NCBI GenBank assembly: GCA_902769185.1
Contig: CACXNV010000010.1
Coordinates: forward strand, 1-37,689
DNA from: an uncultured Erysipelotrichaceae bacterium
GTDB lineage: Bacteria > Bacillota_I > Bacilli_A > RFN20 > CAG-826
DNA: 37,689 bases
Direction: 5' to 3'
A program made the translations under genes and the position numbers. Below are positions 1 to 37,689 of this stretch, one piece after another. The notes under the pieces are model-generated. The model had not been told where the DNA came from. It did not search any database and saw nothing but the letters and a program-made list of their open reading frames with translations. Numbering within the stretch: the first letter of the stretch is position 1; each line of letters starts with the position of its first letter.

Positions 1-150
1 ACAAATGTTGAGCCATTAATTACTGATTGTGTATTCATAAATAATATCGTTAATAGTCTACTTTCAACCTTGACTATTATAATAAATTATAAATATTATT
101 CAAGTTATATTGGTTCACCAACTTATGTTGGTGATGGACTTTTAAAGTAA
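1..150 (+). CDS. C-terminal tail of an unidentified protein, cut by window edge
   Basis: Frame 1 is open from the first base to a TAA at 148-150, giving 49 residues that end in SYIGSPTYVGDGLLK. I recognise no family. The gene would begin before the window. A perfect 7-bp hairpin (CACCAAC, TTAT, GTTGGTG, about 116-134) lies inside the reading frame and has no T-run, so I do not call it a terminator. The gap to plsX is 55 bases. Forty-nine codons without a stop is suggestive but not conclusive at this AT content. Confidence 0.35.
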   Translation, partial: TNVEPLITDCVFINNIVNSLLSTLTIIINYKYYSSYIGSPTYVGDGLLK

Positions 151-205
151 AAAGACGATTATATCGAACAAAATTAAAGATATAATATTACTCAGGTAAC
201 CAAAT

Positions 206-1177
206 ATGAAATATATAGTGATTGATACTTTAGGAAGCGATCAAGGCCCTAAAGCGATATTAGATGGGGTTAAAGAAGTATTAGATAATAACTCTAACAT
301 TGGTTTTGTTGTTGTTGGAGACCCTAAACTAATTGAAGAATATAGCTTCCCAAAAGAAAGAACTAAAATTATAGAGGCTTATGAAACTGTTACTAACTAC
401 GATAATCCAGTCGAGGCTTTTTATAAAAAAGATAAAGTTTCCATCTTTTTAGCTCTTAAAGAAGCCAGTGAAAACAAGGACACAATCGGAGTGATTTCTA
501 GTGGGGCTACTGGAGCTTTAATGGTTGGCTCTATTAAATATTTATTAGATAAAAATAGAACTAGACCAGCTTTAGCAGCGGTCTTACCAACAATTGATGA
601 AGGTAAATGCACTTGTGTCGTTGATACTGGCGCCTCTATTGATGTTGGCCCACATCAGTTAGTAGAATTCGCTCACTTAGGTAGCGAATTTATGAAAAAA
701 CTCTATAAAATAGAGTCTCCTAGAGTGGGATTATTATCAATAGGTTCAGAATCCACAAAAGGAAATAAATTAGTTAAAGAAACTTATCCACTTTTAGAAC
801 AAGAAGAAGGTATCAACTTTGTTGGCAACATCGAAGGTAGTAAAGCCCTTGACCATTTATGTGATGTTTTGGTGTGTGATGGCTTTAGTGGCAATCAAGT
901 TTTAAAAGTTACTCAAGGGGTAGCCTCAAACTTAATTAGAGAAATTATTAAATTCGGTAAAAAATCAGGTAAAGAAAATGAAGCTAAAATGATTGCGGGT
1001 CACTTAATTAGCCTATACGACTTTGAATCTAGCGGGGCCGCAATCATGCTTGGAGTGAAAAAGACTGTTTTAAAATGTCGAGGTTCAAGTGGGTCTAAAG
1101 CCATTGTCTCAGCATCTCAGATATTAATTAATTTAAATAACAATAAGACTTATTTTGAAGAGGTATTTGATAAGTAA
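206..1177 (+). CDS. plsX: Phosphate acyltransferase PlsX
   Basis: PlsX converts acyl-ACP and inorganic phosphate to acyl-phosphate, the donor used by PlsY in phosphatidic acid synthesis. It is a soluble or peripheral enzyme. The 323-residue product has the family's full length (about 320-345). It shows the N-terminal Asp/Gly-rich start (VIDTLGSDQGPKAILDGV), the central ISSGATGALMVG stretch and the late VCDGFSGNQVLK motif typical of the family. The start at ATG 206 follows a weak CAGGTA ribosome site. In many Firmicutes plsX pairs with acpP or fabD; here it is followed only by a bidirectional terminator and a convergent gene. The window's two PlsC-like proteins could act later in the same lipid pathway. 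Confidence 0.95.
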   Translation: MKYIVIDTLGSDQGPKAILDGVKEVLDNNSNIGFVVVGDPKLIEEYSFPKERTKIIEAYETVTNYDNPVEAFYKKDKVSIFLALKEASENKDTIGVISSGATGALMVGSIKYLLDKNRTRPALAAVLPTIDEGKCTCVVDTGASIDVGPHQLVEFAHLGSEFMKKLYKIESPRVGLLSIGSESTKGNKLVKETYPLLEQEEGINFVGNIEGSKALDHLCDVLVCDGFSGNQVLKVTQGVASNLIREIIKFGKKSGKENEAKMIAGHLISLYDFESSGAAIMLGVKKTVLKCRGSSGSKAIVSASQILINLNNNKTYFEEVFDK

Positions 1178-1206
1178 AAAAATACTTGCCAATTGGCAAG
1201 TTTTTT
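1177..1206. terminator. Bidirectional rho-independent terminator between plsX and antiporter
   Basis: A perfect 18-base palindrome, ACTTGCCAATTGGCAAGT (1184-1201), has an A-run before it and a T-run after it. It can therefore end transcripts on both strands. It sits between the convergent ends of plsX and the cation/proton antiporter, and overlaps the antiporter stop codon. Confidence 0.8.
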
Positions 1207-2476
1207 ATTCCTCAATTTCTCCGGCTTTTTTAAAGGCGAATTTTGCACAAGCTGGACCAATTAGTTCATAGACTAATGTTGAGGTTAATATAATCGCCAT
1301 AATTAGAGCACCCGTCCCATCAGTAAATAAATTACTAGCGGTAGTTGCTAAGCCAATAGCAACACCTGCTTGAGGAACTAAAGCGAATCCTAAATATTTT
1401 TGTACACTTTCTTCAGCGTTAGAGACTTTCGCTCCGATTCTAGCGCCACTATATTTACCAGCCACTCTAAAGACAATATAAACTGCAGCAACAATCACTA
1501 CTAATAAACCAGTGTCATTAAAGAAGATGGTTAAGTCTAAAGAAGCTCCAGATATCACAAAGAACAATAAATAAATTGGAGGGGTAAACCTATCTAAAAC
1601 ATCTAAAGTAGGGCCACTATTTTTAAATAAGTTGGTGTATAAAGCACCTGCCATCATACACATCAATAAACTAGATAATTCAAAGCCGCCCATATAGTCC
1701 GCTTTAAATAGGAAATAAAGTCCGCAACAAGAGAATATCGCAAAGATCGCTAAAATTACTCTATTATTACGGCTTTTAAATACTTTATTAAGTAAAGAAA
1801 CAATAATGCCAAACACCGCTCCAATTCCTAATGAAATAAGGATTTCAATGATTGGTTTAAAAATCATTTTATAGACATCAAATTCCCCACCTAAGCTTAA
1901 AGAAGAAGCGATTTGAAATAAAATCGCAAATAAGATTAAAGCAACAGCGTCATCTAACGCCACAACTGGAAGTAACGTATTCACTAAAGGTCCTTTAGCG
2001 TTATATTGCTTAATGACCATTAAAGTCGCTGCTGGAGCGGTCGCACTAGCAATCGCGCCAAGGACTAATACTAACTGCCAACTCACCCTATCGCGATCAA
2101 TAAAGTGGGCAATCATTAAAGCAAGGATAACAAATACAGAAGCTAATAAAGCTTCTAAAACAGTAATGACTAATACTTTCTTGCCTACTGCTTTAATCGC
2201 ACTAGCTTTAAAAGATGAGCCAATAGAAAAAGCAATAAAACCTAAAGCGATTGTAGATACCCATTTAATTTGGTCAACAAAGTTGTAAATGACTGAGGTC
2301 TTAATCCCGTCATAGGTAAAATGATTAAAGAATAAGCCAAAGACAAAAGGACCCATGATGATACCGGTAATGATGTAACCCGTAACATTTGGGAGTTTAA
2401 AAATCTTCATTAATCTCGTCGAGAGTAACGCCGCAATTAAAAGAATACCTATATATAGGAAAATATGAAAATCCAT
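1205..2476 (-). CDS. Cation/proton antiporter, CPA2-type (Na+/K+:H+ exchanger)
   Basis: This is a polytopic membrane protein of 423 residues with about 12-13 hydrophobic segments, starting MDFHIFLYIGILLIAALLS. Family signatures include a TAPAATLMV stretch around residues 146-154 and paired aspartates in LDDAVALILF (D175, D176), matching the ion-binding acidic pair of CPA2 exchangers. There is no C-terminal TrkA-N/RCK domain, unlike KefB/KefC, so regulation should come from another protein. It is the last gene of a four-gene minus-strand cluster, starting 6 bases after a PII-like gene. The cation is unknown. Na+ or K+ export for pH and osmotic homeostasis is inference. Confidence 0.88.
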   Translation of the reverse strand: MDFHIFLYIGILLIAALLSTRLMKIFKLPNVTGYIITGIIMGPFVFGLFFNHFTYDGIKTSVIYNFVDQIKWVSTIALGFIAFSIGSSFKASAIKAVGKKVLVITVLEALLASVFVILALMIAHFIDRDRVSWQLVLVLGAIASATAPAATLMVIKQYNAKGPLVNTLLPVVALDDAVALILFAILFQIASSLSLGGEFDVYKMIFKPIIEILISLGIGAVFGIIVSLLNKVFKSRNNRVILAIFAIFSCCGLYFLFKADYMGGFELSSLLMCMMAGALYTNLFKNSGPTLDVLDRFTPPIYLLFFVISGASLDLTIFFNDTGLLVVIVAAVYIVFRVAGKYSGARIGAKVSNAEESVQKYLGFALVPQAGVAIGLATTASNLFTDGTGALIMAIILTSTLVYELIGPACAKFAFKKAGEIEE

Positions 2477-2482
2477 AATTAA

Positions 2483-2809
2483 TTAGATTGATCCTTCGTA
2501 ATTATCAACACTTTGGGAATACATAAATCCCTTAATGTCTTTGAAATTATTTGTGCACTCTTTAATGACTTTAATAATTGTTTCTAATTGACTCTCTTCA
2601 ACAATAAATAAGCATAAAGATGAAGTAGTAACTTCTTGTTCTAAATGTCTTAAACCAAAGAAATGATGATCTTCTGGAGATTCATCTAAAGCGTGTCTTA
2701 AAGATTCTGTAGACACCACTGTGGCGTTAAATCCTTCTTTTTTAAGTTCTTCTAAAGTTTCAATTGCCTTAGGAGAATTTTCTAATACTAAATATAAAAC
2801 TTTTTTCAT
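2483..2809 (-). CDS. PII-like (GlnB-fold) signalling protein
   Basis: A 108-residue soluble protein. The predicted secondary structure order is that of the PII/ferredoxin-like fold: strand KVLYLVL, helix AIETLEELKKEGF, strand NATVVS, a loop of about 25 residues (40-60) where PII proteins carry the T-loop, strand SSLCLFIVEE, helix QLETIIKVIKEC and strand KGFMYSQSV. It lacks the classic uridylylation tyrosine loop and nucleotide-binding signatures of GlnB, so it belongs among divergent PII-like proteins, if the fold call is right. It ends 6 bases before the antiporter start and begins 16 bases after the YunG-like gene. I infer that it senses a nucleotide or metabolite and gates the antiporter. 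Confidence 0.6.
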   Translation of the reverse strand: MKKVLYLVLENSPKAIETLEELKKEGFNATVVSTESLRHALDESPEDHHFFGLRHLEQEVTTSSLCLFIVEESQLETIIKVIKECTNNFKDIKGFMYSQSVDNYEGSI

Positions 2810-2825
2810 AGTTATTCTTCTTTCG

Positions 2826-3257
2826 CTATCTATTTAATAACTCTTTGAGTTTAGATACAAGATATAAATATCTTTCTTTTTTATTTGGGTTAGATAAATG
2901 CTCTTCTCTAGATTGAGGGTAATCAAGTGTATAGTTTAATTTCATGTCTCCAAATTGTTCGCTTGTTAAATCAAATATCTCATCATTAACTTTAGAGAAA
3001 CAGTGAACATTCCCATCAACATACACTCCATATATTTCTCCACCAAAAATATCTTGGACTAATAAGCAAGTTACTGTGCAACATCCGCATGTTTTATTGC
3101 TTGGAGACCACTCGTTTCTAAGTCTAGTGGTGCAGACTTTAATATCCCAGATTTCACTTAACAAATCATATAAGTGACGTTGATCTTTGATTTTTTCATA
3201 TTCAGGGTTTATAGGATAAACACTTTTAGTGTTACTTCCATAAAATTTATAGTTCAT
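2826..3257 (-). CDS. YunG-like protein, putative Cys-His-Asp fold
   Basis: A 143-residue soluble protein resembling the uncharacterised YunG family. It has a conserved segment LYDLLSEIWDIKVCTTRLR, then a Cys-containing TCGCCTVTCLLVQDIFGG (probable key Cys60), GNVHCFS (His86) and EIFDLTSEQF (Asp97). The Cys, His and Asp occur in the order seen in papain-like or transglutaminase-like folds, but no activity is established. I chose ATG 3257 (MNYKFYG). A TTG 12 bases upstream could extend the protein by four residues. No clear ribosome site is visible, and the start lies one base after the stop of the alternative reading of the upstream HD gene, which suggests translational coupling. Confidence 0.7.
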   Translation of the reverse strand: MNYKFYGSNTKSVYPINPEYEKIKDQRHLYDLLSEIWDIKVCTTRLRNEWSPSNKTCGCCTVTCLLVQDIFGGEIYGVYVDGNVHCFSKVNDEIFDLTSEQFGDMKLNYTLDYPQSREEHLSNPNKKERYLYLVSKLKELLNR

Positions 3258-3329
3258 ATTATTCGTCAAACAAATGAGAAATCATTTTTAAATACTTCTC
3301 ACGTCTTCTTTTTTTGAAGGCTCTAAAAG

Positions 3330-3740
3330 TTAAAGCTCCTTGGTTTTTGGATATAATTTTGGAGTTAAAGGCCACATATGAGTCTTAATGATTTCTTGTA
3401 CTTCAATAGGAATATTAAAGTCTCTAACTGCGTTCGCGCAAGCAACAAGGGGATGTCTTCTTCCGTGCTTTTTCTTTAATTCGTGATGTTCTCTCCAGTC
3501 ATAAAGATAATAATCATGAAGAATTGAGGCCACTAAGACGTTTTTTAAATCTTCAAAAGTATATCTTTGATATCTAGCAGCCTTTTTAACACAGAGTTTT
3601 GCCACTCTAAAAGAATGGATATAGCAGCTAGAACCTCTATGCATTTGTATTTCGTTCATTCTTTTAACATTCTCATTGTTTAAATAGAACTGATATATCG
3701 CTTCTAATTCGTCTTTTTGCTGTTTAGTTAATTTACGCAT
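3330..3740 (-). CDS. HD-domain hydrolase, probably frameshifted at the C-terminus
   Basis: The 136-residue product starts MRKLTKQQKDELEAIY and contains His42 (YIHSFRVAKLC), the H75-D76 pair in ASILHDYYLYDW, and H96 in RRHPLVACANAV. These are the ordered metal ligands of HD-superfamily phosphohydrolases. The frame stops abruptly after LYPKTKEL. Shifting by one base near an A5 run (3346-3350 region) opens another 28-residue frame, starting GALTFRAFKKRRREKYL, which ends at a TAA at 3259-3261, one base before the next ATG. That spacing suggests the gene once ran to 3259. The substrate is unknown. It is the first gene of the cluster leading to the antiporter. Confidence 0.7.
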   Translation of the reverse strand: MRKLTKQQKDELEAIYQFYLNNENVKRMNEIQMHRGSSCYIHSFRVAKLCVKKAARYQRYTFEDLKNVLVASILHDYYLYDWREHHELKKKHGRRHPLVACANAVRDFNIPIEVQEIIKTHMWPLTPKLYPKTKEL

Positions 3741-3824
3741 GCTCTAATTATGAGCACAAAAGAAAAAATATTCTATTTATTTCTAATATTTTTTGTCGCA
3801 TTATAATGAATAGAGGTGATACTC

Positions 3825-4130
3825 ATGTCAAATAATAAAGAAAATTTTAAAGATACAGGCAAAGGATTCGGTCACGCTTTTAAAAATTTTGGTAAAGCAA
3901 TGGGTACCACAATGAAGGTGGCCTTCACTGATGAATCTAACTCCAATGGAGAAGGCAAAAAGACCAAAACCGGAGAAGCTTGGACTGAAGTTGGACACGG
4001 CTTTAGAGATTTAGGAAAACAAATCGGAAAAACCGCAAAAGAATTAGTCGATAGCGTTGATGAAAAAGAGAATAAGAAAGACATCAATAAAGAAGAAGCA
4101 ATCGATGTCGAATTTGAAGAGAAGAAATAA
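3825..4130 (+). CDS. Small charged amphipathic protein, unknown function
   Basis: A soluble 101-residue protein built from short Gly/Phe/Lys-rich amphipathic repeats: KDTGKGFGHAFKNFGKAMG (residues 9-27) is echoed by WTEVGHGFRDLGKQIGKTAKELV (54-76). The tail is very acidic (EEAIDVEFEEKK). There is no signal peptide or membrane helix. Similar small proteins occur in gut Clostridia/Bacilli as hypotheticals, and I do not recognise a named family. ATG 3825 is chosen because AGAGGTGA sits 5 bases upstream. A TATAAT (3802-3807) a few bases before that gives a likely promoter with a very short leader. It is divergent from the HD gene and followed by mgtC in the same direction. Confidence 0.75.
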   Translation: MSNNKENFKDTGKGFGHAFKNFGKAMGTTMKVAFTDESNSNGEGKKTKTGEAWTEVGHGFRDLGKQIGKTAKELVDSVDEKENKKDINKEEAIDVEFEEKK

Positions 4131-4200
4131 TTTTATTATTTCTATATTTAATGAAATTATTTAATATTTGTAGTACAATTATTAATTGAGGCAAAGTTAT

Positions 4201-4938
4201 ATGGAATTCACCACATTTGATCAAAAATTAGTCGAAGAAGCCATAAAGTGGCAACCAGGTGGCTGGCCAGTTGGCAATTTACTTTTAAGTTTAGCTGCTT
4301 TAGTTCTTTGTGTTATCCTTGTCGGTATCGTCGGCATTGAAAGAGAAAGAAAAGGCAGAAGCGCTGGGCTTAGAACCCATTTACTCGTCGGTATTGGTTC
4401 CACAATTGTGATGATTATCTCTATTTACGGCTTCCCTGCTGGACAGGCTAGAGATATCGCTAGATTAGCGGCTCAAGTCATCACTGGTGTCGGTTTCCTT
4501 GGCGCTGGAGCTATTATGCATCGCAGTGGCGGAATTAAAGGATTAACTACTGCTGGCACTATCTGGGTATCAATGGCAATTGGTATTGCTTGTGGTTCAT
4601 TTAATTTCATTCTTGCCGTTGCTGGTACATTACTCATCTTCTTAGTGTTAACACTATTTAGAAAAGTTGAAGTTAAAATCTCGAAAAATAATCCAACTAT
4701 GGTTATTGTTGTTCCTGCTGGAGAAGCAGTGCTTGGTAAACTTCACAGTTTATGTCATGAATTCGACGCTTCCTTACATTCAATGAGTTCAAGCGTTAGT
4801 GAAATTGACGGAAAAAATTGTGTAGAAATCGTCTTTCAGATTTTATTTGAATCAGGTGGAGAAAGAAGCGAAGAATTCCTTGCTAGAGTGGAACAAGAAG
4901 TTAAACCAATCAGTGTCCACTACTTAAATAGAAAATAA
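4201..4938 (+). CDS. MgtC/SapB family membrane protein with C-terminal ACT-like domain
   Basis: A 245-residue membrane protein. The N-terminal MgtC/SapB domain (about 30-150) has four to five helices and the conserved cytoplasmic motif ERERKGRSAGLRTHLLVGIGS, then QVITGVGFLGAGAIM and GIKGLTTAGTIWVSMAIGIACG. The C-terminal soluble part (about 160-245) has the length and alternating strands of the ACT-like domain found on longer homologues such as YhiD. Family members are linked to Mg2+ limitation and ATPase control, but the exact role here is unknown. ATG 4201 follows GAGGCAAAG. A TTG at 4186 would add five residues. A terminator follows 13 bases after the stop. Confidence 0.9.
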   Translation: MEFTTFDQKLVEEAIKWQPGGWPVGNLLLSLAALVLCVILVGIVGIERERKGRSAGLRTHLLVGIGSTIVMIISIYGFPAGQARDIARLAAQVITGVGFLGAGAIMHRSGGIKGLTTAGTIWVSMAIGIACGSFNFILAVAGTLLIFLVLTLFRKVEVKISKNNPTMVIVVPAGEAVLGKLHSLCHEFDASLHSMSSSVSEIDGKNCVEIVFQILFESGGERSEEFLARVEQEVKPISVHYLNRK

Positions 4939-4951
4939 GCTTAGCTTAATC

Positions 4952-4980
4952 AAAAAAGAACGGGTTGACCGTTCTTTTTT
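4952..4980. terminator. Terminator after mgtC-like gene, usable from both strands
   Basis: A perfect 12-bp stem (AAAAAAGAACGG, loop GTTGA, CCGTTCTTTTTT) gives a T-run on either strand. It ends the MgtC-like transcript and overlaps the stop codon of the small minus-strand gene at 4979. Confidence 0.88.
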
Positions 4981-5125
4981 AGTGAAACAAAGATTTTAAT
5001 TCCTCGTTTGGCTTCGGAGGATTGTTAAGCGTTTCGATGAAAAGATCTCTTTGTACATTATTTAATACAATTACTTCTTTACTCTTTGCTTTTCTTTGCT
5101 TCACCTTATTAGATTTAGCGTTCAT
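4979..5125 (-). CDS. 48-residue protein resembling the toxin-binding tail of TacA/DUF1778 antitoxins
   Basis: This gene is too short for usual size cut-offs but has an excellent AAGGAGG ribosome site 5-6 bases before ATG 5125. The basic N-terminus (NKVKQRKAKSKEV) is followed by LNNVQRDLFIETLNNPPKPNEELKSLF. From memory this matches the C-terminal signature of TacA-type (DUF1778) antitoxins, 'L..rdlFle.LenPPePNeaLk.L'. The ribbon-helix-helix DNA-binding half is missing, and no GNAT acetyltransferase toxin (TacT) is adjacent. It may be an orphan anti-toxin peptide, a remnant, or a small regulator of a distant toxin. Confidence is high that it is translated and moderate on the family. Confidence 0.7.
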   Translation of the reverse strand: MNAKSNKVKQRKAKSKEVIVLNNVQRDLFIETLNNPPKPNEELKSLFH

Positions 5126-5289
5126 AGCAATTTCCTCCTTCTAGTAAGATAACATATATATGCGCATTAAAAAAGTAGTCAGTTAGTCAAAATAAAAAAA
5201 ATAGTTTTTATAAAAAACCATATTTGATAAAATACTAGTTAGAAAGGAATGACTGCATCTAATTAAAGATCGTGGTCTAAATAATTAAA

Positions 5290-5460
5290 ATGTCAACAGT
5301 TGAACAAATCAAAGCAGCATATGAATCCTTTATGGAAGAAAATGCAAAATTCGTCGAAAAGGGCAACAAAGCCGCTGCCGGTAGAGCCAGAAAAGCTTTA
5401 ATGGAACTCGCTAAATTAGCCAAAGTTCGTAGAGCAGAAATTCTCGAAGAAAAGAAATAA
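5290..5460 (+). CDS. Small histone H1-like (Hc1-type) protein
   Basis: A 56-residue helical protein. Its core, FVEKGNKAAAGRARKALMEL followed by AKLAKVRR, closely resembles the conserved segment of Hc1-like histone H1 proteins of Chlamydia and Bacteroidetes (EKGNKAAGTRARK). The Ala/Lys/Arg-rich composition fits nucleic-acid binding, although the ends are acidic. There is no signal peptide. The ribosome site is weak; an upstream GAAAGGAATG lies too far away to be certain. A terminator follows directly. Such proteins are unusual in low-GC Gram-positive contexts, though short homologues may be under-annotated. Chromatin binding is inference from the family. Confidence 0.72.
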   Translation: MSTVEQIKAAYESFMEENAKFVEKGNKAAAGRARKALMELAKLAKVRRAEILEEKK

Positions 5461-5478
5461 TTAATTAAGAATTAAACA

Positions 5479-5515
5479 AAAGCCATTCACCGATATGTGA
5501 TGAATGGTTTTTTTG
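5479..5515 (+). terminator. Rho-independent terminator after the Hc1-like gene
   Basis: CCATTC pairs with GAATGG, with an imperfect inner extension, around the loop at about 5489-5500. It is followed by TTTTTTTT. The preceding AAAA makes it partly usable for the convergent PAP2 gene as well. Confidence 0.75.
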
Positions 5516-6217
5516 TTATTCTATTTCTTTTGCTTCTTTTGGGCTAATAGGAACGAGTTTATGATGAACACCGATAAATAACGTATATAAGCTAGAAACT
5601 AAGATTATTGAGGCAATTATATCAGTTAACCAGTGTTTAGAAGATAACGCTCTAGTAAAGATCAATAATAGACAGATAACTCCAGTAGCGGCAAACACTA
5701 ATGGTTTAATCCACTCCTTTTCAGGTTTTAATAATTTCATCGCTGTAAAGGTATTAAGTAAATAGAACATACAGCCTAATAAAACGTGACTAGATGGATA
5801 GCTAGGTTTTAAATTATCGATTGGAGAGATTGGTGAATAGTTAACTTTCACTATTTCAAAGACAAAATAGAAAATTACCGTAAGAACATATCCACCTAAA
5901 ACTAAATAGTAATTCATATTAAGTTTTTTAAATGATTTGTTTTTGATTAATTCAATTAATGCGAAGATAAATAAGCCTAAGATATAAGCAAATGATAAAT
6001 AAAGAATAATATCGCTCATCTTTGACATTGATTCATATTTCCCAAAGTTAGTGACAAATTCGCCAAACTTAGAGTTAATAGAATAAAAGCCAACATAAGT
6101 ATTATTAAAATAATATTGAACATCAACAGTCTTCACTAAGATAGTAAAAACAATAAATATCAATAGCAATGCCGCTGAGGCGATAAAATATCCGTATTTT
6201 TTTAATATTGAAGTCAT
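5516..6217 (-). CDS. PAP2-superfamily membrane phosphatase
   Basis: A 233-residue protein with about six membrane helices. Two of the three PAP2 motifs are clear: PSYPSSH (138-144, catalytic His in the PSGH position) and RALSSKHWLTD (about 189-199, nucleophile-type His and Asp). The first motif (KxxxxxxRP) is weak; only VKVNYSPISP lies in the right place. The substrate is likely a lipid phosphate or pyrophosphate (phosphatidate, PGP or undecaprenyl-PP), which cannot be settled from sequence. The catalytic face should be extracytoplasmic. It follows the 1218-residue surface protein on the same strand, separated by a long hairpin that overlaps its leader. Confidence 0.85.
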   Translation of the reverse strand: MTSILKKYGYFIASAALLLIFIVFTILVKTVDVQYYFNNTYVGFYSINSKFGEFVTNFGKYESMSKMSDIILYLSFAYILGLFIFALIELIKNKSFKKLNMNYYLVLGGYVLTVIFYFVFEIVKVNYSPISPIDNLKPSYPSSHVLLGCMFYLLNTFTAMKLLKPEKEWIKPLVFAATGVICLLLIFTRALSSKHWLTDIIASIILVSSLYTLFIGVHHKLVPISPKEAKEIE

Positions 6218-6223
6218 AAATAA

Positions 6224-6276
6224 AACCCTAATATCCTTAGATATGTTATCACACTTAAGTTATAGATATTAGGGTT
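6224..6276. terminator. 12-bp inverted repeat in the PAP2 leader, terminator or attenuator
   Basis: AACCCTAATATC (6224-6235) and GATATTAGGGTT (6265-6276) are perfect complements around a 29-base loop, with T-rich tracts outside on both strands. On the minus strand the 3' arm carries AGGG just before TTTTATTT and the PAP2 ATG. The hairpin could end the upstream surface-protein transcript and mask the PAP2 ribosome site. Confidence 0.6.
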
Positions 6277-6287
6277 ATTTTTAGAAA

Positions 6288-9200
6288 TTATTTCCAGTAT
6301 TCAGTTCTAATTGTGTATTGAGCTGGGTTATCTGGATTGTTGAAGTTACTATCAGAGATAGCTCTAGTAGTTAACGCAGCAAATCCAGTATTAGCTTTAG
6401 CGTTCCATCTAGTTAAAGCTTGTGCTTGTGGAACAACAGCTTCAGCAACAGCAGCATCTAAGGTGATGTTGATGTTGAAGATGGTTGCGAAGTTAATTCT
6501 CATAGTGGCGTGTAAGCTTCCAATAACATCCATTCCTTCAGAACTACCTTGGTAATTGATGTGTTGAGAAGTAATTGTGGCTTCCACTTCTTTTAAGGCA
6601 TTAATGCCAGTTAATTCATTAAGATTTAAGCCAAGTTGAATGACTTCATTACCATTTTGTTGATAAGACTTAAATCCAGTAGAAGTAAAGGCATTGGTGA
6701 ATTTGCCTGGTTCTTTATATTCGCTAGAACCACTATTTTCTTGATTTAAAGCATCTAAATAGATAGAAGGTTTAATACCAATTAAGCCAGTAATTAAGTA
6801 TTGAGCGATGTTATCTAAGAAGTTAGTGCTATCGCAGCGGTAATGGTAGCAATCTTGAACGTGGAAGTAATGTGTTGTCCATTTTAAGAATCCGGTCCAT
6901 TCAGTTTCAGTATCTTCTGATTTGAAGAATCTTCTGATATTGAAGATACCGCCAACTTTGTCGTCACTATCATCATCATAAGTTTCAAAGGAGAATTCTG
7001 CAGCCATTTTCTTGGTTCCTAAGGCATCATCAACAGTAATAGCGATAATGGTTGGAATTTCATCGATTGTGCCGTACACCTTAACATGTACTCCATCAAC
7101 GTAGACATAGAAGTTAATACCTTTTAAGTCTGGTTTGATAATAGAAGTAGAACCTAATCTAATTAAAGCTTCAGCAGTTAAGTGATAGAAGTTTACCTTG
7201 GTGGTATTAATGCCTAATTGTAATAAGGTCTTGATGCCATCAAGAGACATGAAGGAATCCCCTTTATGAATTCTATTTAAAGTACCATTGTTATAATCTT
7301 CTAATTCAAATGTTAAATTGAGTTTAGAGGCATTTTCTTTATTAGAAAGAATTAAATCTTTAATTACTAAGGAATGTAATTCTTGTTTACCTTCGTTATT
7401 GAATTTAGTGTTAATAGAAATAGCGATATCAGCAGGTAAATTCATACCAAACATATTCTTATTGATCACCACTTTAATTTCCGTTCCTTCGGAATTTTCA
7501 GTGATATCAATCTTCTTAAGAAGATTATTACTAGCAAAATAGAGATAATCTTTGCTATCGATAATGCTTCCTAAAGTATTCATACCTAAGAGTTTAGTGA
7601 TAGGGGCTAAGAATTTGGTGTATTTAGGATTATTGCCTTCTTCATCAATGAAGGTCATCACTACATCAACTAAATCTGCGAATGTTTGAAGTTTCATTTT
7701 TCCTTTCACGGAATTATTCGCATCATCAGGATCACCGTAGATAAATAAAGCTTCGTTTTGGTTGTTCTTTTTCTTAACAGTTTTACCGTTAGAGTCAACT
7801 GCGTCATATTCTAAGATATTACTTGCTAAGTTAGTGACATTGACGTACATATCGTGAGTTGCCCAAACTTGGTTACCGTTATATTTATATTGATCAATGT
7901 GCATGTCGCCAAAGCCTTCTTTGACTTCGTCGTTATTATCTAAACAACCTTGTCCATTAAATCTAATACCTAAGTTGTCATTATCTAACATAGAACCGGT
8001 GATTTTGAATCCAGTTTTCTTAACATTAGCAAGTTCAGTGACTTGTTCAACAACATCAGGAATGAATTTAGTGGATTGATATAAGGAAGTTTCGCCTAAG
8101 TCTGGATCGCTAAATGGAGCAGTCTTTAAGTTTGCTGCTAAGGCGAAGTTGCCAAAGGCAAGTCCATTAACATCGATATCAAGACCACTATTGTTAATAG
8201 CACTCATCTTTTCTTGGAAGCTTGCAATAGCAGCATCTAATTGAGCTTGTTCTTCTTCACTTAATGAAGGTTTGCTATTTAAAGAAGTAATTAAAGCTTC
8301 TAAATCGAAATAATCTTCAAAATAGTCAGGATCGTTATCCACTCTAATAGTGACTTCAGCGTTTTCACCGATATTTAATTTAGATAAATCAATACCTAAT
8401 TCAAATCCAGTTTCATCATTTTTAAGAGTTTTGATCATGTCTAAGACAAATGAGAAATCAAAATTATTAATGTAATCAACCAATTCTTCAGATAAGAATT
8501 TGGATAATGTTTCCATAGTGTCGGTGCCACTATCTTGAGATAAACCATCGATTAATTCTGGGACTTTGGATAAAATCCAGTTCATGGTTTCAGTATCAAA
8601 ATATAATTTCATGACAGAAGACTTTTCACCGTTTTCATCTTCTTGTTCATTAAATCTTAAATAGCCTTCTCCGTTAGCAAACGCTAAATCTAAATTTGCG
8701 TATTCAACATTGTTTTGACCAATTAAGTCTAATTGTAAGTTGAATCCCACATCTTTGAGTTCACCAACCATTTTATAGTCTTCTGGTTTTTCTGGTTTAT
8801 CTTTATCAGCAACATATTGACTTAAATCTAATAACTTGTCGAAATCAATATTGATTGAGCCGTTAACTTTAGCAATATCAGTTGTGACACTTTCAACAAC
8901 GTTATCTAAATCTAAAGCAAATTCTAAACCAAATTTTTGGTTCCCTTCTTTTAAGATAGAAAGTAATTTACCAGTCAAAGCAGTATAGTTAAATACTTCA
9001 ACATAATTGTTTAAATCTGGATAAGTAAAGGAATCGTAAGGTTTAACTTCAACATCAATCGCTCCGTTAATGCTGACTGTGCCAAAGTTTAAATTTTCTA
9101 ATTCCACTCTTTTTAAGGATAAATCCTTATCGGCGACAAGATTAATCATTAATCCACCGACTTTTTCAGTTTCACCTAAAGAGAAGACGGTGTAATCGCC

Positions 9201-9944
9201 TCTATTAGATTCTTTTGGTGAAGTGGATAATAGACTTGAAAAATCAAATCCTGCTTCTTCTTCACTAGTAGCATCAGTTTTTGATTCATTAGCAGTAGCT
9301 CCACCAATATCACCATTAATTAAACTATCAAATAAGCCACCTAATTTTTCATTGATCAATGTTCCTAAATCAGAAAATAAAGAAACGGAATCTAAATTAG
9401 CGTAAGCGGCAAAAGCAAGAAGATATTTAGTGGACAAATTCTCTAATTTGAAATCTGTCATTTTAATCTTCATATCTTTTAAACCAAAATACATTTCATC
9501 ACCAAAGTGACCAATTGTAACTGGTAAGTATTTGCCGTTATAATCAACACCTAAATCGACATTAAATTCGATTGCGGACATCGCTAAGGCGGACATTCTA
9601 AAGTCAATTTCACCTTCTTCAATGGTGATTGCATTAGTGAAGGTAGAATCTTTATCTTTCTTATATGTGATTTGGAACTTCTCACCACTAGTAAGTCCTG
9701 CAAATTTTGCACTTAAATATTGTTCTTCTTCACTATTTTCGTCTTCAGCAATACCTACATCTTTAGTTAGCTTTTCAACAAATCTCTCAAAGAGAGTCTT
9801 TTCTCTTTCTTGAACAGTAACATCAATTAATTTGCTTCTATTTGGTGTAACAATATATCCACCAATGACAGCTCCACCAAAGGCAACAATACCAGTAGTG
9901 ACAATTCCTGTTCTTTTCAATAATTTCTTAAGTCTTTTGTTCAT
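6288..9944 (-). CDS. 1218-residue membrane-anchored extracellular protein, unknown family
   Basis: The basic N-terminus MNKRLKKLLKRTG is followed by one hydrophobic segment (about 14-32, IVTTGIVAFGGAVIGGYIV) with no good signal-peptidase site. The rest is predicted to be extracellular and anchored by its N-terminus. It is rich in Asn, Asp, Lys and beta-prone stretches, with repeated local themes such as 'xFxLDLxxV' and 'INxxFN', and a Glu/Asp-rich insert after residue 60. The only cysteine cluster visible is near 1060 (QDCYHYRCDS). There is no LPXTG motif, choline-binding repeat or recognisable enzyme domain. The start is firm, with AGAGGAG upstream inside the end of the preceding gene, 4 bases away. 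A scaffold, adhesin or cell-wall-binding role is possible but unproven. Confidence 0.85.
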   Translation of the reverse strand: MNKRLKKLLKRTGIVTTGIVAFGGAVIGGYIVTPNRSKLIDVTVQEREKTLFERFVEKLTKDVGIAEDENSEEEQYLSAKFAGLTSGEKFQITYKKDKDSTFTNAITIEEGEIDFRMSALAMSAIEFNVDLGVDYNGKYLPVTIGHFGDEMYFGLKDMKIKMTDFKLENLSTKYLLAFAAYANLDSVSLFSDLGTLINEKLGGLFDSLINGDIGGATANESKTDATSEEEAGFDFSSLLSTSPKESNRGDYTVFSLGETEKVGGLMINLVADKDLSLKRVELENLNFGTVSINGAIDVEVKPYDSFTYPDLNNYVEVFNYTALTGKLLSILKEGNQKFGLEFALDLDNVVESVTTDIAKVNGSINIDFDKLLDLSQYVADKDKPEKPEDYKMVGELKDVGFNLQLDLIGQNNVEYANLDLAFANGEGYLRFNEQEDENGEKSSVMKLYFDTETMNWILSKVPELIDGLSQDSGTDTMETLSKFLSEELVDYINNFDFSFVLDMIKTLKNDETGFELGIDLSKLNIGENAEVTIRVDNDPDYFEDYFDLEALITSLNSKPSLSEEEQAQLDAAIASFQEKMSAINNSGLDIDVNGLAFGNFALAANLKTAPFSDPDLGETSLYQSTKFIPDVVEQVTELANVKKTGFKITGSMLDNDNLGIRFNGQGCLDNNDEVKEGFGDMHIDQYKYNGNQVWATHDMYVNVTNLASNILEYDAVDSNGKTVKKKNNQNEALFIYGDPDDANNSVKGKMKLQTFADLVDVVMTFIDEEGNNPKYTKFLAPITKLLGMNTLGSIIDSKDYLYFASNNLLKKIDITENSEGTEIKVVINKNMFGMNLPADIAISINTKFNNEGKQELHSLVIKDLILSNKENASKLNLTFELEDYNNGTLNRIHKGDSFMSLDGIKTLLQLGINTTKVNFYHLTAEALIRLGSTSIIKPDLKGINFYVYVDGVHVKVYGTIDEIPTIIAITVDDALGTKKMAAEFSFETYDDDSDDKVGGIFNIRRFFKSEDTETEWTGFLKWTTHYFHVQDCYHYRCDSTNFLDNIAQYLITGLIGIKPSIYLDALNQENSGSSEYKEPGKFTNAFTSTGFKSYQQNGNEVIQLGLNLNELTGINALKEVEATITSQHINYQGSSEGMDVIGSLHATMRINFATIFNINITLDAAVAEAVVPQAQALTRWNAKANTGFAALTTRAISDSNFNNPDNPAQYTIRTEYWK

Positions 9945-9948
9945 GACG

Positions 9949-10869
9949 TTAATTCTCCTCTAGCGCTAATAATGCGCTGTAATTAATATTCTCGTTATAT
10001 GGAGGAATTTCCATTTGCTCTCCCGCGTGATAATAATTATCGATAATATTATGTGTTTTAGCAGGGACTGGAATTCCTTCCTTTGTTGCTGTATAAGTTT
10101 CATCCACAAGTAAGTGTTTTAGATTTAAGTTAGTATCAACTGTAAATTCTAGTTTCACTTCGCTAAATGGAGGAAGGTTGCTTAATCCAGAAATGTTCTT
10201 CATCTGTGTTTTGTAATAAAATGTGGATAAGTTTGGATTAAGGTTGAACTTGAATATGTGTTCATCTCCTTTTGAGGATCTCGAACTATCAAGTACTGTC
10301 TTTTCAGAAATGATGTAGATAAACATTTCATCAAGGGTTTTACCCAAATATTCTTTATATTCTTCTTTATTAAATGCTTTAGAAGGATTTTGAGGATAAA
10401 CTGCTTCTTCTGGTCCATTACATCCACCTTCATATAAGTCTAGATTTCCATTTTTTCCATGCTGCAATGTTCTTTTAGCAAGGTCGACCATTGAAGAATA
10501 AGATAATTGTTCCTCGAAGTATTCGTCCCCGTTTTTGATTTGGGCATTTCTGATTGTCTGAGTAACAATCGTATTCGCGTTACCTGAAGCCACGCACCAG
10601 CAATATTCTTGATTACGATATTTTTCGAAACAAATATTGATGACGTCAGAATCAGAGAACGACCTAACTCCAGATATTGTTTTATCAGAGAGTTTATTAT
10701 ACTTTTCCATAATAGACTCGATATCTGGGGAGAATTCCTTTGGATCAAATCCTGGTGGATAATGTTCATCAACTGGACCCACTGTTCGTTTAAGGACAAT
10801 ACCTGTTCCTCCTCCAGCGACACCGCAGATTCCAATTGTGAGAATGTAAGTCAACAGAAGTTTGTTCAT
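9949..10869 (-). CDS. 306-residue signal-anchored extracellular protein, partner of the 1218-residue protein
   Basis: Starts MNKLLLTYILTIGICGVAGGGTGIVL. One N-terminal hydrophobic helix is followed by a Gly-rich exit and then a soluble extracellular domain. It has four clustered cysteines (ICFEKYRNQEYCWCVASG and EGGCNG) but no recognised family. ATG 10869 is preferred over an in-frame TTG 15 bases upstream because GGCGGAG lies at the right distance before it. The downstream 1218-residue gene starts 4 bases after its stop, so the two are almost certainly co-translated. A shared envelope function is inference. Confidence 0.82.
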   Translation of the reverse strand: MNKLLLTYILTIGICGVAGGGTGIVLKRTVGPVDEHYPPGFDPKEFSPDIESIMEKYNKLSDKTISGVRSFSDSDVINICFEKYRNQEYCWCVASGNANTIVTQTIRNAQIKNGDEYFEEQLSYSSMVDLAKRTLQHGKNGNLDLYEGGCNGPEEAVYPQNPSKAFNKEEYKEYLGKTLDEMFIYIISEKTVLDSSRSSKGDEHIFKFNLNPNLSTFYYKTQMKNISGLSNLPPFSEVKLEFTVDTNLNLKHLLVDETYTATKEGIPVPAKTHNIIDNYYHAGEQMEIPPYNENINYSALLALEEN

Positions 10870-10891
10870 CGATTTCTCCGCCAAGTATTAT

Positions 10892-10914
10892 ATATACGTG
10901 TAAACATATACGTG
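10892..10914. promoter_or_regulatory. 9-bp direct repeat ATATACGTG, 14-base period, in the surface-operon promoter
   Basis: ATATACGTG occurs at 10892-10900 and again at 10906-10914. On the minus strand these copies lie just upstream of and against a TATAAT (near 10885-10890) that is about 20 bases from the 306-residue gene's start. The arrangement fits an operator or activator site. No -35 box is clear. Confidence 0.45.
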
Positions 10915-10946
10915 CTCTAAAGATAAAATCCTAAAAGAGAGAATTA

Positions 10947-10973
10947 AAAAAAACACTCTCTAATTTTGAGAGT
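10947..10973 (-). terminator. Terminator upstream of the surface-protein operon
   Basis: On the minus strand ACTCTC, AAAATTA, GAGAGT is followed by GTTTTTTTT. It would insulate the surface operon from the membrane-protein gene upstream, together with the stronger hairpin at 11071-11110. Confidence 0.65.
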
Positions 10974-11065
10974 TCGGGTAAAAATATTAAGGCTACTGCG
11001 TGTTTTTTAAAAAAATAATTACTCTCTGTATGGTAAAAAAATTTTCAAAAAATATTTTTAAAAAT

Positions 11066-11110
11066 ATATAAAAAAGACGTCCATAGAGAGTCTATAAACG
11101 TCATTTTTTT
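11066..11110. terminator. Terminator after the membrane-protein/metallophosphatase pair
   Basis: GACGT and ACGTC arms, with an internal ATAGA/TCTAT pairing (CCATAGAGAGTCTATAA), are flanked by A-run and T-run on both sides. It serves the minus-strand gene ending at 11149. A separate 7-bp hairpin, ATTGGCT-AAA-AGCCAAT (11131-11147), sits right at that gene's stop. Confidence 0.7.
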
Positions 11111-11148
11111 CAAAATTCCAATATTTTCTTATTGGCTAAAAGCCAATA

Positions 11149-12156
11149 TTATTGTTCTTTAATTTTAGCAATAATTGCTCTAATAAATGCCACTATCGAA
11201 ACAATTGCAGGGGTGAATACCACCACTAAGGTACCGTAGTTTGCAGTCGCTGTAAAGGTGATTGGGAACATACCAAATCCAGCGTTACTAGGAGCATCCA
11301 TGTTAGTCTTTAAAGCTACAAAATATAATGTTATAAAGATCGCGGACACCACCATCGAAGCAATAGAAACAGGTAATAAGAATTCTTTCTTTTTCTCCTC
11401 TTTTAATTCGTTGAAATAGAATTCCCAGAAAGCAAGCATAATTGGAGAAAGAAGATAGATGAATATCACTGCGATTCCAAAGAACGCATATTCATGTTTG
11501 AAGTCATAAACAAAGATGGTTAGTCCTGCGCCAGTTAAGCCAAATAAAGCGATAAGTGTCCAGAAAGATACGCCAAAGCAATAGAAGAATCTAACTGGTT
11601 TCTTTTCAGCGCATGCTACAGGTCTAACAGGAACAGTATAAGGAAGCTTTTCTTTAAATCTCTTGATATAAAGAATTGCACATAATCCGATACAAATGAA
11701 TAAGACTGAATATAATAATGCATCTAAAGGATATAAACTTGATGGACTGCCTTCTACTAAAGAAGTATATTTACCAACAAATCTCATAATTAAGATATAT
11801 AAGAAGTTAAATCCAGAGATAGATAAAACGGCGATCCCTTTTCTAAAGATAGATTTTAATCTATATTCATCATCTTTTCCTTTGCGAAAAGCGTGGACTA
11901 AAAATAATGCCCATAAACTCATAAAGAATGATAAATATAAAGGTAACGCTCTTAATAAGTCTTTTATCGCCACATCAGGAGAACCACTAACAATGGATCC
12001 TAAAATATCAGCGAAAGAATATAGCATGTTAAAGAATGTAAATGAGGAGAAAACAAATAGGACAATCATTACTAAAGAAGTAACTAGTGATTGAATTCTT
12101 TGTTTTTTATCTAGTGTAGAAGGAATGAAGTTTTCCTTAGCAAAGAATCTTTTCAT
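11149..12156 (-). CDS. Polytopic membrane protein of unknown family
   Basis: A 335-residue protein with about nine hydrophobic helices, a cytoplasmic N-terminus (MKRFFAKENFIPSTLDKKQR) and charged loops (HAFRKGKDDEYRLKS near 90; KRFKEKLPYT near 165). I recognise no family signature. ATG 12156 overlaps the stop codon of the metallophosphatase by one base (TAATG), so the two genes are translationally coupled. An alternative start 15 bases upstream would lie inside the preceding gene. A transport or envelope role coupled to the secreted phosphatase is inference. Confidence 0.8.
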   Translation of the reverse strand: MKRFFAKENFIPSTLDKKQRIQSLVTSLVMIVLFVFSSFTFFNMLYSFADILGSIVSGSPDVAIKDLLRALPLYLSFFMSLWALFLVHAFRKGKDDEYRLKSIFRKGIAVLSISGFNFLYILIMRFVGKYTSLVEGSPSSLYPLDALLYSVLFICIGLCAILYIKRFKEKLPYTVPVRPVACAEKKPVRFFYCFGVSFWTLIALFGLTGAGLTIFVYDFKHEYAFFGIAVIFIYLLSPIMLAFWEFYFNELKEEKKKEFLLPVSIASMVVSAIFITLYFVALKTNMDAPSNAGFGMFPITFTATANYGTLVVVFTPAIVSIVAFIRAIIAKIKEQ

Positions 12157-13298
12157 TAGAATTCCACCCATCTAACGAAATCGTTAGCCCCTTCTCTTTC
12201 ATTTAAATATAAATGCTCTAATGTGAAGTGTTCAGGATCTGTAATAGTCACTAATGAAGCACCAATTAAATCGAATTTCTCTTCGATTTTTTCTCCAACT
12301 GGTAAAGAAGCATTAACTTTAGCTAAACCTTCTTGTAATTCTTCTTTAGGATCAGCTGGGTCAATATGAGCAAAATATAATTCAGTACCTGTTTTTACAC
12401 CTAAGCCAATAACCACACCATCATAATCAACAGTCCAGTCAACGTTATGGGCGTGTCCCATAAAGGCCCCTTTCAAGCCGTTTTCTTTAGCGGTTTTAAT
12501 AAACTTAGATTTATATTCTGGTTTATCAGCATCACCAAAGCCTTCTAGTTTAAAGAAGTTATGTTTAAATGATGCTCCACCTTCATGGATTAAATTCCAT
12601 GCCACTAAATTATCTTGTTGAGGAATGTGGTAATAGGCAATAGTTGGAACTCCAGGAGAGTGCTCCGCTACATACCAATTAACTTGATCATCACGAATGT
12701 AATCATAATTTCTTCCAATAGCAAGTGGAGATTCAGAGAATGACGCTCCTGAATCTAAATTGAATAATTGCCATACAGGAGTTGTGGCGGTTGTGCCATC
12801 AGGAGTTAAATTGATAACAAAGTTACTACGTCCGTACAAGTTATCTTCTGGTTCAATATAGATGCAGTGGCTTGCATTACGATATTGATTTGCTAACCAG
12901 TTTGGACTATAAAGTCCATGTCTATCATGGTTACCCCAAATAATCGCATATTTGAAACCATATTCCACTGCTTTAGTTTCCATATACTCCACAAATGTTT
13001 TAACGTGATAAGTATTAGCGAGCATAAATTGGTCGCCTGTAAGTTCTACTAAGTCAATTCCACCAGGACAGTGGGCATCAGCTTCTTTAAACACCTTATC
13101 AAGATATTGCTTTGAGCGTGTTGTTGATGAATTAACGTTCCAGTGAATATCTGTTAACTGCAAAATGTTAAAATCAGCATGATATTGCATAGCAAAAACA
13201 TAATCATCTAGATGTTCATTCCAATTTATCACTTGTCCACAACTAGTAAGAGCGAGAGAAAATAAAGGGAATGACAATAATATAGTTTTTTTGTTCAT
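12156..13298 (-). CDS. Secreted lipoprotein metallophosphoesterase (calcineurin-like)
   Basis: The N-terminus is a lipoprotein signal: MNKKTILLSFPLFSLALTSC with Cys20 as the lipid-attachment residue. The catalytic motifs of calcineurin-like phosphoesterases follow in order: LQLTDIHWN (47-55), TGDQ (87-90, GD), GNHDRHG (122-128), YYHIPQ (222-227) and GHAHNVDW (281-288, GHxH). The set resembles secreted phosphatases of the PhoD/purple acid type acting outside the membrane. The exact substrate is unknown; phosphate scavenging is plausible. AAAGGTGATATAAGAA precedes ATG 13298. A TTGATG...TATAAA promoter lies upstream, overlapping the inverted repeat shared with the divergent gene. Confidence 0.9.
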   Translation of the reverse strand: MNKKTILLSFPLFSLALTSCGQVINWNEHLDDYVFAMQYHADFNILQLTDIHWNVNSSTTRSKQYLDKVFKEADAHCPGGIDLVELTGDQFMLANTYHVKTFVEYMETKAVEYGFKYAIIWGNHDRHGLYSPNWLANQYRNASHCIYIEPEDNLYGRSNFVINLTPDGTTATTPVWQLFNLDSGASFSESPLAIGRNYDYIRDDQVNWYVAEHSPGVPTIAYYHIPQQDNLVAWNLIHEGGASFKHNFFKLEGFGDADKPEYKSKFIKTAKENGLKGAFMGHAHNVDWTVDYDGVVIGLGVKTGTELYFAHIDPADPKEELQEGLAKVNASLPVGEKIEEKFDLIGASLVTITDPEHFTLEHLYLNEREGANDFVRWVEF

Positions 13299-13348
13299 TT
13301 CTTATATCACCTTTCGCTAAACATTTTATAACAATCGGTATAAAAATA

Positions 13349-13366
13349 ACATCAATACTTTGATGT
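13349..13366. promoter_or_regulatory. Inverted repeat between divergent genes (candidate operator)
   Basis: ACATCAA-TACT-TTGATGT is a perfect 7-bp inverted repeat. Its TTGATG arm on the minus strand can act as the -35 box of the metallophosphatase promoter, and it also lies 20 bases before the plus-strand start at 13387. That position suits a repressor acting on both genes. Confidence 0.45.
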
Positions 13367-13386
13367 ATAGTGCTATTATATTTCTA

Positions 13387-14061
13387 ATGAAACAAAAAAG
13401 ATTTACTGCGTTATCGATTTTAGAATTAATTACCTTTGCATCAATGCTTTTTGGATTAATCTCTATTTTTACTGATTTCCGATTTATGGCAGATCTGCCT
13501 CGACTAGCATCAATCCCATTTTTAACAACATATACTGGATTAAGTAATTTATTTATTGGTGTTGTCTGTTTAGTGTGCGCTTTATATCGAATTATCTACA
13601 AAGTAGATAAATTGCCTAAATGGCTATTTATTATTAAACTTGTTTTTATTAGTCAAATCACGATTACATTTTTTATCACTGCTTTATATTTATCCCCTCA
13701 ACTCGGAGCTGATTGGTGGATGCTATATAATAACGCGGGGTTATTTAATCATTTAATTACTCCCCTTTTAGCGATGATCCCTTTCTTATTTTTAGAAAGA
13801 AAAGTCGAAATCAAATGGTATAAGTGTTTTTATTCAATTATTCCAATTGTCTTATATGCAGTACTTTATATCACTAATGTCTTTACCCATTTAAATCCAG
13901 ATGGCACCACTAGCACGACTTATGATATCTATGGGTTCTTTAGATTTGGAGGAGGATATTTTGTTCTCTTCTTGATCGGCTTCTTTATTATCGCTGTTGG
14001 AATATGTTTACTATATCGCTTAGAAAATATCGCTATTAACAAAAGGAAAGATAATGAATAA
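13387..14061 (+). CDS. Pr6Pr / FAR-17a-AIG1-like membrane protein
   Basis: A 224-residue protein with about six transmembrane helices. The order YTGLSNLFIGVVCLVCALYR, NNAGLFNHLITPLLAMIPFLFLE, and WYKCFYSIIPIVLYAVLYI resembles the Pr6Pr/FAR-17a-AIG1-like family (conserved Asn in helix 2, then N-H in helix 4, then a Trp-containing loop). The biochemical role of bacterial members is not established. I place the start at ATG 13387 (MKQKRF); ATG 13363, inside the inverted repeat, is the alternative. Neither has a ribosome site. TATTAT at 13374-13379 is so close to ATG 13387 that a leaderless mRNA is possible. The stop overlaps the HAD gene by 8 bases. Confidence 0.65.
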   Translation: MKQKRFTALSILELITFASMLFGLISIFTDFRFMADLPRLASIPFLTTYTGLSNLFIGVVCLVCALYRIIYKVDKLPKWLFIIKLVFISQITITFFITALYLSPQLGADWWMLYNNAGLFNHLITPLLAMIPFLFLERKVEIKWYKCFYSIIPIVLYAVLYITNVFTHLNPDGTTSTTYDIYGFFRFGGGYFVLFLIGFFIIAVGICLLYRLENIAINKRKDNE

Positions 14062-14839
14062 AAAGATAAAAATTATCTTTTGCGATATTGATTGGACTTT
14101 ATTTGATCACTCTAAAAGCCCATCAAGATTAGATAAAAGGTCAATTAAATATTTATCTAAACTCCAAAAAGAAGGAGTTTTAGTTTTTTTATCAACTGCT
14201 AGACCATATCATTCAGTTAAAAGGATTAAGATATTAGATTTATTTACTCCAGATGGGATGATTCTCGCTAATGGAGGATTAATCATTTATAAAGATGAAA
14301 TTATCTATAATCCTTTAATGAAAGAAGAAGACTTCATCTCTTTATGTGAACTCACCAATAAATATGGAGGTAATCTAGAAGGTATTAGACCATATGATTG
14401 CTTCTTAATTAATAATAATATTGAAGTTGCTAAAAAATTATTTGAAACTTATCCAGAGGATGTCCCACCTATTGAAGATTATCATCATCAAAAGGTAATC
14501 GGGGTAAATCTATTTATAGGTGAAGAATATGATGAGAAAATAAAAGCTAAACTTCCAAAAGTTTTATATTATTACCGATATCACGACTATGGAGTGGATG
14601 TCGCTAGCATCCCTCATATCAAAGGAGAAGCAGTGAAATTTGTCTTAGACTATCTAAAGGTAGATAAAGAATATGCTTGCTCTATTGGAGATGATCATCA
14701 AGATATCTCGATGTTTAAAGAAACTAATTACTCAATTGCGATGGGTAACGGCAAAGAAGAAGTTAAAGATAACGCTAAACATATCACTAAAACCGTAACT
14801 AAACACGGGGTGAAATATATACTAAAAAAATTAATGTAA
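14054..14839 (+). CDS. Cof-type HAD phosphatase
   Basis: A cytosolic 261-residue HAD hydrolase of the Cof (IIB) type. Motif I is CDIDWTLFD (nucleophile D11, acid D13; Trp replaces the usual Gly/Lys), motif II is FLSTARP (Thr48), motif III is Lys190 in IKGEAVKFV, and motif IV is GDDHQD (212-217). The C2-type cap lies at about 80-185. Substrates of such enzymes are sugar phosphates or cofactors such as FMN and PLP; none can be assigned here. The gene overlaps the Pr6Pr-like gene by 8 bases. Its stop codon abuts the 3' end of a group II intron, which now separates it from its natural terminator at 16682. Confidence 0.9.
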   Translation: MNKKIKIIFCDIDWTLFDHSKSPSRLDKRSIKYLSKLQKEGVLVFLSTARPYHSVKRIKILDLFTPDGMILANGGLIIYKDEIIYNPLMKEEDFISLCELTNKYGGNLEGIRPYDCFLINNNIEVAKKLFETYPEDVPPIEDYHHQKVIGVNLFIGEEYDEKIKAKLPKVLYYYRYHDYGVDVASIPHIKGEAVKFVLDYLKVDKEYACSIGDDHQDISMFKETNYSIAMGNGKEEVKDNAKHITKTVTKHGVKYILKKLM

Positions 14840-16676
14840 ATCGAGTAGGGAGGAAAATTTAAATAATTTCCTCTCCCTCTCACACCACGTAACGTGCCGT
14901 TCGGCATTACGCGGTTCAACTTATTTTCAAAGCATGTCTTGCTAAATAATAATCTAGACAACTGACTAATCCCTTTTTGGTCAGTTTTTCTTTTGAAATT
15001 GCTCTAGATACACAAGTCTTAGTTACAATCCACATATAACGATTACCCATATATGCCGTTTGTCTTGCTAAGTCCTTATCAATACCAAGTTTCTTTAATC
15101 CCCATTCCCTTTTGCTTGGTTTCTTCCACTGCTTCCAAATAACAATTCTAAGCATTGTCCTAAGATGTGAGTCTATTTCTTTTTCTAGACTTCTTTTCAT
15201 GAATCCTAAAGCAAAATAGTTAATCCACCCTCTTATTACTTCGTTTAGTTTCTTTATTCGATAGGCGAGGTCAATACTCCATTTTCTTTCACATAGTTTC
15301 TTTAATGCCCTTTTAAACTTTTGAATAGAATCTTCATGTGGTCTTGCTTTGTATTGGTCACTACTATCTTTCCAAAACCCAAAACCAAGATATTTAAGTT
15401 TATTAGGTGTAGTTATATGAGTTTTTGTCATATTAACTTTTAATCCTAACTTTCTTTCTATCCATGAAGTTATGGAATGAATAACTCGGTTCGCGCTTGC
15501 ATGAGATTTGACTACAATAACGCAGTCATCTGCATATCTAACAAAATTAAGATTTCTAGATTCTAATTCTTTATCTAGTTCATTAAGCATTATGTTACTT
15601 AATAAGGGAGATAAGTTACCTCCTTGGGGTGTACCAAGATTTGACTTTTCAATTTGTCCGTTAATCATAACACCCGCTTGAAGATATTTTCTAATAAGGG
15701 ATTCCGTATCTCCATCGTTAATCATGTTATGCACTAAAGACATAAGTCTATCTTGAGGGACATTATCAAAGAATTTCTCTAAATCAATATCAACTACCCA
15801 TATAAACCCGTCATTAAACAAGTCTAATAATCTCATTATTGCTTGTTCGCAACTTCGATTTTGTCTAAATCCATATGAATAATTACTAAAATGTGGTTCG
15901 CATATTGGACTTAGTATTTGAGTAATTGCTTGTTCGATAATTCTATCGACAATAGTTGGGATACCAAGATTACGCACCCCTCCATTAGGTTTAGGAATTT
16001 CCACTCTTCTAACGGGTGAAGGTTTGTACGTTCTTTCTTGGATTTGCTGTTTGATATTATTCCAATTATTTAACATGTACTCATCAATTTGCTCTATAGT
16101 AATGTTATCAATGCCACCGCTACCATTGTTTGTTTTTACTTGTTTAGTAGCTAGGGCAATGTTGCTATCGGATAATATCGAGTCTAGTAATTTAGACATA
16201 CTTTCCGCTTCTTCTCCTTTCCGCTTCTAAGATTTAATTCCTACGTGTTGGATATTCTTTGAGATACGCTCATACATTTTCCTGTCGGATACATCTTAGA
16301 ACATACATTTGTTAAAGCGATATAAATTGTTTGGTCCTTTCTCTATTAAGTACTATGACCTCTGCTGACTTCCTATAGTTCGCTTTTCTAGGACTTCTCC
16401 TCTATAGGACCTCACGGGATAAGTTATATATCTTTCCTCGTTTACCTACCTAATTTACGGATTAAGAGTACGTTTGCCCTTTGGACTTTATTGCTTAAAG
16501 TCAACTTGTCCGCTTAATTCGCCTTAATATTAGGTTTCTATTCGTTAGGCCACGATTTCGCTATCCCTTCTTTTCATGCATAGTTATCTAGAGGCACTTT
16601 GGGAGTCGCTATCGGGTTGGTCGGCAAATACCTCCCTTCGGACTTTCACCGTAGATATATGACATGCCCGTCATAC
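14840..16676 (-). mobile_element. Group II intron, class C-like, inserted at a terminator
   Basis: The intron lies on the minus strand and begins at 16676 with GTATGACGGGCATG, 5 bases past a terminator stem (16682-16703). The 477 bases from 16676 to 16200 hold no gene and carry the structured domains I-IV (a typical GTGAAAGTCC stretch is near 16640). The maturase ORF follows. Domain V is read as AACCGCGTAATGCC, GAAC, GGCACGTTACGTGG (about 14880-14915). Domain VI is the AGGAAA/TTTTCCT hairpin with a candidate bulged A near 14846, ending GAT at 14840. Insertion just after a transcription terminator is the known habit of class C introns. The ends could be off by a base. Confidence 0.88.
14916..16199 (-). 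CDS. ltrA: Group II intron-encoded reverse transcriptase/maturase
   Basis: This 427-residue protein reverse-transcribes and helps splice its host intron. The RT domain shows DIDLEKFFD (137-145), GTPQGGNLSPLL (189-200) and the catalytic YADD (222-225). The maturase X and group II intron-specific regions fill about 300-400 (RGWINYFALGF, then WKQWKKPSKREWGLKKLG). There is no HNH endonuclease domain, as expected for class C. The ORF is full length and uninterrupted, and all catalytic aspartates are present, so the element may be active. Its stop lies just upstream of domain V. AAAGGAG and GGAAAG precede ATG 16199. Confidence 0.95.
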   Translation of the reverse strand: MSKLLDSILSDSNIALATKQVKTNNGSGGIDNITIEQIDEYMLNNWNNIKQQIQERTYKPSPVRRVEIPKPNGGVRNLGIPTIVDRIIEQAITQILSPICEPHFSNYSYGFRQNRSCEQAIMRLLDLFNDGFIWVVDIDLEKFFDNVPQDRLMSLVHNMINDGDTESLIRKYLQAGVMINGQIEKSNLGTPQGGNLSPLLSNIMLNELDKELESRNLNFVRYADDCVIVVKSHASANRVIHSITSWIERKLGLKVNMTKTHITTPNKLKYLGFGFWKDSSDQYKARPHEDSIQKFKRALKKLCERKWSIDLAYRIKKLNEVIRGWINYFALGFMKRSLEKEIDSHLRTMLRIVIWKQWKKPSKREWGLKKLGIDKDLARQTAYMGNRYMWIVTKTCVSRAISKEKLTKKGLVSCLDYYLARHALKIS

Positions 16677-16710
16677 TTTAAAAGGGTTCAATTTAGAACC
16701 CTTATTTTAT
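16677..16710. terminator. Shared terminator and group II intron target
   Basis: AAGGGTTC (16682-16689), loop AATTTA, GAACCCTT (16696-16703), with TTTT on the minus side and ATTTTAT on the plus side. It ends the minus-strand surface-protein gene. If the intron is removed, it would lie about 5 bases after the HAD stop codon and serve that gene too. Confidence 0.85.
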
Positions 16711-16728
16711 AAATAATTAATGTACTAA

Positions 16729-18321
16729 TTATCTAATGCTTTTTCTTTTCTTAATCACCAATAAAGTGGTAAAGGCTGCTAAAGTAACTGCGGCCACAAT
16801 AATTACTAACATTGAAGTGTTGTCTTCGCCATTAGAAATAACTAAAGCGCTTGATTGATATGGTGAGAAATGTTGAGAATTACATCTACCCATATAATCA
16901 TCAAATCCAGCAAAACTAGACACTAAGAAGTCATATCTTTGCATTGCCAAAGCAATATATCCAGTAACTTCTGCATCATGAGCAACATGTTCTTCAGATT
17001 TTAAGATCTCTTTTGCTTCATTGCTAAGATTATGTTTATAATCATCTTCAAATTTATCCCAGTTAGATTTAGATTTAGTACTAGCACAGCCGTCTCCTAA
17101 AAAAGCAATACTCCATTCATCAGCCTCTGCTAAAGCTACTGTAGTGATATATAAAGAATGAGTATCAGTGTTGAAATATAAGGCATAAATGCCACCAACA
17201 AGAACTTTTACTTTGCCACTGACTGAAGTGGTATCAAAATTAGAAGTTAAAGAACTATGAATTTCAAAGGTACTATAAGTAACATTTTTAAAGTCGATAT
17301 CAAATTCTTGACCAACACTTAAAGGGAATCCTTGATTAAAGTTTTCAGAATTTCCAGCAGTATTGCGTTTTAAATGATCTAATGCAACTTTATTAGTGGC
17401 AGAGAAATTAACGCTCGCCATTGCATAAGACCAGGAGTTATCATTCCAATCATCAATACCAAGCACTCCATATTTAGAAAAATCTTCGGCCTCACTATGG
17501 TTCCATTCTACGGTTGCTTCTGAATTAAAACGGTATGCTTTCATTTTAGTCGGAACAAAGTCCAATGAATATTGAGCAATATAAATGTGATCAAATCTAG
17601 ATGAGGCAGCAATTTCAGACCATGCTTCATTATCTGAATTATCAGAATACTTAAATTTGAACTTAGCGCCATCGTTTGCCCAGTCATTGAAACCTGATAA
17701 GTCAAGATAAGTTTGTCCGTCGACACCATTTAACAAAGCGCTCTTTTGACCAACATAATAATCACAGTTTTCCCAAATATAGTCTAATCCTTCACCAATT
17801 TGGTATTTTTTCGAATCAACTCCGCCCCATTCTTCTACATGTCTTGGACCAATTACGATATGCCAGTCTTCAGCAGCAAAATAATCTTTTAATTGTTGTC
17901 CGACTGCGCCTTCGGCTTTAGTTTTGCTCCAAGCCACTTTTTGATCAGCTAATGTACTCTCCCAGTTAATGCTAATTTCACCACTATCTTCTCCGCTAGC
18001 TGCAAAGAAATAATGTTCACAGGCTTCAAGGCTATATGGATGTAAATCAGCAGAGCCAACAAGTTTACGTGTACTAGTATCGTAAGTTGGCTTATTTCTA
18101 AATAAGCAAAGTAACCATCCTTGATTAAGATCAAATTCCTCATTAGTAACAGTGAATGTTGCGCTAACATTGCCGTTAACATCAACTTCTAAGCTTCTAT
18201 TAGGAGTAGAATAATCAGCAGCCTCAGCTACACTAGTTTTTTTAGAGCCAAACGCTACTAATCCACCAACAGCGACTCCTAACAAAGGTAAGGCGAGTAA
18301 TAAAGTCTTTTTAAATTTCAT
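16729..18321 (-). CDS. Cell-surface protein with signal peptide and C-terminal membrane anchor
   Basis: A 530-residue protein. A Sec signal (MKFKKTLLLALPLLGVAVGG, probable cleavage after VAEA near 35) precedes an acidic, aromatic-rich extracellular region with many Trp/Tyr/Asp residues. It is closed by a membrane helix (MLVIIVAAVTLAAFTTLLVI) and the basic tail KKRKSIR. The tail resembles a sortase-sorted end but has no LPXTG; SNGEDNTS precedes the helix. Aromatic beta-rich stretches could bind carbohydrate, but no named module is recognised. ATG 18321 is chosen because AGGAGG sits 12-13 bases upstream; an in-frame start at 18369 would precede the promoter -10 box and is rejected. Confidence 0.82.
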   Translation of the reverse strand: MKFKKTLLLALPLLGVAVGGLVAFGSKKTSVAEAADYSTPNRSLEVDVNGNVSATFTVTNEEFDLNQGWLLCLFRNKPTYDTSTRKLVGSADLHPYSLEACEHYFFAASGEDSGEISINWESTLADQKVAWSKTKAEGAVGQQLKDYFAAEDWHIVIGPRHVEEWGGVDSKKYQIGEGLDYIWENCDYYVGQKSALLNGVDGQTYLDLSGFNDWANDGAKFKFKYSDNSDNEAWSEIAASSRFDHIYIAQYSLDFVPTKMKAYRFNSEATVEWNHSEAEDFSKYGVLGIDDWNDNSWSYAMASVNFSATNKVALDHLKRNTAGNSENFNQGFPLSVGQEFDIDFKNVTYSTFEIHSSLTSNFDTTSVSGKVKVLVGGIYALYFNTDTHSLYITTVALAEADEWSIAFLGDGCASTKSKSNWDKFEDDYKHNLSNEAKEILKSEEHVAHDAEVTGYIALAMQRYDFLVSSFAGFDDYMGRCNSQHFSPYQSSALVISNGEDNTSMLVIIVAAVTLAAFTTLLVIKKRKSIR

Positions 18322-18360
18322 AAATATTCTTATTCCTCCTAGGAAAAATAATTTTCGTAT

Positions 18361-18390
18361 ATTATACACATTTGCGCGGGGAATTGTTAA
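18361..18390 (-). promoter_or_regulatory. Sigma-A-type promoter of the surface-protein gene
   Basis: On the minus strand TTAACA (18385-18390), an 18-base spacer, and a perfect TATAAT (18361-18366). The start codon lies 40 bases further. The promoter is divergent from that of the first Nif11-type gene, about 25 bases away. Confidence 0.7.
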
Positions 18391-18414
18391 ATATTTTTAT
18401 TTCGTATAAATACA

Positions 18415-18446
18415 TGTGGCACATTTGTGACAATTGTTGTGATAAC
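18415..18446 (+). promoter_or_regulatory. Promoter/operator of Nif11 gene A with three TGTG elements
   Basis: TGTG occurs at 18415, 18426 and 18438, in TGTGGCAC, TTTGTGACAA and TTGTGATAAC. The last forms an extended -10 (TGT-GATAAC), ending 28 bases before the ATG. The same spacing (0, 11, 23) and wording recur upstream of Nif11 gene B (19342-19311). This points to one regulator and promoter class for both genes. Confidence 0.65.
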
Positions 18447-18474
18447 ATTTACATGTCTAAGGAGAAAATAACTT

Positions 18475-18765
18475 ATGAAAAAAGAACTATTAAAAGGGTT
18501 AACCGAAGAACAAATTGCTAAAGCTAAAGCTTGTAGAAGCCAAGATGAATTATTAAAAGCCGCCAAGGAAGAAGGCGTTACACTTACTGATGAACAATTA
18601 GCAGCAGTCTCTGGTGGATTCTGTAGTTCTTCAGATTTTAGATGGAAATGCACTAAATGTGGTTCAAGCGATACAGAAGTGGTAGAAAGATATAATCAAG
18701 GTAAAGAAGATGAATATGTTCGAGTGCACTGCAAAAAATGCGGATACTACTTTTATGGATTATAA
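18475..18765 (+). CDS. Nif11-leader peptide with zinc-ribbon-like core (A)
   Basis: A 96-residue precursor-like protein. Residues 1-46 form a Nif11-type leader (KGLTEEQIAKAKACRSQDELLKAA..., then LTDEQLAAVSGG with a double-Gly site at 47-48). The core of 48 residues holds Cys50 and two CxxC pairs (C59-C62 and C86-C89) 23 residues apart, as in a zinc ribbon. In Nif11-type RiPPs the leader directs a modifying enzyme and an ABC transporter-protease cuts after GG; no such enzyme is seen in the window. AAGGAG lies before ATG 18475. It converges on a close paralogue at 18989. It may be an exported metal-binding peptide or an unmodified regulator. Confidence 0.85.
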   Translation: MKKELLKGLTEEQIAKAKACRSQDELLKAAKEEGVTLTDEQLAAVSGGFCSSSDFRWKCTKCGSSDTEVVERYNQGKEDEYVRVHCKKCGYYFYGL

Positions 18766-18786
18766 TTCTCTCTGAATAATATATTG

Positions 18787-18817
18787 AAATCCCCTTTTAG
18801 GGGATTTTTATTTTTGA
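18787..18817 (+). terminator. Terminator after Nif11 gene A
   Basis: AAATCCCC, loop TTTTA, GGGGATTT, then TTATTTTT. The stem is 8 bp and lies 22 bases after the stop. Confidence 0.9.
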
Positions 18818-18871
18818 TGTCATTCTTGTACAATTTTGATACAAATATTCAAAAAATATATTAAATCGCAT

Positions 18872-18896
18872 AAAAAACTGATAACAAGTATCAGTC
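18872..18896 (-). terminator. Terminator after Nif11 gene B
   Basis: On the minus strand ACTGATA, CTTGT, TATCAGT is followed by TTTTTT. It lies about 95 bases beyond the stop at 18989. Confidence 0.85.
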
Positions 18897-18988
18897 TTTA
18901 ACTACAATTTGTCTAAGTACTACGAGAAAAATATAAGAAACACTTTTTGGTAAGTAGTAACACTTTTAAAATGTTAACACGAACTAAA

Positions 18989-19282
18989 TTATCTATTCTT
19001 GGTCCATTGACATTGACATTTTTTGCATTCGTAATGAACGGTTTCATGCCCATCTGCAAAACGTTCACTCCAGAACATAATGTCATCATATCCAGCGCCA
19101 CATTGAGGACAATTATTTTCAGTTGAAGAGAATAAGCATCCACCGGATATCGCATTTAATTGTTCATCGGTTAATTCCACGCCTTCTTCTTTTGCTAACG
19201 CTAATAATTTTTCACTGTTGTTACAGGCTTTAATTTTTGCAATTTGTTCTTCTGTTAAACCTTTTAATAATTCTTGTTTCAT
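18989..19282 (-). CDS. Nif11-leader peptide with zinc-ribbon-like core (B)
   Basis: A 97-residue paralogue of gene A. The leaders differ at few positions (MKQELLKGLTEEQIAKIKAC versus MKKELLKGLTEEQIAKAKAC) and both end ...SGG at 46-48. The cores are more diverged but keep the layout: Cys49, CPQC (58-61), 24 residues, CKKC (86-89) plus a third Cys at 91. A conserved leader with a variable core is typical of RiPP precursor families. ATG 19282 follows AAAGGAG; a TTG six bases upstream is rejected. Its promoter matches that of gene A in spacing. It lies between that paralogue and the restriction-modification genes. Confidence 0.85.
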   Translation of the reverse strand: MKQELLKGLTEEQIAKIKACNNSEKLLALAKEEGVELTDEQLNAISGGCLFSSTENNCPQCGAGYDDIMFWSERFADGHETVHYECKKCQCQWTKNR

Positions 19283-19310
19283 GTTCAAAGTTCTCCTTTA
19301 TCAATTCTAC

Positions 19311-19342
19311 TTTATCACAAGTCTTGCCACAAAAGTGTCACA
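19311..19342 (-). promoter_or_regulatory. Promoter/operator of Nif11 gene B with three TGTG elements
   Basis: On the minus strand TGTGACAC, TTTGTGGCAA and TTGTGATAAA give TGTG at offsets 0, 11 and 23. GATAAA (19316-19311) ends 28 bases before the ATG, identical to gene A. GTGACA at the first element is a fair -35 box with a long 19-base spacer. Confidence 0.65.
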
Positions 19343-19346
19343 GTTT

Positions 19347-19382
19347 TTAAAAAAATCCTTAATACAGTTAGTATCAAGGATT
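19347..19382 (-). terminator. Strong terminator between the restriction gene and Nif11 gene B
   Basis: On the minus strand AATCCTTGATAC, loop TAACT, GTATTAAGGATT (12 bp with one wobble), followed by TTTTT. It insulates Nif11 gene B from restriction-modification transcription. Confidence 0.85.
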
Positions 19383-19485
19383 CAATGTTAAGATGGTTCT
19401 CTTGTTCGATTTGGACACAATTGAACAGTGAGTTTTAATTTTTGAACGCCTTATTTAAGTTGTTCCGGTCCACCACGCTTAGTGT

Positions 19486-19512
19486 AAAAAACACGCATCA
19501 TATCGATACGTG
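19486..19512 (-). terminator. Terminator just after the restriction endonuclease gene
   Basis: On the minus strand CACGTATC, loop GATAT, GATGCGTG, then TTTTTT, 9 bases beyond the stop. Between it and the next terminator (19383-19485) I see no gene. Confidence 0.85.
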
Positions 19513-19520
19513 AATATTTG

Positions 19521-20201
19521 TTAATCAACTTTGTTAATATCATCTTCAAACATTTCTTTGATAGCAGGAATGGCCATAAGCTGTTGATAAAAATATTCCA
19601 TGTTTGCTTTTGCATCCTTTTTACGTTCTTCAATTATTTCATCATAAGAGATGCCTAATATTTCACAAAGTTCTCTTCCAGTCATTACATGTTCTATTTC
19701 AAACGCATTTTTGAAACCCTTAACTATTTCTTCTTTGCTTGTTTGATTAAAGCAACAAACATAGTAATCGGAAACAAATGGTATTTTAGCGCCAATGTGT
19801 AAATTAAATCTTTCAAGATGTTCTTGCTCTCCCCAAGCCTTTTTCGTGTCAAAAGAATCTCCATCTTTCAATTCGATAATCTTACAAACTCTTTTTTGTT
19901 GAACGACGAAAACAAGCAAATCGGGTTCATTGCCATCAAGTTTATACGAACTTTTTTTCAGAATCCTTTTTGTACAAACATAAGTTCCATTAGGAATTTC
20001 CCCATTGGTAACCGCTTCTATATAGACATCTAAATCCGTAATATTTTGAGTTTTAGAGAGGATGATTTTTTCTAACTCATTTCCATTAGAAATTACAGTT
20101 GATTGGACTTTAGCCATCAATCTACCCATTTCATCGTTATCAAAAACACGATTATATCCACCACTTGAGGTATTAACTTTAGCATTGCATATTTTAGCCA
20201 T
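19521..20201 (-). CDS. Type II restriction endonuclease (PD-(D/E)xK)
   Basis: A 226-residue protein. The catalytic core is visible as GNEPDLL (P93-D94), then 15 residues later CKIIELKDGDSFDTKK (E110-x-K112), i.e. PD...ELK, in the strand order of PD-(D/E)xK nucleases. The start lies 2 bases after the methyltransferase stop, and GGAGAGG of its ribosome site overlaps that gene's end, so the two are coupled. The recognition sequence cannot be read from the protein. Two terminators follow. As a selfish or defence module it cleaves unmethylated DNA in the cytosol. Confidence 0.78.
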   Translation of the reverse strand: MAKICNAKVNTSSGGYNRVFDNDEMGRLMAKVQSTVISNGNELEKIILSKTQNITDLDVYIEAVTNGEIPNGTYVCTKRILKKSSYKLDGNEPDLLVFVVQQKRVCKIIELKDGDSFDTKKAWGEQEHLERFNLHIGAKIPFVSDYYVCCFNQTSKEEIVKGFKNAFEIEHVMTGRELCEILGISYDEIIEERKKDAKANMEYFYQQLMAIPAIKEMFEDDINKVD

Positions 20202-20203
20202 AT

Positions 20204-20875
20204 TTAATCCTCTCCAAATTCAATATCACCACCAAAAAAAGTGCGTCCAGTTAATTTACATGCCTCAAACACCGAATATCCGCCGGAAGCAGGATCAACA
20301 ACTATATCGCCTTTATTTGTTACCGATTTAATTAATTCACTTTGTAGATCTATTGGTTTTGAATGAGGGTGATTTTTAACAGCCTTTTCTGACCAAACAT
20401 CAGGAATAGCGTGATTTGTCCAAGTGCTTTTAGCTTTAAGTGGAAGCTTTTGAACCACTACTAAATATTCTGATTTTCTTCTTGTTCTATAACCCATGCC
20501 TATTTTTGTCTTGTCCCAAACAATCATATCCACGCATCTAAGATCAGTGTTTTTAAACCATGGATTTACACCTTCAACTAAATGGAATTTATCTACCCAT
20601 AAAAACAAATATCCACTAGGAGTTAAACATCTATTTATTTCCTTGATAAAATTTAAAATTATTTTTTCATCCATTTGAGTTAACGAGCTTCGCTCTTTTC
20701 CTCTAGATACGCCTTCGTTTCCATATGAAAGCTTGTCTAAAACTCCTCTATATTGAGGATCAAAAAACAAACACTTTATAGAATTGTCATTTATATTCTT
20801 TAAAAGCAAAATACCATCAATTCTATTTTTGTAATTTAATTTGATGTTTAATTTACAATCTTCCTTAATACCCAT
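20204..20875 (-). CDS. Type II DNA methyltransferase (N4-cytosine/N6-adenine, beta-type order)
   Basis: A 223-residue SAM-dependent enzyme. The catalytic motif IV is CLFFDPQYRG (D39-P-Q-Y42, a DPPY variant). The SAM-binding motif I region comes later, VVDPASGGYSVFEACKLTGR (D194 onward), preceded by HPHSKPIDL. Motif IV before motif I marks the beta class of N4/N6 methyltransferases. It is compact for the family and has little room for a long target-recognition domain. It protects host DNA from the endonuclease directly downstream. The start at ATG 20875 has a weak ribosome site. Confidence 0.85.
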   Translation of the reverse strand: MGIKEDCKLNIKLNYKNRIDGILLLKNINDNSIKCLFFDPQYRGVLDKLSYGNEGVSRGKERSSLTQMDEKIILNFIKEINRCLTPSGYLFLWVDKFHLVEGVNPWFKNTDLRCVDMIVWDKTKIGMGYRTRRKSEYLVVVQKLPLKAKSTWTNHAIPDVWSEKAVKNHPHSKPIDLQSELIKSVTNKGDIVVDPASGGYSVFEACKLTGRTFFGGDIEFGED

Positions 20876-20891
20876 TTACGTCTCTTACTCT

Positions 20892-20944
20892 AACCCAAAT
20901 GTATATTAATTATATTTCAGGTGGGTTTTATATGCAACGCATAT
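20892..20944. promoter_or_regulatory. Inverted repeats between the methyltransferase and XRE genes
   Basis: ATATGC-AAC-GCATAT (20930-20944) is a perfect 6-bp inverted repeat, 19 bases before the XRE gene. A wider pair, AACCCA (20892-20897) and TGGGTT (20922-20927), surrounds the methyltransferase start region. Both are candidate operators for the divergent regulator. Confidence 0.45.
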
Positions 20945-20962
20945 GTGTATTAAAATGCTCAC

Positions 20963-21274
20963 ATGAACGTATTAGAAAAAGTTAAGAAATTACAGGAAGA
21001 AAGAGGCTGGTCAACATATAAACTTGCTTATGAATCAGGTTTAACTCAGTCAACTTTATCGAATATGTTTGCTAGAGGAACATGTCCTACTGTAGACACT
21101 CTTGAAAAGATATGTGAGGCTTTTGGCATCTCTTTATCTGAATTTTTTGAAGAAGACGATAGAAAAACACATGTTTCTAAAGAAGAACTAGAATTACTTA
21201 GGAAATATCGAGCATTAACTGATAAAGAAAAAGACGCTGTTAAATCAATGATCAACGCCTTGTTTCAAAAATAA
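20963..21274 (+). CDS. XRE-family helix-turn-helix regulator
   Basis: A 103-residue DNA-binding protein. The HTH fills residues 5-60 (KKLQEERGWSTYKLAYESGLTQSTLSNMF, then PTVDTLEKICEAFGISLSEFF). The C-terminal 40 residues (KEELELLRKYRALTDKEKDAVKSM) form a helical tail common in this XRE type. It is divergent from the restriction-modification operon by 87 bases that contain inverted repeats, so it may act as its controller. Classic C proteins are shorter (about 80 residues) and usually co-directional with the endonuclease, so this assignment is inference. Confidence 0.85.
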   Translation: MNVLEKVKKLQEERGWSTYKLAYESGLTQSTLSNMFARGTCPTVDTLEKICEAFGISLSEFFEEDDRKTHVSKEELELLRKYRALTDKEKDAVKSMINALFQK

Positions 21275-21292
21275 ATTACTTCATATTGATTT

Positions 21293-21835
21293 TTAAAGTT
21301 GGCAATTACTTATAAAATTTTTGTATTTTTCTTTTAAAATAGCTGGACTTACATTCATATGAGCAAAACTATTAGCAACATTTTCTCTAATTGCTTCTAT
21401 TGGTATGAATTTCTCCTTTTTATTGACTAAATATATTCAATTTGGTTTAATGTTTGTGTCAGGTAATCTGACCTCTAGATCTAGAAGCGTGTCTGCTATA
21501 GGCACGCATTTTTTATTAAGGAATATACCTAAAAGTCCGTTTTGTATAATCTGGGCTGCTTTGTAGAATAGACATTTTTGATTTTTGTCAAATTTTAGGT
21601 CTCTAGGCATGACCGATATCTCAAAACACCCCTTTATTCTTTGTGTAATAAAGAAAAATGACTGATACTCTCGTATCAATCCTGACGTTTCTAGATGCCT
21701 AGATAAACTTGTGGTATACAGTTGAGGCACATATTTAGATGAGTTGTTTTTATTTTGCTTAAGTAATTAATGCTGTCAATGTATACTCTAAGTTTTTCTA
21801 ATAGTGCGCCTCTTGGCAGAATCAAAACCTATATA
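21293..21835 (-). pseudogene. Decayed gene with several frameshifts and a stop
   Basis: Short open frames succeed each other on the minus strand, immediately after the ATPase stop. First is VLILPRGALLEKLRVYIDS... (about 21829-21693). Then, in another frame, RIDTRVSVIFLYYTKNKGVF (about 21681-21621). Then a third frame with FEISVMPRDLKFDKNQKC... to DTNIKPN, a TGA at 21437, and in the same frame FIPIEAIRENVANSFAHMN to the TAA at 21293. Each break falls where the protein-like character changes frame, so one ancestral protein of about 170 residues is likely. I do not recognise it. Being downstream of the ATPase on the same strand, it may once have been its partner. Confidence 0.55.
21487..21516 (+). 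terminator. Possible terminator for the XRE gene inside the decayed gene
   Basis: GCGTGTC, loop TGCTATA, GGCACGC, then ATTTTTTATT. The stem is GC-rich but lies 213 bases after the XRE stop and within old coding sequence, so it could be chance. Confidence 0.4.
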
Positions 21836-21836
21836 T

Positions 21837-22865
21837 TTATTCTTGATTCGATATGAATATTTCAAATCTTGGTAAAGTAAGCATCATTTTGCCTTGTTCT
21901 AAACCAACAATTAAACCACGTTTTATTAATCTATCACGATATACAGAACAAGATTTTTCATCATAAGGAACTTTATTAATTAATTCGCTAGTCGATGTTT
22001 TATCGTTTTTGAAGCATTTCAAATATAGTTTTTCATTTTCAGGCAATTTGGACCAAATTTTATCATAAACATATATGGATAAATACTGATCAAGTTCGTT
22101 GTATATCTTGCTAATCTTCTTATATTTTGAAAACAGATATCCTACGACTTGATATGCAAAAGCATATCCTTTGGTCAGTTTCGCTAATTCTTTAATTTCA
22201 TTTTCATCTTCGTTAGTAAATATAGAAGCATATTCCTTTTCGATTAATTCTATTTTTAAAGGAGTTAATTCAATCTTTGGCGCTCGATACAAGAAAGTTA
22301 AATTCTTATTGTTTTGCAGCGAATTGACATTTTCATATAATCCAGTCATTAAAGCAAAAACAGGATAATCGTTTCTTAAAAGACTTTGGAAATCGTGCGC
22401 AAAAGATCTCATTTGAGCATTATTAGATGCTTCATCAATAGTAATTAGTAATTTTTTATTTTGTTTTTTAAGAACATCTAGCATCTTTTCTAATATGGAT
22501 TTGACATTTGAGACAGGAGTTTCTCCTTCAATAGAAAATCCAATTCCGTGGAACGAGAAGGAAAATGATTTAGACAAAAACAAGCGCTTAACATGAGCAT
22601 TTTCGAAAATACCAGAAGCAACTTGTTCTAATATTTCTCTATTTGGATTGACATCCACCACTATCCAATCCTTTTTCTTTTCAATTGCTTTGGAAATATT
22701 TGTTAGTAGTACCGTTTTCCCAGAACCTCTTACACCACTGATGATGTAAATATGAGATAGAGGAAAATCAAGAAAAAAATCGTTGCATATCTTATCTGCG
22801 ATATGTTCTCTATTGATATAGCTTGATGGTAATTGACCGAAGGTCACTGTAAATTTATTGTCCAT
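21837..22865 (-). CDS. AAA/STAND-type ATPase with C-terminal winged helix
   Basis: A 342-residue ATPase. Walker A is SGVRGSGKTVLL (44-54), Walker B is KLLITIDEAS (138-147, D144-E145), a sensor-like MTGLYENV follows near 176, and a winged-helix-like C-terminus (TSTSELINKVPYDEKSCSVYRDRLIKRGLI) ends the protein. The layout resembles ORC/Cdc6-like and archaeal STAND ATPases, often found in accessory and defence regions. The molecular target is unknown. A ribosome site AAAAGGAG lies before ATG 22865, and the leader carries a 26-base tandem repeat. The gene directly after it is decayed, so the system may have lost its effector. Confidence 0.82.
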   Translation of the reverse strand: MDNKFTVTFGQLPSSYINREHIADKICNDFFLDFPLSHIYIISGVRGSGKTVLLTNISKAIEKKKDWIVVDVNPNREILEQVASGIFENAHVKRLFLSKSFSFSFHGIGFSIEGETPVSNVKSILEKMLDVLKKQNKKLLITIDEASNNAQMRSFAHDFQSLLRNDYPVFALMTGLYENVNSLQNNKNLTFLYRAPKIELTPLKIELIEKEYASIFTNEDENEIKELAKLTKGYAFAYQVVGYLFSKYKKISKIYNELDQYLSIYVYDKIWSKLPENEKLYLKCFKNDKTSTSELINKVPYDEKSCSVYRDRLIKRGLIVGLEQGKMMLTLPRFEIFISNQE

Positions 22866-22876
22866 ATTATTCTCCT

Positions 22877-22928
22877 TTTTTGTTAGGTTTGTTAGATTTA
22901 TATTTTTGTTAGGTTTGTTAGATTTATA
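22877..22928. repeat. 26-base tandem direct repeat in the ATPase leader
   Basis: The unit TTTTTGTTAGGTTTGTTAGA plus TTTATA occurs twice, head to tail (22877-22902 and 22903-22928), with a partial third start. Read on the ATPase strand each unit contains TCTAACA and CCTAACA, giving four regularly spaced TAACA elements. The second unit abuts the AAAAGGAG ribosome site, so it could be an autoregulatory operator. Confidence 0.8.
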
Positions 22929-23026
22929 TTAGATTATAATTAGATAAAAATCAACGAAGAAATGCTTTTCAAAGCATTAACACCACATAAACGGTGATCG
23001 CGTTTGTTTGTCGCAAAAAATGGGGG

Positions 23027-23359
23027 TTATGATCTTTCTTTTAGAATGATTTGTGCAATGTGCTCGGCTCTTAAATGGTTTTCCACAAGGTCCATCAAAA
23101 AGGTTGGGTCTGTTTCAGTTTCAGCAGCTTTTGAAAACTTTCGTTCTTGTTCTCTTAGAGCATCATAGAATGTCTCACCCATAACTGAATACGCATATTC
23201 ATCCGCGTCTTGTTCTCTTTCTAAAACTCTTCTTTCTAAAATTGCTTTTCCTCTATCATCTTGAGTTTCCGAATAATTCTTGTCGGAATTAACGAAATGG
23301 CCAAGCTCATGATAAACAAAACTGATTACATATTTGTTATGTTTTTTTAATTCTTCCAA
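23027..23359 (-). CDS. ImmA/IrrE-type zinc metallopeptidase part, N-terminus probably frameshifted
   Basis: A zincin motif HELGH (in FVYHELGHFVNSD) is followed by EREQDADEYAYSVM, whose acidic residues supply the third ligand in ImmA/IrrE peptidases. The first TTG (23359) leaves too little before the active site and has no ribosome site. The same frame is open up to 23443 (VLDAKKNLLSAFKKAAFISIDRSS...), overlapping the end of the small gene at 23425. A -1 shift there would join both into a protein of about 218 residues. Such peptidases often inactivate a repressor. The tail (FLMDLVENHLRAEHIAQIIL) is helical. Confidence 0.65.
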   Translation of the reverse strand: MEELKKHNKYVISFVYHELGHFVNSDKNYSETQDDRGKAILERRVLEREQDADEYAYSVMGETFYDALREQERKFSKAAETETDPTFLMDLVENHLRAEHIAQIILKERS

Positions 23360-23424
23360 CGAAGAGCGATCTATAGATATAAAAGCAGCTTTTTTGAACG
23401 CACTAAGAAGATTCTTTTTGGCGT

Positions 23425-23667
23425 CTAAAACTTGTCTTTTAATTCATCAGGACACTCGCTTAGCATTCTTTGGTAATTAACTAAAGAAGATTCGTTGTTG
23501 TTATAGTTAATATCCATATCAACAATGCCGTATTTCTCAAACTTACTATCGAATGGTTTCAAATAGATTTTCAAGTTCATGGTTGGATTAGTAACAGCAC
23601 CAACAAATTCATCTATCTCTTCATCAAAGAATTCGATTTTATATTTTGTTTTGTCTATATCAAGCAT
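23425..23667 (-). CDS. 80-residue protein, likely the N-terminal part of the peptidase
   Basis: MLDIDKTKYKIEFFDEEIDEFVGAVT and further strands end in NYQRMLSECPDELKDKF. The stop (TAG at 23425) lies within the open frame of the HELGH protein, which continues as VLDAKKNLL. ATG 23667 has AAGG at 8-10 bases upstream; an in-frame TTG at 23694 is possible. Alone it has no recognised family. The beta-rich, acidic sequence could be a substrate-binding region before the zincin domain. Confidence 0.55.
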   Translation of the reverse strand: MLDIDKTKYKIEFFDEEIDEFVGAVTNPTMNLKIYLKPFDSKFEKYGIVDMDINYNNNESSLVNYQRMLSECPDELKDKF

Positions 23668-23849
23668 ATGGAATACCTTAAATAAAATAATCAATTAATT
23701 TCTTTTATTTTATAGAAGGAGGCGGAGGCGGAGCAAACACTTTGTGCTTTAGAGTGCCATTTATCATGTTTTATACTTAACTCTATACATTGCATGGTTT
23801 TTGATTGAAATGTTTACAAGTCTCGCGATATTTTCGATTTTCCTACAAT

Positions 23850-23882
23850 ATAATAAAAGGATATACTATAAAGCATATCCTT
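23850..23882 (-). terminator. Terminator downstream of tRNA-Thr
   Basis: On the minus strand AAGGATAT, GCTTTATAGT, ATATCCTT runs into TTATTATA, 12 bases past the tRNA CCA end. Confidence 0.65.
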
Positions 23883-23894
23883 AACCTACATTTT

Positions 23895-23968
23895 TGGTGC
23901 CTCCTGCCAGAATCGAACTAGCAATAGATCCTTACCATGGATCCGTTATACCACTTAACTAAGGAGGC
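23895..23968 (-). tRNA. tRNA-Thr (anticodon GGT)
   Basis: Read on the minus strand, the acceptor GCCTCCT pairs with AGGAGGC, followed by encoded ACCA. The anticodon stem GATCC/GGATC encloses ATGGTAA, placing GGT at 34-36 (plus-strand positions 23934-23936) with U33. The T arm is GCTAG-TTCGATT-CTGGC with one wobble. It marks the edge of the accessory zone. Confidence 0.9.
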
Positions 23969-24022
23969 AAGCGGTTTACGAGAATAGATTATAGAAAAAA
24001 TGAAAAATTAATACAAGTATAT

Positions 24023-26461
24023 TTATATATTTTTATTTCCTGTAATCATAGAAAATACTTTTGTGGCGTTTCTTTCTAATGCTTCTCTAGTTATTTCACC
24101 CTTTTTAAAAGCTTTCTTGATATCTTTGATATCTTTCTTACTTCCTGGCATACAAATATTTACTCCATTAGCAAGACATTTAGACGCCCTAATGGATGGA
24201 TATTTAGATTTCTTATTATTGATTTGACCGGTAATAATCCAATCACTCATTATAAGGCCGTTATACGCCCATTCGTTTCTTAAAATTTTAACTAATAAGT
24301 TTATATTTTCTGAAACATGGATACCGTTAATTAAGTTATAACTAGTCATAATACAAGCTGGAGAAGTATCAATAAGAGTTAAATCAAATCCTCTTAAATA
24401 GATTTCTCTAAATGCTCGTTCAGAAACAATTGAGTTAGAATTAAATCTATTTGTCTCTTGGTTATTACAGGCAAAATGTTTAATACACGCTAATTTGCCG
24501 CTTGCTTGGACACCTTTAACAACATTAGTGGCTATTGCTCCAGTAAGAAGAGGATCTTCAGAATAATATTCAAAATTTCTTCCACATAATATATTTCTAT
24601 GGATATTCATAGCGGGGGCAAGCCAGATATCAACATCATAGATTTTCATCTCTTCTGCTACTAACCTACCAATCTTATTAGCTAAATCAGTATTAAAGGA
24701 TTGAGCGATCGCGGTAGCAATTGGAATTGCGGTACAATATTGATAAACAACATTTCCTTTTTTGTTTTTGTTTTTTCTTACATCAAATAGTCTTCTAGCA
24801 ACAGCAGGAATAAATTCTTTTACGCCTTTCCAAATTGAATCTTCGACTAAGTTATAGGTTCCTTTATGATTAACTTTATATTCACTAATTAAACGTAATC
24901 CAGCAGGCCCATCCGCCATCACTAAAGCATGATTCACATCTTTTAATCTTAAAGTTGTTTCTCCGGCAGCTCCAGGAACTAAAGAACCTGATTGACCAAT
25001 CGCTCCCGCTAAGCCTGTTTTATAGTCTCCGATATTTAATAAAATCAAATCATGAAGTGAGAGATTTTTGATATAATTCGGGATTTTTAGGTCGAATTTG
25101 CGCTCATAAAATGCTTTTTGATGATAAAACTTGCTAGGATCGAGATCTAAAATCGGAACATCGATTATTTCTAAGTCTTCACGATATCCAATTTCTAAAT
25201 CTTTAAAATCTGGAGCAGGTAAAACTGATTCAACATTTTTTAAGATTACGTTATCTTTTACATTGATTTTTAAAATATTAGTGAGATCTACACTATTAGA
25301 GCCACCTCTAATTAAATAGACTCCTTTTTGAATTAAATAAGTATTATTAGAATCATCAAATATAGTTAAAGCAGATAATCTAATTTTTAAAGTCGTTTCA
25401 ATAGATGAATGAGGCTTAATCACATCGGTTTTAGCAAAATAAAGTAAAGTATTTCTTGGAGTATCAATTCTTCCATCTGTAGTTGCATATATCTGAATAA
25501 CTTCTTTTCCAGGATAATTAGATTCATTATTGACTTTAACCTTCAAAACTAATTTATTACCCACTATGTCGTATTTTAAAAATTCATAGCTAAATCGCGA
25601 ATAAGATAAGCCATATCCAAATGGGAAAAGTGGCACTATTCCTTTAGAATTGAAATAGCGATATCCGACATATATGCCTTCTAAATATCGAGTTTCATTA
25701 ATATCACCAAATTCATTGATAAAAGGATATTCATCCGCTTTTGCCCAGCTATCAGTTAATTTACCGCTTGGATTAATTTCTCCTAAAAGCACTTTAACTA
25801 AAATAGAAGAAGTAACTACTCCTAATTGCGATAATAAGAAAATGTTTTTAACGTTATATACTGGCGATAAATCAACCACACCACAAACATTTAAAACAAG
25901 CATGAATTTATCAAATTTCTTGTTTAAATATAAAATGTCGTTTATTTCTGTATCAGTTAATAAGACATCACCTTTTTCTAATTTGCGGTCAGTGGATTCT
26001 CCACTTACTCGACTTAATACATAAATACAAATATCGCCTTTATAATCTTCAATGGGGATATCATAATCTATTTCTTTATCAATTTGACCAACAGAATAAG
26101 CAGGTGCTCCCATACCAATTCTTTTAGCTTCTTGCTTCACTCTTTTTATAAAAGAGATATGTTTAGTTTTTTTAACTTCATCATAAGCGTCTAACCACTT
26201 TTTGGTGGTCACGGTGAAACCATTTAGTTCTAATTCCGTTTCAATATTATTAAAGAAATGGGAATTAACGTCTCCGCTTCCTGTGCCTCCTTTAATAGTG
26301 TGTCTCGCTCCACTACCAAATAAGGCTACTTCACAAGGTTTATCAATAGGAAAAGCAATATTATCACGCTTTAAAAATAAAGTACATTCACCCGCTAAAG
26401 ACTCTAAAGTCTTATAGTGAGCTATTTCATGAGGCAGTAAAGATAAATCTTTAGGAAACAT
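24023..26461 (-). CDS. Glycoside hydrolase family 3, permuted domain order (C-domain, FnIII, N-domain)
   Basis: The 812-residue cytosolic enzyme has no signal peptide and begins with the GH3 C-terminal alpha/beta sandwich (about 40-290: VALFGSGARHTIKGGTGSGDVN, GDVLLTDTEIN, LFPFGYGLSYSRF). A fibronectin III-like module follows (about 300-390: VNNESNYPGKEVIQIYATT). The TIM barrel comes last (about 470-812: ADGPAGLRL, IKHFACNNQETNR, GLIMSDW with nucleophile Asp740). Usual GH3 enzymes have the barrel first; this permuted order is known from a minority including Ruminococcus beta-glucosidases. Beta-glucosidase-type activity on imported oligosaccharides is inferred. Its start overlaps the end of rimO by 11 bases. 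Confidence 0.9.
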   Translation of the reverse strand: MFPKDLSLLPHEIAHYKTLESLAGECTLFLKRDNIAFPIDKPCEVALFGSGARHTIKGGTGSGDVNSHFFNNIETELELNGFTVTTKKWLDAYDEVKKTKHISFIKRVKQEAKRIGMGAPAYSVGQIDKEIDYDIPIEDYKGDICIYVLSRVSGESTDRKLEKGDVLLTDTEINDILYLNKKFDKFMLVLNVCGVVDLSPVYNVKNIFLLSQLGVVTSSILVKVLLGEINPSGKLTDSWAKADEYPFINEFGDINETRYLEGIYVGYRYFNSKGIVPLFPFGYGLSYSRFSYEFLKYDIVGNKLVLKVKVNNESNYPGKEVIQIYATTDGRIDTPRNTLLYFAKTDVIKPHSSIETTLKIRLSALTIFDDSNNTYLIQKGVYLIRGGSNSVDLTNILKINVKDNVILKNVESVLPAPDFKDLEIGYREDLEIIDVPILDLDPSKFYHQKAFYERKFDLKIPNYIKNLSLHDLILLNIGDYKTGLAGAIGQSGSLVPGAAGETTLRLKDVNHALVMADGPAGLRLISEYKVNHKGTYNLVEDSIWKGVKEFIPAVARRLFDVRKNKNKKGNVVYQYCTAIPIATAIAQSFNTDLANKIGRLVAEEMKIYDVDIWLAPAMNIHRNILCGRNFEYYSEDPLLTGAIATNVVKGVQASGKLACIKHFACNNQETNRFNSNSIVSERAFREIYLRGFDLTLIDTSPACIMTSYNLINGIHVSENINLLVKILRNEWAYNGLIMSDWIITGQINNKKSKYPSIRASKCLANGVNICMPGSKKDIKDIKKAFKKGEITREALERNATKVFSMITGNKNI

Positions 26462-27743
26462 ATTCCCCCATTAAATCATAAACAAAGGCGTTATTAATTT
26501 TAACTTTCACTTTGTCTCCGATATGTAGTTCTTTATCACTACTAAAATATATTTTACCATCAACATCATCAGGAGCGTTCCAATAACTTCGTAAGAGATA
26601 ACTATCATTATCCATTCCTACTACTAAACCTTCCATAATTTCTCCGACATGTTTTTTGTTTTGTTGATAAGAAATCTTTTGTTGAGCTTTCATTACTTTA
26701 TCTTTTCGCTTAACTTTTTCACATTCTTCAATTTGGTTTGGTAAATTTGCCGCGTCTGTATCTTCTTCTTGAGAATAAGTAAAAGCGCCTAGATGATCAA
26801 ATTTGATGTCGTTCATAAATTTAATAAGGTTATCAACATCTTCTTCTGTTTCTCCTGGGAAACCCACCATGACAGTGGTTCTTAAGATTGCGTTAGGGAC
26901 TTTAGTTCTAATCTTATTAAATAAATTAATAAGGAACTCTTTATCCCCTCTTCGATACATCGCTTTTAAAATAGAAGACTCACTATGCTGAATTGGGATA
27001 TCAAAATATGGAGTAAGTCGAGGTTCACTTCCAATTAATTCAATTAATTCATCACTAATTTCATCAGGATATAAATAGAGTAAACGAATATAATCAAATT
27101 CTTTGATTTTTAATAATTCTTTTAGTAAAGAAACAATATTTACATTAGGGTCAGCAATATCAATCCCGTATTTAGAGGTATCTTGCTGTAAAACCACTAT
27201 TTCTTTAATACCGTTAGAGGCTAAGTCTTTTGCTTCTTTAATAATTGAAGACATGTTTCTAGAAACAAAATGTCCTCTAATAATAGGAATCGCACAATAG
27301 CTACATCGATTGTCGCATCCTTCGCCTATTTTTAAATAAGCACTATATGGACCAGTAGAAACGATTCGATATTCGTCGTCTACTCCTAAAGAAGAGTCAA
27401 TAGAGTTATCTAAACTATATAATAGTTTATTAAATTTATCATAGTCTCTAATCGGGATAAATAAATCCACTTCAGGGATTTCTTTTTTTAACTCTTCGTA
27501 GTAGCGTTCTGCTAAGCAGCCCGTAACTACCACTTTTTTATGATAAGAAACCATCTCTAAAATATTTTCGATAGATTCTTTTTTGCTTGGTTCAATAAAT
27601 CCGCATGTGTTAACCACAATAACATCCGCGTCTTTTGGATCATTAGTGATTTCATAACCATTACGGTCAAACAATCCTAAAATATTCTCGCTATCGACGA
27701 GGTTTTTAGAACAACCTAATGACACTAAACCAACTTTTTTCAT
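26451..27743 (-). CDS. rimO: Ribosomal protein S12 methylthiotransferase RimO
   Basis: A radical-SAM enzyme that methylthiolates an aspartate of ribosomal protein S12. The N-terminal MTTase domain has three cysteines for one 4Fe-4S cluster (C11 in SLGCSKN, C47 in NTCGFI, C76 in TGCLAE). The radical-SAM CxxxCxxC is GCDNRCSYC (C143, C147, C150). A TRAM-like end follows (EIMEGLVVGMDNDSYLLRS...). At 430 residues it is full length. SLGCSKNLVDSE distinguishes it from MiaB. The start lies 2 bases after the ABC transporter stop, and the GH3 gene overlaps its end. Confidence 0.95.
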   Translation of the reverse strand: MKKVGLVSLGCSKNLVDSENILGLFDRNGYEITNDPKDADVIVVNTCGFIEPSKKESIENILEMVSYHKKVVVTGCLAERYYEELKKEIPEVDLFIPIRDYDKFNKLLYSLDNSIDSSLGVDDEYRIVSTGPYSAYLKIGEGCDNRCSYCAIPIIRGHFVSRNMSSIIKEAKDLASNGIKEIVVLQQDTSKYGIDIADPNVNIVSLLKELLKIKEFDYIRLLYLYPDEISDELIELIGSEPRLTPYFDIPIQHSESSILKAMYRRGDKEFLINLFNKIRTKVPNAILRTTVMVGFPGETEEDVDNLIKFMNDIKFDHLGAFTYSQEEDTDAANLPNQIEECEKVKRKDKVMKAQQKISYQQNKKHVGEIMEGLVVGMDNDSYLLRSYWNAPDDVDGKIYFSSDKELHIGDKVKVKINNAFVYDLMGEYVS

Positions 27744-27745
27744 TT

Positions 27746-30700
27746 TTATTCAGTTCTTAATGCCACTACTGGATCTTGTTTAGAAGCACTAAATGATGGG
27801 ATAAGTCCGCTTATAACACTTAAGAAGATACTTAAGGCAATCATAATCAATGCCCATAAGAATGGAAGAGCAGCGATATTACTTACTCCAAATGGAGAAA
27901 CAATCGCATTAATGATGATTTGTAAAATATAAGTCACGATAATTCCTAAAGCGCCACTAGCAAAACCAGTAATTAAGTTCTCAGCGATAAATAGACGTGA
28001 AACGTCTTTCTTACGTCCACCTAGAGATCTAATAACACCAATTTCTTTAACACGCTCCATAACCGAGATATAGGTAATAACCGCAATCATGAAGCAAGAA
28101 ACAACTAATGACAAGGAAGTAAAGGCTACTAAAGCGATACTAATTGCAGTGACTAAAGTAGAAATAACAGTAATAATCATACCGATAGTGTCAGTATAGG
28201 TAATATCTTCTCTTTCAGATTTTGGAACTGGTACATCATCAATAATTAATGTTTTATCCCTATTCCAATCATCTAAATAGTTAGTAACACCATCTTTGGT
28301 ATTGAAATCCTTTGGATAAATAGAAATACTTTGAGGTAATTTTTCGGTATCGTAAGTATATTTGTCTTTATTTAAAGGATCATCCTCATCAGGAATTTCT
28401 AAAATCTTCAAACCACCAACTGCACGGATATGTTGCTTTTCAGTATCTAAATTATCGGATCCACCCATAAAAGATAAGAACAAATCAGATAAAGCATTTT
28501 GTAATCCTCCGTTAAGTGCGGAAGCAAATCCCTCGGATTCGGATGGCTCCCATTCTGGGTCGGCTTCTCCTGGATCGCCAGTATAATCATCATAAACAAA
28601 GTGAGTATAAGCGTTAAATAATGTTCCAACAGTTAATCCGACGTTCTTAAATCTTTTGTTTGTGATGTGGTCTTTATAAGCAGCAAGAATGTCACTAGTA
28701 GAAGCATCTGATAAATATTTCTCTGCCAAAGCATGAGAATAATAGACACCTCTTTGAAGGGTTCCAAATTTAGTGTCTGCTTTTGGTTTTAAAATACCGA
28801 CCACTTTAACTTTTCTCTCACCAACTCGAGCGCCCAAATCAATTAATTCTTGTTCAGTTTTTCCTTGAATTAAAGTGTTATTCTTAGAATAAGCTTCACA
28901 ATAGAAATCTGGAGTTTCTGGTGTTGTTTCGCTAATTGTACCATCCGTGAAATTAATCGTAATCGGCATTGGTCCCATCGCGTTAGTTTGTAAAGTTCCA
29001 GTGACATTATCATATTTAACCGTTCTTTCTCTAGTAGGATCATCTACTGGGTGTTTATCGGTAACAATTTCAAGGTTGAAATTCATATTTTGATAGGAGA
29101 ATTTCCATTTACCATCCAAAACAGATTTACCTTCATCGGTTACTTTATAATCTTTATCCCTGTAGAAGAATAAAGCCTGATTCATGACTAATTTTAGATT
29201 ATCATTATTGTCTAAAACAATAAGTGTAGCTCTTAGCATATCATCACTTGGTACATAAGATAAACCACCTAAAATAACAGTGTAATCAATGCCCATAATT
29301 GCAAGTTGGAATTTACCGGTTAAGGAACCACTGATTTCTTTATGGGAGACAAAAGATGGGTCATCTTTATAAATCAAATCATGTGGGTAATAAGAATATT
29401 CATGATTTAAAATGTCAGTAAAATCAAAAGCGGTATCATATTGATATTTTTCTGCGATTTCTTTCACTCTTTGTTCATATTCTTCTTTAGTAATTTTGCC
29501 GTCGTTATAATCTTTTTGAGCTTCATTAGTTTTAATGGCTTTTTTAGCAATCTTTAAGAATTCATCCTGTGGATAATAGCCCATTTGTGCATAGATTAAA
29601 TCTGTTAATGTTTGATTACTATCAACAACAAGCATCATTTCATTATCTTCGGTAGCGTATTTACTTCCTGCAATTAAATCATATTGCGACATAATGTAAT
29701 CTTTTTCATCAGGAAGTTCTTTCATAAAGCCAGCAAATAAATCGACGAATTGAGCGTAATCGCTAAATCCTTCAACAGTCATTAAAGTTTTAATATATCT
29801 TTGGGTTAAACCGTTAATTGAAATTTGTTCTGCTGATTCGCCTTTAACTGCGGTGAAATCAGTAAAAATATTGTTAGTAGGATCAATGCCGTAGTTATAA
29901 GTAATTGCAGAATAATAACTTTGCGGCATTTGTTCGATATATTTCACCAAAGTCTCAGTAATGTTGTTGGTCTTAACATTAGTTAAATCGGTGTATTTAG
30001 TTAATAAATAACTAATCATGGAATCCATTCCAGCCTGAGTTTTCAAGTCAAACTTCGCTAAATCTTTTTTGTCTTGAGTGGTTAAGCCAGTAATCAAAGA
30101 GTTAAGATCCACTGATTCTTCAGCGATTTGAATTGGATACGCAGAAAGCATATCGTCTTGCATATTCTCGATGAAATTATTAACACCTTTAGACACCGCT
30201 AAAACGGTTGAAACACCAATAATACCGATAGATCCAGCAATAGCGACAAGAATGGTTCTTTTTAATTTGCTACGTAAGTTAGATAAAGATAGTCCAAAGG
30301 CAGTGAAAAATCCCATAGAGGAATGTTTCTTTTTGCCTTTATTAACTTCAACAACTTCTTGAGTTACTTTTTCATATGCTTCACCCTTACCGTCATAAGG
30401 ATCGCTATCATCTAGGATTTCTCCATCTTTCATCTTCACAATACGGGTTGCGTATTTTTCTGCTAATTCTGGGTTATGGGTAACCATAATCACTAAGTGA
30501 TTCTTAGCGATATCTTTCATGATGTCCATAACTTGGACAGAAGTTTCACTATCTAAAGCACCAGTAGGTTCATCCGCTAAAACGATTTCAGGATTATTAA
30601 CTAAAGCTCTAGCAATAGAAACACGTTGCATTTGTCCGCCAGAAAGTTGATTTGGTTTCTTTTTATATAAGCCTTTTAAGCCCACTAAGTCTAAAGCTTC

Positions 30701-31072
30701 TTTAGCGCGTCTAGTTCTTTCTTCTTTACCAACACCAGAGATGGTTAAAGCAAGTTCAACGTTTTTGATAATAGTCTGGTGAGGGATTAAGTTATAGGAT
30801 TGGAAAACAAATCCGATAGAGTGATTTCGATATGTATCCCAATCGGATTCGCTGAAGTTTTTGGTACTTCTGCCTTTAATGACTAAGTCACCTTCGTCAT
30901 AATGGTCTAAGCCACCAGTGATGTTTAAAAGTGTGGTTTTACCACATCCAGAAGGACCAAGGATAGCGACGAATTCATGGCTGCGGAAATTTAAGGAAAT
31001 TCCTTTTAAAGCATGAACTGGTTCCTGGTCTTTCAGTTTATAGTCTTTTTTAATTTTAATTAACTCTAACAT
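27746..31072 (-). CDS. ABC transporter, ATPase fused to FtsX/MacB-type permease
   Basis: A 1108-residue single-chain transporter. The nucleotide-binding domain (1-225) has Walker [10 protein letters not shown] (39-47), signature LSGGQ (143-147) and Walker [12 protein letters not shown] (about 164-174), of the LolD/MacB type. A membrane helix near 275 is followed by a very large extracytoplasmic region (about 300-980). Three helices with the FtsX signature close it ([20 protein letters not shown], ending PVVALRTE). Such proteins couple ATP use to work at the cell surface (peptide efflux, lipoprotein or wall-related tasks). The usual partner accessory protein is not adjacent. ATG 31072 has GGGGGC upstream, and a near-perfect extended -10 promoter precedes it. 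Confidence 0.92.
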
Positions 31073-31098
31073 AAAAAGCCCCCATCATTATTGGAGAA

Positions 31099-31107
31099 AT
31101 TATAACA
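31099..31107 (-). promoter_or_regulatory. Extended -10 promoter of the ABC-rimO-GH3 operon
   Basis: On the minus strand TGTTATAAT matches TGnTATAAT exactly, 26 bases before ATG 31072. A weak TTAAAT lies 18 bases further up. It makes the ABC transporter the first gene of the operon. Confidence 0.65.
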
Positions 31108-31132
31108 TTAATTTATCCAAAAATTTAAGGAC

Positions 31133-31585
31133 TTATTTATTTTTTATGGAATTAACAATAGAGGATAAATTATCTTTCAAATATGGAGATTCCTCTATGA
31201 TTCTTTTATTTATATTAAAATATAAATAGGTATAGACAACCGCTAAAGCGAGGCTTACAAAAGCAGGAAGTAAAAATCCTAAAGCGTTTGATACTAAATC
31301 AAAGGCGTCTTTTTTAAACGCCATAAAAATGACGAATAAAGAAAGAAGTAAAAATGCAATACCTACAAATACAATGACAGGTAAAAATGGAGGTCCTTTA
31401 CGATATAGTTTCTTTTCTAAATGTCTAATCGCCGAATAATGCTTATCGGTTTCATCAATTTCATAAGTAACTATAGCCTTATAGCCTTTTTCTTCAACAG
31501 AGATTTCTTTATAGCCAAGAAGCTCATAAACTTCTTTTCTTTCTCGATATTCTGGTAAGGTTAATTTCTTTTTTACTCTAATCAT
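31133..31585 (-). CDS. Small membrane protein, two helices, unknown
   Basis: 150 residues. A soluble N-terminal part (about 1-65, KLTLPEYRERKEVYELLGYKEI, VTYEIDETDKHY) is followed by two membrane helices (about 69-90 and 101-127) and a charged C-terminus. I recognise no family. It starts 14 bases after the PlsC-like gene and ends before the ABC promoter, so it closes the GT2-PlsC operon. The ribosome site is weak. Confidence 0.7.
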   Translation of the reverse strand: MIRVKKKLTLPEYRERKEVYELLGYKEISVEEKGYKAIVTYEIDETDKHYSAIRHLEKKLYRKGPPFLPVIVFVGIAFLLLSLFVIFMAFKKDAFDLVSNALGFLLPAFVSLALAVVYTYLYFNINKRIIEESPYLKDNLSSIVNSIKNK

Positions 31586-31599
31586 AATTGCTAACCATT

Positions 31600-32418
31600 T
31601 TATTGCTTATTTTTATCATTTTCAACATGGATATATTTAATATATTCATATTGAGAGACACTATCAGCACATTTTTTCATCGCTTCTAAAGTAGCGTTAT
31701 ATAAATATTCTTTATTATCGCTTGTGGTTTTATTTGGATCAGGGAAAATAGGCTCTAAAATATATAAAGTTTGTTTTGGCTTTTTAGATAATTTAGATTT
31801 TCTCCAAGTTGTCACTACTGGTAAAACAGGAGCTTCTAATTTTGCAGGATAATTAAATGAACCTCCATGGAAGTTTCTGATTTTCGTGTAATAAGGCCAA
31901 ATATGAGCTTCAGGATAAATCAAAATATATTGTTTTTTCTCTAAATAAAACTTAAAGGAATCCACTAAAGAGACCATGTTTTTTAAATCGCCTGGTAAAG
32001 GTAGAGGCAGATATCCTAACGCTCTAGTTAGATTTCTCACTATTGGCATGGTTAAAGTATCAGGATAACCTAAAATATTGACTCTTCTTCTAAAGAAGAA
32101 TACATAAGCTTGAAATTTAAAGACGTCACTAATCGCGACATGGTTAGACATAATAAATGCACCCTTGCCGTTAAGTTTTTTAAGGTTCTTCTTTCCTTTA
32201 ACTTTGATGCCTTTACATAAGCAATAAAACCCTAAAACAGGTTTAGCAATTCCGTGATAAAAAATCGCGGAAACAAAATTATTAAAGAAGTTAGTTCTTT
32301 TATATTTATACCCTTCTGGAACACTTGGACGCTTTAAACCGACTTCGTTGAAGTCGTCTTTATTTTCATCTTTCCAGTAGATGGTTTTAGTTTTTTTCCA
32401 ATCTTTCTTACTTGCCAT
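31600..32418 (-). CDS. PlsC-like acyltransferase (LPLAT family)
   Basis: 272 residues. The LPLAT motif I is SNHVAISD (H93, D98 as catalytic HxxxxD). Motif III appears as IYPEAHIWPYYTKIRNFHGG (PEA where EGT is usual), followed by APVLPVVTTWRK. A long, basic N-terminal extension (1-50) is unusual. Members acylate lysophosphatidic acid or other lysolipids at the inner membrane face. The gene overlaps the GT2 gene by 11 bases, which hints at acylation of a glycolipid or membrane carrier product. A paralogue lies at 36684. Confidence 0.83.
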   Translation of the reverse strand: MASKKDWKKTKTIYWKDENKDDFNEVGLKRPSVPEGYKYKRTNFFNNFVSAIFYHGIAKPVLGFYCLCKGIKVKGKKNLKKLNGKGAFIMSNHVAISDVFKFQAYVFFFRRRVNILGYPDTLTMPIVRNLTRALGYLPLPLPGDLKNMVSLVDSFKFYLEKKQYILIYPEAHIWPYYTKIRNFHGGSFNYPAKLEAPVLPVVTTWRKSKLSKKPKQTLYILEPIFPDPNKTTSDNKEYLYNATLEAMKKCADSVSQYEYIKYIHVENDKNKQ

Positions 32419-33718
32419 TTAAAATCTCTTTATTGTCTACTTTGCCAGAATGATCAATTCTTACCCAACTATTTCTTTTACTTGGGTGGAACACTATATC
32501 AATAAACGCTGCTAAGAAGTCATAGAAATAGAACATATATGTCAAAATGCAGCAGATTTGATTTTTAAGTGATAATTTTAAATATTTACGATTACGTATA
32601 ATTGATAACATTGAGGCTAAAACAAAGCACATATATAAAACAGAGAACTGGAATCCGACTATGCCAAAGATAATTCCTGTTTGATAGGCTTGTCCGTATA
32701 ATGCACTAAGTACACCAAAGGTGATACCAGCAGCGACTACTAAAAAGCTCACGATATTAAAGACGACAAAAGGAATAATTCCAATTTTAAATTCTCTTGT
32801 CATCATTCTTTGAAGTCTCTTGGAATGATAGTCTTTTTGGGTACCAGCTTTTCTTAAGAATTTACGAGGAGCTAAATATCCCGCTAACCAACGGACATGT
32901 TGATTATGAACAGTTTTCATATCACTAGCTTGTTCGTCATAGAAGCAAACCGCCGGATAATAACGCATATTAATATCGTGGTAATAACAATAGCTTGTTA
33001 ATTGGATATCTTCGGTCATTCCGGTAAATATCCAACCTCCAGCATCTCTAATAATAGAATCATCAACAAAATATCCTGTACCCATTAAAGTTGCCTTATG
33101 GAAAATAATACTTCTTCCATAGGAAGTAATTTGATTCATATAGGAAAACATACAAGCACAATTAGCAGTTACCCAGTTAGTGTCCGCATTAGTAAAGCTA
33201 CGATAGCCTAAACCAACTTCTACTCCTGTTTGTCTTAAATCATTCATCGCTTCAATATAATTAGATTCTAAGATATTATCCGCATCAAAGATTAAATAAG
33301 AATCATAATTCCTATTTTCTCTCCACATCCAGTTGATACATTCTTGTAAGGCAAAGCCTTTAGTGCGTCTATCATTAGTGAGCTGATCTCTCACAAACCA
33401 TTGATATCCATGTTTTTTAACAATCTCAATTGTTGGGTCATCAAAGCTTTCAACAATAAAAAACGCCTCAAAATATTCTCGAGGATAAGTTTGTTTATCT
33501 AAAGAATTCATAATGTTCTCTATAACATTAGATTCATTTCTAGCAGCGACTAAAACAGCAAACTTAGTCTTTTTATCACTATGAGGGACTATTTGTACTG
33601 GTCTAGCAGAGACGCTCCAATAGATCAAATAATAGATAGATAAAAGCATCAATAGAACAATTGACACTCCGCTTATCGCAATCAAGATAATATAGACTAA
33701 ATCGTAATCAATATTCAT
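32408..33718 (-). CDS. Membrane glycosyltransferase, GT2 (processive type)
   Basis: A 436-residue protein. An N-terminal helix (7-35) leads to a cytosolic GT-A domain with VLVAARNES (55-63), the sugar-nucleotide/metal motif FDADN (145-149), TED (235-237, catalytic base) and QHVRW (273-277). The D, D, D, QxxRW set is that of processive GT2 enzymes such as cellulose, hyaluronan or PNAG synthases. Three to four helices follow. Product and sugar are unknown. ATG 33718 (MNIDYD) is preferred over a TTG 12 bases upstream; neither has a good ribosome site. Coupled to the PlsC-like gene. Confidence 0.88.
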   Translation of the reverse strand: MNIDYDLVYIILIAISGVSIVLLMLLSIYYLIYWSVSARPVQIVPHSDKKTKFAVLVAARNESNVIENIMNSLDKQTYPREYFEAFFIVESFDDPTIEIVKKHGYQWFVRDQLTNDRRTKGFALQECINWMWRENRNYDSYLIFDADNILESNYIEAMNDLRQTGVEVGLGYRSFTNADTNWVTANCACMFSYMNQITSYGRSIIFHKATLMGTGYFVDDSIIRDAGGWIFTGMTEDIQLTSYCYYHDINMRYYPAVCFYDEQASDMKTVHNQHVRWLAGYLAPRKFLRKAGTQKDYHSKRLQRMMTREFKIGIIPFVVFNIVSFLVVAAGITFGVLSALYGQAYQTGIIFGIVGFQFSVLYMCFVLASMLSIIRNRKYLKLSLKNQICCILTYMFYFYDFLAAFIDIVFHPSKRNSWVRIDHSGKVDNKEILNGK

Positions 33719-33823
33719 AATTGGCCCCAAAGCCGTTTATTATTGTAGCATATTATCTAATTCGCGCGTATATAAAGAAATATAAAACACCCGAAATTTT
33801 ATAGAAATATTCACTCTCACAAA

Positions 33824-33891
33824 AAGAGAATTAGAAAAAATTACTAAACTAATTTAATATAATTAAAAAGAACCATTTGACCAATTCTCTT
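33824..33891. promoter_or_regulatory. 9-bp inverted repeat upstream of membrane XRE regulator
   Basis: AAGAGAATT (33824-33832) and AATTCTCTT (33883-33891) are perfect complements 50 bases apart, the second one 20 bases before the start codon. Their spacing of about 59 bases suits looping by a dimeric repressor such as the encoded HTH protein. Confidence 0.4.
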
Positions 33892-33911
33892 AATTAGATA
33901 AAAATATAAAT

Positions 33912-34517
33912 ATGAAATCATTAAACGAAATCGTTGGTGAAAACCTCACATTCTTACGTAAAAAAGCAGGATTTACCCAATTAGAATTTGGCGATAAATT
34001 CTCTTATAGCGATAAAACTGTCTCTAAATGGGAAAACGGATCTGTATTACCTTCCGTTGATGTTTTAAAACAAATCGCAGATTTTTATGGAGTGTCCACT
34101 GACTACATTTTAAATGAGCACAATAATGAAAAAGAGTTTAAGTCAATCATTAAACAAACTCCTAACTTTAATAAAAAGACTTTAATTGTTTGCTTAATCA
34201 TCACTATTATTTTCACTATTGGTATGACAATTTATTTAGCTAGTATCTGGAATATGAAAACCTCTGATCCAAATATCAATAGATATTGGACAGTCTTCTT
34301 GTGGTGTGTCCCTGTATCCTCTCTTGTTATATCTTTAGCAGCGAAAAGAGTATTTAAATATCCTAAATCCGTATTAATTTTTAGATCAGTATTTATTTGG
34401 ACTTTATTAGCCTCATCATATGTCACATTCTTATATTCAGGAAATTATTGGTACTTATTCTTTATTGGAGTACCGCTACAAATTGTCGTCATACTGATAT
34501 ATAACTTAAACAAGTAA
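33912..34517 (+). CDS. Membrane-tethered XRE-type transcription regulator
   Basis: 201 residues. An N-terminal HTH (about 6-66: IVGENLTFLRKKAGFTQLEFGDKFSYSDKTVSKWENGS, then PSVDVLKQIADFYGV) is joined to four membrane helices in the last 110 residues (LIVCLIITIIFTIGMTIYLA onward). This one-component layout, DNA binding plus a membrane sensor, is common in gut Firmicutes; the signal is unknown. No classic ribosome site precedes ATG 33912. It is divergent from the GT2-PlsC operon and could regulate it; a terminator shared with the tRNA pair follows. Confidence 0.87.
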   Translation: MKSLNEIVGENLTFLRKKAGFTQLEFGDKFSYSDKTVSKWENGSVLPSVDVLKQIADFYGVSTDYILNEHNNEKEFKSIIKQTPNFNKKTLIVCLIITIIFTIGMTIYLASIWNMKTSDPNINRYWTVFLWCVPVSSLVISLAAKRVFKYPKSVLIFRSVFIWTLLASSYVTFLYSGNYWYLFFIGVPLQIVVILIYNLNK

Positions 34518-34520
34518 AAT

Positions 34521-34551
34521 AAAACCCTTGATAAATCAAGGGTATTTTTTT
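34521..34551. terminator. Bidirectional terminator between the XRE gene and tRNA-Phe
   Basis: ACCCTTGA, TAAA, TCAAGGGT (34524-34543) with AAAA before and TATTTTTTT after. It can end both the regulator and the minus-strand tRNA transcripts. Confidence 0.85.
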
Positions 34552-34555
34552 CTCG

Positions 34556-34631
<76 letters not shown>

Positions 34632-34650
34632 GAGTCCTCAAGAATTTTTT

Positions 34651-34726
34651 TGGCGGACCAGACGGGAATCGAACCCGCGATCTTCTCCGTGACAGGGAGA
34701 CATGTTAACCGCTACACCACTGGTCC
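34651..34726 (-). tRNA. tRNA-Asp (anticodon GTC)
   Basis: 76 bases with encoded CCA. On the minus strand it starts GGACCAGTGGTGTAGCGG, the anticodon loop is CTGTCAC (GTC), and the end is CTGGTCCGCCA. It lies 19 bases upstream of tRNA-Phe, probably in one transcript. Confidence 0.95.
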
Positions 34727-34784
34727 AACGCTAATATATTATCTTAAAAGACAATGTATAAATCAAGTTATTTCTTAAATAAAT

Positions 34785-35492
34785 TTATTTTGAGACCATC
34801 AAATCATCTAAAACAGTCTTTGCAATTAATATGCCCATACACGCTGGAACAAAGATTGCACTAGCAGGAGAATGTCTTCCGTGTTCGTTATTATCAACCA
34901 CAACTTTACTAGAAGATTCAGAAGAATAAACCGCTTTCACTCCTTTAATTCCCCGACTTCTTAATTCTTTTCTAATGACTTTTGCAAGTGGATCATACTC
35001 AGTTTTTGATATGTCAGAGACAATTAATTTAGTAGGGTCTAATTTATTGCCAGCGCCTAAAGCAGTGATAACTGGAATACCTAAACTTTTTGCCCTACAA
35101 ATAATAGAGATTTTTGCAGAAACTGTATCTACACAATCAATAACATAATCATAACTAGATAAATCAAATTCATCTTCATTTTCAGGTAAATAAAACTTTT
35201 GTATCGCTGTAATTTGAGCGTGAGGATTAATGGAAATCGCTCGCTCCTTCATTATTTCAACTTTACTTTTACCGAGTGAATCACTAGTAGCAATAATCTG
35301 TCTATTGATATTAGTTTCATCCACTACATCATTATCGACAATTGTGAGTCTTTCTAACCCACTTCGAATAAGAGATTCGACAACAAATCCACCTACTCCA
35401 CCAACACCAAAAACAATCACATTTTTGCTTTTTATTTTTCCTAAATTATCTTTTCCAATTAGAGCCTCTAATCGGGAAAATCTTTTATCCAT
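34785..35492 (-). CDS. tcdA: tRNA threonylcarbamoyladenosine dehydratase TcdA (ThiF/E1-like)
   Basis: A 235-residue ATP-dependent E1-like enzyme that cyclises t6A to ct6A at position 37 of ANN-decoding tRNAs. The nucleotide site is GVGGVGGFV (28-36), followed by IVDNDVVDETNINRQI and the Asp/Cys part YVIDCVDTVSAKISI. MDKRFSRLEALIGKDNLGKIK is the typical YgdL/TcdA start. The start lies one base after the EIIC-like gene's stop. Proximity to tRNA-Asp and tRNA-Phe looks incidental. Confidence 0.9.
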   Translation of the reverse strand: MDKRFSRLEALIGKDNLGKIKSKNVIVFGVGGVGGFVVESLIRSGLERLTIVDNDVVDETNINRQIIATSDSLGKSKVEIMKERAISINPHAQITAIQKFYLPENEDEFDLSSYDYVIDCVDTVSAKISIICRAKSLGIPVITALGAGNKLDPTKLIVSDISKTEYDPLAKVIRKELRSRGIKGVKAVYSSESSSKVVVDNNEHGRHSPASAIFVPACMGILIAKTVLDDLMVSK

Positions 35493-35493
35493 A

Positions 35494-36654
35494 TTAAACA
35501 GTCAAGTCGCCTTCTTTAATCCAACCTAATTTTCTAAATAATAAGTCAATAAAGAAGACTAATACTCCTGGAAGAATAATCATTAAGCCAAATATTCCGA
35601 CCCAGACTTGCCAGTTTGATACACCCATAGAATCGATGGTACCGATTTGACCAACAAGTCCTGCTGTACCCATACCTGCACTAGCGCCCATACATTCTAG
35701 GCGTAGCCAACAAGTTGAGATAGGTCCTAAGATTGCACTAGCAATAATAGTAGGTAACCAAATTACAGGTTTTTTAAGAATATTCTTAAATTGGAGCATT
35801 GAGGTACCAATACCAATTGAAATAACAGTGCCAATATTATTGTCTTTTCTAGATTGAACAGCAAAGCCAATCATTTGTGTTGAACAGCCTACTACTGCTG
35901 CTCCACTAGCGATTAATAAACCAGGAATGATGTTAGGATCTGTATCTGGTTTAATTACAAAGATCATTGCCGCAATTGCTGCACTACTAATAGGAGCGGT
36001 AAGAGCCATACCCATAAGAACTGCCACTACCATACCAGCGACAAATGGAACAGCTTGGGTACTTGTGCCCACTAACCACTGTACTGCGTAGGTAACACTA
36101 ATTGCAGGATATCTAACGCCTAAAGATAATAATGTTCCAGCAGCGACTCCAAATAAAGGGATGATAATAATATCAACTGGTGTTTTCTTTCTAATGACAT
36201 ATTTCATTGCTAAAGCAACACCAATACAAACTAAATAAATTGTTAATGGGTCACCAACTTGGAATTTAAATGCTAAATGGTCAATACTTCCTGGACTTGT
36301 AATAAACGAAGTTCCTAAAGAAGTACAGGCTGCTATTTCTCCTACTGCTGCTAAAACAATGGTTTTAAGTGCGTCAAATTTTAATGCTAAGGCAATGCCA
36401 ACCCCAATTCCAGCGCCAGTCATATATTGCAAGATAGTAGCTATACCAATCCAATTGCCACTTTCAGTAGTATGTCCGTTAAAAAGCGAAAGCATAAAGG
36501 CGCAGAATTTATTTGTTTCTGCTCCATAACCAAATAGCTTACCGATAGTAGCAAAGATTGTACCCACTATTAAAGTAGCGAATAATCCATACGCCATTCC
36601 GTTAAGTGTTTTCATTAAGAAACCTAATACAGGTTTTTCTCTTTTTTCATCCAT
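35494..36654 (-). CDS. PTS EIIC-like membrane permease
   Basis: A 386-residue protein with about 9-10 helices. Its start, PVLGFLMKTLNGMAYGLFATLIVG, and the segments MTGAGIGVGIALAL, GVAAGTLLSLGVRYPAI and LTAPISSAAIAAMIFV match the small EIIC-like family (PTS_EIIC_2). Members lie in genomes without their own EIIA/EIIB domains, so sugar phosphorylation by this protein is doubtful and the substrate is unknown. No ribosome site is visible before ATG 36654; TATAAT lies about 11 bases upstream, so a very short leader is possible. Tightly followed by tcdA. Confidence 0.83.
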   Translation of the reverse strand: MDEKREKPVLGFLMKTLNGMAYGLFATLIVGTIFATIGKLFGYGAETNKFCAFMLSLFNGHTTESGNWIGIATILQYMTGAGIGVGIALALKFDALKTIVLAAVGEIAACTSLGTSFITSPGSIDHLAFKFQVGDPLTIYLVCIGVALAMKYVIRKKTPVDIIIIPLFGVAAGTLLSLGVRYPAISVTYAVQWLVGTSTQAVPFVAGMVVAVLMGMALTAPISSAAIAAMIFVIKPDTDPNIIPGLLIASGAAVVGCSTQMIGFAVQSRKDNNIGTVISIGIGTSMLQFKNILKKPVIWLPTIIASAILGPISTCWLRLECMGASAGMGTAGLVGQIGTIDSMGVSNWQVWVGIFGLMIILPGVLVFFIDLLFRKLGWIKEGDLTV

Positions 36655-36683
36655 ATAAGTTAAATATTATAGAAATAATTTTA

Positions 36684-37559
36684 TTATTTACAAGTTTCTT
36701 TCTTCTTCAAAGGATAATAGTCCACTCTTTTGGAGTGATTAAAAATACTAGGATAGATATTATTTTCTATTCCCGCTAATTCGCACATTCTTTTATGGAC
36801 TCTATCAGTTAGTTCTAATTCTCTTTCGTTTTTATCGCTAATGCTATTATCCGGGAACATTGGTTCACCAACATTAACCGTAATTGTCGCGATTTGTTTA
36901 AAAATCTTGCTTCTAATCCAAGACGGCTTTCTATAAGAATAAGCAAAAGGAATGATTGGTTTATTAAATTGTACTGCAAAGAAGAAACTTCCTCTTTTAA
37001 ATGGTCTAATAGGCGCGTAATACTCCCACATGCTACCTTCTGCATAAATATGAAGCCATTTATGGTCTACATTAAGTAACTTATCAACTTCGTTATAATA
37101 TTTCATTGTTGCTTTTAAGTTATTCTCAGGAATTGGGATTCCTCCAACTAATCTAATTAAACTTCCGTTAGGGCCATTAACATTAGGGGCCCACACTAAA
37201 ACATTAGGTTTAATGTGATTAATAGTTCTCATTAAGATGATAAAGTCCCAGAAAGCAATATGATTAGATACACTAATCACTCCTTGTTTAATGAGCTTTT
37301 TATTATCTTTGAGATTACGTTTGCCTTTAACTTTTAATCCAAATCTAATTTTTGCAACCGGAAACACTATAACGTTTAGTAAAATTCGTACCCAGAATCT
37401 TTTAAAGCGCATCGATTTACTATTGTCGATATAAGGATAATTCTCATCAATGACATTATGAAACTTCTCTGGAACATCGATATAGTGTTGATCAGTAAAT
37501 TCAGGATAAGGATATTTAGTAGTCTTAGGGTCAAAATACATACAAACATTATTATACAT
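36684..37559 (-). CDS. PlsC-like acyltransferase, second paralogue
   Basis: A 291-residue LPLAT protein. Catalytic HxxxxD is SVSNHIAFWDF (H100, D105), and motif III is IYAEGSMWEYYAPIRPFKRGS (EGS in the EGT position), then KPIIPFAYSYRKPSW. A long N-terminal extension (1-75) parallels that of the paralogue at 31600; VKGKRNLK precedes the motif in both. It could acylate a lysophospholipid at the cytosolic membrane face. The start is ATG 37559; ATG 37541 (MYFDPK) is the alternative. Neither has a ribosome site, and TATACT some 20 bases upstream could give a short leader. Confidence 0.83.
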   Translation of the reverse strand: MYNNVCMYFDPKTTKYPYPEFTDQHYIDVPEKFHNVIDENYPYIDNSKSMRFKRFWVRILLNVIVFPVAKIRFGLKVKGKRNLKDNKKLIKQGVISVSNHIAFWDFIILMRTINHIKPNVLVWAPNVNGPNGSLIRLVGGIPIPENNLKATMKYYNEVDKLLNVDHKWLHIYAEGSMWEYYAPIRPFKRGSFFFAVQFNKPIIPFAYSYRKPSWIRSKIFKQIATITVNVGEPMFPDNSISDKNERELELTDRVHKRMCELAGIENNIYPSIFNHSKRVDYYPLKKKETCK

Positions 37560-37614
37560 AATAATCGAGAATAGTATAAAATAAATATAGATATCTCATT
37601 AACAATATATGTAT

Positions 37615-37665
37615 CCAAGGGATGCGTTAATGCTTGACCTCTAGGGGTCGCTTTTTATTCCTTGG
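37615..37665. other. Structured inverted-repeat element in the PlsC leader
   Basis: CCAAGG (37615-37620) pairs with CCTTGG (37660-37665), enclosing GACCT/GGGTC and GC/GC pairings (GCTTGACCTCTAGGGGTCGC). On the plus strand a TTTTT follows the inner hairpin. The element lies 56 bases upstream of the PlsC-like start on the minus strand. It may be a terminator of a gene beyond the window or a structured leader; I match it to no known riboswitch. Confidence 0.4.
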
Positions 37666-37689
37666 TAAAATAAATAAGGATAGTCGCGG

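What the first reader, a model, noticed from the sequence alone, without database searches (positions are those of the whole stretch)
18415..19342. Convergent pair of Nif11-leader/zinc-ribbon peptides sharing one promoter architecture
Two precursor-like genes keep a nearly identical 46-residue leader ending SGG and cores of about 48 residues with CxxC-N23/24-CxxC. Upstream of each, TGTG elements sit at offsets 0, 11 and 23, the last inside GATAAC/GATAAA, and the -10 box ends 28 bases before the ATG in both. The bases between are otherwise diverged, so the conserved positions are probably functional. Nif11 leaders are known for RiPP precursors, but no YcaO, LanM, radical-SAM enzyme or C39-peptidase transporter lies in the window. 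The core looks like a metal-binding fold, not a peptide to be modified. This may be a co-regulated family scattered in the genome.
Basis: partly seen in the sequence, partly recalled or inferred. Interest (0 to 1): 0.78.

Follow-up and report, generated by a model that had tools for sequence, protein, structure and literature searches.

The report
Zinc-ribbon peptides sharing one export leader
The two small genes belong to a 16-copy family in this uncultured rumen-type bacterium: each encodes a small zinc-binding mini-protein behind a shared Nif11-type export leader, probably switched on together by one two-component regulator and processed by a maturation/export gene cluster whose central part is missing from this genome only because of an assembly gap.

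Summary
In detail: both genes, their 48-residue GG-ended leaders, CxxC...CxxC cores and promoter elements are present and far exceed chance. The genome holds 16 full copies, ten on one contig. "No maturase" is an assembly artefact: relatives carry an operon with a radical-SAM/SPASM enzyme, an HlyD-like fragment, an NHLM-type C39 peptidase-ABC exporter, a second ABC exporter, STAS proteins and a SpoIIE phosphatase. The exporter is in 19 of 21 peptide genomes and 1 of 125 others. Here, contig C51 holds one end of that operon and contig C20 stops just before the radical-SAM gene; about 4.8 kb between is missing. The element tracks a response regulator with a SARP-like output domain (28 of 32 genomes versus 7 of 114). 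Best reading: a Nif11-leader, radical-SAM/NHLM peptide family whose cores are zinc ribbons under purifying selection, a new variant of a known kind. Whether those cores are chemically modified, and what the products do, is not shown.

The parts
18475..18765 (+). Precursor peptide 1 (96 aa): Nif11-type leader 18475-18618 ending SGG, zinc-ribbon core 18619-18762 (FCSSSDFRWKCTKCG...CKKCGYYFYGL)
   Evidence: 97%-identical relative L047; core dN 0.02 / dS 0.39 against it
18989..19282 (-). Precursor peptide 2 (97 aa): leader 19139-19282, zinc-ribbon core 18992-19138
   Evidence: Nif11 PF07862 E 7e-4, TIGR03798 E 1e-3, both below the curated cut-offs
18415..18432 (+). Activator-type operator TGTGGCA-N4-TGTGACA (11-bp direct repeat) of peptide 1
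18440..18448 (+). Extended -10 TGATAACAT of peptide 1; no -35 hexamer found by the promoter scan
19325..19342 (-). Activator-type operator TGTGACA-N4-TGTGGCA of peptide 2
19309..19317 (-). Extended -10 TGATAAAGT of peptide 2
18786..18808 (+). Intrinsic-terminator-like hairpin after peptide 1
   Evidence: 1 found, 0.4 expected in shuffles

Best explanation
The two genes are members of a 16-copy family of RiPP-type precursors: a Nif11-like double-Gly leader fused to a small zinc-ribbon mini-protein. A histidine kinase/response regulator pair (own genome: contig C32) with a SARP-like winged-helix output domain activates them by binding the TGTGRCA heptamer pair over the -35 region of promoters that have only an extended -10. 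The shared leader hands the precursors to one cassette: a radical-SAM/SPASM enzyme acts on leader-bearing precursors, and the C39 peptidase of the NHLM-type ABC exporter cuts after GG and secretes the core. Shown by sequence: the family, the operator, the cassette in relatives, its flanks in this genome, the co-occurrence, purifying selection on cores. Inferred: that the cassette is complete in the living organism, that the regulator binds the operator, cleavage and export, zinc binding. Least certain: that the radical-SAM enzyme modifies the zinc-ribbon cores and not only the short-core peptide encoded next to it.
For: 16 paralogs. C39-ABC exporter (NHLM_micro_ABC1, 826 bits) in 19/21 peptide genomes and 1/125 others; radical-SAM enzyme in 16/21 and 0/125. 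Operon order conserved. Own genome: C51 = ABC2-STAS-STAS/APH-SpoIIE at 93% identity, C20 ends in the peptide gene before the radical-SAM gene. C39 recognition positions L-12 and L-7 before GG are conserved (consensus L(-12)xxxE(-8)L(-7) from PMC6363468; position -8 is Gln here). The operator also precedes the cassette's own peptide + radical-SAM unit. Exact operator in 28/32 genomes with a regulator orthologue against 7/114 without; 12/16 against 4/109 among genomes lacking the peptides. Output domain aligns to the SARP EmbR at 87.6% probability, E 3.5e-6, and not to PhoB. Core model matches NrdR and TFIIS-type zinc ribbons with Foldseek probability 0.98-1.00. Core dN/dS median 0.14.
Against: The exporter and radical-SAM genes themselves are not in the assembly. 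G093 has 13 peptides and the exporter, but no radical-SAM gene at its exporter locus or elsewhere in the 89%-complete draft, so the enzyme may be dispensable for zinc-ribbon cores. No RRE/PqqD domain was detected in the enzyme's N-terminus. Family scores fall just under several curated cut-offs. Genomes of one family are related, so the Fisher p-values overstate independence. The SARP assignment is weak by E-value in the unbiased search (0.6-1.2), and the EmbR comparison was chosen after it appeared there.
Confidence: 0.78

Rival explanations
1. Secreted but unmodified mini-proteins: the C39 exporter removes the leader and exports a folded zinc ribbon; the radical-SAM enzyme modifies only the short-core (13-20 aa) peptide encoded just upstream of it.
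For: The short-core peptide sits directly before the radical-SAM gene in 9 of 16 distinct loci examined; exporter linkage (19/21) exceeds radical-SAM linkage (16/21); G093 lacks the enzyme at its exporter locus; cores have canonical four-Cys zinc sites.
Against: All 132 peptides, short and long, share a Cys within five residues after GG, mostly followed by Ser/Thr, and the same leader, as if one enzyme saw both. Seven loci with the radical-SAM gene show no short peptide in the 600 bp upstream.
Confidence: 0.4
2. Intracellular zinc-ribbon regulators or metal-handling proteins whose N-terminal domain only resembles a RiPP leader; no export.
For: Zinc-ribbon fold close to NrdR/TFIIS-type domains; the exporter is absent from this assembly.
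Against: Near-perfect co-occurrence with a double-Gly C39 exporter, and conserved C39 recognition residues and GG.
Confidence: 0.08
3. The operator is bound by a PhoB/OmpR-type regulator or another factor, not by the SARP-like response regulator.
For: Tandem 11-bp repeats over the -35 region are also used by PhoB/OmpR-type regulators (own knowledge); five of 12 members of the output-domain alignment touch Trans_reg_C weakly.
Against: The operator tracks this particular regulator even in genomes without peptides and lies immediately beside its gene in several; PhoB does not align to its output domain.
Confidence: 0.2

Closest known systems
Nif11-derived peptides (N11P, TIGR03798) with the NHLM export cassette TIGR03794/03796/03797 (Haft 2010, PMC2887384)
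   Same: Nif11-type double-Gly leader, large paralogous families, exporter pair ABC1 (with C39) + ABC2 + HlyD-like part
   Different: Cores here are conserved zinc ribbons; the HlyD part is only ~130 aa; scores lie just below the curated cut-offs; organisms are small-genome Bacilli
Nif11/NHLP peptides with a radical-SAM enzyme as only candidate maturase (Haft 2011, PMC3023750; TIGR04064, TIGR04103)
   Same: Radical-SAM/SPASM enzyme as sole candidate maturase of Nif11-leader peptides
   Different: This enzyme reaches the cut-off of no such family (TIGR04103: 67 of 725 bits)
Prochlorosins/ProcM and the Lah system (LahA1-9/LahT)
   Same: Many precursors with one Nif11-type leader served by one enzyme set and one C39 exporter; the LahT protease cuts diverse Nif11 leaders (PMC6363468)
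   Different: Those are lanthipeptide systems; here there is a radical-SAM enzyme and folded four-Cys cores under purifying selection
SARP operators of Streptomyces (PMC5930380, PMC10972967)
   Same: Heptameric direct repeats, 4-bp spacers, 11-bp period, over the -35 region
   Different: Here the SARP-like domain is fused to a receiver and paired with a histidine kinase, in Bacilli
TIGR04165 methanogen Cys-rich peptides
   Same: Peptide 1 core scores E 5.5e-6
   Different: Below its cut-off (26.5 of 60 bits)

Membership tests
Nif11-leader RiPP precursors (TIGR03798/PF07862) | Match to the family profile | tested here: inconclusive
   63 of 73 relatives match TIGR03798 at E<0.01, best 2e-5; window members 15.5 and 19.2 bits against a 32.3 cut-off; five paralogs in this genome pass the PF07862 cut-off
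Nif11-leader RiPP precursors (TIGR03798/PF07862) | Double-Gly leader with C39 recognition residues | tested here: met
   L37 (-12), Q41 (-8), L42 (-7), G47-G48 invariant or nearly so
Nif11-leader RiPP precursors (TIGR03798/PF07862) | Conserved leader, divergent cores, paralogous expansion | tested here: met
   16 copies here, 1-35 per genome; leaders 71-85% identical to peptide 1, cores fall in 48 clusters
Nif11-leader RiPP precursors (TIGR03798/PF07862) | Post-translational modification of the core | not testable with these tools
   Needs mass spectrometry
NHLM export cassette (TIGR03794/03796/03797) | ABC1 with C39 domain plus ABC2, with HlyD-like protein | tested here: met
   In relatives: ABC1 826 bits (cut-off 853), ABC2 662 (cut-off 709), short HlyD match over 60 of 421 positions, all slightly or well below cut-off; in own genome only the ABC2 end is assembled
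Radical-SAM/SPASM peptide maturase | CxxxCxxC radical-SAM domain plus SPASM domain | tested here: met
   PF04055 E 1e-20, PF13186 E 1.5e-7 in a relative; CNLNCLHC motif
Radical-SAM/SPASM peptide maturase | RRE/PqqD leader-binding domain | tested here: inconclusive
   No Pfam match in the N-terminal 88 residues
SARP regulators | SARP-type winged-helix DNA-binding domain | tested here: inconclusive
   EmbR and AfsR are two of only three PDB profile hits, E 0.6-1.2; hhalign to EmbR E 3.5e-6; single-sequence fold too poor, pLDDT 39
SARP regulators | Operator of heptameric direct repeats, 11-bp period, over the -35 region | tested here: met
   92-site consensus
Zinc ribbon fold | Two CxxC knuckles on a small beta sheet | tested here: met
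   AlphaFold2 core blocks pLDDT 81-88; Foldseek probability 0.98-1.00, rmsd 2.0-3.1 to NrdR and TFIIS-type ribbons, E-values weak; metal binding itself not tested

The most novel reading that the evidence does not exclude
A RiPP-like class in which folded zinc ribbons, under strong purifying selection, are the exported (and possibly radical-SAM-modified) cores, with up to 35 precursors per genome served by one cassette and wired to one SARP-type two-component system: secreted zinc-ribbon mini-proteins acting as effectors or metal ligands, a role I know of for no zinc ribbon.
Probability: 0.35. Interest if true: 0.78.

Novelty: new variant of a known kind. Interest (0 to 1): 0.6.

Why it matters
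Nif11/NHLM peptide families are known for short, diverse cores; this one appears to export conserved folded zinc ribbons, in an uncultured rumen lineage with ~1.3 Mb genomes. It offers a test bed: one exporter, one candidate maturase, many natural substrates. It also predicts, base by base, the operator of a SARP-like response regulator in Bacilli, so a regulon of peptides, cassette and surface proteins can be checked by one binding assay. And it is a caution: 'no maturase nearby' was an assembly break at a repeated leader gene.

Tried and rejected
The only C39 protein in the own assembly (C4:65272, ~405 aa, no ATPase domain, between ybeY and dnaJ genes) was considered as the processing enzyme and rejected: genomes of the family have it with or without peptides. 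Mobile origin: no plasmid match; one weak partial match among viral contigs. RRE domain search in the radical-SAM N-terminus: nothing. A first regex for the short peptide gave false negatives and was corrected. Literature searches for zinc-ribbon RiPPs or rumen Nif11 families found nothing relevant in the open library held, which is not proof of absence.

Full report
OBSERVATION. CDS 1 is 18475-18765 (+), CDS 2 is 18989-19282 (-). The leaders are 48 residues, 75% identical, and end SGG. Cores are 48 and 49 residues with CxxC-N23-CxxC and CxxC-N24-CxxC. The TGTG elements and the 28-base distance are exact.

A GENOME-WIDE FAMILY. The window is contig C10 of a 1.34-Mb, 67-contig, 94%-complete draft. 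A search with the leader finds 16 full-length copies: two here, ten on contig C20, and one each on C1, C17, C24 and C27. Alignment shows 26 invariant columns, among them L5-L9, E12-K16, C20, L37, E40-Q41, G47-G48 and the four ribbon cysteines. Positions -12 (Leu) and -7 (Leu) before the cut fit the C39 recognition rule; -8 is Gln rather than Glu (rule from PMC6363468). A scan of named genomes shows over two hundred relatives, mostly rumen Bacilli/Erysipelotrichaceae-labelled drafts; L047 encodes a 97% identical peptide 1.

THE CORE. All 73 aligned relatives keep the four ribbon cysteines. AlphaFold2 on that alignment gives pLDDT 81-88 over residues 61-96 with three strands and a low-confidence leader. 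Foldseek matches NrdR and TFIIS-type zinc ribbons with probability 0.98-1.00 but weak E-values; sequence profiles hit the same folds. In 132 distinct peptides every core has a Cys within five residues after GG, followed by Ser or Thr in 86. Between equal-length orthologous cores dN/dS has a median of 0.14 over 206 non-independent pairs; for leaders it is 0.12. Individual cores are therefore conserved across species.

THE PROMOTER. Over 92 distinct sites the consensus is TGTGRCAC[AT]T[TC]TGTGACAA, then TGnTAAnAT: two heptamers at an 11-bp period followed by an extended -10. No -35 hexamer was found at either promoter. The element lies within two mismatches upstream of 93 of 131 distinct peptides, against none of 131 shuffles, at a fixed distance; the peptides without it are, in this genome, mostly downstream members of tandem runs. 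This genome has 16 exact sites and two more with one mismatch. Sites not in front of zinc-ribbon peptides precede secreted or lipoprotein genes (C19, C21, C5, C27, C20:3506), the HipA-like gene, and the short-core peptide/radical-SAM unit at the end of C20.

THE CASSETTE. In 146 genomes of the family, 21 have the peptides. A ~725-residue C39 peptidase-ABC exporter is in 19 of these 21 and in 1 of 125 others (Fisher p 1e-20); a radical-SAM/SPASM enzyme is in 16 of 21 and 0 of 125 (p 2e-17). These p-values ignore relatedness, but the peptide genomes span nine genera. The operon in relatives runs: short-core peptide, radical-SAM, HlyD-like fragment, ABC1 with C39, ABC2, STAS, STAS-APH, SpoIIE phosphatase, often with a HipA-like gene and sometimes a histidine kinase/response regulator pair.

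WHY IT SEEMED ABSENT. The operon DNA of relative G022 matches own contig C51 (3.9 kb) at 93% over the ABC2 end, STAS, STAS-APH and SpoIIE, and own contig C20 on the other side, which ends inside the short-core peptide gene just before the radical-SAM gene. On G022's coordinates about 4.8 kb lie between. Presence of those genes in the organism is thus inferred, not read.

THE REGULATOR. The kinase/regulator pair is in this genome on C32. The exact operator is found in 28 of 32 genomes with a regulator orthologue and 7 of 114 without; restricted to genomes without peptides, 12 of 16 against 4 of 109. The operator often sits immediately beside the regulator gene. The output domain resembles SARPs, not PhoB; SARP operators are heptameric repeats with 4-bp spacers, usually over the -35 region (PMC5930380; PMC10972967).

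HOW IT WORKS. Signal, kinase, regulator, operator, coordinated expression of peptides and cassette; leader-guided radical-SAM chemistry on at least the short-core peptide; C39 cleavage after GG and export of zinc-ribbon cores. The regulatory and export steps are well supported by correlation; modification of the ribbons is about even odds; the biological target is unknown. My guesses for function are inter-bacterial competition or extracellular metal binding; neither was tested.

MEMBERSHIP. It works like Nif11/NHLM peptide systems and meets most of their features; profile scores fall just under some curated cut-offs and modification is untested, so I file it as a new variant of that kind. Radical-SAM enzymes as sole candidate maturase of Nif11 peptides were already reported (PMC3023750).

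Noticed in passing
L125, L129, L130, L133, L134, L136, L138, L185, L060 (upstream of radical-SAM genes); own C20:1-90: A separate class of leader peptides with 13-20 residue charged cores and one Cys near the start (such as ACSTSEDKTDDGHRRKFDS) lies 4-21 bp (150 bp in L060) before the radical-SAM gene, under the same operator; a signal peptide or the enzyme's prime substrate is possible.
   Followed up: partly
own C4:65272-65664 and most genomes of the family: Solitary C39 peptidase-like membrane protein of ~405 aa without an ATPase domain, between ybeY and dnaJ genes here, present with or without the peptides; function unknown.
   Followed up: partly
G006, G059, G126, G144 (L186, L175, L169, L187): Genomes without the peptides keep the kinase/regulator pair with the operator just downstream, before large secreted proteins: the regulon may predate the peptide system.
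   Followed up: partly
own C20:452-1648 and relatives: HipA-like ~395 aa protein (weak PF07804) under the operator next to the radical-SAM unit in many loci; role unclear.
   Followed up: no
L070, L073, L079, L085: Drafts labelled Pseudobutyrivibrio or Lachnospiraceae carry the peptides, L073 with radical-SAM and exporter too; mislabelled drafts or horizontal transfer.
   Followed up: no
window 14916-16199 (-): Group II intron reverse transcriptase/maturase (PF00078, PF08388) near the peptide pair.
   Followed up: no
G093 (L140): 13 peptides and the exporter but no radical-SAM gene at the exporter locus: a natural test of whether the enzyme is needed.
   Followed up: partly
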